From contig JABLXH010000004.1 of NCBI GenBank assembly GCA_013178155.1, positions 1-64,000 on the forward strand: 64,000 nt of DNA, read 5' to 3'. Shown here in pieces: positions 1 through 64,000 of the stretch. A program made the translations under genes and the position numbers. Source of the stretch: Armatimonadota bacterium (GTDB taxonomy: Bacteria; Armatimonadota; Zipacnadia; Zipacnadales; UBA11051). The notes beneath the pieces are model-generated. The model was not told where the DNA came from. It was given only the letters and a program-made list of their open reading frames with translations, and ran no database searches. Every line of letters begins with the position of its first letter. Within the stretch, counting starts at the first letter, position 1.

Positions 1-1
1 C

Positions 2-1480
2 CCATCCCGCGCCGTGGTGTTGATGGATTGGGTGCCCCGGGACGGCGCTCCGCCGACAGGCCCGGCGCTGGTCGCCGATGATCGGGTGGCCTGGCTGGGG
101 CACGTGCTTACCCCCGCTGACGCGACTTCCAAGGCCTGCCTGCTCCTGTCCCTCGCCGCCCGGCAACGACCGCACCTGTGGGACCGCGCAAGTGACTTCC
201 TGCTGCGGCCCGAATGCGACTTCCGCTATGCCCGCGACATGGGTGACCTGCAGCGCCTCTCGCAGGGACGCCCCTCAGAGCGCTCGGTGCGGCAGACGGT
301 GGCGGCCCTGAACGCCCTGCGTACGCGCCGTCGTGACCGCCCGCCATGGTCCATCTGCTGGCGAGCGCTGCAGCTACGCGAGCGGCTTGCGGATCTGTAT
401 GTGGCCTCTTTGCCTGCGCGACGCGACTCGCGGCGGGGAGCCTGGGTGGTGATGCCGGAGGGGGTCGGCGACTGGGGCTGGGACAAGACGGCGCGGGTCG
501 CCCGCGAGAATGGCCTGACGGACCTGTTTGTGCGCGTGGAGTGGGGCGGCCGGGCCAGCTACCCCAGCCAGGTGCTGCGTTCGCGGATCGAGCCGGGCGA
601 GGACCCGGTGGCCGAAGGGTTGGCGGCTTGTCACCGCTATGGCCTGCGCTATCACGCGTGGTTCATCAACCTGAACTGGCGGACGCCGCCTGCCGAGATC
701 GTGGCGGAGATGTCCGCCCGGGGATTGTGGCAGATCTCCCCGGAGGGCGAGGAGCGCATCAACGAGGGTGGCGAGCGGGTCTACTGGCTCAACCCCGCCG
801 AGCCAGGCGTGGTGGCCCTGCAGCGCGACATGATGGCCGAGGTCGCCCGGGAGTATGCCGTGGACGGGGTGCATTTCGACTACATCCGCTACGAAAACTA
901 CAGCGGGTCCTACGGGGCCCGCGACCGCGCCAGTTTCGAGCGCTGGGCCGGGACACAGGTGGCACAGTGGCCGGCGGACGTGCTTCCGGCCCAGGGCGAA
1001 CGAGCCGCGGGGACGCTGCACGAGCGGTTCTGCGAGTGGCGCTGGGAACAGGTGAGCCGAGTTGTGGAAGCGGCCGCAGAGGGTGTGCGCGCGGTGAACC
1101 CCCGGTGCGAGCTATCCGCCGCCGTCTACCCGAGCTGGCCTTACCATCGCAAGATGGTAGGACAGGACTGGCCGCGCTGGCTGGATGAGGGGTGGCTGGA
1201 CTTCGTCTGCCCCATGGTCTATGACGCTCCGGCCTACAGCGACCGCCACCAGGATCGCGTGGCCCGCCTGCGCGAGGCTGCCGGCGCCCATGAGCTGGTG
1301 GTAGGCCTGGGTGCCTGGCTGCACCCGACACCGGTGACGGTTGCGGAATCCGTCGTGTCTGACCGGGAGCTGGGCGCCGACGGCTTCGTGCTCTTCTCGT
1401 ATACCGCGGACCTGGGCGACCACGTCCTGCCGGCTCTCCGTCGCGGCGTGTTTGCGGATGAGACGGCTGCAGGACATTAG
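2..1480 (+). CDS. GHL10-like glycosidase-family protein, 5' end probably outside window
   Basis: The reading frame is open to the left edge, so the first visible start codons (GTG at 14, ATG at 23) may be internal and the gene is probably 5'-truncated by the window. Residues about 143-480, counted from the GTG, form a TIM barrel of the GHL10/DUF187 glycosyl-hydrolase-like group. Seen directly are a strand with LFVRVEWGG, the DGVHFDYIRYEN strand near residues 284-295, and DFVCPMVYD near the C-terminus, which together are typical of that family. The first 140 residues are not recognised; they look like the tail of an upstream domain and contain no signal peptide. The substrate cannot be read from the sequence. 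Similar DG-x-x-FD strands recur in the proteins at 33746 and 35989. Confidence 0.75.
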   Translation, partial: PSRAVVLMDWVPRDGAPPTGPALVADDRVAWLGHVLTPADATSKACLLLSLAARQRPHLWDRASDFLLRPECDFRYARDMGDLQRLSQGRPSERSVRQTVAALNALRTRRRDRPPWSICWRALQLRERLADLYVASLPARRDSRRGAWVVMPEGVGDWGWDKTARVARENGLTDLFVRVEWGGRASYPSQVLRSRIEPGEDPVAEGLAACHRYGLRYHAWFINLNWRTPPAEIVAEMSARGLWQISPEGEERINEGGERVYWLNPAEPGVVALQRDMMAEVAREYAVDGVHFDYIRYENYSGSYGARDRASFERWAGTQVAQWPADVLPAQGERAAGTLHERFCEWRWEQVSRVVEAAAEGVRAVNPRCELSAAVYPSWPYHRKMVGQDWPRWLDEGWLDFVCPMVYDAPAYSDRHQDRVARLREAAGAHELVVGLGAWLHPTPVTVAESVVSDRELGADGFVLFSYTADLGDHVLPALRRGVFADETAAGH

Positions 1481-1546
1481 GCGCGAGTCGTCGAAGAACC
1501 TGTGGTGAGGGTGGGGACACAAGTTCCTGATTCCGGGCCCGACGCG

Positions 1547-3037
1547 ATGGCTACCATGGACAACGCAGCGACGGACTTGCTGGCAACGGGCGTACCAGGT
1601 CTGGACGACATCCTCGGGGGTGGCCTGCGGCGGGGAGCCTGCGCCTTGCTGGAGGGCGTACCGGGTGCTGGAAAGACGACCCTTGGCACCCAGTTCATCC
1701 ACCACGGCATCACGGCCTGCGACGAGCCTGGTCTCATCTTCAGCTTCGAGGAGTTTCCCCACGAGATCTTCCGCGATGCCCGCGCCTTCGGCTGGGACCT
1801 GGACGCCCTGGAGCGCCAGGACAAGCTGCGGGTGGTCGGGACTTCGCCCGATGTGTTCAGCCGCGAGACGATGCAGCCCGGGGGCCTCTTTGATCAGTTG
1901 ATGGAGGAGATCCTGCCGCGGCGCGTACTGGTTGACAGCATCTCGTTGATGGCCCACGTAACGCGGGACCCCCAAGAGCTGCGGGAACTGGTCTATGGTC
2001 TGCGGAACTGCTTCCGCCGTCTGGGCCTTACCGCAATGATGACCAAGGAGGTCGCGTCCGCGGACCCCGAGGTGATCCCCTTCGAGGAGTATGTGGCGGA
2101 CGCCGTCATCCGCCTGAGCTATCGTCTCATCCCGGAGTCCGGTGACCGCCTGCGCGAGGTGGAGGTGACCAAGAGCCGGACACAGGCGCACGTCTCAGGC
2201 AGGCACCTCCTGGAGATCGGTCCCAACGGTCTTACCGTTTATCCGGCACCGCGGGCGGGCGTGCTTGGTGCCCCCGCGCCACACGCTCCGCTGGGGACGG
2301 AACCGGTCACCTCCGGCTGCCGCGGCCTGGACCACATGCTGCGCGGCGGCCTGCTGCCGGGCTCGCTGACCATCGTGGCCGGCAGCACGGGCGTGGGAAA
2401 GACGGTGCTGGGTCTGCAGTTCCTGCACGCCGGAGCCCGCCAGGGCCAGCGCGGTCTGCTCATCAGCCTGGAGCAGACAGCAGACGACCTCAGACGGGCC
2501 ACGGCCAGCCTGGGGTTGCCGTTGGAGCATCTGCAGCCGGGCGGGGCCATCTCCGTCTTCCAGGGCGGGAGTATGCAGGAGCCGGTGGGTATGACGATCG
2601 CGCGTATCGCCCGCGCGGTGAAGGAGGTCAGGCCGCAGCGACTGGTCCTGGACGCCATCTCAACCCTGGACAGACGACCGGGCGACCGACTGCAGGTGAG
2701 AGCCGATCTGGTCGCTTTGCTAGATATGCTACGGGCCAGTGGCGCCACTTGCCTTGTCTGCGACGAGACTCCCGGGATCATCGGTGGCTTTGCGGTCACC
2801 GGGGGAGCCCTGGTGTCGGCGATGGCCGACAACATCGTCGCGATGCGCTACGTGGAGCTGGCCAGCGCCATGCGACGGGCCCTCTCCGTCCTGAAGGCGC
2901 GGTGTGTGGACCATGACAAGGAGATTCGCGAGTACGTGATCGGCCAGGGGGGTGTGGAGCTTAAAGACAAGTTCCGCGTCGCCACCGGCCTCCTGACGGG
3001 GGCGCCGGTCCGTGCCGATGTCGACGGGTACTTCTAG
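1547..3037 (+). CDS. KaiC-like protein with two RecA-type ATPase domains
   Basis: This is a tandem RecA/KaiC-fold ATPase of about 496 aa. Walker A motifs are GVPGAGKTT (residues 37-45) and GSTGVGKT (279-286). Domain 1 keeps the KaiC Glu-Glu dyad (SFEEF, E68/E69), while domain 2 has Glu-Gln (SLEQT, E309/Q310). The C-terminal segment (DNIVAMRYVE, then HDKEIREYVI and KDKF) aligns by eye with the CII end of cyanobacterial KaiC. In that alignment the first phosphosite keeps Ser (S424) and the second (Thr432 in KaiC) is Ala. I see no KaiA or KaiB. The start is uncertain: ATG 1547 gives a normal N-terminus for the family, and GTG 1502 would add 15 residues; neither has a clear Shine-Dalgarno. Two small membrane proteins follow on the same strand, which suggests signalling at the membrane rather than a clock. 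Confidence 0.85.
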   Translation: MATMDNAATDLLATGVPGLDDILGGGLRRGACALLEGVPGAGKTTLGTQFIHHGITACDEPGLIFSFEEFPHEIFRDARAFGWDLDALERQDKLRVVGTSPDVFSRETMQPGGLFDQLMEEILPRRVLVDSISLMAHVTRDPQELRELVYGLRNCFRRLGLTAMMTKEVASADPEVIPFEEYVADAVIRLSYRLIPESGDRLREVEVTKSRTQAHVSGRHLLEIGPNGLTVYPAPRAGVLGAPAPHAPLGTEPVTSGCRGLDHMLRGGLLPGSLTIVAGSTGVGKTVLGLQFLHAGARQGQRGLLISLEQTADDLRRATASLGLPLEHLQPGGAISVFQGGSMQEPVGMTIARIARAVKEVRPQRLVLDAISTLDRRPGDRLQVRADLVALLDMLRASGATCLVCDETPGIIGGFAVTGGALVSAMADNIVAMRYVELASAMRRALSVLKARCVDHDKEIREYVIGQGGVELKDKFRVATGLLTGAPVRADVDGYF

Positions 3038-3082
3038 CGATGAGCGCCAGCGACACCAGTCTGTGGGTCGAGGGTGGGCGAG

Positions 3083-3418
3083 ATGATTGGTCCTTTTGAG
3101 GTCACCGAGGTTCTCGCGCTGGCAGTCCTCCTTGTGGCCCTCGTCGTGATGGCCCGAGTTCGGGCGCACCCCGCCAACACGCCCCGCACACGGCTCTGGT
3201 GGGGGCGCTTCCTGACACTTCTGGGTCTTGAGACGGTCTCCCAGGTGTGTACGAACCTGGAGCAGTTGTTCCCCGACGGCTCTGCCGCCAACACGGTGCT
3301 CAATGTCGGTGAACACCTCTTCGCCTGGGCGACCGGCGTCATGGCCATGGTCATCGCCTATCAGGCCCTTGTGGAAGCGGTGGCGAGGCAGGCGTCCGCG
3401 GAGGGGGAGTCGGCTTGA
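3083..3418 (+). CDS. Small 3-TM membrane protein A beside KaiC-like ATPase
   Basis: The protein has 111 residues with three hydrophobic segments: about 6-24, 40-58 (containing Glu and Cys) and 78-97. ATG 3083 was chosen because GAGGGTGGG lies 4 bases upstream; a GTG 9 bases earlier is the alternative. I do not recognise a named family. It resembles the next protein: both have R-T-R-L-W just before TM2, a Glu within TM2, an N-L-E motif after it, and a V-x-x-x-E before TM3. It starts 45 bases after the KaiC-like gene and overlaps the next start, so the three are probably cotranscribed. A role as a membrane sensor or anchor for the ATPase is an inference from position only. Confidence 0.7.
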   Translation: MIGPFEVTEVLALAVLLVALVVMARVRAHPANTPRTRLWWGRFLTLLGLETVSQVCTNLEQLFPDGSAANTVLNVGEHLFAWATGVMAMVIAYQALVEAVARQASAEGESA

Positions 3419-3723
3419 ACATCGCTATCGCGGTTGTGGATTTGCTCTCCGCCAGTTTCTTCCTGAGCGCCGCCATCATCTGCATCGCGGTCAGCCGGCT
3501 CACTGCAACCCGCACCAGACTTTGGCCCTATGTCACGCTGGTCTACCTGCTCTTTTTCACCGAGCGCGCCCTCAACTCCCTCGAGTGGGGCCTCCGTGAC
3601 GCGCGTCTGGCCTTTGTGGACCGCGTGGAGGACTACGCCTCGGTTGCGGCTTGCCTCATTCTCCTGTATGTCTCCTTGCAGTTCATCGGCCTCATTCGCA
3701 CCCGCCCCGGGCCGGTCCGCTGA
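3415..3723 (+). CDS. Small 3-TM membrane protein B, paralogue of the preceding one
   Basis: The protein has 102 residues. It starts at TTG 3415, which overlaps the TGA of the preceding gene and has a purine-rich GAGGGGGAG 5 bases upstream, so the unusual start codon is well supported and implies translational coupling. Hydrophobic segments lie at about 3-25, 36-54 and 74-93. It shares RTRLW before TM2, a Glu in TM2 and an N-x-L-E motif with its neighbour, which indicates a tandem duplication followed by divergence. No family is recognised. The topology (short loops, ending in a basic tail) is that of a small integral membrane module with no soluble domain. Confidence 0.7.
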   Translation: MNIAIAVVDLLSASFFLSAAIICIAVSRLTATRTRLWPYVTLVYLLFFTERALNSLEWGLRDARLAFVDRVEDYASVAACLILLYVSLQFIGLIRTRPGPVR

Positions 3724-3813
3724 GGGCTCCCGGGGTGGGGACGGAGCACTATCCTGGCACCGGGACGTCCGCCAGCGCCCCGGTTGGCCAGACGCCCGGC
3801 GAGGTGGTTCCTG

Positions 3814-6516
3814 ATGAAGCCAGCAGTCCTCTCCCTAGTGACCCTGATCTGGGCTGTCGGGCTGCTGTGGGCCCAGGCATCGGCCGGACCGCAGCGCAAT
3901 CTCATCCCCAACGGCGACATGGAGGCTGACGCCGATGGCGACGGCGTGCCCGAAGTCTGGGAGGCGGCCGGAAACCCGAGCTACGTGACCCAGCGCCTCT
4001 CCGGTGACCAGGGCCGTGGTGGCGGCCGGTCGCTGAGGCTCGACTGTCGCCGGATTGAGCCCATCCGGCCCGACGCGCATGCCATGGTCTGCCAACTGGG
4101 CCAAGTGGAGGTCAAAGCTGGCCAGTGGTACAAGCTCGTACTTTGGGCGAAACAGCAGGGCCTCGACGAGACCGCCATCTCTGTCGCCCTGTCCAACACC
4201 CAGGGGTGGTCCAACCTGGGGCTCAACGACTCCTTTTTGGCCACTGCGGAGTGGCAGGAGAAGGTCTTCTACTTCCGGGCAACGGGCGATGCCCATGAGA
4301 CCACGCGGCTGCAGATCTGGTACCTGAGTCCCGGCACGTTGTGGCTTGATGATGTGACGCTCACGGAGACAACGTACCAGGCCGGGCCGACGCTGGTGTG
4401 GCCTTCGGCGGGGCGGCGCAACCTCGTGCCCAACGGTAGCTTCGAGCTCGGCCCTGACGGCTGGGGCAGTATGGGCACCTTCGAGCCCGGCCGGGGCTGG
4501 CGCATGGACCTCAACGCTCTGGTCGGGTCTGTGAGCGAGACCGGCGGCGCGGTCGGAGAACGCTGCCTTGAGATACAGCTTTCCCCTGAGACCGTTCCCA
4601 TCAGCTACTTCGATTACTTCGGCATGACCGGTTCCCGGTTGCTGAGGCTCCTTACGGGCACCATCGGCTACCTGGAGACCGAACCCGGAGCGACCTACTG
4701 CCTATCGGCGTGGGTCCGCGCTAACCGTGACGACGTGCCAGTTCTTCTGGGCATCCAGCCCTTCTATGGGGCACTGAACGTCTCGCGGGAGAGGGCAGGC
4801 CGAGAGTGGCGACGCGTGTCCATCCCAATACAGGTGGTCCACGAGCACGTCTTTCCGCTCATCGGCCTGGACTGGGAGCAGGCTGGTCCGGAGCCAACCA
4901 CGCTCTGGGTAGACGGCGTGCAGTTTGAGCGTGGTACACAGCCGACGGATTTCGTGCCGCGTGACACGGTCGAGGCCGGTGTCTCCACCTCGCGCGAAGG
5001 CAACGTGTTCTTCACTGGGCAACCGGTTCGAGTGAACGTCGCGGCCACCAACCTGTCCGGCGAACCAGCCCTCCTCGAACTGCGCGTAACCGACTATGCC
5101 GATACCACCGTTCTCACCCGCCAGTTCAGGGTGGCGCCCAACCGGCGGCGGTGGCGAGAGACGGTGGACCTCGGTCTATCGCGGCGAGGCTTCTATCGTG
5201 TCCACCTCAGCCTCAACGGGGTGGAGAAACCCCGGGGCATGCGTCTCGCTCTCATCCCGCAATACCAGGCCAGCGACTCCATCTTCGGCGTCAACCACGC
5301 CTGGCCGTGGCCGCACCTGCAACGTCTGGCCGTGGCGGCAGGCATCGGCTGGGCCCGCGACTGGTCCATCAAGTGGCAGGACGTGCAGCCTGCCGAGGAC
5401 GCGCCCTTCGATTTCGCGGAGAGCGATATACAGATCAATCGGGCACTGAGCTTCGGCCAGCAGGTCCTGGGCCTGCTCCCCTTTCCCTCGGCCAACTGGT
5501 CTTCCAGTGCGCCACCGGAGGTGGTGGCGGGTGACTCCTATCCGGCCAGCCGGGCGCGCATGGCTTTCGCCCCCCGCGACGAGCGCGAGTTCGCCCGCTG
5601 GGTCAGCGAGACAGTGCGCCACTACAAGGACCGCATCAAGTGGTGGCAGGTGTTCAATGAGCCTATCTACACGGGGTACTCCCTGCCCGATGAGCACGGC
5701 TACACGGGAGCCGACTATGCCCGCTGGGTGAAGGTTTTCTACCAGGCCGCGAAGGCGGCAGACCCCGACTGCTTCGTACTGGCGGGCATCGGGGCCTGGC
5801 CCACCTACGGCAACCGCCACTTCACCGCCATGTTCGAGGCCGGAGCGCTGGACTACCTGGATGCGGTGGACGTGCACGTCTACCCCGGTCTGTCCTCACC
5901 GGAGGCCACCGCGAAGGAACTGGCAAACCTGCACCGTCTCATGGACGAGCATGGCGGCCGCAAGCCCATCTGGCTCACCGAGCACGGCTACTATGCCGAC
6001 GATGATGTGGAGCAGATACCCGTTCAACACGGCGGCTTCAACATTCCGCTCCCCAGCGAGCGCGTGCAGGCGCAGTACTCGATGCGCTTCAACGTGATGC
6101 TGCTGGCAGCAGGGGTTGAGCGCATCTTCTATCATGCCGGCACCTGCCCGGCTCTCAACCGCGACAACACCGAGGGTATCTTCTTTGAGTACGGGGGGGC
6201 TCCCCGCAAGATATACCCGGCCCTGGCGGCCTTCGCTGACCTGTTCCGGCCCGGCGTCGAGCCACTGGGGGAGCAGGACTGGGGCCAGGGCGTGAAGGCC
6301 TACCTGTTCCGGCAGGGCTCCCAGCTCATCCTGGCCGCCTGGAACAGGTCGGCGGCACAGCGGCTTGTCGTCACCTGGACCGACCGCCGCATTAGCGCTC
6401 GCGACATGATGGGCAACAGGTTGCAGGTACACGAGCTGGCCCTGGGCGCCGACCCGGTTTTCCTCTTGGCCAAGGGCCTGACCGCAGCCGAGTTCCAGCG
6501 GGCTATCCGGCGCTGA
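3814..6516 (+). CDS. Secreted GH39/clan-A-like glycosidase with two carbohydrate-binding-like domains
   Basis: The 900-aa protein begins with a signal peptide (hydrophobic residues 4-20, likely cut after AQASA). ATG 3814 follows GAGGTGG at 8 bases. Two galactose-binding-like beta domains follow, each opening with N-L-(I/V)-P-N-G (from about residue 29 and about 205), then a beta-sandwich linker, then a TIM barrel from about 500. The barrel has the clan GH-A arrangement: FNEP (acid/base Glu616) at the end of strand 4 and WLTEHG (nucleophile Glu723) at strand 7. A small beta domain ends the chain. This should be a retaining exo-acting enzyme. The family resembles GH39 or unclassified GH-A proteins, but the substrate is not evident. 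A DegT-type aminotransferase follows after 151 bases. Confidence 0.8.
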   Translation: MKPAVLSLVTLIWAVGLLWAQASAGPQRNLIPNGDMEADADGDGVPEVWEAAGNPSYVTQRLSGDQGRGGGRSLRLDCRRIEPIRPDAHAMVCQLGQVEVKAGQWYKLVLWAKQQGLDETAISVALSNTQGWSNLGLNDSFLATAEWQEKVFYFRATGDAHETTRLQIWYLSPGTLWLDDVTLTETTYQAGPTLVWPSAGRRNLVPNGSFELGPDGWGSMGTFEPGRGWRMDLNALVGSVSETGGAVGERCLEIQLSPETVPISYFDYFGMTGSRLLRLLTGTIGYLETEPGATYCLSAWVRANRDDVPVLLGIQPFYGALNVSRERAGREWRRVSIPIQVVHEHVFPLIGLDWEQAGPEPTTLWVDGVQFERGTQPTDFVPRDTVEAGVSTSREGNVFFTGQPVRVNVAATNLSGEPALLELRVTDYADTTVLTRQFRVAPNRRRWRETVDLGLSRRGFYRVHLSLNGVEKPRGMRLALIPQYQASDSIFGVNHAWPWPHLQRLAVAAGIGWARDWSIKWQDVQPAEDAPFDFAESDIQINRALSFGQQVLGLLPFPSANWSSSAPPEVVAGDSYPASRARMAFAPRDEREFARWVSETVRHYKDRIKWWQVFNEPIYTGYSLPDEHGYTGADYARWVKVFYQAAKAADPDCFVLAGIGAWPTYGNRHFTAMFEAGALDYLDAVDVHVYPGLSSPEATAKELANLHRLMDEHGGRKPIWLTEHGYYADDDVEQIPVQHGGFNIPLPSERVQAQYSMRFNVMLLAAGVERIFYHAGTCPALNRDNTEGIFFEYGGAPRKIYPALAAFADLFRPGVEPLGEQDWGQGVKAYLFRQGSQLILAAWNRSAAQRLVVTWTDRRISARDMMGNRLQVHELALGADPVFLLAKGLTAAEFQRAIRR

Positions 6517-6667
6517 ACCCCCTTGGGGCCGAAGCCATACTTCTGTTACTGCGGAGGGCGCCCAAACCCATGTGATCAGGTGGAGGGGTTCGGGGCCAGA
6601 TGGGGGAATGGGGCTGCATGCCCCCCCGTGAGTCACGGGGTAGAGGCTCTCTGCAGAGGTGAAGACC

Positions 6668-7909
6668 ATGTCGGCCGAACGCGCCAAGTACGGAGCCGCC
6701 GCCTGGGCGGACCTCAAGGGCAAGCTGCCCAACCCCTACCCCCGGATCATGGGCCCCCGGGCCATGGAGTACCTGCAGGAGGTTGTGGACAGCGGCCTGA
6801 CCACCAGCATGATCAGCCGGTTCGAGGAACGTTTCGCCAGAGAACTGGGCGTGAAGCACTGCATCGCCACTCCTGGCTGCACCCCCGCCCTGGCGGCGCT
6901 GGCGGCCAGCTTCCCCATGGAGTACGGTGATGAGGTCATCGTCAGCCCCATCACCGACTATGGCACCATCCAGGGCCTCTTCCGTCACGGCTTCATTCCC
7001 GTCTTCGCCGACACCGCGCCCGGTTCACCGAACCTTTCCGCCGAGACCATCGAGCCTTGTATCAGCGACCGCACCCGCGCGGTCCTTTGTGTACACAAGA
7101 CCGGGCTGATGTGCGACATGGACCCCATCAATGCTCTGGCGGAGAAGCATGGCCTGATCGTCTACGAGGACGCCTGTCAGGCCGTCTTCAGCCAGTACAA
7201 GGGTCGCTACGCCGGCACGCTGGCGAAGGCGGCGGGCTTCTCCTTTGACTCCGAGAAGACAATGGGGTCGGACGTGGGCGGCTGCGTGGTGACCGATGAC
7301 GACGAGTTGGCCGAACGTCTGCGCTTCATGGCCCACAGCCGAGGTGGGGTCAGTAGGCCCGGTTACGGGCGTCTCCATACGGAGCCGGGCTACGCCTTCC
7401 GCATGCCCGAGTGCACGGCGGCCATCTCTCTGGCACAACTGGACATCGTCCACGAGAACGTGGCCCGGCGGGACAAAATGATCCGGTACATGAGCTGTCT
7501 GATCGACGAGGTGCCGGGCGTGAAGTCCCTCCCGATCCCGGCCTATCAGGACGTCTACTCCTGCTGGATGGCGGGCCTCACGGTAGACCCAGAGCAGTTC
7601 ACCTGCACGGTCGCCGAGTTCGCTGACCAGCTTGCCGAGGCCGGCATCCCCGGCGCGGGCATGGGCGCCTACTACCTGATGGGCGAGGCCTGCACGTTCC
7701 TGAGTGAGTACGCGGCCGCGGGCAAGTTCCCGTTCAGCAAGCCGCCGGCCACTCGCGATTACACCTATGGGCCGCAGCAGACGCCCGTGGCCGCGGAGTT
7801 TCTCACCCGCTTCATCCGCTGGAGCACCTTCTGCGAGAAGTACACCGAGGAGCACTGTGAGGTCGCGGCGGCCATCATTCGTGGGGTGGCCGAAGCCAAC
7901 CGGCGCTAA
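6668..7909 (+). CDS. DegT/DnrJ/EryC1/StrS-family PLP aminotransferase
   Basis: This 413-aa fold-type I PLP enzyme belongs to the sugar-aminotransferase family (DegT/ArnB/AHBA synthase). The PLP lysine is K197 in SFDSEKTMGSDVGG, the region where this family carries its Schiff-base lysine followed by a glycine-rich turn. The upstream Y-E-D-A-C-Q segment supplies the Asp that pairs with the pyridine nitrogen. ATG 6668 follows AGAGGTG at 6 bases; an in-frame GTG at 6659 is less well placed. Family members transaminate keto-sugars or a few other ketones, so a role in making amino sugars for surface glycans or natural products is likely. The exact substrate is unknown, and there is no dehydratase next door to fix it. 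Confidence 0.85.
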   Translation: MSAERAKYGAAAWADLKGKLPNPYPRIMGPRAMEYLQEVVDSGLTTSMISRFEERFARELGVKHCIATPGCTPALAALAASFPMEYGDEVIVSPITDYGTIQGLFRHGFIPVFADTAPGSPNLSAETIEPCISDRTRAVLCVHKTGLMCDMDPINALAEKHGLIVYEDACQAVFSQYKGRYAGTLAKAAGFSFDSEKTMGSDVGGCVVTDDDELAERLRFMAHSRGGVSRPGYGRLHTEPGYAFRMPECTAAISLAQLDIVHENVARRDKMIRYMSCLIDEVPGVKSLPIPAYQDVYSCWMAGLTVDPEQFTCTVAEFADQLAEAGIPGAGMGAYYLMGEACTFLSEYAAAGKFPFSKPPATRDYTYGPQQTPVAAEFLTRFIRWSTFCEKYTEEHCEVAAAIIRGVAEANRR

Positions 7910-7934
7910 AGGTGGTCTGAGCCGCTGGAAGCCA

Positions 7935-7963
7935 GACGGGGCAGCCCTGGTGGCTGCCCCGTC
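7935..7963. terminator. Bidirectional hairpin between convergent genes
   Basis: A perfect 12-bp stem (7935-7946 with 7952-7963) closes a 5-base loop, CTGGT. It lies 25 bases after the aminotransferase stop and 29 bases beyond the convergent prepilin gene's stop. There is no T-tract on the plus side; GCGATTCT follows instead. It is probably a shared terminator. Confidence 0.7.
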
Positions 7964-7992
7964 GCGATTCTCCACCGGAGACGCACCGAGGT

Positions 7993-8715
7993 CTAGGGGA
8001 CCGGGTGGTCGTGGCCGCACATGTACCAGTAGTGCGTCAGTCCCTGGTTCAGCCCCAGGTCGTGCCACTTGAACCACTTGGCATGGCCGTCCACGAAACC
8101 AACATTGGCGCCACCGTTATGACGCGGCATCGGCGCAGGGGGCACGTCACTCCGGCGCGGCTCAACGGTGTAGGCGTAGACATAGCCGTAAGACTGGGGC
8201 CAATACCACCGGCCGTCGGCGAGCGCGATGCACTCCGAGGGCAACTGGATGTTGGCCAGCGAGACGGTCCCGTACATTGCACCGCGGAAGGGACCCACGT
8301 GCGTCCGGTAGGTGGTATCGTCCCAGGTCCACGCGGTGTTGGCTCCGTAACCACACTTGGCGTCGGGGCCCGTGCCGGCAGTGTTCAGACCACCGGTCCA
8401 GGACTGGTCGGGAGCCGAGGGACACGTGAAGATCTGGGAGTTCTTCACGTACGGCAGGATGACATGCATCCACAGGATGTAGTTGCCGGGCTGGCCATAC
8501 GCCCCGGGCCAGATGGGCACCCAGTTCTCATCATAGTCCTGGACATACATGGCGCAGCCCAACACCAACTGCTTGATGTTGGACAGACAGGACGTTTGGC
8601 GCGCCTTCTCGCGAGCCTTGGCGAAGACCGGAAACAGGATCGCCGCCAGGATGGCGATGATCGCGATCACAACGAGCAACTCGATGAGCGTGAAGCCTCT
8701 GCACCGTGCGAACAT
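7993..8715 (-). CDS. Prepilin-like H-X9-DG protein (DUF1559 type)
   Basis: The 240-aa protein has a class III/type IV prepilin N-terminus: short basic leader, cleavage and methylation site G7-F8-T-L-I-E12, and about 20 hydrophobic residues. The body contains SCLSNIKQL and the C-terminus has [13 protein letters not shown], an exact H-X9-DG motif. Such proteins are pseudopilins exported by a type II/IV pilus system and are massively expanded in Planctomycetota and Armatimonadota. AAGGAGAG lies 8 bases before the start. The gene follows a FadR-type regulator by 54 bases on the same strand, so the two may be cotranscribed. No pilus assembly gene is in the window. Confidence 0.9.
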
Positions 8716-8769
8716 TCACGTCTCTCCTTCCGCTGGGGTCTATCTCAAGCCCTCAAACGGGCCTCGGCC

Positions 8770-9501
8770 CTACCTTGTGTCGCCCGTCTCGTCTGCATCT
8801 GGACGGGCGCGGCTCAGGTGCGTGTCCATGACCCGTTGGGCGGCACCTGCATCGCCGCGACGAAGCGCTTGCACAATCGCCACGTGCTCTTCGAGTGATG
8901 CCAGACGTGCGTCCCGCATGTCAGGCTCAGTTCTTAGCGCCTGCCGCGCTATGCCGAAATAGCGGCGCACGATCTCAGCCAGTTGGGCCAGATGACGGTT
9001 GCCGGCGGCCTGCAGCAGGGCCCGGTGAAAGGCCGTGTCGCCTTCTACGCCATCACCGCCGCCCTGCAGATCCTCACGTTGCCGCACGATGGCGGCCTCC
9101 ATGCGACGGAAGTCAGTCTCACGGGCGTTCGCCGCAATCAGGGGCAGAAGCGCCAGCTCCAGATAGTGGCGGGCCTCAAACAGCTCCTGTAGCTCCTCCT
9201 GGGACGGCGCTACCGGCAAGGCAACGGCCTGGGCGGCAGCGGAGAGATCCAGTGTGCAGAGAGTAGTGCCCACCCTTGGCCGGCGCTCCAGAACACCCGC
9301 CATCTGCAGTGCCTTGAGGCCCTCACGCACGGCGTTGCGCGAGATGCCCAGGTCCTGCGCCAGGGCTTGCTCACCGGGGAGCTTGTCACCCGGGCGCAGG
9401 TGGTTGCGGGCGATATGCTCCCGCAGCACCTCGATGACGACGTGACTCCGCGGGGTGCGGTTGGACCTTTCATGAGTTGTGTCAGCGTGAGTCAGTGCCA
9501 T
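8770..9501 (-). CDS. GntR/FadR-family transcriptional regulator
   Basis: The 243-aa protein has an N-terminal winged helix (residues about 20-85; GDKLPGEQALAQDLGISR and the following V-R-E-G-L are the classic GntR recognition region). A C-terminal all-helical FCD ligand-binding domain follows (about 100-230; E-x-R-x-x-L-E and later D-x-x-F-H and H metal-ligand positions). Regulators of this group usually sense carboxylic or sugar acids and repress adjacent genes. The prepilin-like gene downstream and the GH127 gene upstream are both on the same strand. The AT-richer region before the gene contains a repeated CTACAAAT that may be its own operator. Confidence 0.9.
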   Translation of the reverse strand: MALTHADTTHERSNRTPRSHVVIEVLREHIARNHLRPGDKLPGEQALAQDLGISRNAVREGLKALQMAGVLERRPRVGTTLCTLDLSAAAQAVALPVAPSQEELQELFEARHYLELALLPLIAANARETDFRRMEAAIVRQREDLQGGGDGVEGDTAFHRALLQAAGNRHLAQLAEIVRRYFGIARQALRTEPDMRDARLASLEEHVAIVQALRRGDAGAAQRVMDTHLSRARPDADETGDTR

Positions 9502-9509
9502 ATATTGTT

Positions 9510-9536
9510 CTACAAATACGCTTTTGCCCTACAAAT
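9510..9536 (-). promoter_or_regulatory. Possible operator: two CTACAAAT direct repeats upstream of the FadR-type regulator
   Basis: CTACAAAT occurs at 9510-9517 and 9529-9536, about two helical turns apart, immediately upstream of the regulator start at 9501. The stretch 9501-9590 is clearly AT-richer than its surroundings and also contains TGCC-N7-GGCA at 9540-9554. Autoregulation is the simplest reading but is not shown. Confidence 0.35.
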
Positions 9537-9688
9537 CCCTGCCAATGACAGGCAATACTTTAGTAAGATTTCGTGGCAAAAATGGGAATGGGCGAGGCAA
9601 GGTGGCCAGCTACTCCCCTGCCATGGCGAAGCCCACAAAGCGTGCGGCACGGGCCGACGAACCGGGAGCGCCTGGAGACGCGCCCCGA

Positions 9689-11548
9689 CTACCCACCCAG
9701 CACCGGGAACTCGGTCACCCGCAGGTTCGTGCAGCCGTAGGGGATTAGTGTCAACTCTTCCAGGGGCTCCTCGCTTCTCACCGGGCTGACCGGTGGCGGC
9801 GCGGCGGCGTCCTGGACGATCTGCCACTCGGGGAGGCGGCGGCCATGCACTCGCGCTTCCAGCGGCGCGCCCTCCGGCGAGAAGGGATGATCGCCGACGG
9901 GCCCTGCGGCCAGCGTCACCTGCTCCTCCAGTCGCGCCTCGTCCACGGCCAGCGCGTAGTTCCAGGGCGTCGTGGGGTGCACTTCCCAGTCGGCATGGGG
10001 TAGCTCGCCGCCAACCTGACGCCATTCCTCGCCAATCCGCAGCGCGTACACGAGAGGCCCACGCGCCAGGGAGAGGCTGTTGTTGTAGCCGCGCCGGGCG
10101 CGCCAGGCCATCGGGAAGCGGAGGGTCACGGCATCTCCGGACCGCCAGACGCGGACGATGGTCAGGAACTCCCCGGCGACCGGGCTCAGGGCCTCCCCGT
10201 TGACGCTCGCTTCAGGTCCGACGGCCCACCCCGGCACCCGCAGGTGCAGCGGGAACTGCACCGCGTCCTCTCCTTCCAACGTCAGTGTGACGGTGTCGCC
10301 GAAGGGGTAGTCGGTGGCCACGGCCAGGCGCAGCGGCCGCCCCTGGATGACCGTCTGCACCGCACAGGGCGCCCAGGCCACAACCGCCAGGCCACCGTCC
10401 GGCGAGGCCATCACCAGATGCCGCACGAACTTCGGCCACCCCTGGTGCATGTCGGCGGTGCAGCAGCCGTAGTTGGGCTCCAGGCCGAAGAGGTTGGCGT
10501 CGGGGCCGTTGTTGGTGTAGACGGGCTGTTCGGCCCGGCGGCAGACCACCTGATTGGCCTGCTGGTCGTACTGGTGTGACCAGGCGTCCGGCGCGATGGT
10601 GGCAGGCAGTGCGTTGTAGGCGATCTTCTCTAGGCAGTCGCCCAGGGCCGCGTCGCCGACGATGGACAGCAGTACCTCCAGGGAGAACATGGCCTCCACC
10701 ACGGCGCACAGCTCGGTGCCCTGCGAGGGGCTGCGTCCGGCCAGGGACTCATCCCCGCTGAACATACCGTTGGCCTGGCCGTGGTACCGGTCCAGGACCG
10801 CCAGGATGTGGGCGATGGCCTGGCGGTGGGCCGGGTCCCGGGACTGTCGCCACCACACCCCCGGAGCCTTCAGCGCCATGCCGTGGTTGACGACATGGTT
10901 CTCCTGCAGCCACTGCGGCTGCTTCTCGGTATAGCGGAAGTCCAGGAAATGCCCGTGCCAGTCATACCCCTGCTCATGGCACGTGGCGGCCAGATCCAGC
11001 AGCCAGGCCTCGCCCGTGCGCTCGTGGAGCCAATGGATGGTGAGCACCAGGTCCTGCCAGCGCGTGCGGTTCCAGTCAAAGAGCGGACGCTCGGCAAGAC
11101 GCTCCTGGATGCGCCGCATGACTCGCAGCAGGGCGGGGACGATGCGCTCGTCGCCCGTGGCCTCCTCGTACTGCGTCAGGGCCTTGCCGGCAATGGCGAT
11201 GGGCCAGGGGTCGTAGGGCTGGTAGCCCCCGCTTTGCACCGGACCCAGCCACCCGTCGGGCTGCTGGCGCTCCAGGATGCTATCCACCCAGAAACGGACC
11301 TTGCCCAACAGTCGCTGGTCGTCCAGGGCGAAAGCCAGCGGCACCAGACCATCGAGCCAGTAGGGCGCCCGCTCCCAGCCCTCGGCGTCGCCGCCGATCC
11401 AGCCGCTGTCGCGGATGTCCGGCCAGAACTCGTCCAGGTGGCCGGTCAGGCCGTCGGCCTGACGGCGGAGCTGGTGCCAAAGCCACCCGCGGGGCCTGAC
11501 TGCGCCGGGTGGCAGGGGTTCGAAGGCAGGAGGGGCCAGGGCGGGCAT
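9689..11548 (-). CDS. GH127-family beta-L-arabinofuranosidase-like protein (DUF1680)
   Basis: The 619-aa (alpha/alpha)6-barrel enzyme belongs to the GH127/DUF1680 group. The zinc-cysteine catalytic site is intact: T-E-L-C (Glu279, Cys281) and N-Y-G-C-C-T (Cys362, Cys363). These match the Glu-x-Cys and Cys-Cys ligands of characterised beta-L-arabinofuranosidases, in which one Cys is the nucleophile. Conserved WIGGDAEG and the D-G-W-L-G-P region also fit. The start is placed at the ATG whose Shine-Dalgarno GGAG is 8 bases away (11548); the ATG two codons earlier would leave only 2 bases. No signal peptide is visible, so it should act in the cytoplasm on imported arabinosides. The gene is divergent from the beta-helix protein. 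Confidence 0.88.
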   Translation of the reverse strand: MPALAPPAFEPLPPGAVRPRGWLWHQLRRQADGLTGHLDEFWPDIRDSGWIGGDAEGWERAPYWLDGLVPLAFALDDQRLLGKVRFWVDSILERQQPDGWLGPVQSGGYQPYDPWPIAIAGKALTQYEEATGDERIVPALLRVMRRIQERLAERPLFDWNRTRWQDLVLTIHWLHERTGEAWLLDLAATCHEQGYDWHGHFLDFRYTEKQPQWLQENHVVNHGMALKAPGVWWRQSRDPAHRQAIAHILAVLDRYHGQANGMFSGDESLAGRSPSQGTELCAVVEAMFSLEVLLSIVGDAALGDCLEKIAYNALPATIAPDAWSHQYDQQANQVVCRRAEQPVYTNNGPDANLFGLEPNYGCCTADMHQGWPKFVRHLVMASPDGGLAVVAWAPCAVQTVIQGRPLRLAVATDYPFGDTVTLTLEGEDAVQFPLHLRVPGWAVGPEASVNGEALSPVAGEFLTIVRVWRSGDAVTLRFPMAWRARRGYNNSLSLARGPLVYALRIGEEWRQVGGELPHADWEVHPTTPWNYALAVDEARLEEQVTLAAGPVGDHPFSPEGAPLEARVHGRRLPEWQIVQDAAAPPPVSPVRSEEPLEELTLIPYGCTNLRVTEFPVLGG

Positions 11549-11648
11549 GAGCATCGCTCCGTTCACATGGATTGCGGCCGAGCTCTGTTCGCCAGCCTGG
11601 CAGGGGCTTCCTCGCATTGAAGCGAATATGCTGGCCGAGGTGATGTCC

Positions 11649-14600
11649 GTGCGGATCGCGATGATTGCCGGATGGATGGTGTTTGCACTCGCTCACGCCC
11701 TGGCCCAGGGCCCTGTCTTCGATGACTGGGTCCGCTGGCGCGATGCCCTCACCCAGCATCCCGATGTGCTGCGCTACTACACTTTCGAGGACGCCGAGAC
11801 GGCGCAGACCCCCATCGTCAGCCGGGTCGGCGAGCCCGAACCCTTCGCCTACGGTGTCATCGGCGAGGCGACCGAGGAGGAGCGCAACCTGGTCACGGTC
11901 CACGGCCGTTTCTCGGAAAAGAAGGCTGTGCGGCTGGATCGTGGCATTCTCTCAGCGCCGCAGTTCCCCGTGAGCCGCAGCGGGTTCAGTGTCGAGGCCT
12001 GGGTGCGTACTCACGGCCAAGGCGCATTGCAGGGCGATCGGCCCGAGCAGAGCGCCACGTTGCTTTCGCAGGGCAACGGCTACTGGGACGGCTGGCGCAT
12101 CACGCTTTCGTACCCCACGGGGACCTATGGCTTCGAGCTCGGCAAGCAGCCCGGGTCCTTTGGCATTCGTGCGACCACGCCGGCCCCGGATGGCGTATGG
12201 CACCACCTGGTGGCGACCTGGGACGGCCAGATGGCGTGTCTCTATGTGGATGGCGCCAAGGTTGCCTCGGGAACCTATGCTGGCGAATACACCTCACCCG
12301 CGCCCAATGCCGTCTTCCGCCTGGGCTATGCCAACGCCGGTTGGGGGGCAGCCATTGCCGACTACGACGAGGTGGTCATCTACCGACGCGCGCTGAACCC
12401 CCTGGAGGTGCTGCAACATACACTGTACTACGCCCCGCTGAGTGCCGCTCACGCCGAGGCGCTGAGCGAGGCGGACGAGGCGGCCACCGGGGGGCAAGCC
12501 GACAGGGCCGCCAGAGCCTATGATCACCTCCTGGCGACGCCGGGCCTGCACCCACACTGGGCGGCTGTGGTGCGCCTGCGCATGGCCAACATCGCCCTGG
12601 CGAGTCGCAACTACGCGGGAGCCATCGCCCAGTACACGGCGGTGCTGCAGACCCCCGACTTGCCCGAGGGTCTTAGCGCGGTGGCCCTGGGGCCTGTGAT
12701 CCAGTTGGCCCTGCAGTCGGGCGAGCTGCCGCCCAGCATGTTTGAGCTGGTGACCGCCCACGCTGGGCCACTGCCGGCGGCGCAGCGGATGCAGCTACAA
12801 CTCAACCTGGCCCGCAGCTACATCCGCGCGGGCAAGCCTGCCGAGGCACAGCGTATCTACGAGGGGGTTCTCGCCATGGCGGAGTTGAATGACCGGGACA
12901 GGCTGGAGGTGCTGCTGCAGGCCGGGCACGGGCTGACAGCGGTCGGGCAGTACGACGCTGCGCGAGCCCAGTACCGCCGCATCGTGGACGCCACCGAGGC
13001 CCCGGCGCCTTACCGCAGCTACGCTCTGTTGTGCATGGGCCGCACCTATACGGTGGAGAAGCAGTACTCCGTGGCCCGCAAGGCCTATGAGCGCCTCGAG
13101 GCCATGGCGGATGCACCGGGTGTGCATCTCTGGGAGGCGGCCGAAGGCAAGCGCGAGGTCGAGCGCCTGGCCAAGGGACTCCCCGCTCGCGACCCGGCGG
13201 ACTACCGCGTGCAGTTGCCGAAGTTGCGCTCGCCGGCGATGCAGCTCTTCGTCTCGCCGGGCGGTGACGACGCCAATCCGGGCACGAAAGAGAAGCCGTT
13301 TGCAACCCTCCAGCGGGCGCAGACCGCGGTCCGCGAGCTCATCGCCAGGGGGCTGCCGGAGGGTGGCGTGGTGGTGAATATCGGGCCGGGCGAGTACGCG
13401 CTGTCTGCGGGCCTGAAGTTCACGAGCCAGGACACCGGTACGGCGGTCGCACCGGTGGTCTGGCGGGCGCAGCAGAAGGGCCAGGTTGTGCTGACGGGTG
13501 GGCGAGAGGTGCCGCGGTTGCAGCCGGTCACCGACGAGGCGATCATTGCTCGACTGCCCGAGGAGGCCCGGGACCAGGTAATGGTATCCGACCTGCGCGC
13601 CGCCGGCATCACGGAGTACGGTGAACTGAAGCCCCGGGGGTTCGCCCACGGCGGCGGCAGTCCAGCCCTGGAGCTGTTCTGCAACGGCGAGCCGCTCACT
13701 CCTGCCCGTTGGCCCAACGAAGGCTTTGCGCGAGCGAAGCGCATCGTCTCCAATGACGACCGTGGTCATGTCTTCGAATACGAGGGTACGCGGCCGGAAC
13801 GCTGGCTGGAGGCTAAAGACCCCTGGGTCTTTGCGTACTGGAAGTGGCAATGGGCCGATAGCCGCGACCCGATCCTGAGCATAGACGCTGCCGCGCAGAC
13901 CATGAGGACTCCACGGCTGGGGGAATCCGCCGACGCGGCGCCGTACTTCGTCTACAACCTGCTGGAAGAGATAGACCAGCCGGGTGAGTGGTACCTGGAC
14001 CGTAAGACCGGTCTTCTGTATCTCTATCCGCCAGCGGGCGATGACCCTCCCGACCTCCGTGTGTCGCTCGTCAGTGATCCGCTGGTCAGCCTGGAGGACG
14101 TGTCATGGCTGCGGCTGGAGGGGCTGACGCTGGAGTACGGGCAGTGGCACGGTGTGTCCATCAAGGGCGGCGAGCACTGCCTGGTGGCGGGGTGCACGAT
14201 CCGCAATCTGAGCGGTGATGCGGTGGTGATTGACGGCGGCGCGAGCCACGGCATCTTCGGCTGTGACCTGTACAACCTGGGGCGGGGCGGCAGTGTCATC
14301 ACGGGGGGCGACCGCAAGACCTTGACCCCCGGCGGGCACTTCATCGCCAACTGCGACGTGCACCACTTCTCGCGCGTGGACCGTACCTACACCCCGGCGG
14401 TACTGATGAACGGCGTCGGCAACCGCGTCGCCCATAACCGCTTCCACCACACGCCCTGCCACGCCATGCGCATCGAGGGCAACGACCATATTATCGAGTT
14501 CAATGAGGTCTTCGACGTAGTGACCGAGTCCGACGACCAGGGCGGGCTGGATATGTGGGGCAATGCCGGCTATCGGGGCGTCATCCTCCGGTACAACTTC

Positions 14601-15185
14601 TGGCATGACATCGGCACACCCTACACCATCGTCCACGGCCAGGCGGGCATTCGTCTCGATGACGCCATCTGCGAGGTGCTGATCTACGGCAATGTCTTCA
14701 GCCGCTGCTCCAACAACGCCTTCGGTGCTATCCAGATCCACGGCGGCAAGGAGAACCTGGTCGTCAACAACATCTTCGCCGACTGCAAGTATGCCCTGAG
14801 CTTCTCCGGCTGGGGTCCCGAGGGGTGGCGCAACTTCCTGGCCAGTGACTTCGCCAAGACGCGGCTCTACCAGGAGGTGGATATCACCAAGCCACCTTAC
14901 AGCACCAAGTACCCGCTGCTGGCTCGCCTGGAGGAGAACGAGGGCGTCAATCACGTTTGGCGCAACGTGGTCTACAACTGCGGCGAGTTCATGACCCGCG
15001 ACCGCGGCATCCAGGACCTGATGGACAACTACGTGACCCTCCAGAACCCGGGGTTCCGCGAGGCCGGGAGTCTGGACTTCCGGCTGCAGCCGGACGCGCC
15101 GCTGCTGCGCATGCCCGGCTTCCGCCCCATCCCAGTAGACGAGATCGGACTGTACGCCCACCCCTTGCGGGCGTCAGAGCCGTAG
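11649..15185 (+). CDS. Secreted LamG / TPR / right-handed beta-helix protein
   Basis: This very large protein (about 1178 aa) has an unusual domain order. Residues 1-20 form a signal peptide ending A-L-A-Q. A LamG/concanavalin-A-like domain follows (about 70-250, with G-F-S-V-E-A-W-V-R and V-A-T-W-D-G). Next come several TPR-like helical repeats (about 265-520) and then a long parallel beta-helix (about 530-1170). The helix opens with the S-P-x-G-x-D-x-N-P-G-T-x-x-x-P-F motif common to pectate-lyase-like folds and has repeated N-x-(F/I)-H-x and V-x-N-x-I-F turns. GTG 11649 has GAGGTG 6 bases upstream; ATG 11643 abuts the same Shine-Dalgarno, and ATG 11628 is another option. It likely binds or cleaves an acidic polysaccharide; catalysis is not proven. 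Confidence 0.8.
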   Translation: MRIAMIAGWMVFALAHALAQGPVFDDWVRWRDALTQHPDVLRYYTFEDAETAQTPIVSRVGEPEPFAYGVIGEATEEERNLVTVHGRFSEKKAVRLDRGILSAPQFPVSRSGFSVEAWVRTHGQGALQGDRPEQSATLLSQGNGYWDGWRITLSYPTGTYGFELGKQPGSFGIRATTPAPDGVWHHLVATWDGQMACLYVDGAKVASGTYAGEYTSPAPNAVFRLGYANAGWGAAIADYDEVVIYRRALNPLEVLQHTLYYAPLSAAHAEALSEADEAATGGQADRAARAYDHLLATPGLHPHWAAVVRLRMANIALASRNYAGAIAQYTAVLQTPDLPEGLSAVALGPVIQLALQSGELPPSMFELVTAHAGPLPAAQRMQLQLNLARSYIRAGKPAEAQRIYEGVLAMAELNDRDRLEVLLQAGHGLTAVGQYDAARAQYRRIVDATEAPAPYRSYALLCMGRTYTVEKQYSVARKAYERLEAMADAPGVHLWEAAEGKREVERLAKGLPARDPADYRVQLPKLRSPAMQLFVSPGGDDANPGTKEKPFATLQRAQTAVRELIARGLPEGGVVVNIGPGEYALSAGLKFTSQDTGTAVAPVVWRAQQKGQVVLTGGREVPRLQPVTDEAIIARLPEEARDQVMVSDLRAAGITEYGELKPRGFAHGGGSPALELFCNGEPLTPARWPNEGFARAKRIVSNDDRGHVFEYEGTRPERWLEAKDPWVFAYWKWQWADSRDPILSIDAAAQTMRTPRLGESADAAPYFVYNLLEEIDQPGEWYLDRKTGLLYLYPPAGDDPPDLRVSLVSDPLVSLEDVSWLRLEGLTLEYGQWHGVSIKGGEHCLVAGCTIRNLSGDAVVIDGGASHGIFGCDLYNLGRGGSVITGGDRKTLTPGGHFIANCDVHHFSRVDRTYTPAVLMNGVGNRVAHNRFHHTPCHAMRIEGNDHIIEFNEVFDVVTESDDQGGLDMWGNAGYRGVILRYNFWHDIGTPYTIVHGQAGIRLDDAICEVLIYGNVFSRCSNNAFGAIQIHGGKENLVVNNIFADCKYALSFSGWGPEGWRNFLASDFAKTRLYQEVDITKPPYSTKYPLLARLEENEGVNHVWRNVVYNCGEFMTRDRGIQDLMDNYVTLQNPGFREAGSLDFRLQPDAPLLRMPGFRPIPVDEIGLYAHPLRASEP

Positions 15186-15196
15186 GCCGGGGGCCT

Positions 15197-15961
15197 CTAC
15201 TCGTACCTGAGCACCACGACGCGCACCTGCTCGCCCGGCAGCTCGTCGGCCTTGAGCGTCCACTCCACCGTCTCCGGCCGCTCCAGGCGCCACTCCGACG
15301 GGAAGGCTGGCAGGCAGTCCTCCAGGGCTGCGACAGGGAACCGGGGGATGGCTGCTGTCTTGTAGTGCATGGGCAGCACCACGCGAGCCTGCAGTTGCCG
15401 GGCCACCTGGACCGCCTCGGCGGCGTCAATGGTGTAGTAGCCCCCAACTGGGACCATCAGCGCATCCACAGGACCGATGGCGGCGACCTGCTGTTCGCTC
15501 AGGACATGCCCCAGGTCGCCGACATGGGCCACTTTGATGCCGGCCATCTCCCAGACGAAGATGGTGTCGTCGCCACGCTGTGAGCCGCCCTGCTCATCGT
15601 GCTTGGCGGCCACGCCCCGGAACGTCAGGCCTGCAGCCTCATGCTCCCCGGGCCCCCGCAGGACCGTCGGCGTGCCGCGAACGTTGTCCACCGCGTTGTG
15701 GTCATGGTGTTCGTGCGTTACCAGGACGACCTTCGGCTCCGCGGTCGGTGACGCGTACCCGAAGTCCTTGGGGAAAGGATCCACCAGGACCGTGAGGCCC
15801 TGGTTGTCAGTCAACGAGAAGCAGGCCTGTCCCCACCAGCGGAAAGTGACGGCGCCAGTTGCTTCACTCATCGCGTCCTCCTCCTGTGCTCCCGTAGCAG
15901 TGATACCCAGCAGGCAGCAAGATACGGCTATCAGCCCTGCCAGGGGCCAGTACTGTGGCAT
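15197..15961 (-). CDS. Exported metallo-beta-lactamase-fold hydrolase (UPF0173-like)
   Basis: The 254-aa protein has an N-terminal hydrophobic signal segment (residues 7-23). The mature part is a metal-dependent hydrolase fold with the HxHxDH metal motif T-H-E-H-H-D-H at residues 83-88, a later G-D-L-G-H and an H-Y-K near the C-terminus. This is the pattern of the UPF0173/UlaG-like group rather than true beta-lactamases. ATG 15961 is preferred because AAGGAG sits 8 bases upstream. It follows a lipoprotein glycosidase-like gene by 22 bases in the same direction. The substrate is unknown; export is unusual for this group, and the hydrophobic start could also be a membrane anchor. Confidence 0.8.
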   Translation of the reverse strand: MPQYWPLAGLIAVSCCLLGITATGAQEEDAMSEATGAVTFRWWGQACFSLTDNQGLTVLVDPFPKDFGYASPTAEPKVVLVTHEHHDHNAVDNVRGTPTVLRGPGEHEAAGLTFRGVAAKHDEQGGSQRGDDTIFVWEMAGIKVAHVGDLGHVLSEQQVAAIGPVDALMVPVGGYYTIDAAEAVQVARQLQARVVLPMHYKTAAIPRFPVAALEDCLPAFPSEWRLERPETVEWTLKADELPGEQVRVVVLRYE

Positions 15962-15983
15962 CCTCAGCACTCCTTTCACCCAC

Positions 15984-17324
15984 CTACGGCACGTACTCCA
16001 GCACAGTCCCCTCGCCCGGCTCGAGGGTCACAGTGACGGTGTTGTCGGCTGCGCGCGGCAAGACCTGCCTGGTGCGGAGGTCAGTGACATCGCGCGGCTT
16101 CACCAGCCAGACCCTTAGCGCCTGCGGCTGGTCGGTATCATCGTTGACCACCACTGCCACCGTGCGGTTCAGCGCGGCATTGTGCAGCGTGCTCAGTGAG
16201 CCGCGCCCCGTCAGCTCACCAAGCGCTTCGGTGCTCGGCCGGCATCCCTGCAGCAGCGGCACCAGCCCCTCCACTGCGCTATAGGTGTCCGCGATGGCCG
16301 CATAGTGTGGCGTCTCGCTGCCATCCGGGCGCACGATGCCGCCGCTACCCTCGATGACCCGCTCCTCGGTCAGGCGAAGCTCGGGCGGGAAGGCCTCCCC
16401 CTCATAGGGCTTCGCGTCCGGGCTGTCCGTCGGCGGCGGGTCCATGACAAAGAAGAAAAGCCCGCGGATGCCAGCGGCCAGGGCGGTCCAGATCTGCCAA
16501 CGTATCTCACCCGCAGTTGGCTGCCGCCAGTGGATGATCGCCCCGGGGAGGGCCCGAATGTTGCCCTCCGGTGTATAGGCCCATGGCCCCCATATCTCCG
16601 CATAGCACTGGGGCATGATCCACGGCGTCTTTCCGGACTTGAGCGCCGCCTGGGCGGTGATGCCCACATGGCGCTTGTACCAGGCCTGGGACGAAGCCGG
16701 GGTGTTGGGGCCGTTGGGGTTCCCTTCGGAGAAGAAGGGGTAGACGTCGGTGCACAGGGCCCCGAAACCCGCCTGCTCGGCGTAGGTGGGCGTATCCGGC
16801 CACATGGTGACCACCGTCGTGGGCTGCTTCGCGCCCCACTCGCGGAACTTGCGGCGGAAGGTCTCCATTTCCCCGACAATGGCGCTGCCGGGCTCATCGC
16901 ACAGCACCCAGGCCAGGATGGCCGGGGAGTCGCCGGCGGCGGCGATAGCGGCCTTGCTCTGCTCTTCGAGGTAGGTCCAGTTGTTGCGGCGCCACTCAAC
17001 GTTGTAGTGCAGTTCCCCCAGGCCGGGGAGCAATGAAATGCCCCGCGCCGCGCAGCGGTCGGCCAGCGGCCGCAAGTCCGGGATACCGATGTTCACGACC
17101 CACACGGCGTTGATGTGGTGGGCCTTCATGTCGTCCAGACAGCGCTCCACCCAGGCCCACTTCTCGACACCGTTGCGCTGGGCCATGCCCTGGACCCGTT
17201 CCCACGGCCAATACACGCCCAAAGGGAAGGCCTGATCGAGGGCGGCCTCTCCGGGCTCGACCTGTGCGACGGCACACCCGGACAGGAATGCGACAAGCGC
17301 CAGTGACAGGACGAGCTTCATCAT
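15984..17324 (-). CDS. Lipoprotein with glycosidase-like TIM barrel
   Basis: The 446-aa protein is a predicted lipoprotein: after a short hydrophobic leader it has lipobox L14-S-G-C17. The rest is a TIM barrel. Seen are N-A-V-W-V-V-N-I (early strand), I-L-A-W-V-L-C-D-E-P-G (strand with acidic pair), Y-P-F-F and a segment P-T-A-G-E-I-R-W-Q-I-W leading to G-I-R-G-L-F-F-F. The same P-T-A-x-E-(I/M)-R-W-Q motif and order occur in the protein at 56023, so the two are paralogues. I cannot assign a GH family. The start overlaps the stop of the upstream glycosidase by the ATGA arrangement, which shows translational coupling. Confidence 0.7.
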   Translation of the reverse strand: MMKLVLSLALVAFLSGCAVAQVEPGEAALDQAFPLGVYWPWERVQGMAQRNGVEKWAWVERCLDDMKAHHINAVWVVNIGIPDLRPLADRCAARGISLLPGLGELHYNVEWRRNNWTYLEEQSKAAIAAAGDSPAILAWVLCDEPGSAIVGEMETFRRKFREWGAKQPTTVVTMWPDTPTYAEQAGFGALCTDVYPFFSEGNPNGPNTPASSQAWYKRHVGITAQAALKSGKTPWIMPQCYAEIWGPWAYTPEGNIRALPGAIIHWRQPTAGEIRWQIWTALAAGIRGLFFFVMDPPPTDSPDAKPYEGEAFPPELRLTEERVIEGSGGIVRPDGSETPHYAAIADTYSAVEGLVPLLQGCRPSTEALGELTGRGSLSTLHNAALNRTVAVVVNDDTDQPQALRVWLVKPRDVTDLRTRQVLPRAADNTVTVTLEPGEGTVLEYVP

Positions 17325-19441
17325 TGCTGCTCCTTGCTACGGCCGGGCTGGCCAGCATTGCCGGACTGGTCAACGGCGACGACCGCATAGGCGCTTTCGG
17401 GGGCGGGATGGCGGTCTATCAGGTGAGTTGCCACCGTCGAGCCGATCTGCACTCCATCGCGAAAGACCCGGTAATAGCACAGGTCTGAGCCTGGACTGGG
17501 GTCCCAGGCGACCTGGACGGTGCCATCGGCCTGGCGGGTTGCCCGCACCCCGGCCACAGCCGCCGGGGCAGTGTCGTCGTATGCCGTCGTGTATACGGTG
17601 ATGCTCAATGGAGCGATGGTGTCCTCCAGCGCGCCGGCGTCCAGCGCGACCACCCGCTCGGGCCCCTGCAGGTCAGCAAAGGGGTGCTGAGGGATGTTCG
17701 CGACCGTGTAAACGTACTTGCGGAAGGGCTTGGCAAGGTCGGCACCGGCAAGCGAGAGCCGCAAGGGGGTTTCCGTGGAGTTGCGATTGACCACCGCGAT
17801 GCTCCAGGCGCCGCCTCCACGCTCCTGCTGGATGGCGGCGACGTGCAGGCGAGGGTCCTCGGACTGTACCCGCACGGCGCGGGCGGGACCCCGCATGAAC
17901 TTGGTCAGCAGCCCGTACCCGTAGTAATGGTCGCGGGTGCTGAAGTCATCGCCGCTCCACTTGAACGTCCCCCACTTGTTGATGTAGCCCTTGACGTAAT
18001 CGTCCGGCAAATCCATGAAGGTCCAGTAGCCCATGCCGTAGACGCCGCTGTTGATGGCCGCGACCACCGCATCGGCCAACTGGAGGGCCACGTAGGGTTC
18101 CTGGGGCGTACCCCACCATATGCAGACATCCCGCTTGACACCGTCCACCACACTCCCGTCCTGCTTGCAGCCGAACTCGCCGAGGATGAAGTCCTTTCCC
18201 TTCTGCCGGGCGAGGTCGGTCGCCCACTGCAGTTTGCCCCGGAACCACTCGTAGAACCGCTCGTCGTCGGGGTTATGCTCGGCAAAGTAGTGGTGTCCCC
18301 CGTAGATCGCGGTGATGTCGTCCATGTTGGCGGCGGCCCATTCCAGCGTCCACCAGTAGTTGACCGGCGCCGCGTCGGTGGCCAGCAAGCCGATGTCCAG
18401 GCCGCGGGCCGCGAGCTCCTCGTGGAGGCACTGATGGTAGTCGCGGAAGGTGGGCAGATCGTCGGCCATGCTCCCCCAGGAACCGAGGGTTAGCTCGTTG
18501 CTCATGCAGTACCACCGCACGTTGTCCAGGCCCTTCTCGCGCACCAGGTACTCCAGGTTGTCCACGGCCTTGCGGGCATAGGCGCGCCGGGCCTCACCGG
18601 GATCGGTCACCTCCGGGTTCCAGGTGGCGATGTAGATCTCGGTCCCGGTGTCGTGCATGTACTGCACGTGGCGGGCAATCCTCTCCCAAAGCGTGCGGTC
18701 CCAGCCCTGCTGGTCGTTGAGCCGGGCGAAGGAGGGGTTCAGCTCCCGCCAACGCTTGATGACGACCTCGTCGAGCTGCTCCTGAGTGTAGTCGAAGATG
18801 TGGTGGAAGGCGTGGAAGCCCACGCCCCGGAAGCGCGGCTGCACCGTCTGGTCGGCGTGGATGGTCACCATGCGCGTCTTCCCCTCCAGGTCTGGCCACG
18901 GCTCGGGGCGGGCCGTGCGGACGATCTCGGGGTCGGACCACCAGGCTGTCCCTTCGGCGTGCAGGACCAGCACCAGCCGAAGGGCCACGGTTCCCTCGGA
19001 CGCCCGTCCCTCGACCCACAGGCGTTCCCACCCGTAGCGCCCGTTGTTAGGCCCAAGCTTGTTATGGAAAACGCCTGTTCGCTGCCCATTGGCATCCAGG
19101 GTCTCCAGCGCCACGTAGGCGCCACTGCCGTCGGGCGGGATGCCCTCCGTCCGCACCCACGCGGCGGCGCGGAACTCATCATTGGCGCGGATATCCTCCC
19201 GCACCGTGTAGCCGAGGCTTTGATACCGCAGCTCCGTACCCGGCGCGATGTGCACCCGGGCCGTGGGGCGCCCCTCGCGGGTCACGGCCTCATCCAGAGC
19301 GAACTCCGCCGGACCGCGACGCTCCCAACCCGCCAGGTCGGCCTGCCAGGGCGCCGGGGTCAGCAAAACCCTCACGCCCTCCTGGGCGTTGGCCGCCCCG
19401 AGGCAACACAGCAGGGCCATGATTACGAGAGCTACCTGCAT
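17321..19441 (-). CDS. Secreted clan-A-like glycosidase with fibronectin type III tail
   Basis: The 706-aa protein starts with a signal peptide (residues 1-19, ending A-A-N-A). A beta-sandwich of about 160 residues precedes a TIM barrel from about 190. The barrel has the clan GH-A pair Y-C-M-S-N-E-L (acid/base Glu316) and I-L-G-E-F-G (nucleophile Glu422), followed by a beta domain and a fibronectin type III module at about 605-690. The frame is open for a further 135 codons upstream, but that stretch is shadow sequence of the HEAT-repeat gene. ATG 19441 has GGGAGG 10 bases upstream, and ATG 19450 is possible. Family resemblance is to GH39/GH30/GH5-like enzymes; the substrate is undetermined. 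Confidence 0.78.
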   Translation of the reverse strand: MQVALVIMALLCCLGAANAQEGVRVLLTPAPWQADLAGWERRGPAEFALDEAVTREGRPTARVHIAPGTELRYQSLGYTVREDIRANDEFRAAAWVRTEGIPPDGSGAYVALETLDANGQRTGVFHNKLGPNNGRYGWERLWVEGRASEGTVALRLVLVLHAEGTAWWSDPEIVRTARPEPWPDLEGKTRMVTIHADQTVQPRFRGVGFHAFHHIFDYTQEQLDEVVIKRWRELNPSFARLNDQQGWDRTLWERIARHVQYMHDTGTEIYIATWNPEVTDPGEARRAYARKAVDNLEYLVREKGLDNVRWYCMSNELTLGSWGSMADDLPTFRDYHQCLHEELAARGLDIGLLATDAAPVNYWWTLEWAAANMDDITAIYGGHHYFAEHNPDDERFYEWFRGKLQWATDLARQKGKDFILGEFGCKQDGSVVDGVKRDVCIWWGTPQEPYVALQLADAVVAAINSGVYGMGYWTFMDLPDDYVKGYINKWGTFKWSGDDFSTRDHYYGYGLLTKFMRGPARAVRVQSEDPRLHVAAIQQERGGGAWSIAVVNRNSTETPLRLSLAGADLAKPFRKYVYTVANIPQHPFADLQGPERVVALDAGALEDTIAPLSITVYTTAYDDTAPAAVAGVRATRQADGTVQVAWDPSPGSDLCYYRVFRDGVQIGSTVATHLIDRHPAPESAYAVVAVDQSGNAGQPGRSKEQQ

Positions 19442-19496
19442 CCGTGGCATGCCTCCCATCACCGGGCTTGCCGAGCGTCCTGGCCCCGGGGCACGC

Positions 19497-21641
19497 CTAC
19501 CACCTGGGTCGCGCAGCGTGGGCCTGGGCGTCCTCCTCCGGGGTCGTCGAGACGTAGGCGTCGGGCAACTGCCTGATGTACAGCACCTGCCAGGCCAGGT
19601 CAGCCAGGCGGCGGTCGCGGCGCTGGTCCATGGCCGCTCGCACTGCCGCCTCGCCCTCTGGGCCGAACTGCAGCAGCAGGTTGCCGATGTCGCGCCAGGC
19701 CCAGTCACGGTCCGTGCGGCGCGATCGGTCGCCGAACTGGCCGAACAGCGCCGTGAGCCGCTCCAGAGCCTCCTGGCGCATGTCCGGCAGCGACGTGGCC
19801 CCCGCCACCAGGCCGCCCAACCGCCGTGCCGCCACGATCTGCACATGCTCCGCCCGGTCGTCCAGGGCTGCCAGCAGCATCTCCAGCACGTCCCGCTCCC
19901 CGCCCCGATCGGCGAGTGCCGACAGGGCCAGCTCGCGCACTCTCTCGTCGCGGTCGGCTTTCAGGGCTTGCTGGAGCGCGGCCTGAACCGCGGGGTCCGC
20001 ACCCAGGCCAGCGTCGCGCAGGACCTGGACCGCCAGGCGGCGGTTCTCGGGGCTCCTGTCCTTCAGCCGGGCTACCAGGGACTGCGTCGCTGCCGGGTCG
20101 AAGGCGCCCGCCGCGGCCAGCTTCTTTACGGTCGGCGGCGCGGCGACGTACTGGAACTGCCAAGTGGCCTCGGGACCAAATAAGGCCTCCAGGAGCAGCC
20201 GCAGACTGTCCGGGCCGTGGACATGGCTAAGCTCGATGGTAGCCTGGATACGTACGGCGTTCTCGGGGTCGTCAAGGGCAGCCTCGATAGCCGGCACAGC
20301 CTCGGGCTGCCTGGTGGATCCGAGGGCTCTCACGGCCAGGATCCGGCAGTAGACGTCCCTGTCGCGGGTGGCGGCTGCCAGGTCGGCGATGGGCACCGCC
20401 TGACGCCCCACTGCCGCCAGCCAAAGCACCCGCCGCCGAGCCTGCGCGTCGTCGCTGCGCAGGTTCTCCAGGGGCTGCTCGGGCGTCCGCTCGAACGGTT
20501 CGCCCCAGGCGGGCGCGGCGGCAAAGTCAAAGCCGCTTTCCACGTCGTCTTTGCCGGGAAACACCAGCCGGGTGACGCCGGGCGCGGCCAGGTCACCCTT
20601 GCTCCTGAACTGGGTGACCCGGACCTTCGTCCCAGCGCACGCCGCCAGGACGTCCCGCGTGGTGCGGTCCGAGTCCTTGCCGAACGGTCCGATCACCAGC
20701 TCGTCCACGAGCCCATCGCCGGCCCAGCGCTCCCAGTCAAGGTAGATATGTCCGGCCGTGACCACGGGACCAGCGTTGGTGTTCCAGATGCTGGCAGCAT
20801 GCGTGTCGTCCGGGTTCAGATAAACAGCCAGCTCCTTGCGGTGGCGGGCCAGCGCGCCCTTCAGCTCACGGAGGAACGCCGTGACGTATTCTCCCTTCAG
20901 CCGGGCCCAGGCCTCGCGGTCGAACTCCTGGGTGCGGATGTCCACCCCATAGCGCCGCCGGAACTCCCGGACGATCGGGTCGCTGTAGCCAAACTCGTCG
21001 GGATAGCGAAGGGACATGTTCTCGACATAGGTATAAAGGACCAGGCCATCGTAGCCGTAGCGGAGGACGTGCTCGGTCAGCTCCTGCACGGCAGCCCGGC
21101 GCACCTCGGGGTAGGCGAACTCCAGCAGTCCGCCCTGGTGGCGCGTGCCATAGCGGTTCACCGGGGCGTACTCGGGCTGCCTGGCCCGGAGGCGGTGCTC
21201 GCTGACATAGGGAAGCATCCCCATGCCCCCGGCATCAGGCTGCGACCCCCAGTCGAAAAGCCCGGTAACCATCATGATCTGCATGCTCTGGCGGTGGGCG
21301 GCCTCCACCGCAATGCGGTTCGTCCCGACCTCATAGTTCAGGTGCTTGACCCACTGCCACCAGTCGTAGACCATCCGGTTCTCCGGGCGGAAGACATGGT
21401 TCTCCAACCACTGCTCGTCCTGTTGTCCGCGCCAGAAGACGCGCGAGGCCCAGAGGTTGTTCCTGTAGGACTCCATGGCCGCTTCGACCGTGGCGCGCGA
21501 GTCCAGCGGCTCCGTCCAGTCCACCAGCCACTGGCTGTCCCCCACGGTCACGTAGACGGTGTGCTCGGGGCGGGGCTGGGCAGCCGCTGCCGTGATGAGC
21601 AGCAGGCCTGCCAGGGCGGTTGAGCTTAGCCATTCGGGCAT
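19497..21641 (-). CDS. Secreted TIM-barrel protein fused to HEAT repeats
   Basis: The 714-aa protein has a signal peptide (residues about 5-21). Residues about 25-385 form a glycosidase-like barrel similar to GHL10/GH42-type proteins (R-Y-G-Y-D-G-L-V-L-Y-T-Y, then an A-V-Y-L-N-P-D strand). Residues about 395-690 are a run of HEAT-like repeats with the recurring pattern R-x-x-A-(V/A)-R-x-L-G. HEAT repeats usually bind protein partners, and their fusion to an exported sugar-hydrolase-like barrel is unusual. ATG 21641 lies 5 bases after GGGAGG in a palindromic GGAGGCCTCC. The gene precedes the GH-A enzyme at 19441 by 55 bases, which suggests a common transcript and perhaps a complex. Confidence 0.72.
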   Translation of the reverse strand: MPEWLSSTALAGLLLITAAAAQPRPEHTVYVTVGDSQWLVDWTEPLDSRATVEAAMESYRNNLWASRVFWRGQQDEQWLENHVFRPENRMVYDWWQWVKHLNYEVGTNRIAVEAAHRQSMQIMMVTGLFDWGSQPDAGGMGMLPYVSEHRLRARQPEYAPVNRYGTRHQGGLLEFAYPEVRRAAVQELTEHVLRYGYDGLVLYTYVENMSLRYPDEFGYSDPIVREFRRRYGVDIRTQEFDREAWARLKGEYVTAFLRELKGALARHRKELAVYLNPDDTHAASIWNTNAGPVVTAGHIYLDWERWAGDGLVDELVIGPFGKDSDRTTRDVLAACAGTKVRVTQFRSKGDLAAPGVTRLVFPGKDDVESGFDFAAAPAWGEPFERTPEQPLENLRSDDAQARRRVLWLAAVGRQAVPIADLAAATRDRDVYCRILAVRALGSTRQPEAVPAIEAALDDPENAVRIQATIELSHVHGPDSLRLLLEALFGPEATWQFQYVAAPPTVKKLAAAGAFDPAATQSLVARLKDRSPENRRLAVQVLRDAGLGADPAVQAALQQALKADRDERVRELALSALADRGGERDVLEMLLAALDDRAEHVQIVAARRLGGLVAGATSLPDMRQEALERLTALFGQFGDRSRRTDRDWAWRDIGNLLLQFGPEGEAAVRAAMDQRRDRRLADLAWQVLYIRQLPDAYVSTTPEEDAQAHAARPRW

Positions 21642-21724
21642 GGAGGCCTCCCTCGGCGCGGGCCAGGTCGTGCGGTCACAGGATGAGTCTTCGTCAGGGG
21701 GTGGGTCGGAGACCTGCCGGGAGC

Positions 21725-22879
21725 CTACGCAGTCAGCATGCGCAACGCCAGGACCTCTGCCGCGAGGCGCACATTCGCGTTCTGGCGGAGCTGTCTCCTC
21801 AACTCCTCAATATGGAGCACTACTTTCCGACAGGCGGCGGGGCTGTAGAGCGGAGCCTGGTGCTGCAGTTCGGCCAGATGGTCCTGGTTGATGATCTGCG
21901 GCGCACCAGGGTCGGCCCCGGCCAGCGCCAGGTCGCGAAACCAACTGGATAGCACGTCCAGGATCTCCGGAAAGACGGTCCGCAGCACCCGGTCGCGGGC
22001 CTGCTTGAGCGCTTTTTCGGCCACCTCCTTGTCGGTGGCCGTAGCCTGCCACCACCGCTCGACCGTCCCCACAATTTGCTCGCCCAGTCTGAGGCACTCC
22101 ACCTGCTCCATGGTCTTCAGGCCCAGGCACCAGCCGATGACCTCCTCGCGCAGCTCCAGTACCTTAGGGTGCTGCAGCAGACGGTACGCCCAGCCGACGC
22201 GCCCGCCGCACAGGCCCGCGACGGTGCGAACCTGCGCCGCCTCGGCCTGCGGGAAGCGCCGGGCCAGAAAGCTCTCGCAGGTCGCCAAAGGGACCGGGTG
22301 GAAGTTGACGACCTGGCAACGAGAGACGATGGTGGGGAGGAGCCGAGATGGGTGGGCAGTGGTAAGGACAAGGGTAGTGCTCCCCGGCGGCTCCTCAAGG
22401 GTCTTAAGCAGGCGGTTGGCCGCCTCCTTGTTCATGGCTTCGGCGGAGGTGATGACGTAGACCTTCCGGCGAGCGCGGGACAGCTTGAGACTGGCGCTGG
22501 CGACCAGTCCCTCGATCCGCCCGGTCGTGATCAGCGAGCCTTCGATCTCCAGCAGTGCCTCGTCCTCGCCGGTATCGTCATCGTCACCGTCGCCACGCCC
22601 TGCAAGACCGGTCATGGGCCGCAACAGCCGGAAATCCGGATGGTTCTCCACCTCGATGCCATGGCAGTTGCGGCACTCATCGCAGCACTCGACCTCTGCC
22701 TCATCGGCGAAGGTGGCATGGCGCTGGCAGTTGAGCACTTTGGCGAACTGGATGGCAGTGAGGGTCTTGCCGACGTTTGGGGGACCGACAAAGAGATAGG
22801 CGTGGTGGACGCGGCCCGTCGCCACGGCTCGTCGCAGAACCCGCAGGGGGGCTTCATGCCCGACAATCTCAGCCAGCAT
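21725..22879 (-). CDS. holB: DNA polymerase III subunit delta'
   Basis: The 384-aa clamp-loader AAA+ protein has Walker A G-P-P-N-V-G-K-T (residues 32-39), a cysteine-rich zinc module just after it (C-x-x-H-...-E-C-C-x-x-C-x-x-C-H), sensor/arginine-finger motif S-R-C within the T-I-V-S-R-C-Q segment, and the E-P-P-G-S-T-T loop typical of delta'/gamma subunits. The long open frame upstream is shadow; ATG 22879 gives the normal N-terminus, has GGGAG 4 bases before it, and overlaps the end of tmk by 11 bases. The tmk-holB pairing is common in bacteria and supports the call. Confidence 0.93.
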   Translation of the reverse strand: MLAEIVGHEAPLRVLRRAVATGRVHHAYLFVGPPNVGKTLTAIQFAKVLNCQRHATFADEAEVECCDECRNCHGIEVENHPDFRLLRPMTGLAGRGDGDDDDTGEDEALLEIEGSLITTGRIEGLVASASLKLSRARRKVYVITSAEAMNKEAANRLLKTLEEPPGSTTLVLTTAHPSRLLPTIVSRCQVVNFHPVPLATCESFLARRFPQAEAAQVRTVAGLCGGRVGWAYRLLQHPKVLELREEVIGWCLGLKTMEQVECLRLGEQIVGTVERWWQATATDKEVAEKALKQARDRVLRTVFPEILDVLSSWFRDLALAGADPGAPQIINQDHLAELQHQAPLYSPAACRKVVLHIEELRRQLRQNANVRLAAEVLALRMLTA

Positions 22880-23498
22880 CGCGCTCCCACACCAACTCCA
22901 GGATGCGTGCGGCGAGCACACCGGGATCGAGGTCTGCGTCCAGGACCACCGCGCGGTCTCCCAGCCGCGCCGCGTACTCCAGGAAGCCCTCGCGGACGGC
23001 CTGGTGGAAATCCAGAGACTTCTGCTCGATGCGGTCAGCCCGGTCGCCCTGCTTGCGGCGGCGACCAACTCCCGGGTCCACGTCGAGGATGATCAGCAGA
23101 TCGGGCTGCAGACCGCCCGTGGCCACGTCATTCAGCCGTGTTACCGTCTCCGGCCCGACGCCGCCTGCGTATCCCTGGTAGACGTACGTTGAGGAAGCGA
23201 AGCGGTCACAGATGACGACCTTGCCTGCTTCCAGGGCCGGGCGCACCACCTCCAGCACGTGCTGGGCCCGGGCCGCGCAGAACAGGAAGGTTTCGGTCAG
23301 CTCGTGCATGTCCGAGTAGGCGGGGTCGAGCAGCAGACCGCGTACCGCCTCGCCGACAGCGGTGCCACCGGGCTCGTAAGTCAGCACCACGGGGACACCC
23401 TGGGCTTCCAGCGCCTGCGCCAGGAGTTCAGCCTGAGTGCTCTTGCCACACCCCTCGACGCCGTCCAAGACAATGAAACGGGCTGCAGGCAGGTTCAT
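22869..23498 (-). CDS. tmk: Thymidylate kinase
   Basis: The 209-aa dTMP kinase phosphorylates dTMP to dTDP for DNA synthesis. The P-loop G-V-E-G-C-G-K-S-T lies at residues 13-21. Next come E-P-G-G-T (substrate loop), C-D-R-F-A-S-S-T-Y-V-Y-Q-G (DRX motif) and a basic lid R-R-K-Q-G-D-R-A-D-R-I-E. The length is normal. Its ATG overlaps the TGA of the R3H ATPase (ATGA), and its own end overlaps holB, so the three genes form one tightly coupled operon. Confidence 0.97.
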   Translation of the reverse strand: MNLPAARFIVLDGVEGCGKSTQAELLAQALEAQGVPVVLTYEPGGTAVGEAVRGLLLDPAYSDMHELTETFLFCAARAQHVLEVVRPALEAGKVVICDRFASSTYVYQGYAGGVGPETVTRLNDVATGGLQPDLLIILDVDPGVGRRRKQGDRADRIEQKSLDFHQAVREGFLEYAARLGDRAVVLDADLDPGVLAARILELVWERDAG

Positions 23499-25030
23499 TG
23501 CGGGAGGATCATCACCCTTCGTCGGGGCTCCTTGCCAATGCTGGTAGAGCGGAAGTTGTGGCGTGCCACAAGCTCATGCTGCATCCGCCGGATATAGGCA
23601 TTCTGCGGCATGAGCTCTACCGAGCAGTTCTCCTGCTCGACACGCTTGAGCGCCTCCTCCGCCTCCCGGAGCGCGAAATCCTCGCGAGCAGAGTCGGACG
23701 TGGTGAAGAGCTTGCGCAGGGCCTCGTAGATCTGGCTGTAGGTGTTGCTGCGGGGTAGCTCGATCTGGGCCCCGGGCCTGGCCCGCTCCACCACGTCCTT
23801 GGAGCCCGCCTGCAAGGCGACGATCATGTCCGCCTCCGCCACGTCCTTGACGATGGTCGCGGCGGCCCGCATCTCGCGCAACGCCTTCTCCACCTTCCGG
23901 CGGGTCAACCCCTTCACGTAAAGCCGCGAGGGGGCCTTGCGGGGCCGGCGGCTGGCAATCTCAGCCTGCAGGCGCTCCAGTTCATCCCCGCCCTCCAGCT
24001 CCTCCTCGACCCCCTCCACTACCTCCTGCTGGATGATCTCATAGCCGCCCTCGGGCTTGCGAACGCGCACCTCGGAACGAACGGTCTGGCCCTGCAGGAG
24101 AGCGTCCACCGTCTCAGCCACGTCGTGGTGAATGGCGAGGGTGTTGATGTCCCGAATCTCGATCACGGTGTCGAAGGTCGGCGGAGCCTTACGCTCCAGG
24201 ACGGTCTTTTGCGTGCCCCGGCGCCGGGCCTCCTCGTCGCCGAGGGTCACGGCCTGGATGCCCCCGATGAGGTCGGCCAGGGTGGGGTTGGACATCAGAT
24301 TGCCCAGGTCGTTGCCGTGGGCGGTGCCGATGAGTTGCACGCCACGCTCGGCGATGGTCCGGGCCGCAAAGGCATCGGCGGCCGTACCGATCTCGTCAAT
24401 GATGATGACCTCGGGGTTGTGGTTCTCCACCGCCTCGATCATCACATCGTGCTGTTCCTCGGTGTTGGGCACCTGCATCCGTCGGGCGCGCCCGATGGCC
24501 GGGTGGGGGATGTCGCCGTCCCCGGCAATCTCGTTGTTGGTGTCCACGACGATGACCCGCTTTTGGAAATCATCGGCCAGGACGCGGGCCACTTCGCGCA
24601 GCTTGGTGGTCTTCCCCACCCCCGGCCGCCCCAGCAGCAGCGTGTTGGCCCCGCTCTCGACCACGTCGCGAATGCTGTCAATGGTGCCGTAGATGGCTCG
24701 TCCCAGGCGGCATGTCAACCCCACAACCGTGCCCAGCCGATTCCTGATGGCCGAAATGCGGTGCAACGTCCGCTCGATGCCGGCCCGATTGTCGCGGTCA
24801 AACTGCCCGACGCGCGCCACCACATACCCAATGTCCTGCAGGTCAGCCGCCTCATCGCAAAGCACCAGACTGCCGTCGGCAAACCGCGCCTCGATGGGCC
24901 GCCCCAGGTCAATGACAACCTCCACCAGGTCATGGAGGTTCGGGTGTTCGCGGAGCCTGGCCTGGACCACCGGCGGCATCATCGGCAAGAAAAGGTCAAT
25001 ATTGTCTATAATCGTCTGGTTTGGGTCCAT
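23495..25030 (-). CDS. AAA ATPase with C-terminal R3H domain (Ycf45/SpoIIIAA-like)
   Basis: The 511-aa protein has a SpoIIIAA-like secretion-type ATPase core with Walker A L-L-G-R-P-G-V-G-K-T-T (near residue 140), V-V-D-T-N-N-E-I-A-G-D and a Walker B I-I-I-D-E-I-G-T. A coiled, acidic linker follows. The C-terminal R3H module has R-R-M-Q-H-E-L-V-A and R-x-S-T-S-I-G-x-E-P-x-R-R-V, a single-stranded nucleic acid binding motif. This architecture is that of the conserved Ycf45-like family, whose role is unknown. It heads the tmk-holB operon behind a near-consensus promoter. GAGG lies 4 bases after-spaced from its ATG. Confidence 0.92.
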   Translation of the reverse strand: MDPNQTIIDNIDLFLPMMPPVVQARLREHPNLHDLVEVVIDLGRPIEARFADGSLVLCDEAADLQDIGYVVARVGQFDRDNRAGIERTLHRISAIRNRLGTVVGLTCRLGRAIYGTIDSIRDVVESGANTLLLGRPGVGKTTKLREVARVLADDFQKRVIVVDTNNEIAGDGDIPHPAIGRARRMQVPNTEEQHDVMIEAVENHNPEVIIIDEIGTAADAFAARTIAERGVQLIGTAHGNDLGNLMSNPTLADLIGGIQAVTLGDEEARRRGTQKTVLERKAPPTFDTVIEIRDINTLAIHHDVAETVDALLQGQTVRSEVRVRKPEGGYEIIQQEVVEGVEEELEGGDELERLQAEIASRRPRKAPSRLYVKGLTRRKVEKALREMRAAATIVKDVAEADMIVALQAGSKDVVERARPGAQIELPRSNTYSQIYEALRKLFTTSDSAREDFALREAEEALKRVEQENCSVELMPQNAYIRRMQHELVARHNFRSTSIGKEPRRRVMILPQ

Positions 25031-25087
25031 GGCGCCTCATTCCCGCAACGCTGCGTCTGCTGCGTCGCAGCCTCCTTCCCGACGACT

Positions 25088-25116
25088 AGTGTAGCTGTGG
25101 CGAAAGGGGGTGTCAA
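25088..25116 (-). promoter_or_regulatory. Sigma-70-type promoter for R3H ATPase-tmk-holB
   Basis: On the minus strand TTGACA (25111-25116) is followed after exactly 17 bases by TACACT (25088-25093). It lies about 60 bases before the R3H ATPase start, leaving a leader of roughly 50 bases. Confidence 0.8.
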
Positions 25117-25181
25117 GGAAGCGCCCAGGACACTGAGCCAGGGGCGGCTGGCGGTGGCGCTAGGGCCGAGGTCGCCACCTG

Positions 25182-25210
25182 TTGCCGCGGTGCGAGGAGG
25201 CTGGTAGAAT
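25182..25210 (+). promoter_or_regulatory. Promoter for the small kinase gene, probably leaderless
   Basis: TTGCCG (25182-25187), a 17-base spacer and TAGAAT (25205-25210) end only 8 bases before the ATG at 25219. Transcription would start at or within a base or two of the start codon, and there is no usefully placed Shine-Dalgarno. Confidence 0.55.
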
Positions 25211-25218
25211 GGTAGGCC

Positions 25219-25911
25219 ATGGCCGGACCATCACGTCGGGAAGTGCCGCAGCTAACCGTTCGGACGCTCCGGGAAGGTCGTGGGTCACGACCCGAGGTGC
25301 GTCTGTTGGTGCACGAGTCCCGGCGGGTAGTGCTCAAGGACTATAGTGTGGGGAACCGCACCCTCAGATTGCTGGGGCTCTTGCTGCTGGGACGCGAGCG
25401 GGGTGCATACCAGCGCCTGGCAGGCCTCGCGGGCATTCCGGAGTGCGTGGGACAACTCGACCGCTACGCCCTGCTTGTGGAGTACGTGGATGGTGTCCCC
25501 GCCTCTGAAGCCCCCCTAGAACTGCTCACACCGGCCTTCTTTGAGCGGCTTGAGGGGCTGATTGCGGCGATGCATGCTCGCGGTGTGGTGCACGGGGACC
25601 TCAAGCGCCTGGACAACATCCTGGTAACGCCAGCCGGGGACCCGGCGCTGATTGATTTCTCGGCGGCTTTCTGGCACGGCAGCAATCCGATCGCGGCCCT
25701 GGTCTTTGGCTTCCTGTGGGACGATGACATCCGTGCGATCTACAAGCTCAAGTCACGCCGGGTGCCCGAGCTTCTGACCGGTTCCGAGAGGGCTTTCCTG
25801 CAGCGCCGTTCGCTCGTGGAGCGCTGGTTCCGGTGGGTGCGGGAGTACTTCCGCAGGCCCGTGCAGCGACTCGCTGGCAGCGAACTGGAGGACACGATCT
25901 CCCGTCTCTAG
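25219..25911 (+). CDS. Small protein-kinase-fold protein (RIO/lipopolysaccharide-kinase-like)
   Basis: The 230-aa protein has a minimal eukaryotic-type kinase fold: V-V-L-K-D-Y (ATP-binding Lys), catalytic loop H-G-D-L-K-R-L-D-N at about residues 129-137, and D-F-S in place of DFG at about 149-151. It lacks extra domains and membrane segments. The HGDLK-x-x-N loop and short lobe fit RIO or KdkA/WaaP-type sugar kinases rather than Ser/Thr signalling kinases. It is divergent from the R3H ATPase and has its own promoter. The substrate (lipid-linked sugar, protein or small molecule) cannot be told. Confidence 0.75.
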   Translation: MAGPSRREVPQLTVRTLREGRGSRPEVRLLVHESRRVVLKDYSVGNRTLRLLGLLLLGRERGAYQRLAGLAGIPECVGQLDRYALLVEYVDGVPASEAPLELLTPAFFERLEGLIAAMHARGVVHGDLKRLDNILVTPAGDPALIDFSAAFWHGSNPIAALVFGFLWDDDIRAIYKLKSRRVPELLTGSERAFLQRRSLVERWFRWVREYFRRPVQRLAGSELEDTISRL

Positions 25912-25994
25912 ACCACAAAGCTGGGCAGTTCGCACCACAGGTCTGCGAAGGCCGCTGTTAAGGCCACTATGAGTTAGCCCAGGGTGCACACTGG

Positions 25995-26021
25995 GGAACA
26001 AACCAGGCGTCGGCGGGTGTT
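25995..26021 (+). promoter_or_regulatory. Possible ECF-type promoter upstream of the sigma factor
   Basis: GGAAC (25995-25999), 17 bases, then GTGTT (26017-26021) resembles the GGAAC/CGTT layout of ECF sigma promoters and lies 50 bases before the sigma gene, so autoregulation is possible. The -10 half is only a partial match. Confidence 0.3.
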
Positions 26022-26071
26022 AGCCCGATAGGAACAGACACCATGCCGCCGCCGCGAAGGCGGGTTGGGCG

Positions 26072-26644
26072 GTGGCAACAACGGAGACCCTTACGCCTAT
26101 GCGGCGCAGGGAGTTTGAGAACTTGGCCAGGCGCTACCAGCGCGACGTCCTGTCGGCGGCGGTGCGTCTTACGGGCAATTACGCCGACGCCGAGGATCTG
26201 GCGCAGGAAGCCTTCGTCAAGGCTTATGTGGCCTTCGACCAGTTCCAGTTGGGCACTAACTTCCGGGCGTGGCTGCTACGGATACTCACGAACACCCACA
26301 TCAACCGCTACCGTCGCAGCAAGCGTAGTCCCGACACGGTCGCCTGGGAGGACCTGGTGGCCCAGGGAGAGAGGGTGCTGGACGCCGATCCTGACCGGGA
26401 ATCCGGCCCGGAGCGCGAGATCCTGGCGTGCGTGCCGGACGAGGTGGTGGGCCCTGCGCTCCACGCTCTGCCGGAGGAGTTCCGGGAGGCGGTCATTCTC
26501 TCCGACATTCACGAGCTATCATACAAAGAGATCGCTGATGCTCTGAACATCCCTCTGGGAACCGTGCGGTCCCGGATTTTCCGCGGCCGCAAGTTACTGC
26601 GCACGGCCCTTGCCGACTATGCTCGGGCCCGGAGAATCGTATGA
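26072..26644 (+). CDS. RNA polymerase sigma factor, ECF subfamily
   Basis: The 190-aa protein has region 2 (residues about 17-85: D-A-E-D-L-A-Q-E-A-F-V-K-A-Y and F-x-A-W-L-L-R-I) and region 4 (about 130-185: L-P-E-E-F-R-E-A-V, Y-K-E-I-A-D-A-L-N-I-P and T-V-R-S-R-I-F-R-G). There is no region 3, so it is a group IV (ECF) factor. GTG 26072 follows AAGGCGG at 8 bases; the next Met is at residue 10. Its stop overlaps the ATG of the anti-sigma gene, the usual partner arrangement that keeps the sigma factor inactive until a signal is received. Confidence 0.95.
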   Translation: MATTETLTPMRRREFENLARRYQRDVLSAAVRLTGNYADAEDLAQEAFVKAYVAFDQFQLGTNFRAWLLRILTNTHINRYRRSKRSPDTVAWEDLVAQGERVLDADPDRESGPEREILACVPDEVVGPALHALPEEFREAVILSDIHELSYKEIADALNIPLGTVRSRIFRGRKLLRTALADYARARRIV

Positions 26645-27420
26645 GCGACTATCCAGAATACCAGTCGCCTGAGCACCCTGACGAGGCGCTGTCCGACCTG
26701 GTCAATGGGGAGCTGGACGGAGCCGAAGCGCGCCGGGTGGCGGTGCACGCGGCTACCTGCGCCCGCTGCGCGCAACTCCTGGGCGGGCTGTTTGCTGCCC
26801 GGGCTGCCCTGCGCTTCCCGGAACCGGCGCACGTCGCCGTCCCCCGTGCCTTCTGGCGCCACGTCCGTTCCCGCCTGGACGAGGTGGACGGCCTCATCCG
26901 TGCCACCAACCAGCCCCTCGCCCAGCGTTCGCGATGGACACGGCCCGCCCTGGCCGCGGGCCTGATCGCCATCGTGATGGCCTGTATGGTGAGAATCGTC
27001 GTCTTCATGCGCCCCGACCCCATCGCCCGGGTGGCCGACATGCACATGGCGGCCACGGCCCCCCTGGCGGACCCGGGCCTGCACCAGGCTGTGGGCTACA
27101 GCCCTGTCAGCCGCTGGCAACTGGTCTCGCGCAATGTCTCCAATCTCGGGGGACACATGGTGCTGCAGAGCGTCTATGATGTGGACGGCCTGCCCGTGTC
27201 GGTCTTCCGATTGCCGGCCGACGCTTTCGATGAGTCCAGGCTGGTGCAGGTGACGGTTGGCCGGGAATCGGTGTATCTCGGGGTACTGCACTCCAGTAGC
27301 CTCGCCGCGATCCCCATTGCTGGGGCCTGGGAGATCATGGTAGCCCGAACGCCGGTGGATGACCTCCTGCGCCTGGCGATGGCTCGCCCCCGGGAAGTTG
27401 AGTTGGGTCCCCCCTGGTAG
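26641..27420 (+). CDS. Anti-sigma factor with zinc-binding N-terminus and one TM helix
   Basis: The 259-aa protein has an N-terminal anti-sigma domain with the zinc signature H-A-A-T-C-A-R-C (H-x3-C-x2-C, residues 36-43), one transmembrane segment at about 99-122, and an extracytoplasmic domain of about 130 residues. The last part (V-Y-D-V-D-G-L-P-V-S-V-F and W-E-I-M-V-A-R) resembles MucB/RseB-like or DUF4367-type sensory tails. Start ATG overlaps the sigma factor stop (ATGA). It should bind the preceding ECF sigma at the membrane and release it on an envelope signal. Confidence 0.88.
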   Translation: MSDYPEYQSPEHPDEALSDLVNGELDGAEARRVAVHAATCARCAQLLGGLFAARAALRFPEPAHVAVPRAFWRHVRSRLDEVDGLIRATNQPLAQRSRWTRPALAAGLIAIVMACMVRIVVFMRPDPIARVADMHMAATAPLADPGLHQAVGYSPVSRWQLVSRNVSNLGGHMVLQSVYDVDGLPVSVFRLPADAFDESRLVQVTVGRESVYLGVLHSSSLAAIPIAGAWEIMVARTPVDDLLRLAMARPREVELGPPW

Positions 27421-27446
27421 TGCCTTCGCGGATTTCTGCGTCCGCC

Positions 27447-27475
27447 GCGAGCCCCTCCTGACCCGAGGGGCTCGC
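27447..27475 (+). terminator. Hairpin after anti-sigma gene
   Basis: A perfect 11-bp stem (27447-27457 with 27465-27475) encloses a 7-base loop, 26 bases after the anti-sigma stop. No clear T-tract follows. It likely ends the sigma/anti-sigma transcript. Confidence 0.6.
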
Positions 27476-27549
27476 AACGCTCTCCGCTCCTTCTGAGCCC
27501 GGCCTGGAGGCGGAAGGTCAGGGCTGCGGGCAGGACGAACTCCTTAGCG

Positions 27550-28701
27550 GTGAGAGACTCGAGTATCTTCTGCAGACCAGACTGCCCTGCGGCAACCGGC
27601 GTGGTGGTGCTTGTCCTCCTGGCCAGCCTCGGCGTGGCCCTTGGTGTGGCAGGGATGATTGGTCAGAGCTCGGCAACAGCGGCTCGAGCCGGAGTGTCCG
27701 GTGACGACGACTGGCGACCCACGCCGGTGGTGGTAGTGAATGGTTGGGTAGCGGCAGGGCGCCAGGATCCCACGCCGGCGTTCGAGGTGAGCAACTGCGC
27801 GGTCATTGCTGAGATCTACCGTCTGGGCCCCGGGCGCGACGCCCTGCCAGCGTTGGTCGCGCCGACCTTCGTCCCCGCTGCCGCGGCGTCATGGCTCGCC
27901 GACGAAGAGCCCGTGCTGGGACTGAAGATGGGTGATGTGGTCCGCTGCTACCCGCTGGCAGTGTTGAACTGGCACAGTCTCGTGCATGATCGCATCGCCG
28001 GCCAAGCGGTCTATGTGTTTTGGGATCCTCCCAGCGGCCTTGGACTGGCTCGGCGCGTCTGGGCCAGTGAACGCCCTCTCGGTCTGGCCGGGTTGGGCTA
28101 TCGGGGCATTGGCCTGGCCTATGAGCGCCGCAATGGAGCCCTTTGGGACCTTTTCGACGGGATTCCCATATCGTACCCGGGCAAGCCTGCGGGCTTTCGG
28201 CCAGACTTGCGGCCCGATCACCAGTGGCTGCCGCTGGAGCGCATGACCTGGGGCGCCTGGCGGAGACTCCACGCCAGCACCGAGGTGCTGTCGCGCGACA
28301 CAGGCTACGCCGCGGACTACGCTACTGACCCGTATGGGCTGGCCGCCATCGGCCCCGGCGGGGCGCCAGAGAGCTACTGGTTGAGCGACTCGATACTGGC
28401 CCCCGAGAGTCTGCGGGATCCTGCCGCGACGCTCCCGGACAAGGACTGGGTGTTGGGCTTTCTGGCCGGAGAGGAGGCCTGGGCCGTGTCACTGCGGGAG
28501 CTCGTCGGCACCGGCCAAAAGCAGGTCACGCTGACCACAGCCAGCGGCCCGATGGTAGTCAAAGCCTGGCCGGCCGACGACCGTTTCCTGGTGCAGACAC
28601 TGGCAGGGCAGACACCGCCTCAGGTGCGCCTTTTCTGGTTTGCCTGGAGAGCAAGGTTCGCGGACACCAGGGTGTGGCGACCCACGGCCCTGGAACACTA
28701 G
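27550..28701 (+). CDS. DUF3179 family protein lacking the usual CPLC motif
   Basis: The 383-aa protein has one N-terminal hydrophobic segment (about 15-37), acting as signal anchor or signal peptide. The rest matches the DUF3179 family by eye: Y-P-L-A-V-L-N-W-H, L-W-D-L-F-D-G, T-W-G-A-W-R-R-L-H, V-L-S-R-D-T-G-Y and a D-Y-x-x-D-P-Y-G segment. Most family members carry a C-P-L-C motif after the first conserved block; here that place reads V-Y-V-F-W-D-P-P-S-G, with no cysteine. Metal or redox activity based on those cysteines is therefore unlikely. The start (GTG 27550) has no strong Shine-Dalgarno. The function of the family is unknown. Confidence 0.8.
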   Translation: MRDSSIFCRPDCPAATGVVVLVLLASLGVALGVAGMIGQSSATAARAGVSGDDDWRPTPVVVVNGWVAAGRQDPTPAFEVSNCAVIAEIYRLGPGRDALPALVAPTFVPAAAASWLADEEPVLGLKMGDVVRCYPLAVLNWHSLVHDRIAGQAVYVFWDPPSGLGLARRVWASERPLGLAGLGYRGIGLAYERRNGALWDLFDGIPISYPGKPAGFRPDLRPDHQWLPLERMTWGAWRRLHASTEVLSRDTGYAADYATDPYGLAAIGPGGAPESYWLSDSILAPESLRDPAATLPDKDWVLGFLAGEEAWAVSLRELVGTGQKQVTLTTASGPMVVKAWPADDRFLVQTLAGQTPPQVRLFWFAWRARFADTRVWRPTALEH

Positions 28702-28713
28702 GGGGTGGACACA

Positions 28714-30090
28714 ATGCCCACCGGGTGCATCATTCTGGCCGCTGGCGAAGGCAAGCGCATGAAGTCAGCGCTCGCCAAACCCTTGCACCGTGTCTGCGGG
28801 CGGACACTTATTGCCCATGTCCTGGGCTATGTGCGCGCCCTCCAACCCGATCCCATCTGTGTGGTCCTGGGGGTGGGCCGCGCGGCGATGGAGGAGGCGC
28901 TGGCCGGAGAGGGGGTGCGGCTGGCTGTGCAGCAACAGCAACTGGGGACTGGGCATGCTGTTGTTGCCGCCGCGGACCACTTCCTCGACTACGACGGAGA
29001 CGTTATCGTTACCTGCGCCGACATCCCACTCCTGCGCCCTGAGACCCTGGAGGCCCTGCTGGCCGAGCATCGTACTCAGGGGGCAGCCGGGACAGTCCTT
29101 ACTGCCGTCTACGAAGACCCTACCGGCTACGGAAGGGTGGTTCGCGATGGTTCAGGACTGGTAACGGCCATCGTGGAGGAGCGGGATGCTGACGATCAGG
29201 TCCGCGCTATCCGCGAGATCAATGCCGGCGTCTACGTTTTCCAGGCCCGTCATCTGTTCCCGGCGCTCCAGGGAATCGGCACTGACAATGCCCAGGGCGA
29301 GTACTACCTGACTGATGTCATCGCTGCCCTGGTGGGCCGCGGCCAGACCGTGGCGGCCATGTGTGCCCCCGATCCCCGGGAGGTCATGGGGATCAATGAC
29401 CGTGTGCAACTGGCCGCCGCCGAAGCGGAGGCGCGGCGGCGAGTCTGCGAAAGACTGATGCTGAGCGGAGTGACGCTCATTGACCCCACCAGCACCTATG
29501 TGGAGGCCGACGCGCAGGTGGGCGAGGACACAGTGATCTGGCCGGGGACGGTCATCACGGGACAGACCGTGATCGGCCGCAACTGCACCATCGGGCCGCA
29601 CGTGCAGATCAACTCCTGCGTCATCGGCGATGGGTCGGTCATCAGGCAGGGCAGTGTGCTGGTTGATAGCTGGTTTGGGCGCGAAGTGGCCGTGGGCCCC
29701 TACAGCCACGTGCGCCCCGGCTGCGTGGTGGGCGAGCGCGCGCGTGTGGGCACGTGCAGTGAGCTGGTGCGCACCCATCTGGGGGCCGGCGCCAAGGACC
29801 AGCATTTCAGCTACCTTGGCGACGCGCAGGTCGGGGAGGAGGCCAATATCGGCGCCGGCGTTGTCACCTGCAACTTCGATGGCAAGTACAAGCACAAGAC
29901 CAGGATCGGCCGCAAGGCCTTCGTGGGCAGCGATACGATCATAGTGGCCCCCGTGGTGATCGGCGACGAGGCATTCACGGCCGCCGGATCAGTCATCACC
30001 AGCGACGTGCCCGACGGCAGCCTGGCCATCGCTCGTAGCCGACAGGAAACCCGCAAGGACTGGGTTGCGCGGCGGCAGAAGCAGTCTTGA
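28714..30090 (+). CDS. glmU: Bifunctional UDP-GlcNAc pyrophosphorylase / glucosamine-1-P acetyltransferase
   Basis: The enzyme (458 aa) acetylates glucosamine-1-phosphate and then makes UDP-GlcNAc, the precursor of peptidoglycan and surface glycans. The uridylyltransferase half has I-I-L-A-A-G-E-G-K-R-M-K-S with the following K-P-L-H, G-T-G-H-A and a C-A-D-I-P metal/uridine site. The C-terminal half is a left-handed beta-helix of hexapeptide repeats ending in H-F-S-Y-L-G-D-A and the F-V-G-S-D-T acetyl-CoA site. ATG 28714 follows GGGGGTGG at 5-6 bases and is preferred over GTG 28705. It heads a long plus-strand run. Confidence 0.97.
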   Translation: MPTGCIILAAGEGKRMKSALAKPLHRVCGRTLIAHVLGYVRALQPDPICVVLGVGRAAMEEALAGEGVRLAVQQQQLGTGHAVVAAADHFLDYDGDVIVTCADIPLLRPETLEALLAEHRTQGAAGTVLTAVYEDPTGYGRVVRDGSGLVTAIVEERDADDQVRAIREINAGVYVFQARHLFPALQGIGTDNAQGEYYLTDVIAALVGRGQTVAAMCAPDPREVMGINDRVQLAAAEAEARRRVCERLMLSGVTLIDPTSTYVEADAQVGEDTVIWPGTVITGQTVIGRNCTIGPHVQINSCVIGDGSVIRQGSVLVDSWFGREVAVGPYSHVRPGCVVGERARVGTCSELVRTHLGAGAKDQHFSYLGDAQVGEEANIGAGVVTCNFDGKYKHKTRIGRKAFVGSDTIIVAPVVIGDEAFTAAGSVITSDVPDGSLAIARSRQETRKDWVARRQKQS

Positions 30091-30116
30091 GGACAGCAGA
30101 CGTCGAGAGCGTGAGC

Positions 30117-31100
30117 ATGGATTGGCAAGTTCTGTTCACGGCAAGAGAGCAGGCCGAACTGCAGCCCCTCGTCGTGGATGACTCCGCCCCGGGGCCGCAC
30201 GAGGTGCTGGCTCGCACCCTCTACTCTGCCGTCAGCTCGGGCACGGAGACCGCCGTCTATCAGGGCCATCTGGGTGTCGGCTTTCCGTGTGGCACCGGCT
30301 ACGCTGCGGTCTGTGAGGTGACCACGGTCGGCGCTGAGGTGACGGTGGTCCGGCCGGGAGACCGGGTTTTCGCCCTGGCTGGGCACCGATCTTTCCATCG
30401 TCTGCCGGAGAGCGAGGTATGGCGGGTGCCACCCGACCTGCCGCCTGAGGAAGCCGTCCTGGTGCGCCTGATGGGCGTGACGATGAGCACCCTGGTTACC
30501 ACGACGGCACGGCCCCCGGACAAGGTCCTGGTCACCGGTCTGGGCATCGTGGGACTGCTGGGCGCCCAGGTCTTCCAGAGCTGCGGCTATGAAGTCTACG
30601 CCGTGGACCCTGACCCCAACCGGCGGGAGGTTGCTGCGCAGCTCGGTGTCGCCCGCGTCCACCCGGAGACGCCACTGCATGAGGGGAGCTTCGCCGGCCA
30701 GATGGCGCTGGTGTTGGAGTGCTCCGGGCACGAGGCCGCCGTGCTGGCTGGCTGTCGGGCTGTTCGCAAGCGAGGCGAGGTGGTCCTGGTGGGTGTCCCG
30801 TGGGTGCGCCGGACCGACCTGCCTGCCCATGACCTGCTGCACGCCATCTTCCACCAGTACGCGGTCGTGCGCAGCGGCTGGGAGTGGGAGGTCCCCCGCG
30901 AGCCGACCGACTTCGTGACCGGAAGCATGCGTGCGAACTTCGCCGCCGGGATGCAGTGGCTGGCGGAGGGCCGAGTTCGGGTGCAGGGCCTGTACCAGCT
31001 TATGTCACCACGAGACTGCCAGGCCGTCTACCAGGGCCTGACACACCGCACGCTGGAGCGTCCCGCCGTGGTGTTTGACTGGTCGACGATGGAGGACTGA
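30117..31100 (+). CDS. Zinc-independent-looking MDR-family dehydrogenase
   Basis: The 327-aa protein is a medium-chain dehydrogenase/reductase. The GroES-like half has S-A-V-S-S-G-T-E and P-G-D-R-V-F, and the Rossmann half has V-T-G-L-G-I-V-G-L-L-G with an acidic V-D-P after strand 2. The catalytic zinc Cys expected near the S-S-G-T-E turn is absent, and no structural four-Cys lobe is visible. This fits MDR members found in polyketide, bacteriochlorophyll (BchC-like) or sugar-alcohol pathways. ATG 30117 is assumed; TTG 30087 overlaps the glmU stop and would add 10 residues. It precedes phosphofructokinase with a 1-base gap. Confidence 0.82.
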   Translation: MDWQVLFTAREQAELQPLVVDDSAPGPHEVLARTLYSAVSSGTETAVYQGHLGVGFPCGTGYAAVCEVTTVGAEVTVVRPGDRVFALAGHRSFHRLPESEVWRVPPDLPPEEAVLVRLMGVTMSTLVTTTARPPDKVLVTGLGIVGLLGAQVFQSCGYEVYAVDPDPNRREVAAQLGVARVHPETPLHEGSFAGQMALVLECSGHEAAVLAGCRAVRKRGEVVLVGVPWVRRTDLPAHDLLHAIFHQYAVVRSGWEWEVPREPTDFVTGSMRANFAAGMQWLAEGRVRVQGLYQLMSPRDCQAVYQGLTHRTLERPAVVFDWSTMED

Positions 31101-31101
31101 G

Positions 31102-32199
31102 ATGCCCAAGCAACCCGCGATCAAGCGCATTGGCATCCTCACCGCTGGGGGCGACTGCCCGGGTCTCAACGCCGCCATCCGCGCGGTGGGCAAGGCCTGC
31201 ATCAGCCAGTTCGGCATCGAGGTGATGGGCATCTACGACGGCTTCCGCGGCCTGGCTGAGGGGCACGCGCGGCGCTTTGGTCTGGATGAGTTCTCGGGGC
31301 TGTTGACTCTCGGCGGTACCATACTGGGCACCGGTCGCGACAAACCCGAGAAGCTCCGCTTGAGCGACGGCAGCGTCGTGGACGGCGTTGAGCTCTGCGC
31401 CCAGCGCTATCGCGAGCTGGGGCTGGACTGTCTGGTCTGCCTGGGAGGCAATGGCACGCAGCGCAATGCCCTCAGCCTCATGAAGGCCGGAATGCGCGTC
31501 GTGACCCTGCCCAAGACGATTGACAACGATATCTGGGGCACCGACGTGACCTTCGGTTACGACACTGCCGTCACCATCGCCACTGAGGCCATAGACCGTT
31601 TGCACAGCACGGCGGAGAGCCACCAGCGCATCATGGTGCTGGAGGTCATGGGCAATCGTAGTGGCTGGATCGCCCTGGCCGCAGGAGTTGCTGGCGGCGC
31701 AGACATCATCCTGATCCCCGAGATTCCCTATGACCCGAAGGTCGTGGCAGCCACCGTCGCCTCCCGGGGTGAGCGGGGGCGGCGTTTCAGCATCGTGGCG
31801 GTCGCCGAGGGGGCCTTCTCGCTGCGCGAGGTCAAGGCGGCCAGGAAGGCAGGCGTAGAACTGCCCAAGGTCGAGGACCGTGAGATGAGCGCCGGCGCCA
31901 CTGTTGCCCGGGAGCTGGCGGAGTTGACTGGCCTCGAGACCCGTTTCACGGTCCTGGGCTATGTCCAGCGGGGCGGTACGCCGACCCCGGCTGACCGCCT
32001 GTTGGCCACGCGGGTGGGTACCTTCGCTGCGCAGCTACTGGCCAAAGGCAAGACCGGCGTGCTGGTGGGCATCCGCGACAACGACTGTGTTGCCGTGCCG
32101 CTCGAGGAGTGTGCCGACAAGCGCAAGGTTGTGCCCACCGACCATCCTCTCATCCGCCACGCGCGGCTGGTGGGGACCTGCTTTGGGGACGAGTGTTAG
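31102..32199 (+). CDS. pfkA: 6-phosphofructokinase (G-x / K specificity combination)
   Basis: The 365-aa enzyme phosphorylates fructose-6-phosphate. Seen are G-G-D-C-P-G-L-N-A-A-I-R (nucleotide loop, 16-27), G-G-N-G-T (115-119), L-P-K-T-I-D-N-D (136-143), G-Y-D-T-A-V and M-G-N-R-S-G-W-I-A. At the two specificity sites it has Gly (as in ATP enzymes) at the first and Lys (as in pyrophosphate enzymes) at the second, a combination known from group III and mixed-clade enzymes. The phosphoryl donor is therefore uncertain. ATG 31102 has GGAGG 6 bases upstream. Confidence 0.93.
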   Translation: MPKQPAIKRIGILTAGGDCPGLNAAIRAVGKACISQFGIEVMGIYDGFRGLAEGHARRFGLDEFSGLLTLGGTILGTGRDKPEKLRLSDGSVVDGVELCAQRYRELGLDCLVCLGGNGTQRNALSLMKAGMRVVTLPKTIDNDIWGTDVTFGYDTAVTIATEAIDRLHSTAESHQRIMVLEVMGNRSGWIALAAGVAGGADIILIPEIPYDPKVVAATVASRGERGRRFSIVAVAEGAFSLREVKAARKAGVELPKVEDREMSAGATVARELAELTGLETRFTVLGYVQRGGTPTPADRLLATRVGTFAAQLLAKGKTGVLVGIRDNDCVAVPLEECADKRKVVPTDHPLIRHARLVGTCFGDEC

Positions 32200-32250
32200 C
32201 AGCCCAGGGGCGCATGGCAATGCGCCCGAACGCACAGGGAGGCGCTTACA

Positions 32251-33726
32251 ATGCGCGACTGCAAGCTGTTCATCAATGGTGAATACTGTGAGGCGGCCAG
32301 CGGCAAGACCTATCAAAGCATCCACACCGGCACGGGGGAGGTCGTGGCCAACGTCGCGCAAGGCGGGGCGGAGGACGTGCGTCGGGCGTGTGAGGCCGCC
32401 CAGGCGGCCTACGAGGGGGAGTGGGGACGGATGGACGCGCCCAGCCGCGGCGCTATCATCCGCAAGGCCGCCGACCTCATCATGGAGCGTCTGCCTGAGC
32501 TCGCGGAGATGGAAACCCTCGATGTCGGCAAGCCGATCACCGAGTCCAGCAACATTGACATTCCCGTCTCGGCCTCGTACCTGAAGTGGTATGGCGAAGT
32601 CTGCCTGGACAACCTGGGTGAGACCATTCCCGTGCCCACGGACAGCCAGGTGGACTTCAGCTTGCGCCAGCCGTACGGGGTGGTGGCGGGTATCGCGCCG
32701 TGGAATTTCCCCCTTTTCCTGGGCATCCTGAAGATTGGCCCGGCGCTGGCCATGGGGAACACGGTCGTCATCAAGCCAGCCAGCATCACCCCGATGACGA
32801 CCCTGGCCATGGGTGGCATCTTCGCGGAGGCAGGCTTGCCGCCAGGCGCCCTGAACGTGGTCGCCGGGCCGGGCGCCGAGGTCGGCGAGGCCCTGTGCCT
32901 GGACAAGCGCGTGCAGAAGGTCTTCTTCACCGGTTCCACCGAGGTGGGCCGCCGGGTGATCCACCTCTGCGCCGAGAACATTACGGACATGTCCATGGAA
33001 CTCGGCGGCAAGAGCCCCAACCTGATTTTCGCGGATGCCGACTGGGAGCAGGCCGTCGCCGGCGCCGTCTTTGGCATCCTGCTCAACAACGGCCAGAACT
33101 GCATCGCGGGCAGTCGCCTCCTGGTCGAGGAGAGCATCTACGACGACTTTGTGACCTGCGTCGCCGACAAGTTCGAGAGCCTGCGCGTCGGCCTGCCGAT
33201 GGAGGCTGATACGCAGCTTGGCTCCATCGTCTCGCAGCAGCAGTTCGATACGGTCATGGGTTACATCGAGGCTGGAGTTGCGGAGGGCGCACGCGTCGTG
33301 GCTGGTGGCGCGAGCCCCGACCCTCTGCCCCATCCCAACGGGCTTTACATTCGCCCGACACTCCTGGCTGATGTGGACAACAAGATGCGCGTGGCTCAGG
33401 AGGAGATCTTCGGCCCGGTGCTGGTGGCCATCCCCTTCAAGGACGAGGACGACGCCATCCGTATCGCCAACGACACGCCCTACGGCCTGGGGTCCGGGGT
33501 CTTCACTCGCAACGGCGCCCGCGCCCAGCGCGTCTTGCGGGCGTTGCAGTCGGGTACGGTGTATGTGAACTGCTACAATGCGGTCTACCCCACCTCGCCC
33601 TTCCCGGCCTGGAAGCAAAGCGGTATCGGTGTGGAGCGCGGGCTGCACGGCCTGCTGGAGAACTGCCGCTACAAGAATGTCATCATGGACATCTCCGAAC
33701 AGCCCATCGGCTGGTTCGGAGGGTAG
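32251..33726 (+). CDS. NAD(P)-dependent aldehyde dehydrogenase
   Basis: The 491-aa enzyme oxidises an aldehyde to a carboxylic acid. It has the full ALDH set: I-A-P-W-N-F-P (about 147-153), F-T-G-S-T-E-V-G, M-E-L-G-G-K-S-P (general base Glu250), N-N-G-Q-N-C (catalytic Cys284) and E-E-I-F-G-P-V near the C-terminus. Overall it is close to the betaine-aldehyde/aromatic aldehyde dehydrogenase group. AGGGAGG lies 8-9 bases before the ATG. Its place between phosphofructokinase and secreted glycosidase-like genes suggests a role in sugar-derived aldehyde oxidation, but the substrate cannot be assigned. Confidence 0.95.
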   Translation: MRDCKLFINGEYCEAASGKTYQSIHTGTGEVVANVAQGGAEDVRRACEAAQAAYEGEWGRMDAPSRGAIIRKAADLIMERLPELAEMETLDVGKPITESSNIDIPVSASYLKWYGEVCLDNLGETIPVPTDSQVDFSLRQPYGVVAGIAPWNFPLFLGILKIGPALAMGNTVVIKPASITPMTTLAMGGIFAEAGLPPGALNVVAGPGAEVGEALCLDKRVQKVFFTGSTEVGRRVIHLCAENITDMSMELGGKSPNLIFADADWEQAVAGAVFGILLNNGQNCIAGSRLLVEESIYDDFVTCVADKFESLRVGLPMEADTQLGSIVSQQQFDTVMGYIEAGVAEGARVVAGGASPDPLPHPNGLYIRPTLLADVDNKMRVAQEEIFGPVLVAIPFKDEDDAIRIANDTPYGLGSGVFTRNGARAQRVLRALQSGTVYVNCYNAVYPTSPFPAWKQSGIGVERGLHGLLENCRYKNVIMDISEQPIGWFGG

Positions 33727-33745
33727 TCTGCGCGGAGGTGTCATT

Positions 33746-35971
33746 GTGGGGAGTTCCACCGGCGACAGGGCCTGGGCGCCCTGCTGTGCCGTAACGCTGC
33801 TAGCCCTTGTGCTGGCCCCTACCACCGTCGCCCAGGGAGCCGACATGAGATCAGAACTCGACCCCGTCACGCGCCAGTTTCGCGTCAGCTACACGGTTCC
33901 GGCCGGAGCGCCGGAGGCCGTGACTATCCGCTGTTCCTGGTCGCCCGCCGGGCAGGGGCAGTGGCGTCCCGCCAAGGTCATCCCCTTCATGTCAGACACC
34001 GCCCTGCGCCTGCTGCCTGAGGAGCCTGAGGGCTTCTGGCGGCAGTGGGTCACTGAGGGGAAGCTGACCGAACTGCGGGCGGCGGGCCTGGAGCGCTCGG
34101 TCGTCTTCAACCCTTACCCTGAGGCACAGCCCGACGGAAGGGTGGACTGCGACTTCCGCGTCCAGATCGAAACGCCGGCCGGAGAGGTGCTGGCGACCCA
34201 CGAGACCCGACTGCAGGCCGACAACACGGACGTGGTGTACCTGGAGGACTGGTCGCGCGTGCTGCAACCCCAGTCGCTGGCCGAGAAACCCGCCCGTGAG
34301 GACCGCAAGTGGGAGTACCGCACGGGTCTTCCGGAAGGCGAGTTGTTGAGCCTGGGCAGCGAACTGTACGGCCTCTCACCCAGCGATCTACCACTGCCAG
34401 GTCTGACCTACCCCCTAGACCTGCGGGGCCCCTATGCCATCTTCGTCTGCACCCGTGCCCGTCACGGCATTGGCCTGCGTCTGACCGGTGACGAGCGCAC
34501 CGACGGTCTCGGCTCGCGTCATCCCACGCAGGAGATGCTCTGGCGGTGGTGCCGCATGGACCGCCAGCATCTGGTCATTGAGAATCTGCAGAGCTATGCC
34601 GGCTATTCCAACGGACAGCTTGACTATGTGAAGCTGGTCCCGCTCAGCGACGAGACGCTGCAGGCCCTGGAGGGCCAGTTCGCCGGGCCTCGCGACAAGC
34701 TGGTGGCAGGCTACTTCGAGCCCTACTCCTGGGCCTTCAGCGAGCGTGTGACCGAGACTCTGCAGCACCGCGAACCCCTCGTCGCCTTTGCCGAGGCGGG
34801 GGTGCAGATCCTGGACGCTCAGATGGGGCGGTTCGGTGCGAGAGTCAACTACGAGAGCCGGATCGCGGACCAGCTTTGGGGCACGACCTTCGGCGACCCT
34901 ATCGGCCATGTCGAGCGCCCCACCACTGACAACGTGGGGATGATGCAGCAGTTCACCAACACCTGTGACGCCGAGCTGCGCTATGCCCGCGAACTGGGCA
35001 TGATGCCGCATGCCAACTTTGGCGCGACCAACTGCTACCCCAACAGTCCCCTGGAGGGGCGCATTTCCCGCGAGCATCCCGAGTGGCGGCGGGGGTCCAC
35101 GCTGCGCTACGAGGTGCCAGAGGTGCGGGCCTACATCCTGAGCCTCTACCGCGAGGTGCTGGAAATCGGCGCGCCCGGGATCTCCATTGACTTCTGCCGC
35201 TACCCGGAGGGCGTGGACCAGGCCGAGACACTCAACGGCTTCCTGCGCGAGCTCCGTCAACTGGCCGACGAGGTTGGTCGTAACCGCGGCCAGAAGGTGC
35301 CGATCCTCATTCGTTTCCCCGCCAAGGGCGTGCGCCTGTGGGAGCGCTTTGACTATGCCACCTGGGTGCGCGAGGGCCTGGCGGACTACCTGTGCCCGAG
35401 TAACATCCAGGGCCGCCACCACCACTTCGACATCGCGCCATATGTTGAGGCAGTGCGGGGCTCCCAGTGCAAGCTGCTGCCGGTGGTGGATGGCCTGCAC
35501 TGGGGCCCGGAGATGCCAGGGCCATTCCTGTGGCGTGTGCAGCAGCTCTACAAGGCCGGGGTGGACGGTATCTACGTCTACCAGGCCGACGCTCGCATCC
35601 TGGGGCGCATGGAGGACCGGCGTGTCATGCGCCTGCTGGGTAGCAGCAGCGCCGTGGCCCGATGGTGGGAGCGAGAGGACGCGCTTCGTCCGCAGTACTC
35701 CAAGGGCATCTACATCACACCCTACGGCGAGGAGCCGGGCTACCACGGCTGGCAGCGCCTGCGGGTCTGGACCGATGGCATCGAGATGGGCCCCATGGAG
35801 TTCTACCTGGATGACAAGCTGGTGCACCGCTGCGAGGGCCCACCGTATCTGCTGGGCACCGAGGAGTACGAGTCTGACAGTATCATCCCCACCGGCCCGC
35901 ACACGCTGCGCATTCGCGCGCAGGACGGCGATGGCTGGCTGGAGCAGACCTTCCAGATCAACGGGGCGTGA
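33746..35971 (+). CDS. Secreted protein with glycosidase-like barrel and Ig-like tail
   Basis: The start is GTG 33746, with GGAGG 7 bases upstream; the 56 codons before it are shadow of the aldehyde dehydrogenase. A signal peptide (about 12-33) leads into an N-terminal beta region. A TIM barrel from about 300 follows, with P-G-I-S-I-D-F-C-R-Y-P-E-G, L-A-D-Y-L-C-P-S-N-I and G-V-D-G-I-Y-V-Y-Q-A-D as strand ends. This is the GHL10-like pattern seen in the proteins at 2 and 35989. An Ig-like domain (Y-L-D-D-K-L-V-H and T-L-R-I-R-A-Q-D-G-D-G) ends the 741-aa chain. Substrate unknown. Confidence 0.72.
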   Translation: MGSSTGDRAWAPCCAVTLLALVLAPTTVAQGADMRSELDPVTRQFRVSYTVPAGAPEAVTIRCSWSPAGQGQWRPAKVIPFMSDTALRLLPEEPEGFWRQWVTEGKLTELRAAGLERSVVFNPYPEAQPDGRVDCDFRVQIETPAGEVLATHETRLQADNTDVVYLEDWSRVLQPQSLAEKPAREDRKWEYRTGLPEGELLSLGSELYGLSPSDLPLPGLTYPLDLRGPYAIFVCTRARHGIGLRLTGDERTDGLGSRHPTQEMLWRWCRMDRQHLVIENLQSYAGYSNGQLDYVKLVPLSDETLQALEGQFAGPRDKLVAGYFEPYSWAFSERVTETLQHREPLVAFAEAGVQILDAQMGRFGARVNYESRIADQLWGTTFGDPIGHVERPTTDNVGMMQQFTNTCDAELRYARELGMMPHANFGATNCYPNSPLEGRISREHPEWRRGSTLRYEVPEVRAYILSLYREVLEIGAPGISIDFCRYPEGVDQAETLNGFLRELRQLADEVGRNRGQKVPILIRFPAKGVRLWERFDYATWVREGLADYLCPSNIQGRHHHFDIAPYVEAVRGSQCKLLPVVDGLHWGPEMPGPFLWRVQQLYKAGVDGIYVYQADARILGRMEDRRVMRLLGSSSAVARWWEREDALRPQYSKGIYITPYGEEPGYHGWQRLRVWTDGIEMGPMEFYLDDKLVHRCEGPPYLLGTEEYESDSIIPTGPHTLRIRAQDGDGWLEQTFQINGA

Positions 35972-35988
35972 CGCGAGAGGAGTACCGC

Positions 35989-37215
35989 ATGGTTCGCTAT
36001 ACGGCCCTGCTGGCTGTGGCCTGCATCATCCTGGGGGCGGTCGGGGCGGCTGCCGCCGAGGGAGGCAGACGCGTGCGCCTATCGTCGCCGGTGACCCACT
36101 CCGACTGGATGCTGGCCGAGAACCCGCCCCCTGCCTGGGGGCCGGAGGGCGTCCGGCAGATCCTGGATCGGGCCAAGGAGTGCGGCTGGAGTCGCGTCTA
36201 CTGGCGGTGCTTTGACTCCGGTAAGTCCATGTACCACAGCCAGCTCCTGGAGCCTTTCGACCAGGGGGAGCAGCCCAACTACTGGTCTGACCACGGCTAC
36301 ACGCAGGTCATCGAGCGCATGGCCAAGCTCGACTACAGCGAGTTTGACACCTTCAAGGAGGCTGTGGAGTACGGCCGCCAGATCGGGCTGGAAGTCCACG
36401 CGTGGCTGACCATTAACGAGGATGACCACGGCTATGGCTGGCGCAGCCGCTTTGCGCGCGAACACCCGGAGTTCCGATGGGTGCGACGCGACGGCCGACC
36501 GTACAACTCTCAGCTCAGCTTCGCCTTCCCGCAAGTGCGTGCCTACAAGCTGACGCTGCTGCGCGAGATTCTGGCCTACCGACCCGACGGCATCTTCTTT
36601 GACTGGATCCGCACCGGCGATGTCCGCGATAACCCCCAGACGGACAGCGACGGTGTTGCCAACTATGGCTACGAGACGCCCAATCTGGAGCGCTTCCGGG
36701 CGCGGTACGGCGTGGATGCCCGCGAGGTGCCCAACGCTGACGAGCGCTGGGTGGACGTCCGCGCTTGGCCGCAGACCCAGTTCATGCGCGAGGCCCGGGC
36801 CATCATCCGCCAGAGCAACCCCGCGATCCCCGTGTCAGTGATGGTCCATCACCCGTGGGCCTACCGGGGCGCGCCCGACGACACCCCCTATGCCGACAGC
36901 CGCCGCGGACTGCTGTGTGATGTGAAGGCCTGGGCTCGCGAGGGGCTCATTGACGCAGCGATGGTGGCCGGGTACTACCGGGGCGACGGGACGCCGCAGA
37001 AGGGCTTTGAGTGGCTGAAGGCGGAGACGGAAGGCCGTGTGGAGCTCTGGCTCATGGGCTGGCTAACCACCCCCGAGCAGTTCGCCGCCGAGAGCAAGCT
37101 GGCCGAGGAGCTAGGCGCGGCGGAGTTGCTGCTGTGGGAGTCCAACTACGTGGGCCTGCCCCCTGCCAAGGCCGACACGGTCAAGGCCATGAGCGACTAC
37201 GCGACGGGGCGATAA
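35989..37215 (+). CDS. Secreted GHL10-like glycosidase-family protein
   Basis: The 408-aa protein has a signal peptide (residues 1-23, ending V-G-A-A-A-A). The remainder is one TIM barrel of the GHL10-like type: V-Y-W-R-C-F-D-S-G-K-S early, then E-V-H-A-W-L-T-I-N-E-D, R-P-D-G-I-F-F-D-W-I-R and I-D-A-A-M-V-A-G-Y-Y. ATG 35989 has AGAGGAG 6 bases upstream; the in-frame GTG at 35968 overlaps the preceding stop. The next gene (DUF4838) begins 10 bases after its stop. No GH number can be assigned from the sequence. Confidence 0.75.
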   Translation: MVRYTALLAVACIILGAVGAAAAEGGRRVRLSSPVTHSDWMLAENPPPAWGPEGVRQILDRAKECGWSRVYWRCFDSGKSMYHSQLLEPFDQGEQPNYWSDHGYTQVIERMAKLDYSEFDTFKEAVEYGRQIGLEVHAWLTINEDDHGYGWRSRFAREHPEFRWVRRDGRPYNSQLSFAFPQVRAYKLTLLREILAYRPDGIFFDWIRTGDVRDNPQTDSDGVANYGYETPNLERFRARYGVDAREVPNADERWVDVRAWPQTQFMREARAIIRQSNPAIPVSVMVHHPWAYRGAPDDTPYADSRRGLLCDVKAWAREGLIDAAMVAGYYRGDGTPQKGFEWLKAETEGRVELWLMGWLTTPEQFAAESKLAEELGAAELLLWESNYVGLPPAKADTVKAMSDYATGR

Positions 37216-37225
37216 AGGAGACCTG

Positions 37226-39031
37226 ATGGCTGAGACCTGCCTCCTGGCGGACCAGGGCCAAGCGAAGCTGCGCCTTGCCGTCGCGCCAGATCAGCGCGAC
37301 GCGCTGCTCTTCGCTGTTGACGAGTTGGCGCGCTATCTCGCCATCATCACCGGAGCGTGGTTCGAGAATGGCGATGGCGCCGGGCCAAGCCTGCGCCTGA
37401 CCATCGAGCCAGCGGAACGTGAGCAGCACGGCTGGCGCATCTCCGACGGCGGCGTCGTCCTGCATGGCAGTGACGCCCTGAGCGTCCTGCATGCCGTCTA
37501 CGCCTTCCTGGAGGCCCACGGCGGCTGCCAGTGGCTCAGCGAGTTCGAGGGCGGCGAGGTGATCCCGCGCCGCGAACGCCTCGAGGTGCCCGCCGAGACG
37601 CAGACGTTCACCCCGGCCATGACCCACCGGGCCTTCACGAACTTCCCTGACATTGACCGCCGCACGGCCTTCATGGTGGACTGGATGGCCAAGCGGCGCT
37701 TCAACCGCTTCATGATCTTCGCCAACATGGGCGACAGCTTCGTCCGTTACGAGCAGGTGTTGCAGCGCGAGTTGGCCGGACGCCACATGCAGGTCGAACT
37801 CGGGCACCACAGCTTCAAGTTCTTCCTGCCACCCGATGAGTTCTTCGCCACGCACCACGAGTACTATGCCGAGGTGGGCGGGCAGCGGGTCACCGACGGG
37901 CAGGTCTGCACCAGCCATCCAGCGGTAGCGGAGATCATGGCCGAGCGAGTGTGCGGACTCTTCGCGGCCCATCCCGAGATCGGCACCGTCGGCCTCTGGC
38001 CCAATGATGGCTACGGCTGGTGCGAGTGCGCCCGCTGCCAGGCGCAGGAACCCCAGGAGCCTGCGTGGCCGTATGAGCATGTGGCCCGACGGACCGACAC
38101 CTACCTGCAGTTTGTGAACCGGGTTGCCGAGCTGGTGGCGCCGGCGCACCCCGACCGGGACCTCTCGGCGCTGGCCTATGTGAACTACGTCCAGCCACCA
38201 CGATTCACTACGCTCGCTCCCAACGTGCGCCTGTGCTTTGCACCCTTCCAGCGCTGCTTCAAGCACCCGCTGGCCGCCCCGCCCGAGTGCAAGCGGCGCA
38301 ACGCGGCCTACATGGACATGCTGCAGCAGTGGCGGGCCATGGTTCCCGGCACGCTCTATCTGTTTGAGTACCTGATGCTCATTGACATGTGTTCGATCCC
38401 GTACCCTATCACCGGACTGCTGCCGAAGGACTTCCGCGACTACGCGAGCCTGGGCGTGGATGGCTATGTGTTGGAGTTCAAGCCCGAAGAGTGGGGCTTG
38501 TTCGGGATGAATGCCAATCTTATCGGGCAACTGTCGTGGAACTCGGGGACCGACAGCGAGGGCTTCCTGGCCGAGCACTACAGCGCTCTCTACGGCCCTG
38601 CGGCGGAGGAGATGGCCGGCTACTTCGCCCAGATGCAGCACTTGCTGGCCGATCTGGGTCCATGTGTGGGGCATTACGACCTCGACTACACTCTCCGCGC
38701 TACCGACCAGCTCCTGCGCCCGGCGGCGGAGCACCTGGGGCGGGCCATTGCCATCTCCGCCGGTGCCCACAGCCGCTATCGCGAGGCCGTTCGCGCCGCA
38801 CAGGTGGGCTTTCATGTCCTGCGCAAGATCCACGCCTGGCGGCAGCTCATCGTGAGGTTGCGAGAAGCCAGACCGGAGAAGCGGAAGGCCCGTCTCGAGG
38901 ACGTCCTGCGAGCGGGCGACGAGCTGGTGGCCTGGACCGGGGGCAAGGCCCGCAAGGACCTCCTGGACCGCGACCGCATCGCCCTGGTGGTCCGTACCGA
39001 GCACGAAGCGCTGCAGCGCCAGTACGGATAG
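37226..39031 (+). CDS. DUF4838 protein (alpha-glucuronidase-like fold)
   Basis: The 601-aa protein lacks a signal peptide. Its N-terminal part (about 10-125) is an alpha/beta domain like the non-catalytic lobe of GH67/GH20 enzymes, and the central part (about 125-460) is a barrel. The conserved N-D-G-Y-G-W-C-E-C-A-R-C segment near residue 260 is the hallmark that I associate with DUF4838. The C-terminal 120 residues are helical. GGAG lies 5 bases before the ATG. Members sit in polysaccharide-degradation loci and are suspected glycosidases; here it follows two glycosidase-like secreted proteins in one transcript. Confidence 0.82.
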   Translation: MAETCLLADQGQAKLRLAVAPDQRDALLFAVDELARYLAIITGAWFENGDGAGPSLRLTIEPAEREQHGWRISDGGVVLHGSDALSVLHAVYAFLEAHGGCQWLSEFEGGEVIPRRERLEVPAETQTFTPAMTHRAFTNFPDIDRRTAFMVDWMAKRRFNRFMIFANMGDSFVRYEQVLQRELAGRHMQVELGHHSFKFFLPPDEFFATHHEYYAEVGGQRVTDGQVCTSHPAVAEIMAERVCGLFAAHPEIGTVGLWPNDGYGWCECARCQAQEPQEPAWPYEHVARRTDTYLQFVNRVAELVAPAHPDRDLSALAYVNYVQPPRFTTLAPNVRLCFAPFQRCFKHPLAAPPECKRRNAAYMDMLQQWRAMVPGTLYLFEYLMLIDMCSIPYPITGLLPKDFRDYASLGVDGYVLEFKPEEWGLFGMNANLIGQLSWNSGTDSEGFLAEHYSALYGPAAEEMAGYFAQMQHLLADLGPCVGHYDLDYTLRATDQLLRPAAEHLGRAIAISAGAHSRYREAVRAAQVGFHVLRKIHAWRQLIVRLREARPEKRKARLEDVLRAGDELVAWTGGKARKDLLDRDRIALVVRTEHEALQRQYG

Positions 39032-39046
39032 CCCTGTTGGCGGACC

Positions 39047-40270
39047 CTACAGTCCCGGCAGGCGGATCTGCCCGGGGCCGTCGCGCAGTGCTCGACCGTA
39101 CTTCCCCCCGCCCCCCGGCTCGAGCGGCAGCGTGCCCTCGCGGGCCTGAATGATGAGGCCTGCGACTTTCGCCCCGACGGTCTCCCCCAGCTCCTGGTGC
39201 GTGGCCTGATGCAGGACAGCCATCTCGCTGCCGAAGCGGTTCAGCAGACGGGCCATGACCACTGCCCCCACGCCCGGCACGAACTGTAGCGGCACCTGGT
39301 ACTGGTAGGGTGCGCGGTGCGCCGGCGGCTGCGGTCCGTCGTGGTCAGCAATCTGCACGATACGGTCCAGCACGCCCCGTGTGACGTTGGTGCTGCCGCA
39401 CTGCTCGCACTGTAGCACCGGCGGCTCGCCGCGAGCGATCCACCGGCAGACCTCGCAGCATGTGCGGTGGTACTTCCCCAGGCGCGGATCCAGCCCGAAG
39501 TTGGCGGCCACCCTCCGCCCGTCCTGACGCCACAGCGCCTGCTGCAGCTCCGCGAAGTCAGGCGACCCTAACTCCAGCACGTTGTACTCGCGGGCGATGC
39601 GGGGCAAGCTGTGGGCGTCGGAGTTCGCGACAAAAGTCTTGTCGGCCAGCTCGTCCAGCCGGTCCGCCAGGTCGGCGTCCGCAGAGAGACCCAGTTCGAT
39701 GGCCGGGATGGATGCCCAGTACTCCCCCAACAGGTCGGCCGCGCGCTCGGCGCAGGCGCCGTACACGCTCTTGTGCGGCGTGAAGCAGTGGGCGGGGATG
39801 AACAGGGCCTCATGCTGCAGGGCGATGTCGCAGAGCTCGCGGGCGCTGAGGCCGCAGGCCTGCGAGGACAGGTTGGGGTTGGTGATGTGGCGCTCCATCT
39901 CGGCCGAAAAGGCTTTGAGACGGCCCAGGGTCGGGAAATAGCTCACGTGGTGTGAAATGCCGCCGCCAGGCTCGCGGGTCTCGATCTCCGACCCCAGGAT
40001 AACCGTCACCTGGTCGCGATAGCGCAGGCCGCCGCCCGTAAGCTGGACCATCTCGCCGGCGTCCAGCAGCCGCTCGATGTCGCGGATGACGGCCGGGCTG
40101 CCGCAGTCCACGATGCCCACCAGGTCCACGCCCTTGCGCTCGACGCATTCGGCCGCGATGTGTGCGAAGGTCAGGTCGCGCGAAGCCGTGACCTTCACGG
40201 GCTTGCCGTTCCCGGCCGCGCCGATGTGCACGTGCAGGTCGCAGACATACAGCCCCAGGCTATGACTCAT
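39047..40270 (-). CDS. EndoQ-like PHP-domain protein with zinc ribbon
   Basis: The 407-aa protein has a PHP metal-dependent phosphoesterase domain (D-L-H-V-H-I-G near residue 11, G-S-E-I-E-T, P-A-H-C-F-T-P and V-A-N-S-D-A-H-S). A zinc-binding module follows (C-C-x-x-C ... L-Q-C-E-Q-C-G-S-T, about 275-310), and then a helix-hairpin-helix-like tail (P-G-V-G-A-V-V-M-A-R-L). This order is that of endonuclease Q, which cleaves 5' of deaminated or damaged bases. Databases often mislabel such proteins as a UvrD helicase. The ATG overlaps the stop of the 1307-aa upstream gene, so a DNA-repair enzyme is here coupled to a secreted glycosidase. Confidence 0.82.
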   Translation of the reverse strand: MSHSLGLYVCDLHVHIGAAGNGKPVKVTASRDLTFAHIAAECVERKGVDLVGIVDCGSPAVIRDIERLLDAGEMVQLTGGGLRYRDQVTVILGSEIETREPGGGISHHVSYFPTLGRLKAFSAEMERHITNPNLSSQACGLSARELCDIALQHEALFIPAHCFTPHKSVYGACAERAADLLGEYWASIPAIELGLSADADLADRLDELADKTFVANSDAHSLPRIAREYNVLELGSPDFAELQQALWRQDGRRVAANFGLDPRLGKYHRTCCEVCRWIARGEPPVLQCEQCGSTNVTRGVLDRIVQIADHDGPQPPAHRAPYQYQVPLQFVPGVGAVVMARLLNRFGSEMAVLHQATHQELGETVGAKVAGLIIQAREGTLPLEPGGGGKYGRALRDGPGQIRLPGL

Positions 40271-43200
40271 TCTGCGACGTCCTCCTGCCAGCAGAGCGCC
40301 CAGTCGTGGTCGGTTGTGCCCAGGTCGAGCTCTGCCTGGCCAGAGACGGTCAGCACCCTTGTCTCGCCGGTATCCAGGTCGGTCGCCCTGACACTGACCT
40401 GGTCCAGCGGCAGCGCCAGGCGCAGCCGCAGCGGCGCCGGAGCCCGCTCCCGCAGGAACATGTTGGCCCGGCCGGGCTCCTCCCAGTGACGAATGCCAGC
40501 GAAGTTCCGGACGTAGGCCAGTCCGGCCGTGCCGCCGCGCTGCACGTTCGCCCGCACCTGCCAGCCGTCGCTGGGCCTGAGGCGACTGCGGCCCGGCGGG
40601 GGGTTGAACTCCTGCAGGCGGGCCGGCTGTGGGTGGCTGCCCGCGTCCATGGTCATGTCGAAATCTACGCCCTCGCTCAGGTAGTGCTGGACATAGCGCC
40701 CCATCATGGCGTAATCGGCCTGACCCTGGGGCGTGCGGTAGTACTTGTCATCATCCAGGGGGTGAGTGACCACCAGGCCGACTTCTGCCTTCTCCCGCTC
40801 CCACTGGCTCCAGTCCAGACCGTCGGTGATCCGCCGCGCCAGGCGGAACTGCTCCACCTCGGCGCCGCGGGCATTCCAGAAGAAGCAGCCCGGGTTGCCG
40901 TTCACCAGCGAGAACCAGACAATGTCGCGCATGAGGTAGCGGCGGTCGGCATCGCGGTCAGGCGGGTAGTAGGAGAACTCGTCACCGGCTGACTCCCCGA
41001 GCATGCACACCCCCGCCATGCGCCCGTAGCAGGCCAGCAGGTCCACGGCGGCTCCATAGTCGAGCTCTGGTGAGGTGGAGGTCGTGTGGGCATAGAGGTG
41101 GTACGTGTAGAAGTCCACCTTCGTCTGCTGGGTCCACCAGAGCGGGTCGGCGGTGTGAACTCCGCCACCACCGTGACTCACGCAGACCGGTGTCACCGGA
41201 TCAACCTCCCGGATCACCTCGACCATGCGGTTGGCCCAGCTCGCCGGGCAGTCCACCATCTCGTTTTCGAGTTCCCAGGCAAAGAGCTGCGGGTTGTCCT
41301 TCAGCAGACCCACCAGCTCCCGCGTATACTGCTCCTGACAGGCAATGACGTCGGGGTCGGTGTACTTCTCGCCGATGTCGCCGATGAGGTCCCGGTCGCG
41401 CAGGAATCGTCGCTGGTGTGGCGGCAGCCGATCGAGGTCTTCACCCTCGTAATGGGGGAGGCAGAACGTCTCGAGAGCATGTCGGTCATAGTAAGCGGGC
41501 TTGGTATAGTCCTCGTGGATGACCAAGAGAAAACGGATCCCATGCCGGCGGGCCAGGTCCATGTAGCGCAGGACCTTGGCCAGCAGCGGCCGGTTGACGC
41601 GACCGATGATGTCCATGGGCTCCATGCCCTGGGGCCTGTGGGCCCGGAGCATGAAACGCATGGCGGTGACGCCCTGAGAGGCCAGGAAATCCAGCCAGTG
41701 GACGATCTGCTCCTCACTGGCGTCTACGAACGAGATGAGGCGCCGTCCCTCCTCGCCCCCTTCGGGCAGTCCCACCCAGTTGGCATAGAACCCCCCCAGC
41801 GGCAGCCACCCCGGTCCCGTCTCGCCCTGGCGGAAGTAACCGTTGCGGCCGAGCACGATCGGGTCGGGACGGGCCCCGCCGGGCAGGAGGCAGAGCGGCG
41901 CCGACTCCCCGCGGAGGCCCTGAGTGTCCTCCACGCGCACCGTGTAGACCCAGCGTTGGTTTCCGTCCCCCCGCCAGGTGGCCTGGCTCCGACCTTCGGC
42001 GTCAGTCCGCACCCCGGCCTCCAGCAACTCGGCGGCGGCGTCCGTCTCCCACCGGACGTTCCGCTCGCCCGGCACAGGGTTGTCGTGCTCATCCACCAAC
42101 TGCGCCGTGACCTGCAAGGGGAGGTCGCGAGGCCGCAGCATGGCCACCGAGGTCGGCTCAACGCGATAGTGATGCGGGGGTCCCGGGTGGGTGCTGACGG
42201 ACGTCCTGGCTGGAGACAGTGGTGTGAACTCGGCTACCGCCACCAGCGTGTCGGCGTTCGCCCGTGCAGACCGGCTCGCAATGTAGCGCACGACGACCTG
42301 GCCGTCACGGCTGGTCAGACCGCGCCGGGCCTGAGGGGTCAGCTCCAGCGAGGGCTGCCCCGGAGCCACGGCCAGCCTGCCACCAGAGCCGGCCGCCAGA
42401 CTGATAAGAACAGGTTGCCCGCCAACCGGTCGGCTGTCAGCATCGGTGATCGAGACTGTCACGTCCTGTTCGCTGCCGGCGGTGACCGTGGTCTCCGCCA
42501 CTTGCAGGGTCAGCTTCGCCGCTTCTCCAGTGGGCGCTCCCAGCGTCTCGAGCGGCCCATGAGCCACCGGTGTGACGGCCAGCAGCCGTACCCAGTCTAC
42601 TTCCACATGGGCCTCGACGTCCTGGGTCGGGTCAACGCGGAAGGCGCTGAGCACGCCGCCCCAACGGGCCTGTTGTCGCAGGTCAATCCGCACGCGCTGC
42701 CAGCCGGTACCGTACACCGGGAACTCGTACTGCAGCAGATTCGTGCTGGCTCCCGGGCGGCCGTAGAGCTGCCATGTCGCTTGCGGCACGCTCTGGCGCA
42801 CCTTCATCTCCAGGACCGGGAAGCGTTCGATATCGATGGCGATGCGCTGGTTCGTGGTGTCCACCTGGCCCCACATATCGCCCCAGATGAACCATGGGTC
42901 GGTCGCCACGTCCATGCTCAGAACCCCGTCCACGACCTGCCGGTTGCGTATGAACTCGGGCTTGTTGCCCCACTGGTCAATGCCTGAGAAGGTGCCGTCG
43001 TCGAAGTCCCAGCCCCTCCCGAAGGTCTGCGTGGCGTAGTCCGGCAGGGGCGGGGGAGGCGGCGGCGCCGGGACCGGTGTGCCCGCCAGTTGCGCCACCA
43101 GGGGTTGAGGGTAGGAATAGCGCAGAGTCTGGAAGTACAGCTCGAACTGCCGCCGCGCTCCGGCGGGCGTATCGCCTGGTGCCTGCCATTCCACCACACC

Positions 43201-44190
43201 ATCCTCCACCCGCGAAGGCAAAGGAGCATAGGTGGGGCTGTCACGGTCAGCAGCCGGTATCACTTCAACGACTCGCACCGAGGCCTCGTCCAAAGCGCCG
43301 GGCTGCCCCAGGGCCGCAAGGTCCGGGCCAGCCCGCAGGACACACTGCAGGGCGGCGTCAGACCGCGCCTCCTGCGCCTCCGGCAAAGCCACCTCAACCC
43401 GATAGGGCAGGATTGCGTTCCACCAACCGGTGACTTCGCGCGCGGGCGGCAGGCTGACGGTAAGCTGGTAAGGCAAGTCTCGGGCCGCCGCCACGCCCGC
43501 GGCAATCTCGTCGGCCCCCAGGGCCCGGCCGTAGATGAACAGGTCATCGCAGTCAGCCTCGCCGTAGTCTGGCGAGCCGTCCTGGTCGCGCCCGACGGCC
43601 ATGACGTCGGCGGTGGGCCCGACGGTGATCAGCTTGCCTGCGACGCTGGCGCTGAGCGTACCATCGAGGTAAAGGCGCAGTTCGGCGTTCGCCTCGCCCG
43701 AGTTCACACCAGACCAGGTCACCGCGACATGGTGCCATTCATCGGCCCGCCAGCCGGTGATGTCGGCGGCGAGGGAGACCGTCTCGCCCTCCGTCGAGGT
43801 GAAGATGCTGAACAGGCACCGGCCGCCGCCAAAGCTGACAGTCCAGCGGTTGACGGCCCAGGGCCGAGGTAAGTCATCCCGGCCGTACAGGCAGAGGAGA
43901 TAGCGCGGGCCGGGGTCGCTCCCCTGCCAGTGCGGCCGAATCCACGCCGCTACCGTGCCCGTGTCGGGGCGGAAGTTGCCTGGCACCGGCAGCAGGCAGT
44001 CGGCGTTCAGCACCATGGCCTGTCCCCGCACGCCCGGCACGAAGGGCGCCAGACCGCCCTCGCCAGTCGCCGATCCGGTGGCGAAGGCCGCGTCCATCGT
44101 GCCGTCAAAGGGCGCATGCAACAGCAGGTCCTGGCCTCGGGCGGGCGCCAGGGCCACCACCGCAAGCACAAGAGTCAGCCAGCGCCTCAT
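40267..44190 (-). CDS. Secreted GH5-like multidomain protein
   Basis: This 1307-aa exported protein begins with a signal peptide (residues 1-20). Domain order by eye: LamG-like (about 25-250), a beta region, a CBM-like domain (about 380-540, W-D-F-D-D-G-T-F-S), one or two bacterial Ig-like domains (about 560-770), and a GH5-like barrel (about 790-1200). The barrel has L-E-N-E-M-V-D (acid/base Glu977) and L-G-E-S-A-G-D (nucleophile Glu1066). A small tail follows. ATG 44190 follows GAGGTG at 4 bases; the 56 codons before it are non-coding frame. It probably cleaves a beta-linked glycan outside the cell. Confidence 0.75.
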   Translation of the reverse strand: MRRWLTLVLAVVALAPARGQDLLLHAPFDGTMDAAFATGSATGEGGLAPFVPGVRGQAMVLNADCLLPVPGNFRPDTGTVAAWIRPHWQGSDPGPRYLLCLYGRDDLPRPWAVNRWTVSFGGGRCLFSIFTSTEGETVSLAADITGWRADEWHHVAVTWSGVNSGEANAELRLYLDGTLSASVAGKLITVGPTADVMAVGRDQDGSPDYGEADCDDLFIYGRALGADEIAAGVAAARDLPYQLTVSLPPAREVTGWWNAILPYRVEVALPEAQEARSDAALQCVLRAGPDLAALGQPGALDEASVRVVEVIPAADRDSPTYAPLPSRVEDGVVEWQAPGDTPAGARRQFELYFQTLRYSYPQPLVAQLAGTPVPAPPPPPPLPDYATQTFGRGWDFDDGTFSGIDQWGNKPEFIRNRQVVDGVLSMDVATDPWFIWGDMWGQVDTTNQRIAIDIERFPVLEMKVRQSVPQATWQLYGRPGASTNLLQYEFPVYGTGWQRVRIDLRQQARWGGVLSAFRVDPTQDVEAHVEVDWVRLLAVTPVAHGPLETLGAPTGEAAKLTLQVAETTVTAGSEQDVTVSITDADSRPVGGQPVLISLAAGSGGRLAVAPGQPSLELTPQARRGLTSRDGQVVVRYIASRSARANADTLVAVAEFTPLSPARTSVSTHPGPPHHYRVEPTSVAMLRPRDLPLQVTAQLVDEHDNPVPGERNVRWETDAAAELLEAGVRTDAEGRSQATWRGDGNQRWVYTVRVEDTQGLRGESAPLCLLPGGARPDPIVLGRNGYFRQGETGPGWLPLGGFYANWVGLPEGGEEGRRLISFVDASEEQIVHWLDFLASQGVTAMRFMLRAHRPQGMEPMDIIGRVNRPLLAKVLRYMDLARRHGIRFLLVIHEDYTKPAYYDRHALETFCLPHYEGEDLDRLPPHQRRFLRDRDLIGDIGEKYTDPDVIACQEQYTRELVGLLKDNPQLFAWELENEMVDCPASWANRMVEVIREVDPVTPVCVSHGGGGVHTADPLWWTQQTKVDFYTYHLYAHTTSTSPELDYGAAVDLLACYGRMAGVCMLGESAGDEFSYYPPDRDADRRYLMRDIVWFSLVNGNPGCFFWNARGAEVEQFRLARRITDGLDWSQWEREKAEVGLVVTHPLDDDKYYRTPQGQADYAMMGRYVQHYLSEGVDFDMTMDAGSHPQPARLQEFNPPPGRSRLRPSDGWQVRANVQRGGTAGLAYVRNFAGIRHWEEPGRANMFLRERAPAPLRLRLALPLDQVSVRATDLDTGETRVLTVSGQAELDLGTTDHDWALCWQEDVAE

Positions 44191-44218
44191 GGGACACCTC
44201 ACCAGGAGCTGTATGGCT

Positions 44219-45250
44219 TCAGAACATGAGGTGACGCCGCGGTGGCGGCGGGGCGGCCGTCTGCGGCCAGCACTCCCGGGCCAGGTAGTCGCGGATATGC
44301 AGCAACTCCTGCCAACCGCCCGGCACCGTCGCCCAGTGAACTGCCAGGATAGCCTCATCCCACCAGCGCAGCCCCAGGTCCATCGGTACCGTCAGGCGTC
44401 GGTATAGCCACACGAACTGCCGGCCATAGGCCAGCAGGCGGTTGTCGGCGTGCTCGAAGCTGGTCTGGGGCTGCTCGTCATAGGTGAGGCGATAGACCGA
44501 CCCGAAGACGGTTCCGGCCAGCAGCAGTTCCACGGTAGAGACAAACTGAATGCCCCAGCGCAGAACCTGCTGATCGGGCTGGGCACTTTCGGCGGTCCTG
44601 AGCGCTGAGACAAAGGCTTCGGCAGTGGCCCGCGTGTAAAGCTTGTAACCGCTCTGAAAGTCCGGCGGGCCGGGCAGCCGGCGGCAATAGCGCAGGTCGG
44701 GGCACTGCCCGCGCTGGGCCATGGCCCAGCCGACGGCGCGGAGAGTGATCTCGTTCAGGAGCGCCTCGTACTGCCCCCGGGCGAAACCCATAGGGCGATG
44801 CAGGTCACCCCGCTGTCCGAGGACGGCCACCCGGTCGTGCCCCTCGATCTCCTCCATCTGAACCAACAGCCGGAAGAGCTGTGGCAGGTCGTAGATGTCG
44901 TGATCGCCGTCGGCGTCGCGGGCGCATAGGTACCGGACACGGCTCTCCCGCAGCAGGTGCTCAAAGCCACGGCACACCGCGCCGCCTTGGCCCTCGTTTC
45001 CCGGCTGGACCACCACCAGCGGCTCCGATCCAGCCCTGGCTGCGAACTCGGCAGCCGCGTGGCGCGCTGGTGCCTCGGCCTGCGGGCACCCATCAACCAC
45101 CAGGACGATGTGCTCGGGCCGCAGGAACAATTCGCAGTCGCCGAGTGTGTGGGTCAGCAACTCCCGCATGCGTTCGGCGGGCATGTCCGGCGCATACCAC
45201 ACCGGCACCACCATGCCCAGGCTGTCTCGCATCCGTTCCGCGAGGGTCAT
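44219..45250 (-). CDS. Family-2-like glycosyltransferase
   Basis: The 343-aa cytoplasmic protein has a GT-A-like nucleotide-sugar fold: I-V-L-V-V-D-G-C-P near residue 47, V-V-Q-P-G-N-E-G-Q-G-G-A, then C-A-R-D-A-D-G-D (acidic DxD-type site near 112-116). The C-terminal half is helical. It has no TM segments and lacks the usual QRRR motif of processive enzymes. It begins 3 bases after the rph stop and is followed by the secreted GH5-like gene. The donor sugar and acceptor are unknown. Confidence 0.7.
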   Translation of the reverse strand: MTLAERMRDSLGMVVPVWYAPDMPAERMRELLTHTLGDCELFLRPEHIVLVVDGCPQAEAPARHAAAEFAARAGSEPLVVVQPGNEGQGGAVCRGFEHLLRESRVRYLCARDADGDHDIYDLPQLFRLLVQMEEIEGHDRVAVLGQRGDLHRPMGFARGQYEALLNEITLRAVGWAMAQRGQCPDLRYCRRLPGPPDFQSGYKLYTRATAEAFVSALRTAESAQPDQQVLRWGIQFVSTVELLLAGTVFGSVYRLTYDEQPQTSFEHADNRLLAYGRQFVWLYRRLTVPMDLGLRWWDEAILAVHWATVPGGWQELLHIRDYLARECWPQTAAPPPPRRHLMF

Positions 45251-45253
45251 GGC

Positions 45254-46027
45254 TCAGTAGGGCCCTATCCCGGCCAGCGCTTCCTTCTGCAACCCCAGGA
45301 GCACCGCGATCCCCGACTTGCCCAGCGCCAGCAACTGGTCAAGCTGCTCCAGGGTGTAGGGCATGGCCTCGGCCGAGGCCTGCACCTCAATGGCACGACC
45401 GCCCGAGGTCATCACCAGGTTCATGTCTACGGCCGCCCGGCTGTCCTCCTCGTAGCACAGATCCAGCAGCATCTCTCCCGAAACAATCCCCAGGGAGACG
45501 GCAGCGACCTGCTCCCTGAGCGGCCACCGCTTCACCTTCTTGCTCTCCACCAGGGTATGAACCGCTTCCGCCAGGGCCACAAAGGCACCCGTGATGGCCG
45601 CGGTGCGGGTGCCGCCATCGGCCTGCAGGACATCGCAGTCCAGGGTGATGGTACGCTGACCCAGCAGGTTGAGCTCTGTGGCAGCCCGCAGGCAGCGGCC
45701 GATGAGCCGCTGGATCTCGTGGGTGCGCCCGCCCACGCGGCCGGTTGCTGCCTCGCGCGAAGTCCGCTCCCTGGTGGACCGCGGCAGCATGCCATACTCC
45801 GCCGTAATCCAGCCCTGCCCGCTGTCCATCATCCACCGTGGCACCTGCTCATCCACCGTGGCGGTGCAGTGCACCTTGGTCTGGCCCAGGGCAATCAGGC
45901 ACGAGCCCTCGGCATAGCGGTTGATTCCCCGCTTGATGATACATTTTCGCAGATCGGCATTCTCTCGTCCGTCGCCACGAATCAAAGTGTAGTTCTCCGT
46001 TCCATGATAGAGTCTCTGTAACACCAT
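45254..46027 (-). CDS. rph: Ribonuclease PH
   Basis: The 257-aa phosphorolytic exoribonuclease trims tRNA 3' ends. Seen are the N-terminal R-G-D-G-R segment, G-x-T-K-V-H-C-T-A-T-V, R-x-T-R-E-R-T-S-R-E-A (phosphate-binding region), R-x-H-E-I-Q-R-L-I-G-R and the C-D-V-L-Q-A-D-G-G-T-R-T-A-A-I-T-G motif. The length and motif order are standard. Its ATG directly follows the amidase stop codon (TAGATG), so the two are translationally coupled. Confidence 0.97.
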   Translation of the reverse strand: MVLQRLYHGTENYTLIRGDGRENADLRKCIIKRGINRYAEGSCLIALGQTKVHCTATVDEQVPRWMMDSGQGWITAEYGMLPRSTRERTSREAATGRVGGRTHEIQRLIGRCLRAATELNLLGQRTITLDCDVLQADGGTRTAAITGAFVALAEAVHTLVESKKVKRWPLREQVAAVSLGIVSGEMLLDLCYEEDSRAAVDMNLVMTSGGRAIEVQASAEAMPYTLEQLDQLLALGKSGIAVLLGLQKEALAGIGPY

Positions 46028-47677
46028 CTATCCCTGCGGGGGAACCAGAACGGCCGGCGGCATCGAGCTGGTGCCCTCCAGATAGCGTCGCAGGCCCTCA
46101 CAGACACCGGTGGCGGCTCGCTCGCGCACCTCGGGCTTCGCCAGGAGCTGTTCCTCGACCTTGTTGTCAATGAAGAGCAGCTCCACCAACACCGCAGGGA
46201 TCTCGGTCTCGCGGATGACGCAGAACCGCGCCTGGTGCACGCCGCCGTCATTCACACCGAGCTGTGGCCACAACGCGTCATGCATCGCCACGGCCAGCGC
46301 TTTGCTCTGAGGGGTGCAGTAGTAGGTCTGGGTCCCGGACCCCACGTCCCGTCGGGTGAAGGCGTTGCAGTGGATGCTTACGAACAGGTCGGCCTTGAGG
46401 GCGTTGGTCATCCGCGGACGGTCGTACAGGTCCACAAAGACGTCGCTATCACGGGTCAACGTGGGCCGGGCCCCCATGAGCGCCAGGCGCGTGACCGTTC
46501 GCCGGGCCACATCGAGGTTGACGTCCTTCTCCAGCAGCGTGCGGCCGCGCGCACCGGGGTCTTTGCCCCCGTGTCCGGGGTCAACCACGATACTCTTGCC
46601 GGCGATCTGGTCGCGCCGGAAAGTGACGACCAACCGGTCAGGGCCGCTGAGCGTTTGCACGGTGAAGGGGACCAGGTCCTTCATATAAAGCACGAGCCGG
46701 CCCTCATCGAGGAGGCGGATGTCCCCCACGAAGGGCACGGCAGGAGTGAAGCTGGTCGTACCAGTGGCTACTTCGGCTCCGGAGAGGTCCACCAGCACGC
46801 GGTAAGGCTGGCGCAAGACGTCATAGACAGGGGCGACGGGGTCGCTCATAGTCGCCGTGACTGTCGTCGTTTCAGGCCTCGGCGAGGACACCTGGACCCT
46901 GAGCAGCTTCGGCCGCGTGCGCTGCACCAGCGGTTCGTCGCCCTGCACCCGCCCGAAGACCAGTTTGCCCCCCAGTTTCCCGGCTGCGGCCCTCCATTCG
47001 CCCCGGGGGCCGTTGCCGGACAGGTCGGCCACGAGACGTGTGACCGGCGGGGTCTTCGTGTACTGCGCCGCCCGCAGGCGCAGCACACCGGCGAGGTTGA
47101 GGTAGTGGGTGGGGGGCAGTTCTCCCAGGAACACGCCAGGCAGGTCCACGACAGTGCGGATGGGGTCTATGAGCTGAGTGACCGCGGCATTGGTTGGCAA
47201 TGAGGTAGCCACGGTGATGAGAACACCGTCGCTGTCACCGCGGACGGACAGCCCGCTGACCTTGCCCCATATGCCTGCGGTACGGGTCTCGGCGTCCCAG
47301 GTCAGTCCCCAGTCCAGCGCCTCACAGAGGGGCTTGAGCGGCGCCACGAGGTCCTGACCGGAGACCTGCGGCACCGGGAGCAGGGCCTGGGTGGTCTGGC
47401 CGGCGGTTCGCAGGCCACCAGGCGTCAGAGTGATTGCCGTGCCGCGCGCCGACACGATGTGCACCGATTGCTGGGTGCCGTCCCAGGTTGCCGCAAGGCC
47501 CGCCGCGCGCGCCAAGGCTGCCCACGGCACGACGAGCACCCCCTCGCGGACCTGCGGCGCGGGGTCAAGCGTGACGCTCTTGCCGCTGAGGCGAACCGCG
47601 GCAGCGGTCTGGGCCCGCCCCTGGCTCCCACACCAGACGCAGAGGACGACTGCGATGATGACTGCATGTCTTGCCAT
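46028..47677 (-). CDS. N-acetylmuramoyl-L-alanine amidase (copper-amine-oxidase-N and AMIN domains)
   Basis: The 549-aa protein has a signal peptide (residues 1-22). An N-terminal domain resembles the copper-amine-oxidase-N fold (about 30-140), then an AMIN-like beta domain (about 150-330). The C-terminal amidase_3 domain has V-V-D-P-G-H-G-G-K-D-P-G-A (first zinc His), L-L-E-K-D-V-N (Glu), V-S-I-H-C-N-A (second His) and V-E-L-L-F-I-D-N (catalytic Glu). It should cleave the amide between MurNAc and the stem peptide. ATG 47677 is preferred over an upstream in-frame ATG at 47740 that would disrupt the signal peptide and lies within the promoter. It heads the operon to EndoQ. Confidence 0.93.
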   Translation of the reverse strand: MARHAVIIAVVLCVWCGSQGRAQTAAAVRLSGKSVTLDPAPQVREGVLVVPWAALARAAGLAATWDGTQQSVHIVSARGTAITLTPGGLRTAGQTTQALLPVPQVSGQDLVAPLKPLCEALDWGLTWDAETRTAGIWGKVSGLSVRGDSDGVLITVATSLPTNAAVTQLIDPIRTVVDLPGVFLGELPPTHYLNLAGVLRLRAAQYTKTPPVTRLVADLSGNGPRGEWRAAAGKLGGKLVFGRVQGDEPLVQRTRPKLLRVQVSSPRPETTTVTATMSDPVAPVYDVLRQPYRVLVDLSGAEVATGTTSFTPAVPFVGDIRLLDEGRLVLYMKDLVPFTVQTLSGPDRLVVTFRRDQIAGKSIVVDPGHGGKDPGARGRTLLEKDVNLDVARRTVTRLALMGARPTLTRDSDVFVDLYDRPRMTNALKADLFVSIHCNAFTRRDVGSGTQTYYCTPQSKALAVAMHDALWPQLGVNDGGVHQARFCVIRETEIPAVLVELLFIDNKVEEQLLAKPEVRERAATGVCEGLRRYLEGTSSMPPAVLVPPQG

Positions 47678-47710
47678 GGCTTCTGCCCCGTTGCGTGCTT
47701 CGGTGCCCAC

Positions 47711-47740
47711 ATTATAGGTTAGACCGGGTACCGGGCACAA
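47711..47740 (-). promoter_or_regulatory. Promoter for the amidase-rph-GT-GH5-EndoQ run
   Basis: On the minus strand TTGTGC (47735-47740), an 18-base spacer and a perfect TATAAT (47711-47716) lie 34 bases before the amidase ATG. The whole run downstream has gaps of at most about 30 bases, with three direct contacts or overlaps, and likely shares this promoter. Confidence 0.7.
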
Positions 47741-47767
47741 GTTGCGCCGGACCGGGCCGGGACGCGC

Positions 47768-47794
47768 CGAGGGCCCGCCGGTGGCGGGCCCTCG
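47768..47794 (-). terminator. Hairpin after sugar isomerase
   Basis: A perfect 12-bp stem (47768-47779 with 47783-47794) with a 3-base GGT loop lies 28 bases after the minus-strand isomerase stop and upstream of the amidase promoter. It is very GC-rich and has no T-tract. Confidence 0.65.
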
Positions 47795-47821
47795 AGAAGC
47801 GGCGGGAGCCTGAGGGGTCGC

Positions 47822-48589
47822 TCAGACGGGCAGCCCCATGGCGACCATGTTCCGGAAGCTGTTGGCCACTGCCTCCAGGGAGTCACGTTGGCATATGTCC
47901 TGCTCAACGATGGCGTACTTGGCGCCACTGGCCTCGGCTGCGGCCAGGATGCCAGGCCAGTCCAGATTGCCTTCCCCCACCTCGGCAAAGTACTGCTGCA
48001 TGTCGGAGGTGATGCCCATGTCCTTGAAATGCAGGACGGGGGCGCGGCTGCCCAGCTTGTTGATCCAGGCCACGGGGCTGCCTCCGCCGTGCTGCACCCA
48101 GTAGAGGTCCAGCTCGAAGCCCACAGACTTGTCGGCATTCTCGACCAGGATGTCCAGGCCGGTCTTGTCGCCAAAGCGCACGAGTTCGAAGCTGTGGTTG
48201 TGGTAGATGAACGTCATGCCGGCCTCGGCGAGCTTCGCGCCAACCTCGCTGGCCATAGCGGCGAACTTCGCGAAGCCCTCAGCGGAGCTCCGATACTCAC
48301 CCGGCATGCCCCCGATGCCGGGCATGGTGCAGCCCATGATCTGGTGGTCCTCGATGAGCTGCTTGATCTCGTCGTCGTTGGTCGGGAAGCCAGCATGGGT
48401 GGAGCAGATGCTCAGGCCGTTGGCGTCGCAGACCTCACGCGCCTTCTGGGCTCCCAGCAGGCCGTAACCCGCAAACTCGACGTTCTTGTAGCCGATCTCG
48501 GCGACTCTGCCGATGGTGGCAATCGCCTCTTCCGCTGTCTGCATCTTGTCGCGAACGGTGTACAACTGCAGCGCAATCCGTGGCGCCAT
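47822..48589 (-). CDS. Sugar phosphate isomerase/epimerase (xylose-isomerase-like barrel)
   Basis: The 255-aa protein is an AP-endonuclease-2/xylose-isomerase-like TIM barrel. Seen are L-Q-L-Y-T-V-R-D near the start, I-G-Y-K-N-V-E-F-A, Y-H-N-H-S-F-E (metal His/Glu site), E-L-D-L-Y-W-V-Q-H-G-G (metal Asp/His) and I-V-E-Q-D at the end of the last strand. Such enzymes isomerise or epimerise keto-sugars or inositols. GGGAGG is 6 bases before ATG 48589. A similar but distinct protein is at 57925. It is cytoplasmic, and context suggests sugar catabolism. Confidence 0.87.
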   Translation of the reverse strand: MAPRIALQLYTVRDKMQTAEEAIATIGRVAEIGYKNVEFAGYGLLGAQKAREVCDANGLSICSTHAGFPTNDDEIKQLIEDHQIMGCTMPGIGGMPGEYRSSAEGFAKFAAMASEVGAKLAEAGMTFIYHNHSFELVRFGDKTGLDILVENADKSVGFELDLYWVQHGGGSPVAWINKLGSRAPVLHFKDMGITSDMQQYFAEVGEGNLDWPGILAAAEASGAKYAIVEQDICQRDSLEAVANSFRNMVAMGLPV

Positions 48590-48660
48590 GGAAGGCCTCC
48601 CTGCTCAGCGATATGGTTCGGTCGCGGTCGCTGGGCGCACGAACCCCGCCCGGGCCGCTC

Positions 48661-50037
48661 CTACCTTACGTACCAGGCATTGGTGGTCGCAAACTCCGGC
48701 CAAGGCCCGTAGGCCTCGGCGACGACCCAGTTCCCCTGTTTCACCGGGATGTTCACTGTCACCTGCGGCCCAGGGCCCGCGATGGACTGCGCGACCTGCC
48801 CGTTGACGAGGATGTCCAGTCGTTCCAGGGGGCGATTGGCGAACAACTCGGCCCGGAACACCAGCGCCTGCCGTTCGCCCAGTGTGACCTCTGCGCCCGG
48901 ATCCGCACCGTCCAACGTAGCCAGCAGCAGCGGTCCGTTCGTGATGAAGCCACGCCCTGCCTTCACCGCCGCCATGACCGAATCCGCCGTCGGCGCTCCC
49001 CCGCCGAGTTTCAGGTAGGTCCGGTAGGTCCCATGGTGAAGACCCTTCCAGCCCCACGGCACCAGCACTGCCTCGATGTCCACCAGCTTCACCAGTGGCG
49101 CCAGGTCATTGTCGATCTCGGCGACGCGATCTGGCTCCCGCAGCAGACGCCGGGCCAGCCGGGCCAGACCATCGTGGTTGTCGGAATTGCCCACCACTGG
49201 CACCCGGTACCCCTGGCTGAGCGCGCTGTGCCAGGCCTTGCGCCCCTGCACGAAGTCGCAGATGCCGCCATAGGGCGGCACGCTGCCATTGAGTATCTCC
49301 AGGGCGTCATAATCGCGGATCTCCGGGCTGCGGTAGCCCATGCCCGGGACGTTAGGGTGCGCGACGATGGCCAGGCCGCCCTGGGCGTGGATTTCACGGA
49401 AGATGCGACTGATATCGGCCACACCGTGCGAGGTATCGTTTGAGACGGCCTCTGCGCAGCCTATGCTCAGGAAATGGCCCAGGGCCGTGGTGACCTCCTG
49501 ACCGCGCAGCGGCAGGAAGTACGGGGTCTGCGTGGCCAGCCACTCAGGGTGCTGAGCCACGGTCTCGTGGTCGCTCAGGGCAGCGACATGGAGCCCTTCT
49601 GCCTGACACATCAGGGCCACTTCCGCCGGACTCTGCTGCCCGTCGCTATAGGTCGAGTGCATGTGCAGGTCGGCGCCGTAGTAGCCCCGGGCGGGCATAT
49701 CCACGATGCGCTGCAGCATCAAGGACAGGGCGTCACCGGCCCGGGCCTGCACCTCGGCGATCGTCCATTCCGGCCCGTGAATGGCGCGGACGGTCAGTTG
49801 GCCATCGGGCACTTCGCAGACGAAGCGTCCATCCGCGTCCGTGTAGGCCACAGTGGAGTCGCGGGTTTCGGGGTTGAAGGCCAGAACGCGAGCACGCAGC
49901 CCCTTTCCGGCCAGGTCGGTCAAGGTCCCCTGCAGTTGCCCGGCCCAGGCGCCAGCGCCACCGGCAAGGACAACGGCGGCCACAGCCAGAGGCGCCAGGA
50001 GCTTCACTGATCGCCCACTCTGGCGAGCAAACACCAT
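48661..50037 (-). CDS. CehA/McbA-type PHP phosphoesterase with carboxypeptidase-regulatory-like domain
   Basis: The 458-aa protein has a signal peptide (hydrophobic about 12-32). A short carboxypeptidase-regulatory-like beta domain follows (about 35-95; G-T-L-T-D-L-A-G-K-G and D-A-D-G-R-F). The PHP domain has G-A-D-L-H-M-H-S-T-Y-S-D-G at about 130-142, A-L-S-D-H-E-T-V, G-Q-E-V-T-T, I-V-A-H-P-N and G-N-S-D-N-H-D. A C-terminal beta region may bind sugar. This is the CehA/McbA family of exported metal-dependent phosphoesterases. ATG 50037 is taken; GTG 50007 is possible. Its start abuts the -35 element of the divergent ABC exporter. Confidence 0.82.
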   Translation of the reverse strand: MVFARQSGRSVKLLAPLAVAAVVLAGGAGAWAGQLQGTLTDLAGKGLRARVLAFNPETRDSTVAYTDADGRFVCEVPDGQLTVRAIHGPEWTIAEVQARAGDALSLMLQRIVDMPARGYYGADLHMHSTYSDGQQSPAEVALMCQAEGLHVAALSDHETVAQHPEWLATQTPYFLPLRGQEVTTALGHFLSIGCAEAVSNDTSHGVADISRIFREIHAQGGLAIVAHPNVPGMGYRSPEIRDYDALEILNGSVPPYGGICDFVQGRKAWHSALSQGYRVPVVGNSDNHDGLARLARRLLREPDRVAEIDNDLAPLVKLVDIEAVLVPWGWKGLHHGTYRTYLKLGGGAPTADSVMAAVKAGRGFITNGPLLLATLDGADPGAEVTLGERQALVFRAELFANRPLERLDILVNGQVAQSIAGPGPQVTVNIPVKQGNWVVAEAYGPWPEFATTNAWYVR

Positions 50038-50066
50038 TTGCGGCGTGTCTCCCTTCGGCCTATAAT
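50038..50066 (+). promoter_or_regulatory. Promoter for the ABC exporter
   Basis: TTGCGG (50038-50043), a 17-base spacer and a perfect TATAAT (50061-50066) drive the plus-strand exporter, leaving a leader of about 55 bases. The -35 hexamer begins at the base next to the divergent gene's start codon, so the two genes must share or compete for this DNA. Confidence 0.75.
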
Positions 50067-50127
50067 GCGGTAGTGAGAGATGCCGGAGCGCCTCGCAGTG
50101 CGCTCCTGATCTGGCTGGTTGCCCGCA

Positions 50128-51948
50128 ATGCCGCTCTTCCTTCGATTCCTGCGCTTCGCCAAGCCCTACCGGGCCCAGCTCGGCCTCGCTCTGGTGCTTG
50201 TCTTCGTCAGCACCGCGCTTACCTTGCCCATGCCTGCCCTGACCGGCCAACTGGTGGACCAGGTTGGCACCTTCGAGGGCATGCGCAAGATGGCCAGTAT
50301 CGAGCAGTTGCTCACGCAGCGCGCCGAGGCCATGCGGTTTGTCATCTACATCTGTCTGGTGATGATGGCGCTGTCAGTCATCGGCGCGGTGATCGGCTAC
50401 ACCCGCCAGATGCTGCTGATGTTCGTCGGCAACCGCGTGGTCTATGACGTTCGTCGCCAGGTCTTCCGCCACCTGCAGCGGCTGAGCCTGCGGTACTTTG
50501 AGTCCCATTCTCACGGTCGTATCATGGCCCGCGTGCTGTACGATGTGGATGCCATCCAGCATGTGCTGTCGGGCGGCATCGTGGACATCGTCAGCAATGT
50601 CATCACGGTCATCGTCATCATCATTGTGCTCTTCGTGATGAACTGGAAGCTCGCGCTCTTCGCGGTCGCCGTGTTGCCCCTGTATGTCCTCAACTTCATG
50701 GTCTTTCGGGCTCGCATTCGCCAGGCGGCCTCCGAGAGCCGCGAGCAATACCACGAGGTCTATTCCACTCTCAGCGAGTCGGTTTCGGGCATCAAGGTCG
50801 TTATGTCCTTCACGCGCGAGAGCGCCGAGGCCCGCCGGTTCGTTTCTGAATGTCGCCAAAGCATCCACCTGAACATGAACACGGGGCGCTGGCAGGCCAT
50901 CCTGGGCATCGGCGCCAACCTGCTGACCAGCCTGGCTAACGTGGCTGTCCTTTTCATCGGTGGCCGCGAGGTGCTGATCACGGGCCGCATGACGATCGGC
51001 GAACTGATGGCCTTCCGGGTCTACCTGATGCAGCTCTACCAGCCGATCATCGCCCTCGTTACCATCAATGACACCATCAACTGGGTCATGACGGCCGTGG
51101 AGCGCATCTTCGAGACCCTCGATACGGTCCCCGACGTGGAACAGCGGCGTGATGCCATCCGCCTGGGCCGGGTCGAGGGCCGCGTGGAGTTTGACAACGT
51201 GTCCTTTGCTTACGAGGCCGGAGAGCCGGTGCTGGAGGACATCAGCTTCGTGGCTGAGCCGGGCACCTCGACGGCGCTGGTGGGGCCCAGTGGTAGCGGT
51301 AAGACCACGCTGGTGCACCTCATCCCGCGCTTCTACGACCCCACCGGCGGCCGCATCCTGGTGGATGGCATTGATCTGCGGGACGTCACGATTGGCAGCC
51401 TGCGCGCCAACATCGGCATGGTCATGCAGGAGAGCTTCCTCTTCAGCGGCACCCTGCGCGAGAACATCAAGTACGGGCAACCTGACGCCACGGATGATGA
51501 GGTTGTCCAGGCCGCCATGGCCGCCAACTGCCATGATTTCATCATGGAGTTCCCCGACGGCTACGAGACCCTCGTTGGCGAGCGCGGCACGCGGCTGTCG
51601 GGGGGCCAGCGCCAGCGCATCTCCATCGCGCGCGCCCTCCTGCGCAACCCGCGCATCCTGATCCTGGACGAGGCCACCAGCGCGCTGGACTCCGAGTCTG
51701 AGGCGCTGATTCAGGAGGCCCTCGACAACCTGATGAAGGGCCGCACCACCTTCACCATCGCTCACCGCCTGTCCACCGTCATGAACGCGGACACCATTCT
51801 GGTGCTGGACCAGGGCAAGATCGTGGAGCGCGGCACCCACGCCGAGCTGGCCACCGCCGGCGGTCTGTACGCCCGGTTGTGCGAGGTCCAGTTCAACAAG
51901 GCAGCGGAGAAGGTGGCCGAGCACCTGGCCAAGCAGGCGGGGGGATAG
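50128..51948 (+). CDS. MsbA-like ABC exporter (fused permease and ATPase)
   Basis: The 606-aa half-transporter has a six-helix type IV ABC exporter domain (about 10-330) and an ATPase domain. The latter has Walker [18 protein letters not shown] signature and [10 protein letters not shown] with the switch His in A-H-R-L-S-T. It should work as a homodimer exporting a lipid or other hydrophobic substrate; MsbA or multidrug types fit equally. ATG 50128 is taken (TTG 50119 is in frame). No clear Shine-Dalgarno is present. A strong promoter lies at 50038-50066. Confidence 0.93.
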
Positions 51949-51999
51949 ACATCGTGATCGGAGTGGCCGCCCGGGGCAGGGGCCGACAACCAGACCCGG

Positions 52000-52062
52000 G
52001 GCCCCATGGGGCCACCAACTCGTCGACTCTCAGTGCCGGGCCGAATGGGGCCCCTACCCCAT
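52000..52062. repeat. Paired GC palindromes between ABC exporter and oxidoreductase
   Basis: GGCCCCATGGGGCC (52000-52013) is a perfect 14-base palindrome. ATGGGG (52045-52050) and CCCCAT (52057-52062) form a second hairpin around another GGGGCCCC. They lie in the 138-base gap that separates the exporter stop from the next TTG start and may act as a terminator or attenuator. Confidence 0.4.
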
Positions 52063-52086
52063 GCGGCCCCTCCAGGAGGGACCACC

Positions 52087-53163
52087 TTGTCAACCATTCG
52101 GCTCGGCGTCATCGGCTGCGGGGGCATCACCCGCGCCCACCTGCCCTCGCTGCGCGGGAGTTCAGACCTCATCAGCCCGGAGCTTCGTGTCTTCGCCGAA
52201 CAGACCGAACTCCGCGCCGCGTGCGACGTGGATGAGGGGCGCGCCGAGAGCGTGCGCGCCGAGTACGGCGGCGCCTATGCGACCTCAGACCCGGAGCGCG
52301 TGTTCAGCGACCCGGACGTGGATGCGGTGCTCATCACCACCTGGCACGACACCCATGCCCCCTTCTCGCTGCGGGCGATGGAGTGCGGCAAGCATGTCCT
52401 CATCGAGAAGCCGATGGCGATGACACTGCAGGAGTGCGACGACATCCTGGCGGCCGAGGCGCGCAGCGGCGTGAAATACATGGTCGCCTTCCGTTGCCGG
52501 TTCGCCCGGGGCGCCAACGACGTGCACCGCGAGATCCCGAACCCCGACAACACCGTGGCCTTCGCGCGGGTCAACTGCGTCTGGCCCGAGGGCATCTGGG
52601 CCCAGGACCCGGTGAAGGGCGGCGGCCAGATCCTGTCGCAGGGCTGTCATGTGGTGGACATGATGTTCTACCTGGCGGGGTCCGAGCCGGAAGCGCTGTG
52701 GGCTACGGGCGGTGTCTTCCACCACGACCGCAAGCCGGAGCCCATTGACACTCTCAATGTTGCCATCCGCTACCGCAACGGCAGTGTGGGGGCCTTCATC
52801 GGCGGCGATGGCGGCCAGGCACGCCTGCTGCCGCCGGGAACCTACGCCGCCTGCCCCTTCTGGGTGCTGGTCACCGACAAGGGGCGCAGCGGCCTGGCCA
52901 TTGACCACGGTCAGAACGCGCGCTTTGAGACCTGCGTGCCCCCGGGGAAATGGGTCCCGCCCTACGAGGAGCGCAATTACTCGGCCGAGATCGGGGACGG
53001 CAGGGCCAGTGGCATGGCAGACATCCTGCCGACCTTTGCCAGGTCCATCATCCGCGACGAGACACCACCGGCCACCGCCTACGACGGCGCCCGCACGACC
53101 CGCTTCCTGCTCCGCGCCTTCGAGTCCGCCCGGACCGGGAAGCTGATCACCTGGGACTACTGA
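52087..53163 (+). CDS. Gfo/Idh/MocA-family oxidoreductase
   Basis: The 358-aa NAD(P)-dependent oxidoreductase starts at TTG 52087: AGGAGGG lies 6 bases upstream and the Rossmann strand follows at once (I-R-L-G-V-I-G-C-G-G-I). The family signature E-K-P-M-A-M-T is near residue 130, and G-C-H-V-V-D-M holds the catalytic-region His. Substrates are usually sugars, sugar phosphates or inositols. The C-terminal half is the alpha/beta substrate domain. The ATG-like starts upstream lie in hairpin sequence and are rejected. Confidence 0.93.
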   Translation: MSTIRLGVIGCGGITRAHLPSLRGSSDLISPELRVFAEQTELRAACDVDEGRAESVRAEYGGAYATSDPERVFSDPDVDAVLITTWHDTHAPFSLRAMECGKHVLIEKPMAMTLQECDDILAAEARSGVKYMVAFRCRFARGANDVHREIPNPDNTVAFARVNCVWPEGIWAQDPVKGGGQILSQGCHVVDMMFYLAGSEPEALWATGGVFHHDRKPEPIDTLNVAIRYRNGSVGAFIGGDGGQARLLPPGTYAACPFWVLVTDKGRSGLAIDHGQNARFETCVPPGKWVPPYEERNYSAEIGDGRASGMADILPTFARSIIRDETPPATAYDGARTTRFLLRAFESARTGKLITWDY

Positions 53164-53190
53164 GCGAACGCCAGCCGGACGGCCGGGGAC

Positions 53191-53213
53191 GCTGAAGGGC
53201 TGGGCTCTTCGGC
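53191..53213. terminator. Bidirectional hairpin between convergent genes
   Basis: A 10-bp stem with two G-T wobbles (53191-53200 with 53204-53213) and a 3-base TGG loop lies between the oxidoreductase stop and the convergent DUF4091 stop. Confidence 0.5.
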
Positions 53214-53238
53214 GTATCCCCACGCACGGTCGCTGCGG

Positions 53239-55995
53239 TCAGCGTGTCAGCTCCAGGAGCAGCTCGCGCCGGGTGTTCTCCAGTTCCTGCCAGGAGCGGG
53301 TGTAGTCCTCCACGCCGCGGACGGCCTGGCGTCCGATGGCCTCCATGCGCGCCTGCGCTGCCTCGCGGGTGGCGCCCCCAGCCATCAGCTTGTCCCGCAC
53401 CATGAACAGCAGTTCGCAGTCCTCCAATCCCTCGCGCTCAGCCTCGTAGCGCAGCGAGCTATTGGCGATGAAGCGTTGGCTGGGCCAGCAGATGTACTGG
53501 TCGCCGGGCGACTGGAGGCTCATCAGCGAGATGGACCAGTGGTTCAGCGCCCAGTGCAGGTAGCCGTCGGTATCCTCCAGAGCGTTCAGCCAGTGCAGCA
53601 CCCGGGGTTTGATGGCGGCACTGTCAATCATCCGGTTGGGATACTTGCCCTGCGGCACCCAGGCGATGTAGAACCACACCTCATTCCCAGCCTTCTGGGC
53701 CGCACGGAACTGGTCCTTCCACTGCTCGAAGTAGTTGAGCTGCGGCACCCACACTTCCAGCGAGCCCTGGAGGTCCGGCACGTGGATGGCGTCAATGCGC
53801 CGCAGCCTGGGCGCCGCCGCATGGACGCGCGCTGAGAGCTGCTTGTAGCTCTCCAGGTTCACCGGGATGGGCTCATCGGCGACATGTACCGTGAACCTGT
53901 CCAGCAGTCCCATCTCCTCGATATGCGCCTGTAGGGCGGGCAGCAGGTCCACGCTGTCCATCTGCGGCAGCGGCTCACCGGTCTCCAGGGAGCGCACCGG
54001 GTGGCCATGGGAGCCCATGGTCGGGCACTCCCACTCGCCGGTGGTGCGGGAGCCAAAGTGGCTGAGACAGAAGAGCTGGTCCACGCCCGCTGCCTGAAAG
54101 GTGGCGACAAAGCGGTCAAAGTCGCGGAAGTCATGGACCAGGTTGCCGGCGGCGTCCCGCCAGGTGCGGGTCAGGCTCCAGGGAACCACGACCACGCGCT
54201 GATGGTGGGCGCGCATCAACTCGCCGAGGCGGTAGAGCACGCGCCAGCCGTCGGCAGAGGTGGTGCTGACGCCGAACTCCTCGCAGGGTGCATCCCACGA
54301 GAACCAGTAGACGAAGGGCAGGCGCACGGGGTCGGGCAGGACCACCGGCTCCACGCGCAGAGTGAAGCGAAACTCCCGGCGACCCTCGTCGGACTCCACG
54401 AAGCCTCGGCCCTGATAGGCTCCGGGTCGGGTGCCAGGAGGCGCGGTGAAGCGCAGGTAGATGGGCTGGGTCTGGTTGGCAGCGAGGTCGCGGAGGGGCT
54501 CATCGCCCAACTCGTCCGGGTAATCCGCCGGCGCGGGCCAGACCAACTCCTCCGCCGGCGTCGCCCGCGAGTTTCTCTCGAGGTTGACGTACTCAACGAA
54601 GTGATACGCGAACCAGCGGGGCGCGATCTCTGCCGCACCGTCTTCGTGCCGCGCGGCCTCGAAGCTCACCCGCACCCGGTGGAGGTCCTGCTCCGGGCGC
54701 AACACGAGCTGACAGCCCTTGGCATGACCGGCCATCAGCCTTAGCTCCCAGCTCATCTCGGGCGCTGGTGGAGGAGTAGTACCGCGGGCGATGTTGGCCG
54801 TCGGCGGGGCCATCCACGTGGCGCAACTTTGCAGTTCATCTTCGGACCAAGCCATCTGCACATCCGTCCAGGCCACCTCACCCCGGTTGCCTGCTGCGTC
54901 CTCGCAGTAGACGCCGACGCGCGCGTCCTCGGTGCGCAGGGGCAGGTCGAGGCTCAGCCAGGGCGCGGTGCAGTAGAAGGGGCGAGGCTCGCGGTAGAGG
55001 GCGGCGGCGTCCACGGTGCGTAGTACGCGCCCGACCTGGTCCCCCTCGCCGGGCAGGCAGAAGCTGACCCGGGCCACGTCGGTGTCCAGCACGTGGGGCG
55101 ACCACGACAGCCGTACCCCGTCGGCCACGCGCTCCGCAGCCAGCCATCCCGGTCGCGGGGCCTGCCGGTCGCGGACAGTGACGGTGGTCTCGGCGCTCAG
55201 CTCCGAGACCGCGCCGTCAGCGTTGACCAGGCGCGCCGCGACGTGGTAAGCGGTGCCCACGTCCAGGGACTCGATGCGCCCATCGCTGTCTGCCGCGTCC
55301 AGCACCGCGCGGGGTATCAGCGGCGTCACCTCGGCCAGCGGTTTCGTCTCGCAATAGACCAGGAGCTGCATGGCGCCCCGCGTCAGCCGCTGTGGGTCCC
55401 AGGCGACCTGCAGGCAGCCCTCCGCCCCAGCGGGCGTCTCGACGGTGATCTCCGGAGCCTCTGGCGCCGGCAGGTCCGAGGGCACGCGCACAAACTCCAG
55501 GTCATCGAACCACACGGTGCCATGGTTGGGGACAGTGGTGAGCAGGTCGAAATGGACGGAGCGAGCCTCATCGGGCGCGGTGACTACCGTCTCAAAGCGC
55601 TGCCAGTCCTGGGTGCCAGTGATCGTCGCGGCGCGGTCGCCACTGAGCCACTTGTCCTCCCGGCTCATCCACTCACACAGTATCCCGGCGTCCCCCGCGT
55701 CTAGGCCCTCGCACCTGATCCACCCCGTGACCCGGTACTTGCCAGAGCGGACCGGGTAGATCTGCATGGCCAGGCCGCGCTTGCCTTGCCCGGCAATCTT
55801 GAGGGCCTTGCTGCCGTCGCGTCCCTCGCCCTCAGCCACCGTGATCTGGCTGAGACCTCCGCCTGGCGGCTGAGCATACCAGTCGTGGCTGATGCTCCAG
55901 CCCTGCATCCCCTGCTCAAAGCCAGCGTTGGTCAACAGGTTGCCCGGAGCGCCCATGGTGAGGACCCCCAGTAGGGCCAGGTATGCAGACATCAT
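53239..55995 (-). CDS. Secreted DUF4091 glycosidase-like protein with carbohydrate-binding-like domain
   Basis: The 918-aa protein has a short signal sequence (residues 1-18). A galactose-binding-like domain follows (N-L-L-T-N-A-G-F-E-Q-G-M near residue 20), then fibronectin/Ig-like beta domains (about 180-380) and a large barrel region. The C-terminus has the DUF4091 features as I know them: T-D-G-Y-L-H-W-A-L-N-H-W and R-Y-E-A-E-R-E-G-L-E-D-C-E-L-L. DUF4091 proteins are predicted glycosidases with no firm substrate. ATG 55995 follows GGAGG at 7 bases. It is on the minus strand just downstream of the secreted barrel protein at 56023, from which it is 27 bases away. Confidence 0.83.
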   Translation of the reverse strand: MMSAYLALLGVLTMGAPGNLLTNAGFEQGMQGWSISHDWYAQPPGGGLSQITVAEGEGRDGSKALKIAGQGKRGLAMQIYPVRSGKYRVTGWIRCEGLDAGDAGILCEWMSREDKWLSGDRAATITGTQDWQRFETVVTAPDEARSVHFDLLTTVPNHGTVWFDDLEFVRVPSDLPAPEAPEITVETPAGAEGCLQVAWDPQRLTRGAMQLLVYCETKPLAEVTPLIPRAVLDAADSDGRIESLDVGTAYHVAARLVNADGAVSELSAETTVTVRDRQAPRPGWLAAERVADGVRLSWSPHVLDTDVARVSFCLPGEGDQVGRVLRTVDAAALYREPRPFYCTAPWLSLDLPLRTEDARVGVYCEDAAGNRGEVAWTDVQMAWSEDELQSCATWMAPPTANIARGTTPPPAPEMSWELRLMAGHAKGCQLVLRPEQDLHRVRVSFEAARHEDGAAEIAPRWFAYHFVEYVNLERNSRATPAEELVWPAPADYPDELGDEPLRDLAANQTQPIYLRFTAPPGTRPGAYQGRGFVESDEGRREFRFTLRVEPVVLPDPVRLPFVYWFSWDAPCEEFGVSTTSADGWRVLYRLGELMRAHHQRVVVVPWSLTRTWRDAAGNLVHDFRDFDRFVATFQAAGVDQLFCLSHFGSRTTGEWECPTMGSHGHPVRSLETGEPLPQMDSVDLLPALQAHIEEMGLLDRFTVHVADEPIPVNLESYKQLSARVHAAAPRLRRIDAIHVPDLQGSLEVWVPQLNYFEQWKDQFRAAQKAGNEVWFYIAWVPQGKYPNRMIDSAAIKPRVLHWLNALEDTDGYLHWALNHWSISLMSLQSPGDQYICWPSQRFIANSSLRYEAEREGLEDCELLFMVRDKLMAGGATREAAQARMEAIGRQAVRGVEDYTRSWQELENTRRELLLELTR

Positions 55996-56022
55996 GCGTC
56001 TTCCTCCCGTGCTAAGGTGCGG

Positions 56023-57777
56023 CTACTCCCCGCGGATCCAGTCTATCTCGATCTTGCTGCCCGGTGCGGCCCCGCCCGTGGTCGGGTCCAGGCGGATGCC
56101 GCGAACGGCCTTGCCCTTCCACTGAGCGTGCCTGGCGACCGGGATGCGGTACTCGTGCCACTCCCCGTCGGGCTGGACCGGGAAGTTGACGTACTTGTCG
56201 TCGGAGAACCCGGGGCTTTCGCTCGTCACCCAGAAAAGCTGGCCCTCGGGGTTGCAGGGCGGCAGTTTCATCCGGACGGCGATAGCCGTGTACTGGTTGG
56301 GCTTCAGGCCCAGGTTGCCGCGGACCATAAAGGGATCCTCACCAGTTACCGTCAGGGTAAGTGTGCCTCCCCGCACGACCGGTTCCGCCAGCGAGTTGAA
56401 CCCTTCCCAGCCCTCGCGCTGTCCCGCCCTGTCGAACTCGAAGCTGATCTCGCTGAGTGGCGGCGCCGGCTCGGGACGCTCGAACCTGCCTTCGAGGCGC
56501 AACAGCTTGCCGTCACCCCGGTCGAGGCGCAAGCTAAGCTTGCGGCCGTCGAGGGTCTGGGGCCGCATCGCGCCCGTACTGGGATCCATGAGGCGCACGC
56601 CAGTGACATGGGGCCGCACCGTAAGCGTAACGTCAGCGGCCGTCCGGAAGCTTTGGTTGGCGACGAGCACGTAGGCCGTGCCCCGGGCATCGCGGAACGT
56701 GCCCACAACGACCGGCTGCTGGCCGCTGACGCCTACCTCGGCGTCGGCCCCCAGGACCATGGTTCCGGGCGGCGACCAGTCGTCGGCGCGGTACGGTGGT
56801 GCTGTCGGCCATGCCGGGCTGCCGGAAGCCGCAGGCTGGCGCGTGTGGTATACCCCCGTGGATTCCAGCCCCAACAGCACCCTCCCCAGTGTCCTGATCT
56901 CGGTGTTGAGCTTCTTGACGATGGAGTACAGTCGCGCCGGCCTGCCCTGGGAGTCCACGATGGCGATCTGGCCCGCCTTCTCCCAGTCCGGGTGGGTCCA
57001 GTAGGTGAAGTACATGATTCCCTTCATGCCATAGGCCAGGGAGGTATAGACCTGCCACCGCATCTCAGCCGCCGTCGGGTCGCGGTAACCCAGGTGGGGC
57101 AGCGACAGGATGATGACCCACGGCGGCTTGTCGTGCCGCAGGGCTGCCTCGCGGATCAGCGCCAGGTTCTCGAACCAGTCAGGGCGCTCGGAATCGTTAC
57201 TCAGCAGAGCGTAGTGGTCATAGCTCAGGATCACCGGCTTGACGATGGACAGGAAGGTCTCCAGGTGGTCGGCGTAAGTGGGATTGCCGAGCTGCTCGAC
57301 GCTGGCGTAGGTCGGAAAGAGGTTGATGTAAGGCAGGTGTCGGGGGTCCAGTCGCTCCAGTTCCTGGCTGATGAGGCCCAGGTCACGGAAGGAGCGGTAA
57401 TTGGGCTCATCCTGGATGTAGTAGCCAAACAGCGCCGGGTGATGCCCATAGTCGGCCACAACCTGCCGGAGTACCTCTCGCCAGTTGTCGGAGGCCAGTG
57501 TGCCGAGTTGAGTTCGGCCGTCTATGACCATGGCCTGGATGCCCACCTGCTGGCAGTAGTCCAGCATCCGGAGGTTACCCTCGCGGCCGTAACCCGTCAT
57601 GCCGCCGAAGGTGAAACCCGCGTCGGCGACCGTCTGCCAGGTCTCGAGGGTGTTGGCTTCCGGCGGGGGCCCGTACCAGTAGCCGATGGGGAACTCCTTG
57701 GGCTGCCAACGCGTCTGAGCGAGAGCCATCGTGCTTAGCAACAGCGCCGAGACGACGATGAGAGTTACCACGCGCAT
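56023..57777 (-). CDS. Secreted glycosidase-like barrel protein, paralogue of the 15984 lipoprotein
   Basis: The 584-aa protein has a signal peptide (residues 1-21, ending A-L-A-Q). A TIM barrel of about 310 residues follows, with M-V-I-D-G, L-F-G-Y-Y-I-Q-D-E-P-N-Y (acidic pair at the fourth strand) and P-T-A-A-E-M-R-W-Q-V-Y before G-M-K-G-I-M-Y-F. The last motif and the DEP strand are shared with the lipoprotein at 15984, so both belong to one unnamed glycosidase-like family. A linker and a C-terminal beta-sandwich (about 450-584, likely carbohydrate binding) follow. ATG 57777 has GGAGG 5 bases upstream. It is divergent from the sugar isomerase at 57925. Confidence 0.72.
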   Translation of the reverse strand: MRVVTLIVVSALLLSTMALAQTRWQPKEFPIGYWYGPPPEANTLETWQTVADAGFTFGGMTGYGREGNLRMLDYCQQVGIQAMVIDGRTQLGTLASDNWREVLRQVVADYGHHPALFGYYIQDEPNYRSFRDLGLISQELERLDPRHLPYINLFPTYASVEQLGNPTYADHLETFLSIVKPVILSYDHYALLSNDSERPDWFENLALIREAALRHDKPPWVIILSLPHLGYRDPTAAEMRWQVYTSLAYGMKGIMYFTYWTHPDWEKAGQIAIVDSQGRPARLYSIVKKLNTEIRTLGRVLLGLESTGVYHTRQPAASGSPAWPTAPPYRADDWSPPGTMVLGADAEVGVSGQQPVVVGTFRDARGTAYVLVANQSFRTAADVTLTVRPHVTGVRLMDPSTGAMRPQTLDGRKLSLRLDRGDGKLLRLEGRFERPEPAPPLSEISFEFDRAGQREGWEGFNSLAEPVVRGGTLTLTVTGEDPFMVRGNLGLKPNQYTAIAVRMKLPPCNPEGQLFWVTSESPGFSDDKYVNFPVQPDGEWHEYRIPVARHAQWKGKAVRGIRLDPTTGGAAPGSKIEIDWIRGE

Positions 57778-57819
57778 GGTGACCTCCGATGGGATGCATA
57801 CGCCGACAGCTTCGCCAAA

Positions 57820-57829
57820 TTGCCGGCAA
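57820..57829. promoter_or_regulatory. Perfect palindrome TTGCCGGCAA in a divergent promoter region
   Basis: The 10-base palindrome sits in the 147-base gap between the divergent secreted barrel gene and the sugar isomerase. A central CG with flanking TTGC resembles LacI- or GntR-type half-sites, but no regulator is adjacent. Confidence 0.3.
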
Positions 57830-57907
57830 CGCCCTGCCGACGCGGGGAGCCTTGGCGGAAGGAATGGCGGCGCCCCGCGGCCAAGAATCGGGCCGGTCAT
57901 GCTGTAC

Positions 57908-57917
57908 TCAACGTTGA
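57908..57917. promoter_or_regulatory. Perfect palindrome TCAACGTTGA just before the isomerase start
   Basis: This 10-base palindrome ends 7 bases before the isomerase ATG and overlaps the probable Shine-Dalgarno. A repressor bound here would block the isomerase. It may pair functionally with the palindrome at 57820. Confidence 0.3.
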
Positions 57918-57924
57918 GGGATTG

Positions 57925-58818
57925 ATGGCGATGAAGCCGGTCCTCTTCTCTGTCAGCTATGCCGGGCTTTGGGGCCAGGCGCGTCTCGGCCTGCGGGATT
58001 TCGTCAGCCATGCCGCCTCACTGGGTTACCCGGCGGTGGAACTCATGGGCAAGCGCCCCCATTTGAGCCCACTGGACTACGACGAAGAGGCGGTAGAGGC
58101 GCTGGCCGAACACTGCCGGCAGTGTGGGGTGGAAATCGCCTGCATCGCCGGCTATACGGACTTCAGTGGTGGCGCCGATCGCGCCGAGGTCCCGTTCGTC
58201 GAGATGCAGGTCAGCTATGTCCGGGCCCTGGCGCACCTGGCCCGGGCCCTGGACTGCCGGCTCGTACGCGTCTTCACCTCTTACGAGCGGGCCGACCTGC
58301 CGCTGGCCGCCAACTGGGAGCGCACCGTGAACGCGATCCGCGAATGCTGCGACGCGGTCGCGGATTTCGACGTCACCATCGGCATCCAGAACCACCACGA
58401 CGTGGCGGTGCACAGCAAAGCGTTGCTGGAGATGCTGCACGACATCGGCCGCTCCAACTGTGCACTGATGTTTGACGCCTGGTCGCCCTGTCTGCGCGGC
58501 GAACCAGCCTACGACACGGCCCGCGCCATGGCCCCGTACACCGTTCACACCACTTTCGCCGACTACGTTCGACTGCCGCGCTATGAGTACCAACCAGGGC
58601 TGGTTAACTATCGCCCCGCCTCCGCCGACCTCGTCCGCGCGGTGCCAATGGGCGACGGCGACCTGCCCAACGCGGACTTCCTGCGGGGTCTGCGCGACGG
58701 CGGATTCGACGGCCAGGTTGCCTACGAGATGTGCTCACCATTGCGCGGCGGGGGCGACCTGGCCAACCTGGACTTCTGCGCCCGCCGCTTCCTGGAGTGG
58801 CTGGGGGCCCAGGGCTGA
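57925..58818 (+). CDS. Sugar phosphate isomerase/epimerase (xylose-isomerase-like barrel)
   Basis: The 297-aa protein is a second member of the xylose-isomerase-like TIM-barrel superfamily. It has Y-P-A-V-E-L-M-G-K-R-P-H early, G-I-Q-N-H-H-D (metal site), L-M-F-D-A-W-S-P (metal Asp) and V-A-Y-E-M near the end. Its spacing and sequence are clearly different from the protein at 47822. GAGGG lies 4 bases before ATG 57925 (a second ATG is 6 bases on). The hydrogenase-kinase gene starts 19 bases after its stop on the same strand, so the two are probably cotranscribed. Confidence 0.85.
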   Translation: MAMKPVLFSVSYAGLWGQARLGLRDFVSHAASLGYPAVELMGKRPHLSPLDYDEEAVEALAEHCRQCGVEIACIAGYTDFSGGADRAEVPFVEMQVSYVRALAHLARALDCRLVRVFTSYERADLPLAANWERTVNAIRECCDAVADFDVTIGIQNHHDVAVHSKALLEMLHDIGRSNCALMFDAWSPCLRGEPAYDTARAMAPYTVHTTFADYVRLPRYEYQPGLVNYRPASADLVRAVPMGDGDLPNADFLRGLRDGGFDGQVAYEMCSPLRGGGDLANLDFCARRFLEWLGAQG

Positions 58819-58837
58819 ACCCGGAGAGGAGCCTGGA

Positions 58838-61315
58838 TTGGCTGAACAGAGCGGGGGACCGCAAGGAGTTGTCAGCACCATCGCGGCCAAGTGCCGACGG
58901 TGCTACAACTGCGTCCGGAGTTGCCCGGCCCGCGCCATTCGGGTCCAGGGGGGACAGGCCTGGGTGATCGCCGAGCGCTGCATTGGCTGCGGCAACTGCC
59001 TGCGTGTTTGCGCCCAGAACGCCAAGCAGGTGCAATCGGCGGTCTCCGCGGTAAAGGACCTGCTGGCCGGCCCTGAACCTGTGGTCGCCATCCTGGCTCC
59101 TACCTATGCAGCCGCGTACGCCGACGCCTCGGCTGGCCAGGTGGTGGCAGCGGTCCGGGCCCTGGGCTTCACCAAGGTCATGGAGGTCGGGTTTGGGGCG
59201 CAGATGGTGGCCGAGGCGTACTCGCACCTGCTGCGCCGCCGCCTGGACCGCCCGCTGATCAGCACTGCTTGCCCGGCGCTGGTCAGCTACATTGAGAAAC
59301 ACATGCCTGAGCTGGTCCCCAATCTGGCCCCTATCGTCTCGCCCATGGTGGCGCTGGCCCGGGCGGTCCACGAGCAGTACCTCCCCGGGGCCAAGATCGT
59401 CTTCATCGGCCCCTGCGTGGCCAAGAAGGCGGAGGCCCTGGAGCCGCAGGTCGCGCCGTGGGTGGACGCGGCGCTGACCTTCCAGGAGTTGGACGACCTG
59501 CTGCACGACCGCGGCGTGGCCGTCGCATCCCTCGCACCGGAGGTGGCCGATGAGCCCCTGCCCCATTTCGGCGCGCTGTTTCCGGTCTCGGGGGGGCTGC
59601 TGAAAGCTGCGGCGATTCAGGCTGACCTGATGGACGATTCCATCGTGGTTGTTGAGGGGGCTGAACGTTGCATCGCCGCACTCAAGGAGCTGGCGGCAGG
59701 GCATTTCTCCGCCCGTTTCCTCGATGCTCTGTTCTGCGAGGGCTGCATCGCCGGGCCAGCGTTCAGCAACAACCTCTCTCCCCTGGCCCGCAAGGAGCGG
59801 GTGACCGCCCACGTGCGCGAACTGGAGAGCCACTGCAAACGCATGCGCCGCGCGCTGCACCAGGTGCGGCACGTGGACATCTCCCGCCAGTTCGCCCCCG
59901 CGCCAGTGCCGGCTCCGCTTCCTACAGAGGCTGAACTACGCGACATCCTGGCCCAGACCAACAAGCACAGTCCCGCTGACGAGTTGAACTGCGGCGCTTG
60001 CGGCTATGCAACCTGCCGCGAGAAAGCCATCGCTGTTTACCAGGGCCTGGCCGAGCCTGACATGTGCCTGCCCTACCTGATTGACCAACTGCAGGTCAAC
60101 CTCGAGCGCCTGGGACGGAGCAAGGATGAGATCGAGCGGGCCCGTGACCTGGCTCTACGGGCCCAGGAGATGGCCTCAATGGGCCAGCTTGCCGCCGACA
60201 TCGCCCACGAGATCAGCGGGCCTCTGGGCAACCTGGTGGTCTTCGCCCAGTTGCTGCGCGACAGTATGGCGGATGACGATGACCGGCGCGAGGATGTGGC
60301 CAACATCGTGGCCGAAGCCCTGCACTGTCGCGATGTGCTGTCCAGCCTGCAGGGCTTTGCGCGTCAGCGGGAACCACAGTGGCAGGAGACCCACCTGCAT
60401 GAGGTCGTCCAGCGCGCGTTGCAGGAGATGGAGCCGCGACTGCGGCAAGCCTCCATCGTGGTGCCCACGGACGTGTCTGCCAAGCTGCCACCCCTGGTGG
60501 CCGACCCCGCCCAGTTGTCCCAGGTTGTCGTGAATCTACTGACCAACAGCCTGGAGGCCATGGCCGACACTGGCGGTGAGATTGCCATCACGGCCCATGT
60601 CACCGCTGACGGCAAGACGGTGCAGTTGACGATCCAGGATACGGGTCCGGGCATTGACCCGGAGTTGCTGCCCCGCGTGATGCAACCCTTCGTGACCACC
60701 AAGCGCGGTCACCCGGGGGCAGGGCTGGGGTTGGCGGTGACCCACGGCGTGATCCAGGTCCATGGCGGTGAGATCAGCATCGAGAGTGAGCCGGGGGCTG
60801 GCACGACTGTGCGGATTACCCTACCATGTGACCTGCCGCTGCAGTCCGCGCCGGAGGCCATCAAGGTGCTGGTGGTGGATGACGACGCCGATTTCCTGGA
60901 GCAGCACCGCATTGTGCTGGAAAGCATGGGGTTTGCCGTGGTAAGCGCCGAGCGCAGCGACGAGGCCCTCGAGGTGGCCGACCGTGAGATCCCCGACGCC
61001 TTCGTCCTGGACATGATGATGGAGCGCAATGACTCCGGGGCGCGCCTGGCCCGGGCCCTGCGGCGCGACCCGCGTTTCCGCCGGGCTCCCATCATCATGC
61101 TGACCTCTGTAGTCAGCGACATGGGGTTTGACTTCTATCGCAACCCCACCGAGGTCCTGGACTGGATGAAGGCGGATGCCTGGTTCGACAAGCCGGCGCC
61201 CTTCGCCGAGCTGGCCAAGATCATCCGGGAACGCCTGGCCGACCGAGAGGAGCACGCCGCGCCGCAAGAGCCCCCGCGGGCGGTGCAGGGGAGCGAGGGG
61301 ACATCTACTTCCTGA
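58838..61315 (+). CDS. [FeFe]-hydrogenase-type sensor fused to histidine kinase and receiver
   Basis: The 825-aa soluble protein starts at TTG 58838, six bases after GGAGAGGAG. Two [4Fe-4S] ferredoxin clusters (Cys19/22/25/29 and 48/51/54/58) lead to an [FeFe]-hydrogenase H-cluster domain with T-A-C-P-A (C145), G-P-C-V-A-K-K (C193) and F-C-E-G-C-I-A-G-P (C300, C303). A further four-Cys Fe-S module follows (C385/388/393/410). Then come a coiled linker (about 415-447), a HisKA helix with D-I-A-H-E-I (H457), an HATPase with N570, D-T-G-P-G and G-A-G-L-G-L, and a receiver with D681-683, D725, T756 and K785. Catalytic-enzyme features are altered: the proton-relay Cys before C145 is Ala, and Met positions are lost. 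This fits a sensory (group C-like) hydrogenase: H2 or redox state probably controls autophosphorylation. No PAS domain or maturase is present. Confidence 0.9.
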   Translation: MAEQSGGPQGVVSTIAAKCRRCYNCVRSCPARAIRVQGGQAWVIAERCIGCGNCLRVCAQNAKQVQSAVSAVKDLLAGPEPVVAILAPTYAAAYADASAGQVVAAVRALGFTKVMEVGFGAQMVAEAYSHLLRRRLDRPLISTACPALVSYIEKHMPELVPNLAPIVSPMVALARAVHEQYLPGAKIVFIGPCVAKKAEALEPQVAPWVDAALTFQELDDLLHDRGVAVASLAPEVADEPLPHFGALFPVSGGLLKAAAIQADLMDDSIVVVEGAERCIAALKELAAGHFSARFLDALFCEGCIAGPAFSNNLSPLARKERVTAHVRELESHCKRMRRALHQVRHVDISRQFAPAPVPAPLPTEAELRDILAQTNKHSPADELNCGACGYATCREKAIAVYQGLAEPDMCLPYLIDQLQVNLERLGRSKDEIERARDLALRAQEMASMGQLAADIAHEISGPLGNLVVFAQLLRDSMADDDDRREDVANIVAEALHCRDVLSSLQGFARQREPQWQETHLHEVVQRALQEMEPRLRQASIVVPTDVSAKLPPLVADPAQLSQVVVNLLTNSLEAMADTGGEIAITAHVTADGKTVQLTIQDTGPGIDPELLPRVMQPFVTTKRGHPGAGLGLAVTHGVIQVHGGEISIESEPGAGTTVRITLPCDLPLQSAPEAIKVLVVDDDADFLEQHRIVLESMGFAVVSAERSDEALEVADREIPDAFVLDMMMERNDSGARLARALRRDPRFRRAPIIMLTSVVSDMGFDFYRNPTEVLDWMKADAWFDKPAPFAELAKIIRERLADREEHAAPQEPPRAVQGSEGTSTS

Positions 61316-61610
61316 GTCCCCACCAGAACCCACCGGCAAAGCCCCCGGTGAAGGGCAGGTTGTAGGTGAGGATCTTCCACAGCAGCCCGCCACCGGCCTT
61401 GGCCGCCTGGCCTGCCGGGCTGGCAGCTTTGGCGATGGCGTCCCAGTGCCATTCGGCGATACCGTAGTAGGCCAGGACCTGCATGAGAATGAAGACAAGC
61501 CCGATGATGCAGCCTACCATCCGGGCGGTCGTCTTGAGGAAGGTTGCGGCCGCCCAGCCCAGGAAGCCCCCGATGCCGAGCGTCCCGGCGAATGGAAGAA
61601 GCCAGTCCAT
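61305..61610 (-). CDS. FUN14-family small membrane protein
   Basis: The 101-aa protein has a FUN14-like layout: a glycine-rich hydrophobic first segment (G-T-L-G-I-G-G-F-L-G-W-A-A), K-T-T-A-R, a second segment (G-C-I-I-G-L-V-F-I-L-M-Q-V-L-A-Y-Y-G) and a glycine-rich amphipathic end (G-G-F-A-G-G-F-W-W-G). FUN14 domains are found in mitochondrial and bacterial membranes and their bacterial role is unknown. Its 3' end overlaps the convergent hydrogenase-kinase by 11 bases. A near-consensus promoter lies just upstream. Confidence 0.8.
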   Translation of the reverse strand: MDWLLPFAGTLGIGGFLGWAAATFLKTTARMVGCIIGLVFILMQVLAYYGIAEWHWDAIAKAASPAGQAAKAGGGLLWKILTYNLPFTGGFAGGFWWGLRK

Positions 61611-61635
61611 GCGTCACACCTCCGGTCTTGGGGCG

Positions 61636-61664
61636 ATGATAGTGTGTCACCGGGACACTGTCAA
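61636..61664 (-). promoter_or_regulatory. Strong promoter for the FUN14 gene with a dyad in the spacer
   Basis: On the minus strand TTGACA (61659-61664) and TATCAT (61636-61641) are separated by 17 bases. Inside the spacer GTGTC-CCGGT-GACAC forms a perfect inverted repeat, a good position for a repressor to block RNA polymerase. It lies 26 bases before the FUN14 ATG. Confidence 0.75.
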
Positions 61665-61747
61665 TTCGCCGCCCTGGGGATGACAATGCGCCGCCCCCGA
61701 CAGGGATGGTGCCTCTCGCTGCCGAAACCGCGCGACAGGAAACGGCG

Positions 61748-62668
61748 ATGTCCGCACCCATAGTCCGTCTCGACCTGTGCCCGCCGGCTCTGCAGCAGCA
61801 GGTCCGTGAGGCCCTGCTGGCGGCTGGTCTGCTGCCTGAGAGTGAGCTCGGTGTCGCCCCCGACGTAGTCGTGGTCTGGGTCTCGGGTGATGATGGGGCG
61901 ACGCAGGTGGCAGCTCTGCGCGAGGGTCTGACGCCGCCGATGCCGGCGGTTCTGGCAGTCGGCATTGGCCCCCCGGACGATTTCGCTTCCGCCGTGGCAT
62001 TGGATGCCGATGCATGCCTGTCCGAAGGCGAACCGCAGACCATCGCCCGCACGTGCGCCCTGCTGGCCTGGTCGCGCCAGCGGTTCCTGCAGACGAGCCC
62101 CCTGACTGGCCTGCCGGGGAATGCTGTCCTGGCGGCCGAGATCGAGCGCCGCCTCCCTCGACGCGGCGAGCTGGCGGTCTTGGCTTTTGACCTAGACACC
62201 TTCAAGGGCTACAATGACCGATACGGCTACGAGCGAGGCGATGCGCTCTTGCGCTGGCTGGCAGCGTTACTTCGGAACTGCCTTTCGTCGGGCGCGCAGC
62301 CCGGATGGCTCCTGGGGCATCTGGGGGGCGATGACTTCCTGGCGCTGGTCCATCCGGACGAGGCCGAGACGGTGGCACGGACCGCCATCGCCCGCTTTGA
62401 GGCCGAGATTGCGACTCATTACGACCCGGAGGACCGGGCGGCAGGTGGGATCTGGACTGTCAGCCGCAGCGGCGAGCCGGTGTGGCACCCTCTGGTCAGC
62501 CTCACGGTGGCTCAGGCCACGAACGAGGCCGACGACATCACCCATGGTGGCCAACTGGCCGCAATCCTCGCGGAACTGAAGCAATACGGCAAGACGCTTG
62601 CTGGCAGCAGGTATGTCCCTGACCGCCGGCGAACACACCTCTGGCGTCCCGACGGGACGTGCCGTTAG
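61748..62668 (+). CDS. GGDEF-domain protein (GGDDF variant)
   Basis: The 306-aa protein has an N-terminal alpha/beta region (about 1-105) resembling a receiver without a clear phosphoacceptor. A GGDEF domain follows, opening with S-P-L-T-G-L-P-G and carrying A-F-D-L-D-T-F-K-G-Y-N-D. The signature is G-G-D-D-F (193-197), a conservative change from GGDEF or GGEEF that is compatible with c-di-GMP synthesis; no RxxD inhibitory site precedes it. AGGAA lies 7 bases before ATG 61748; the Met 14 codons earlier is less likely. No TM helix. It lies between the hydrogenase-kinase and a lone receiver, with the FUN14 gene (minus strand) in between. Confidence 0.85.
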   Translation: MSAPIVRLDLCPPALQQQVREALLAAGLLPESELGVAPDVVVVWVSGDDGATQVAALREGLTPPMPAVLAVGIGPPDDFASAVALDADACLSEGEPQTIARTCALLAWSRQRFLQTSPLTGLPGNAVLAAEIERRLPRRGELAVLAFDLDTFKGYNDRYGYERGDALLRWLAALLRNCLSSGAQPGWLLGHLGGDDFLALVHPDEAETVARTAIARFEAEIATHYDPEDRAAGGIWTVSRSGEPVWHPLVSLTVAQATNEADDITHGGQLAAILAELKQYGKTLAGSRYVPDRRRTHLWRPDGTCR

Positions 62669-62737
62669 GTTGGCAGCGGGGGTACGGACGAGAACCCATT
62701 GAACACAGACGGAGGCGTTACGCGGAGGCACGAGCGC

Positions 62738-63112
62738 ATGGCCCATCGCATACTGTTTGTGGACGACGAGCGTGACATCGTGGAGTGCGCCCGGCTGTAC
62801 ATGGAGAATGCCGGTTACGAGTTCGAAGGCGCTTTCGATGGCCTGCAGGCCATCCAGGCCGTGCAGCGACAACGGCCAGACCTCATCGTCCTGGATGTGT
62901 CCATGCCGCGCCTGTCGGGGTGGGACACCCTTCGCATCCTGCAGGAGGACCCAGCTACCGCCGACATACCTGTGGTCATGCTGACGGCCAACACGCAGGA
63001 GAGCCACAAGGCCAAGGGGTGGGCGCTGGGGTGCACCTGGTACCACACCAAGCCCTTCGATCTCGAGGAATTGATGATGGTCATCTCGCGCATCCTGGCG
63101 GGCGAGGCTTAG
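62738..63112 (+). CDS. Stand-alone response-regulator receiver
   Basis: The 124-aa protein is a complete CheY-like receiver without an output domain: D9/D10 acidic pocket (F-V-D-D-E-R), phosphoacceptor D53 (I-V-L-D-V-S-M-P), T83 (M-L-T-A-N) and K105 (T-K-P-F-D). GGAGG lies 9 bases before ATG 62738. It starts 69 bases after the GGDEF gene, and both follow the hydrogenase-kinase. It may be the partner of that kinase or a link to the cyclase. A terminator hairpin follows. Confidence 0.93.
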   Translation: MAHRILFVDDERDIVECARLYMENAGYEFEGAFDGLQAIQAVQRQRPDLIVLDVSMPRLSGWDTLRILQEDPATADIPVVMLTANTQESHKAKGWALGCTWYHTKPFDLEELMMVISRILAGEA

Positions 63113-63146
63113 TGGCGGTCGCAAGACATCCACGCGCCCATCCCGG

Positions 63147-63167
63147 GGGCCGGCCGTGAGCCGGCCC
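63147..63167 (+). terminator. Hairpin after the response regulator
   Basis: An 8-bp stem (63147-63154 with 63160-63167) with loop CGTGA lies 35 bases after the receiver stop. It is followed by GTCGCGGTTCT, which closely matches the bases around the end of the hairpin at 7935-7963 (GTCGCGATTCT). Confidence 0.6.
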
Positions 63168-63228
63168 GTCGCGGTTCTGCCTCCGTGGCTGGGGGGACGG
63201 CGGCTGTGCTTGAGGGGAGTCGGCTCGG

Positions 63229-64000
63229 TTGAGTGAGGCATCGCGGGTCGTCAGTGTCAGCCTCGGGTCGTCTTCACGCGACAGGGTCGTGCGCGCCAGT
63301 TTCCTGGGGCAGGCTTTCCAGATCGAGCGCCGGGGGACGGACGGCAGCCTCGACCGGGCGTGCGCCCTGGTGAGAGAGCTGGACGGGAAAGTCGCTGCCA
63401 TCGGTCTGGGGGGCATTGACCTCTACCTGGTGGCGGGACGGCGCCGGTGGGTCGTGCGCGACGCCCGGAGGATCGCCGACTGTGCCCGCGTCACGCCCGT
63501 CGTGGACGGCAGTGGGCTGAAGAATACGCTGGAGCGGGAGACCGTGCGGTTCCTGCAACAGCGCGGCCTGATCGCCCCCGCCGACGGGACCGCGCGCCTG
63601 CCACGGATCCTGGTCGTCTCGGCGGTGGACCGCTTCGGCATGGCTGAGGCCTGCACCGAGTTCCCCTGCGAGCGCGTCTTTGGGGACGTCATCTTCGCCC
63701 TGCGACTGCCGGTCCCGATCCGCAACCTGGGTACGATCGAGATCCTGGCCCGACTGCTGCTGCCGATCATCTGTCGCCAGCCTTTCCAGGTGCTGTATCC
63801 GACCGGGGATGAGCAGGGGCGACGACACACTCGCGGCGCCCGCTGGTTCCGCTGGGCTGACGTCATCGGCGGCGACTATCACTACATCGGAACCAACCTG
63901 CCCCGGCCATCGGCGGGGGAGCCACAGCCGCTGGCCGGCAAAATGGTCATCACCAACACCACGACGGAGAAGGATGTGGCGCGTCTGCGCAGCCTGGGCC
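63229..64000 (+). CDS. Quinate-5-dehydrogenase-family protein, 3' end outside window
   Basis: The reading frame runs from TTG 63229 to the right edge (257 codons seen). The sequence begins V-V-S-V-S-L-G-S-S-S-R-D, then R-G-T-D-G, D-G-K-V-A-A-I-G-L-G-G-I-D-L-Y-L, R-D-A-x-R-I-A-D and V-V-D-G-S-G-L-K-N-T-L-E-R. I recognise this pattern as the conserved family often labelled quinate 5-dehydrogenase in Firmicutes and related bacteria; that label is, as far as I know, poorly tested. There is no classic N-terminal Rossmann GxGxxG. The start is supported by GGGGAG at 9 bases. The C-terminus is missing. Confidence 0.75.
   Translation, partial: MSEASRVVSVSLGSSSRDRVVRASFLGQAFQIERRGTDGSLDRACALVRELDGKVAAIGLGGIDLYLVAGRRRWVVRDARRIADCARVTPVVDGSGLKNTLERETVRFLQQRGLIAPADGTARLPRILVVSAVDRFGMAEACTEFPCERVFGDVIFALRLPVPIRNLGTIEILARLLLPIICRQPFQVLYPTGDEQGRRHTRGARWFRWADVIGGDYHYIGTNLPRPSAGEPQPLAGKMVITNTTTEKDVARLRSLG

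Follow-up and report, generated by a model that had tools for sequence, protein, structure and literature searches.

A kaiC-like gene in a conserved unit with two small membrane-protein genes in Armatimonadota: a candidate membrane input to KaiC

The kaiC-M1-M2 locus and its conservation

The window analysed here, a stretch of 64,000 nucleotides at the start of a 104-kb contig (C146) in the 5.53-Mb draft genome of an Armatimonadota bacterium, carries a kaiC-like gene followed on the same strand by genes for two small proteins with three transmembrane (3-TM) helices, here called M1 and M2 (Table 1). The three reading frames are open as the initial annotation had described them, and the third gene does begin, as annotated, at a TTG codon over the stop of the second, with an overlap of 4 bases. 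M1 probably starts at the ATG at 3083 rather than at the GTG at 3074, because the starts of its relatives line up with the matching residue. That the three are not chance open reading frames follows from their low dN/dS between genomes G016 and G020: 0.027/0.379 for kaiC (ratio ~0.07), 0.083/0.418 for M1 (~0.20) and 0.074/0.326 for M2 (~0.23). A scan for promoters and terminators near the three genes gave nothing above chance. In the window the cassette has glycoside-hydrolase-like genes on either side (2-1480 and 3784-6516; GHL10, and GH10 with CBM_4_9); the cassette of G016 is preceded by a GH16 gene (L023:7242-8072), and these are not the same genes.

Table 1. Positions in the window of the three genes and of their domains and conserved motifs
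Feature	Position	Strand	Description
kaiC-like gene	1547..3037	+	496 aa; two RecA-type KaiC domains (PF06745 x2; PDB KaiC alignments)
CI-type domain	1583..2248	+	catalytic E68-E69 pair kept in 5/5 cassette KaiC
CII-type domain	2306..2965	+	KaiC domain match
E309-Q310, equivalent of catalytic E318-E319	2471..2476	+	alignment of KaiC rows
T418...S424-A425, phosphosite equivalents	2798..2821	+	alignment with cyanobacterial KaiC
M1	3074..3418	+	3-TM membrane protein; GTG start per initial annotation
M1 R38-W43 (RTRLWW)	3185..3202	+	positively charged loop 1, predicted cytoplasmic
M1 N61-E63-Q64 and N77-E80-H81	3254..3316	+	conserved polar; predicted extracytoplasmic ends of TM2, TM3
M2	3415..3723	+	3-TM membrane protein; TTG start; related to histidine-kinase N-terminal membrane domain
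M2 R33-W37 (RTRLW)	3511..3525	+	loop 1, predicted cytoplasmic
M2 N54-E57-W58 and D69-Y74	3574..3636	+	conserved polar; predicted extracytoplasmic ends of TM2, TM3

The unit is conserved and its linkage is strict. Among 101 relatives, single-sequence searches with M1 and with M2 picked out six genomes in common, the M1 total of 7/101 including one weak match (G066) that was rejected after its open reading frame had been read. Profile searches of 291 genomes of Armatimonadota gave six strong matches for M1 (E below 1e-47), with one weak match (G255) that was rejected, and six for M2 (E below 1e-39), with one histidine kinase besides; the strong matches of both were confined to the same 6/291 genomes. 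In all six, M1 adjoins M2 and both lie directly downstream of kaiC, the two membrane genes overlapping by 4 bases in five genomes and by 1 base in G004, as read from the frames and start codons. On the cassette contig of G004 kaiC is limited to its C-terminal third, which stands at the contig end, and an N-terminal part of a kaiC, 56% identical, stands at the end of another contig; the two pieces would fit a single split gene. No M1-M2 pair was found among the 291 genomes without a kaiC of the cassette clade. The association of the membrane genes with a KaiC-like gene, proposed at first from the window alone, holds in 6/6 genomes and involves one kaiC clade.

The matching contigs belong to 'Ca. 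Zipacnadia' or Armatimonadetes MAGs. Degenerate M1 patterns run over the genomes of 84,980 species, a scan that catches only sequences keeping those patterns, found four loci, all again in Ca. Zipacnadia or Armatimonadetes MAGs, and no relatives of M2 in viral contigs or of M1 in plasmids were found at the limits used. When the predicted genes of the five other loci were set against the window, kaiC, M1 and M2 were the only neighbours in common across three families; G020 and G023, which belong to one family, also have upstream genes in common, for example DUF456. There is no output gene that stands beside the unit. The weak M1 matches were named by eye: a NADH-dehydrogenase-like protein in G066 and a polytopic glycosyltransferase-like protein in G236, each read from a minus-strand frame of matching size, and in G255 an unrelated membrane protein of 138 aa; all three were left out of the counts of six.

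Residues and relatives of the KaiC protein

In the window's KaiC (P0001) Pfam PF06745 matches with 287 bits and marks two KaiC ATPase domains, each with a Walker A motif; the protein so belongs to the two-domain KaiC family, in agreement with its first description as a KaiC-type double ATPase. Cyanobacterial KaiC structures in the PDB align with it from end to end, and it stops 3 residues past the last aligned position; the final residue of the cassette proteins is F in 6/6. With cyanobacterial KaiC1 and KaiC2 and their bacterial homologues it has in common the tandem domains, the EE pair of CI and the equivalents of T426 and S431. It differs from KaiC1 and KaiC2 in having two membrane genes linked to it and neither kaiA nor kaiB, in a C-terminus that stops ~3 residues past the aligned core, and in the replacement of E319 by Gln (5/5). 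This second catalytic position of CII is Q in 5/5 cassette KaiC, whereas it is E in 18/18 rows of a KaiC type with a C-terminal solute-binding-protein domain (KaiC-SBP) and in 9/9 other KaiC rows.

At the phosphosites S424 aligns with S431 of cyanobacterial KaiC, A425 with T432 and T418 with T426. The initial annotation had S424 as a retained autophosphorylation serine and Ala at the second site; this is correct for the window but is not a family trait, since the second site is S in 5/6 cassette KaiC and A in the window alone, while 6/6 have retained the equivalents of T426 and S431. The dual site of the S431/T432 type is thus absent, being S-A in the window and S-S in the other 5/6. Two serines are described for KaiC2 homologues, and T426 as highly conserved, in the accessible part of PMC5520375, and the S-S arrangement of 5/6 cassette proteins is as in KaiC2 there. 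The equivalog models for the clock protein both stayed below their curated cut-offs, TIGR02655 with 230 bits where 546 are required and PRK09302 with 307 bits where 408 are required.

KaiA was detected in 0/6 cassette genomes, with a positive Synechococcus control, and KaiB in 0/6 above the cut-off, one weak partial match of 21.7 bits arising in G000; the window had likewise been annotated as having neither. KaiB exceeded the cut-off in 2/41 genomes of the order. At L078 (G019:C243:1121-2833) kaiB lies directly behind a divergent kaiC with 29% identity to that of the window, so a KaiBC pair exists in the order apart from the cassette.

KaiC is found at E <= 1e-40 in 83/291 genomes of Armatimonadota. 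Our tree was built from 32 regions, namely 30 loci and the second KaiC of the window's own genome and of G042, and left out the cassette fragment of G004; it is a quick tree with some long branches elsewhere. In it all five full-length cassette KaiC fall into a single clade with an SH-aLRT of 100, and their sister group, with a support of 94 for the join, consists of KaiC proteins with a long C-terminal extension. The long tail is present in 18/32 rows, and a solute-binding-protein domain was found in 7/7 of those scanned. In these KaiC-KaiC-SBP fusions of the same order the input would thus be the C-terminal solute-binding-protein-like domain (7/7 scanned), where the cassette has M1 and M2 instead; they also differ from the cassette proteins in an I or V at the second phosphosite, with a CI pair that is mostly E-Q and a CII pair that is E-E.

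Two three-helix membrane proteins and a kinase input domain

AlphaFold2 models M1 with helices at 10-30, 37-63 and 71-113 (mean pLDDT 90.9) and M2 with helices at 3-29, 36-59 and 66-96 (85.9 in the best model, 63-74 in the other four). We predict that both proteins are oriented N-out/C-in by the positive-inside rule, because in 12/12 M1 and M2 proteins the first loop is basic and the second carries a net acidic charge. With such a topology RTRLW would be cytoplasmic, and the conserved polar residues would lie on the outer side, where TM2 and TM3 end; the conserved N, E, H and D residues on the outer side could be structural. RTRLW and the N-x-L-E or N-L-E motifs were originally reported as common to the two proteins. 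They are present in both proteins of the window, M1 having TNLEQ (60-64) and M2 NSLEW (54-58), but exact RTRLW varies among the relatives, the invariant residues being T39, W42 and W43 in M1 and T34, L36 and W37 in M2. No PDB fold matched either model at E <= 0.001. The DgkA and NuoK-like fold matches of M2, which did not reach that limit, are generic helix bundles, and the Pfam matches of single M1 members (DUF2304, NrsF, DctQ, Yip1) are scattered and below cut-off.

The two proteins were also annotated as paralogues. Their helix layout and the placement of their conserved motifs are the same, and there is a weak shuffle signal (3/150 and 0/100 topology-preserving shuffles were as good), but BLASTP aligned only the 5 residues of RTRLW and hhalign gave a probability of 2.5%; paralogy is possible and weakly supported. 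Against the kinase N-terminal domains described below, M1 was equalled by 17/200 shuffles when these were used alone, by 1/200 when M2 was added to them and by 3/200 when DUF5985 proteins were added as well, and its place in the family formed by M2 and the kinase sensors is tentative.

M2 gave a clearer result. Elsewhere in the phylum its profile matched a single protein, a PAS-GAF-HisKA kinase in G011, in the 3-TM region at the N-terminus. The E for one genome was 6.3e-5; over the 291 genomes scanned, and with the reciprocal test left aside, ~0.02 such matches would be expected by chance. The kinase region, used as the query against 41 genomes, found counterparts in G016 and G020, where the proteins were taken by eye as the same kind of kinase, and returned the cassette M2 of G023 (E 1.4e-4). 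Comparison of M2 with the three kinase domains gave an hhalign probability of 83% (E 8.6e-6) and a score of 35.3 against 19.9 for the best shuffle, 0/200 topology-preserving shuffles being as good. These reciprocal matches and shuffles place M2 in one superfamily with the domain and support its relationship, in sequence and in topology, to the three-helix membrane domain with which PAS-GAF-histidine kinases of the same order begin. M2 differs from the kinases (G011, G016, G020) in that it lacks a PAS, GAF or kinase part and has a separate KaiC gene in their place.

More distantly, M2 appears to resemble DUF5985 (PF19447). That family was matched weakly by 3/6 M2 members (best E 0.048), its gathering cut-off being reached by no M1 or M2, and a joint M2-kinase profile compared with six DUF5985 proteins gave 74%, E 2.9e-5 and 0/200 shuffles as good. 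In the phylum DUF5985 is present in 2/291 genomes, as a tandem pair both times, with no cassette genome among the matches. The pairs are likewise two adjacent small 3-TM genes, but they are preceded by an ORF of 129 aa where the cassette pair is preceded by kaiC. Judged by its profile matches to the kinase domain and to DUF5985, M2 seems to be a small membrane module for signal input that here occurs as a separate protein. The tandem DUF5985 genes are close or overlapping (L085:7322-8260, L086:8550-9486, L091:3717-4255), and the 129-aa ORF has no Pfam match (one scanned). An overlapping DUF5985-like pair is also carried by a Sphingobium plasmid, on which other genes fill the 2.5 kb between the pair and a kaiC; this was not counted as linkage.

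A putative membrane route to KaiC

These observations suggest that this KaiC could receive signals straight from the membrane, because the conserved unit includes the sensor-like M2. We judge it somewhat better than an even chance that kaiC-M1-M2 is a KaiC signalling unit in which M1 and M2 serve as a stand-alone membrane sensor and anchor controlling a KaiC hexamer. The two small three-helix proteins would sit in the inner membrane, N-terminus out and C-terminus in, and would read a signal on the outer side through E9, E12, N61, E63, Q64, N77, E80 and H81 of M1 and N54, E57, W58, D69 and Y74 of M2. The signal would be passed to the cytoplasmic KaiC hexamer by way of the basic loop 1, on the cytoplasmic side, and of helix 3, which is long, and KaiC would respond with a change in its ATPase and autophosphorylation state, for which it may be equipped by the EE pair kept in CI and by the equivalents of E318, T426 and S431 kept in CII, where E319 has become Gln. 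The changed state may in turn alter the binding of KaiC to a downstream target that is not encoded nearby. That M1 and M2 sense the outside and set the state of KaiC is the simplest reading, because a module that elsewhere fronts kinases is found here in a fixed KaiC operon. Exchangeable inputs on KaiC would fit, because the sister KaiC in the same genome carries a C-terminal solute-binding-protein domain. The membrane-coupled signalling role suggested in the initial annotation gains support from the relationship of M2 to the membrane input domain of histidine kinases, of which that annotation held nothing. A stronger version, which we put forward only tentatively, is that a heteromeric pair of three-helix sensors directly sets the ATPase and phosphorylation of the KaiC hexamer, one member being derived from, or common to, the kinase input domain; KaiC would therefore replace the kinase as the cytoplasmic transmitter.

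The main rival to a sensory role reverses the direction, with KaiC upstream as an ATPase/phosphorylation switch that gates or assembles a membrane complex (a pore, a transporter part or a stress effector) of which M1 and M2 are the output. The linkage at 6/6 loci serves this reading equally well, and an ATPase gene followed by genes for small membrane proteins is a frequent arrangement among effectors. A precedent is offered by the KaiC relative ArlH, which works with the archaeal membrane motor (accessible part of PMC13286277). We nevertheless think it unlikely: M2 is akin to a kinase input domain and to no known pore or transporter, each protein has only three helices with no PDB fold match, and PADLOC-DB assigns neither M1 nor M2 to a defence family and gives KaiC only a 53-residue P-loop match to mad8, a P-loop-level match that leaves an anti-phage role unsupported. 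The strict linkage and the basic cytoplasmic loops would also suit a pair whose main task is to anchor KaiC to the membrane, within reach of the other receptors or kinases that act on it there; but pure anchors need no conserved polar residues on the outer side, where these residues are predicted to cluster, and the anchor is in our estimation improbable.

Chance juxtaposition of an independent M1-M2 pair with kaiC has in its favour that no sequence link joins M1 or M2 to KaiC and that tandem DUF5985 pairs exist without an adjacent kaiC. It is nonetheless very improbable in view of the 6/6 linkage over three families whose other neighbours are not in common, the identical presence pattern in 291 genomes and the failure of M1-M2 to occur without the cassette kaiC clade. 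We give least credence of all, and hardly any, to a circadian or hourglass KaiC timer. The S-S arrangement of 5/6 cassette proteins, the retained T equivalent and the two serines of KaiC2 homologues (PMC5520375, accessible part) would be compatible with one; the 0/6 for KaiA and for KaiB above the cut-off, the short C-terminus, the loss of the second phosphosite in the window and the sub-threshold clock equivalogs argue against it.

Makarova et al., cited in PMC5847659, reportedly described KaiC-like ATPases in 2017 as signalling hubs of archaea. As in those hubs, a KaiC ATPase with varied inputs may be at the centre here, but the cassette is bacterial and has a dedicated, linked pair of membrane proteins. 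In the literature searched, outside which Makarova et al. 2017 falls, no description of a unit of kaiC and two membrane proteins was found, nor did the term DUF5985 or KaiC together with transmembrane and Armatimonadetes occur there, and no such unit appears in the accessible parts of PMC5520375, PMC5847659, PMC6393860, PMC13286277 and PMC10290634. Within that literature the unit is, as first supposed, previously undescribed, and the relationship of M2 to the N-terminal membrane domain of histidine kinases is new here. A compact conserved unit of this kind gives a specific route, open to experiment, by which the membrane could pass input to KaiC, and a small membrane module would be common to three sets of proteins: histidine kinases, DUF5985 pairs and, through the linked M2, a KaiC. 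Were the stronger version, with a heteromeric sensor pair setting the state of KaiC, true, it would represent a new kind of transmembrane receptor system with KaiC as the transmitter.

The sister type of KaiC is of interest in its own right. KaiC-KaiC with a C-terminal SBP_bac_1 or SBP_bac_8 domain, ~880-900 aa in length, is a second and widespread KaiC of the order, found at L028:10643-12727 (in the window's own genome, C49), at L035:1465-4143 and at similar loci, and in several of these an ORF of 130-160 aa, winged-helix-like in appearance, lies directly upstream. The catalytic pairs of the two types appear to be swapped, KaiC-SBP having mostly E-Q in CI and E-E in CII where cassette KaiC has E-E in CI and E-Q in CII. 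In G042 (L089:5603-14266) a single strand carries, in order, a KaiC-SBP, a response regulator, a HAMP-MCP protein, a CheA-like kinase with Hpt, HATPase and CheW domains, a further response regulator and a second KaiC, which places KaiC inside a chemosensory-like cluster.

Follow-up and report, generated by a model that had tools for sequence, protein, structure and literature searches.

The window, the 64,000-nucleotide stretch of DNA analysed here, comes from a 5.5-Mb Armatimonadota assembly of the Zipacnadales group. Towards its right-hand end, on the forward strand, lies a complete gene for an 825-residue protein in which a sensor-type [FeFe]-hydrogenase module is joined to a histidine kinase and a receiver. 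An AGGAG ribosome-binding site (58827-58831) is placed six bases 5' of the TTG start at 58838, and an orthologue (locus L024) opens with the identical residues MAEQS; thus 825 residues is the right length. A 947-residue version of the same reading frame begins inside the upstream gene. Pfam matches to the 825-residue protein are, in order, a 4Fe-4S dicluster domain (residues 16-62), Fe_hyd_lg_C (81-307, E 5.6e-49), the FeS domain PF04060 (383-412), HisKA (448-511), HATPase_c (556-664) and Response_reg (from 677), with no match to a PAS domain. The original prediction, made from the letters of the DNA, had given this gene the same coordinates, length and domain set and had noted the missing PAS domain, and all of this is borne out, as is its central proposal that a sensor-type [FeFe]-hydrogenase module is wired to a kinase and a receiver. 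The protein has the make-up of a hybrid histidine kinase, with HisKA, HATPase and receiver on a single chain and H457, N570, D601 and D725 all in place. Its features are:

58838 to 61315, + strand: complete gene for the 825-residue [FeFe]-hydrogenase-type sensor, histidine kinase and receiver; TTG start
58892 to 59011, + strand: two [4Fe-4S] motifs, C19/C22/C25/C29 and C48/C51/C54/C58, conserved without exception in 11 hybrids and 8 kinase-only relatives
59078 to 59758, + strand: H-cluster domain Fe_hyd_lg_C, residues 81-307 (Pfam, Foldseek)
59264 to 59275, + strand: first H-cluster motif, TACP, with ligand C145 and with Ala144 at the proton-path Cys position
59408 to 59434, + strand: second H-cluster motif, GPCVAKKAE, with ligand C193; Gly191 replaces Met, K196 and E199 are kept
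59735 to 59746, + strand: third H-cluster motif, CEGC (C300, C303), with one residue fewer than the canonical CxxxC
59984 to 60073, + strand: C-terminal Fe-S domain (PF04060), Cx2Cx4Cx16C (C385, C388, C393, C410)
60068 to 60265, + strand: unbroken helix from the Fe-S domain into the HisKA helix, residues 411-476, as predicted by AlphaFold2 (pLDDT below 70 near 430-460)
60179 to 60370, + strand: HisKA (DHp) domain, residues 448-511 (Pfam)
60206 to 60208, + strand: codon of the phospho-acceptor His457, intact in the window copy and replaced in 8 of 11 hybrid orthologues
60503 to 60829, + strand: HATPase domain, residues 556-664; N570, D601-x-G-x-G and GxGxG boxes intact
60866 to 61237, + strand: receiver domain, residues 677-800; an insert separates T756 from K785
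61010 to 61012, + strand: codon of the receiver phospho-acceptor Asp725 (alignment)

Just downstream of the sensor gene, the window contains genes for a GGDEF protein (61706-62668, motif GGDDF) and a CheY-like receiver (62699-63112); no such pair was seen beside the orthologue in genome G001, which belongs to the same family.

The hydrogenase-type input module

Alignment to the published CpI numbering places the H-cluster ligands at C145, C193, C300 and C303, which are invariant in 19 aligned proteins. The alignment shows no variation in any of the metal-ligand cysteines, in K196 or in E199 across 11 hybrids and 8 relatives. The bridging cysteine, C303, and a conserved Ala-Pro-Ser/Thr close to the diiron site are also retained. 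The position of the proton-path Cys299 holds A or P in every hybrid (Ala144 in the window protein), whilst Gly191 stands at the Met353 position and Leu298 at the Met497 position. The four H-cluster cysteines, the separate four-Cys Fe-S module (C385, C388, C393 and C410) and the exchange of the proton-path Cys for Ala had each been recognized in the original prediction and are confirmed by the alignment. The Cx2Cx4Cx16C spacing of the Fe-S module is that published for M2e and M2f enzymes (PMC8163306).

In the third motif, C-x-x-C occurs across the kinase branch, and all but one of the four sigma-54 forms share it; a few members have C-C-x-G-C. The PAS-type sensors of Armatimonadota instead have C-x-x-x-C, as in catalytic enzymes. 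Thus, the C-x-x-C seen in the original prediction is there, but it marks a sub-branch and is not, as was then supposed, to be expected of sensors generally, since PAS-type sensors of the same phylum have the longer form. The standard C-x-x-x-C spacing, absent from the window protein, is not a known requirement of the family. H-cluster binding has been measured in a motif other than C-x-x-C, and the C1 proteins of Hydrogenedentota, which lack standard motifs, have been judged uncertain H2 sensors (PMC11406978); the same caution applies to the window protein.

The module recalls two studied sensors, the group C (M2f) protein TmHydS and the group D (M2e) protein TamHydS, which likewise have two N-terminal clusters, an H-domain, a C-terminal Cx2Cx4Cx16C cluster and a replaced proton-path Cys (PMC10055695, PMC8163306). 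Ala at the proton-path position and Gly at the Met353 position are shared with TmHydS, Leu at the Met497 position with TamHydS. The C-x-x-C third motif and the presence of kinase and receiver on the same chain set the window protein apart from both; TamHydS has neither a kinase nor a receiver. It also differs from TmHydS in having no PAS domain, so that it lacks the PAS feature of M2f.

AlphaFold2 models the hydrogenase part with a pLDDT of mostly 88-97 (lower near residues 250-310) and the receiver poorly (pLDDT about 40-75). Foldseek matches to the model include [FeFe]-hydrogenases, amongst them those of D. desulfuricans and CpI (TM 0.6-0.69 by target), and the kinase ZraS (0.84).

Distribution and phylogeny

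A related sensor is present in 28 of the 291 Armatimonadota genomes searched and the hybrid form in 11 of the 291, all of a single class. Two of these 11 hybrids are cut by contig ends: that of G013 consists of two contig pieces, joined for alignment only, and the contig of G020 stops before the receiver. Full-length orthologues with 59-66% identity to the window protein, from its own order and class, occur in nine other genomes (one contig-truncated), and a tenth is found as two contig pieces. The architecture is thus not a chance one, since it recurs at full length in other genomes.

In a tree of the H-domain and Fe-S region, the sensors group together, split from eight group A HydA sequences with support of 100/100. 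The 11 hybrids form one clade (100/100) nested among kinase-only sensors of several phyla, which are paraphyletic with respect to it; the PAS-type sensors are a separate clade (98/95). Branches within the hybrid clade are only moderately supported.

[FeFe]-hydrogenase-linked kinases without a PAS domain are widespread, with 30 distinct examples from several phyla. Of 396 Bacteroidota genomes sampled, 29 have related sensors, and a fused receiver was seen in none of these 29. Seven Bacteroidota matches that ran into a receiver were considered as hybrids and rejected, each having a stop and a receiver start. The samples of Omnitrophota (14 genomes) and of a deltaproteobacterial lineage (3) are too small to call hybrids absent there. 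The expectation that a receiver hybrid without a PAS domain would be uncommon therefore holds for the fused receiver, found in one Armatimonadota class only, but not for the lack of a PAS domain, which is ordinary in the kinase branch.

When marine Armatimonadota were surveyed with a 50%-identity filter, no [FeFe]-hydrogenases were reported (PMC10290634). Despite that survey, a contig of Ca. Zipacnadum vermilionense (JALGSV010000019.1; L054, 3633-7285) carries both a group A [FeFe]-hydrogenase HydA and a hybrid sensor.

The same Fer4-Fe_hyd_lg_C-FeS front end is also found fused to sigma-54 AAA+ activators with HTH domains (L059, with an interrupted frame, L060, L062 and, in part, L065), an output already noted on such front ends in Clostridiales (PMC6615313). 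L059, L060 and L062 resemble the window protein in having no PAS domain. However, the output of the sigma-54 forms is a one-component AAA+ and HTH, whereas that of the window protein is a kinase and a receiver.

Origin of the fused receiver

A separate gene for a receiver of 126-140 residues lies 3' of the kinase gene in 24 of the 25 kinase-only loci examined; the 25th locus stops at a contig end. The closest relative, L086, has a 4-base overlap between its kinase and receiver genes, and its receiver shares 48% identity with that of the window protein. The separate receivers share with the fused one an unusual insert between the conserved Thr and Lys. The hybrid is thus a fusion of a pre-existing kinase-receiver pair, since its kinase-only relatives carry a receiver gene of the same family immediately 3'.

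Stand-alone receivers 66-72% identical to the fused receiver are encoded in four further loci (L069 1657-2118, L082 6654-7115, L083 459-890 and L084 3305-3730), in genomes without the hybrid sensor; two lie directly 3' of hydA and one 5' of the partner kinase described below. The stand-alone receivers of G009, G028, G024 and G007 were considered as the ancestral, unfused state, and for at least G009 this was rejected. G009 has only the receiver left, beside hydA; in the tree this receiver falls with the fused one of the related genome G014 (95/98), which makes it secondary; a single clade of all fused receivers is rejected (AU p = 0.016). Amongst these four genomes, the rejection of the ancestral state covers G009 only.

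Repeated loss of the phospho-accepting histidine

All 30 distinct kinase-only relatives retain the phospho-accepting His and the Asn four residues on. In the hybrids, His is kept in three of 11 (the window protein, G011 and G014) and replaced in the other eight, by Q (G001, G016, G020, G045), A (G012), S (G017), E (G023) or R (G013), through codons one to three changes from those for His. Parsimony on the tree requires at least four His changes, and five when no regain of His is allowed; the AU test rejects a single loss (p = 0.022). The kinase His was thus lost repeatedly after the fusion, about five times. Frame errors were rejected as the cause of the missing His, the codons (GCG, TCG, CAG, GAG, CGG) being found in independent genomes. 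No substitute conserved His is seen elsewhere in the DHp domain in the alignment, and His loss does not track with the presence of an adjacent partner kinase. Eight of 11 hybrids have likewise lost the +4 Asn that HisKA phosphatases use (Gly461 in the window protein), and four of 11 have Asn or Thr at this position.

The ATP-site and receiver residues, by contrast, are preserved. The ATP-binding residues N570, D601, G603, G605, K622, G627, G629 and G631 are invariant in all 11 hybrids, and the receiver residues D681, D682, D725, T756 and K785 in each of the ten whose sequence extends into the receiver. Mean identity amongst the hybrids is 78.7% in the receiver, 65% in the H-domain, 59% in the DHp domain and 50.4% in the ATPase domain, the Fer4 and FeS regions being more than 80% identical across the clade. 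Only the N-terminal clusters and the Fe-S domain are thus better conserved than the receiver, and the strongest selection in the output half falls on the receiver and not on the kinase His. That most close relatives have lost the His suggests that the signal can travel by another route. The idea that H2 or redox state could directly gate phosphorylation may hold for the window protein itself, but does not carry over to the eight of 11 hybrid orthologues that have no phospho-accepting His.

Genomic partners and maturation genes

The hybrid gene lies in or beside a hydC-hydB-hydA cluster in nine of 11 genomes, usually after a gene for a HydG-like radical-SAM protein; the exceptions are G000, the window's own genome, and G001. 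In several lineages, a second kinase with the architecture REC-PAS-HisKA-HATPase, its own His and Asp kept, is encoded 3' of the sensor-receiver unit. All 16 genomes with the sensor or its receiver have this partner kinase or a paralogue, against none of five genomes sampled without them; in the window's genome it is found on contigs C24 (L109, C24:67495-68967) and C152. A conserved neighbour of about 490 residues was considered as an NtrC-type sigma-54 regulator, which alignment and Pfam rejected in favour of REC-PAS-HisKA-HATPase. No DNA-binding output of the sensor system was identified.

Four Fe_hyd_lg_C genes are present in the host genome. Two encode group A catalytic subunits that match NF040763 above its cut-off, one is the window gene, and the last encodes a receiver-less sister sensor kinase on C152. 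The original prediction would have been undermined by a lack of the maturases HydE, HydF and HydG, and a profile search finds each of them in the host genome above its curated cut-off. Apart from this true HydG, encoded elsewhere in the genome, there is a HydG-like radical-SAM protein (L020, 8213-9682) that scores 282 bits against a HydG cut-off of 312, and in many relatives a gene of this kind lies between hydA and the sensor gene (also in L070, L071, L076, L078, L079 and L080). The same locus contains a HydB homologue of 1015 residues (L020, 3287-6334), a non-canonical subunit of the bifurcating type whose C-terminal domain is NAD(P)-binding and GltD-like.

Discussion

The explanation that we prefer, at about even chances, is that the protein is a cytoplasmic sensor of H2 or redox state, derived from a sensory-type [FeFe]-hydrogenase, which sets the state of its receiver and, with the partner kinase, adjusts hydrogenase expression. 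The H-cluster domain and the Fe-S chain would change state with H2 or with cell redox, and the change would pass by conformation through the C-terminal Fe-S domain and the long helix into the DHp/ATPase module. A conformational signal is favoured, and an electron path through the C-terminal cluster doubtful, because the equivalent cluster of the group D protein TamHydS is not reduced by H2 (PMC13104023). The DHp/ATPase module would in turn set the phosphorylation of the receiver, formerly a separate protein. The window copy probably draws the phosphate from its own His457 and hands it to Asp725; every catalytic residue is present, so that this route is open. The receiver would be the conserved output, acting with the REC-PAS-HisKA-HATPase kinase to adjust hydrogenase gene expression. 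In most sister species the His route is closed, so that the phosphate must come from the partner kinase or else the sensor must work non-catalytically; there, the receiver is probably phosphorylated by the second kinase and the sensor module may only gate access to it. Since the His is dispensable in the clade, phosphotransfer in cis may be vestigial in the window copy too. In favour of the preferred explanation are the invariant metal ligands, the maturases of the host genome, the hydC-hydB-hydA link in nine of 11 genomes, the separate receiver genes beside kinase-only relatives, the single hybrid clade, the well-conserved receiver and the constant company of the partner kinase. Against it count the hydrogenase genes not being adjacent here or in G001, the dispensable His, the failure to find a DNA-binding output, the C-x-x-C third motif with the caution attached to the C1 proteins of Hydrogenedentota, and the TamHydS result.

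The clade can also be read as one of pseudokinases. The hybrids, including the window protein, may no longer use His autophosphorylation and may serve instead as a non-catalytic platform that reads or presents the receiver and controls the separate hybrid kinase, a possibility that we regard with some doubt. It accords with the eight missing His residues and their at least four separate changes, a single loss being rejected (AU p = 0.022), with the equally frequent absence of the +4 Asn, and with an ever-present second kinase that keeps its own His. DivL of Caulobacter is the nearest precedent for a His-less kinase with a receiver and a hybrid kinase: its HisKA module has no phospho-acceptor and works with the single-domain receiver DivK and the hybrid kinase CckA (PMC4211667). 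However, DivL has a degenerate ATP site, binds ATP poorly and takes its input through PAS domains, whereas the hybrids have intact N, G1 and G2 boxes (11 of 11), a hydrogenase input and a receiver on the same chain. The window copy, with two others, also retains its His, and nothing in it signals inactivity.

A bolder, tentative reading is that in this Armatimonadota class the fusion of the receiver made His phosphorylation dispensable. The outcome would be an H2- or redox-gated pseudokinase, repeatedly evolved, in which the intact ATP site and the fused receiver form a switch that steers the second hybrid kinase, so that a hydrogenase sensor would signal without histidine. The genomes would then display the intermediate stages: His present, His lost and, finally, sensor and kinase lost with the receiver alone kept. 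We give this scheme, stages included, a limited likelihood.

It is less likely that the shortened third motif holds a [4Fe-4S] cluster only, without the diiron subsite, and that the protein senses ferredoxin redox state or oxygen. The C-x-x-C of nearly all kinase-branch members, one residue under the catalytic motif, would fit such a sensor, as would the replaced proton-path Cys and the existence elsewhere of C1 proteins without standard H-cluster motifs (PMC11406978); but a domain holding only a cubane has no obvious need for C303, K196, E199 and the Ala-Pro-Ser/Thr, all of which are kept, and HydE, HydF and HydG are present, though the two catalytic enzymes need them too. That the gene is a relic, drifting with little function since it left the hydrogenase operon, is very improbable: the erosion of the kinase His and phosphatase residues across the clade, the lone receiver of the G014 relative G009 and the position outside the operon in the window's genome would suit decay, but 825 codons stay open, all ligand Cys, ATP-site and receiver residues are kept in the window copy, and the Fer4 and FeS regions are more than 80% identical in the clade.

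That histidine kinase-linked sensory hydrogenases are known, as first stated, is correct: HydDB lists subgroup C1 as '[FeFe], histidine kinase-linked (putative)' (PMC5037454), to which we infer that the window protein belongs. HydDB C1 and the HATPase-bearing C1 proteins of Hydrogenedentota (PMC5037454, PMC11406978) share with it a sensory-type H-domain and a kinase module, often beside an electron-bifurcating hydrogenase; what distinguishes the window clade is the fused receiver and the unstable phospho-accepting His. Thus, hydrogenase-linked kinases are already known, although uncharacterised, and what is new is that the receiver is fused, so far in a single Armatimonadota class, and that the kinase His has been lost repeatedly; no description of either was found in the open-access literature searched.

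These features bear on how sensory [FeFe]-hydrogenases signal H2 onwards, TmHydS and TamHydS having been studied without a known partner. Because sensor, kinase and receiver form one chain, a test of the step from H2 to phosphorylation needs only one purified protein, and because the clade offers natural versions of the same sensor with and without the His, the role of the kinase step is directly testable. The clade also provides an unusually clear series, from the fusion of a two-component pair to the subsequent decay of its kinase half.

In the regulatory [NiFe]-hydrogenases of group 2b, sensor and kinase are separate polypeptides. The logic of that system is the same, in that a hydrogenase detects H2 and feeds a two-component system controlling other hydrogenases (PMC5037454), but the metal site and the proteins are unrelated. 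On C152 of the host genome, the second [FeFe]-type sensor kinase (L017, C152:6000-24000, positions 5635-13614) adjoins genes for a PilS-like kinase, a receiver, a REC-PAS-HK kinase and [NiFe]-hydrogenase subunits, and there the [FeFe]-type sensor apparently serves a [NiFe] enzyme.
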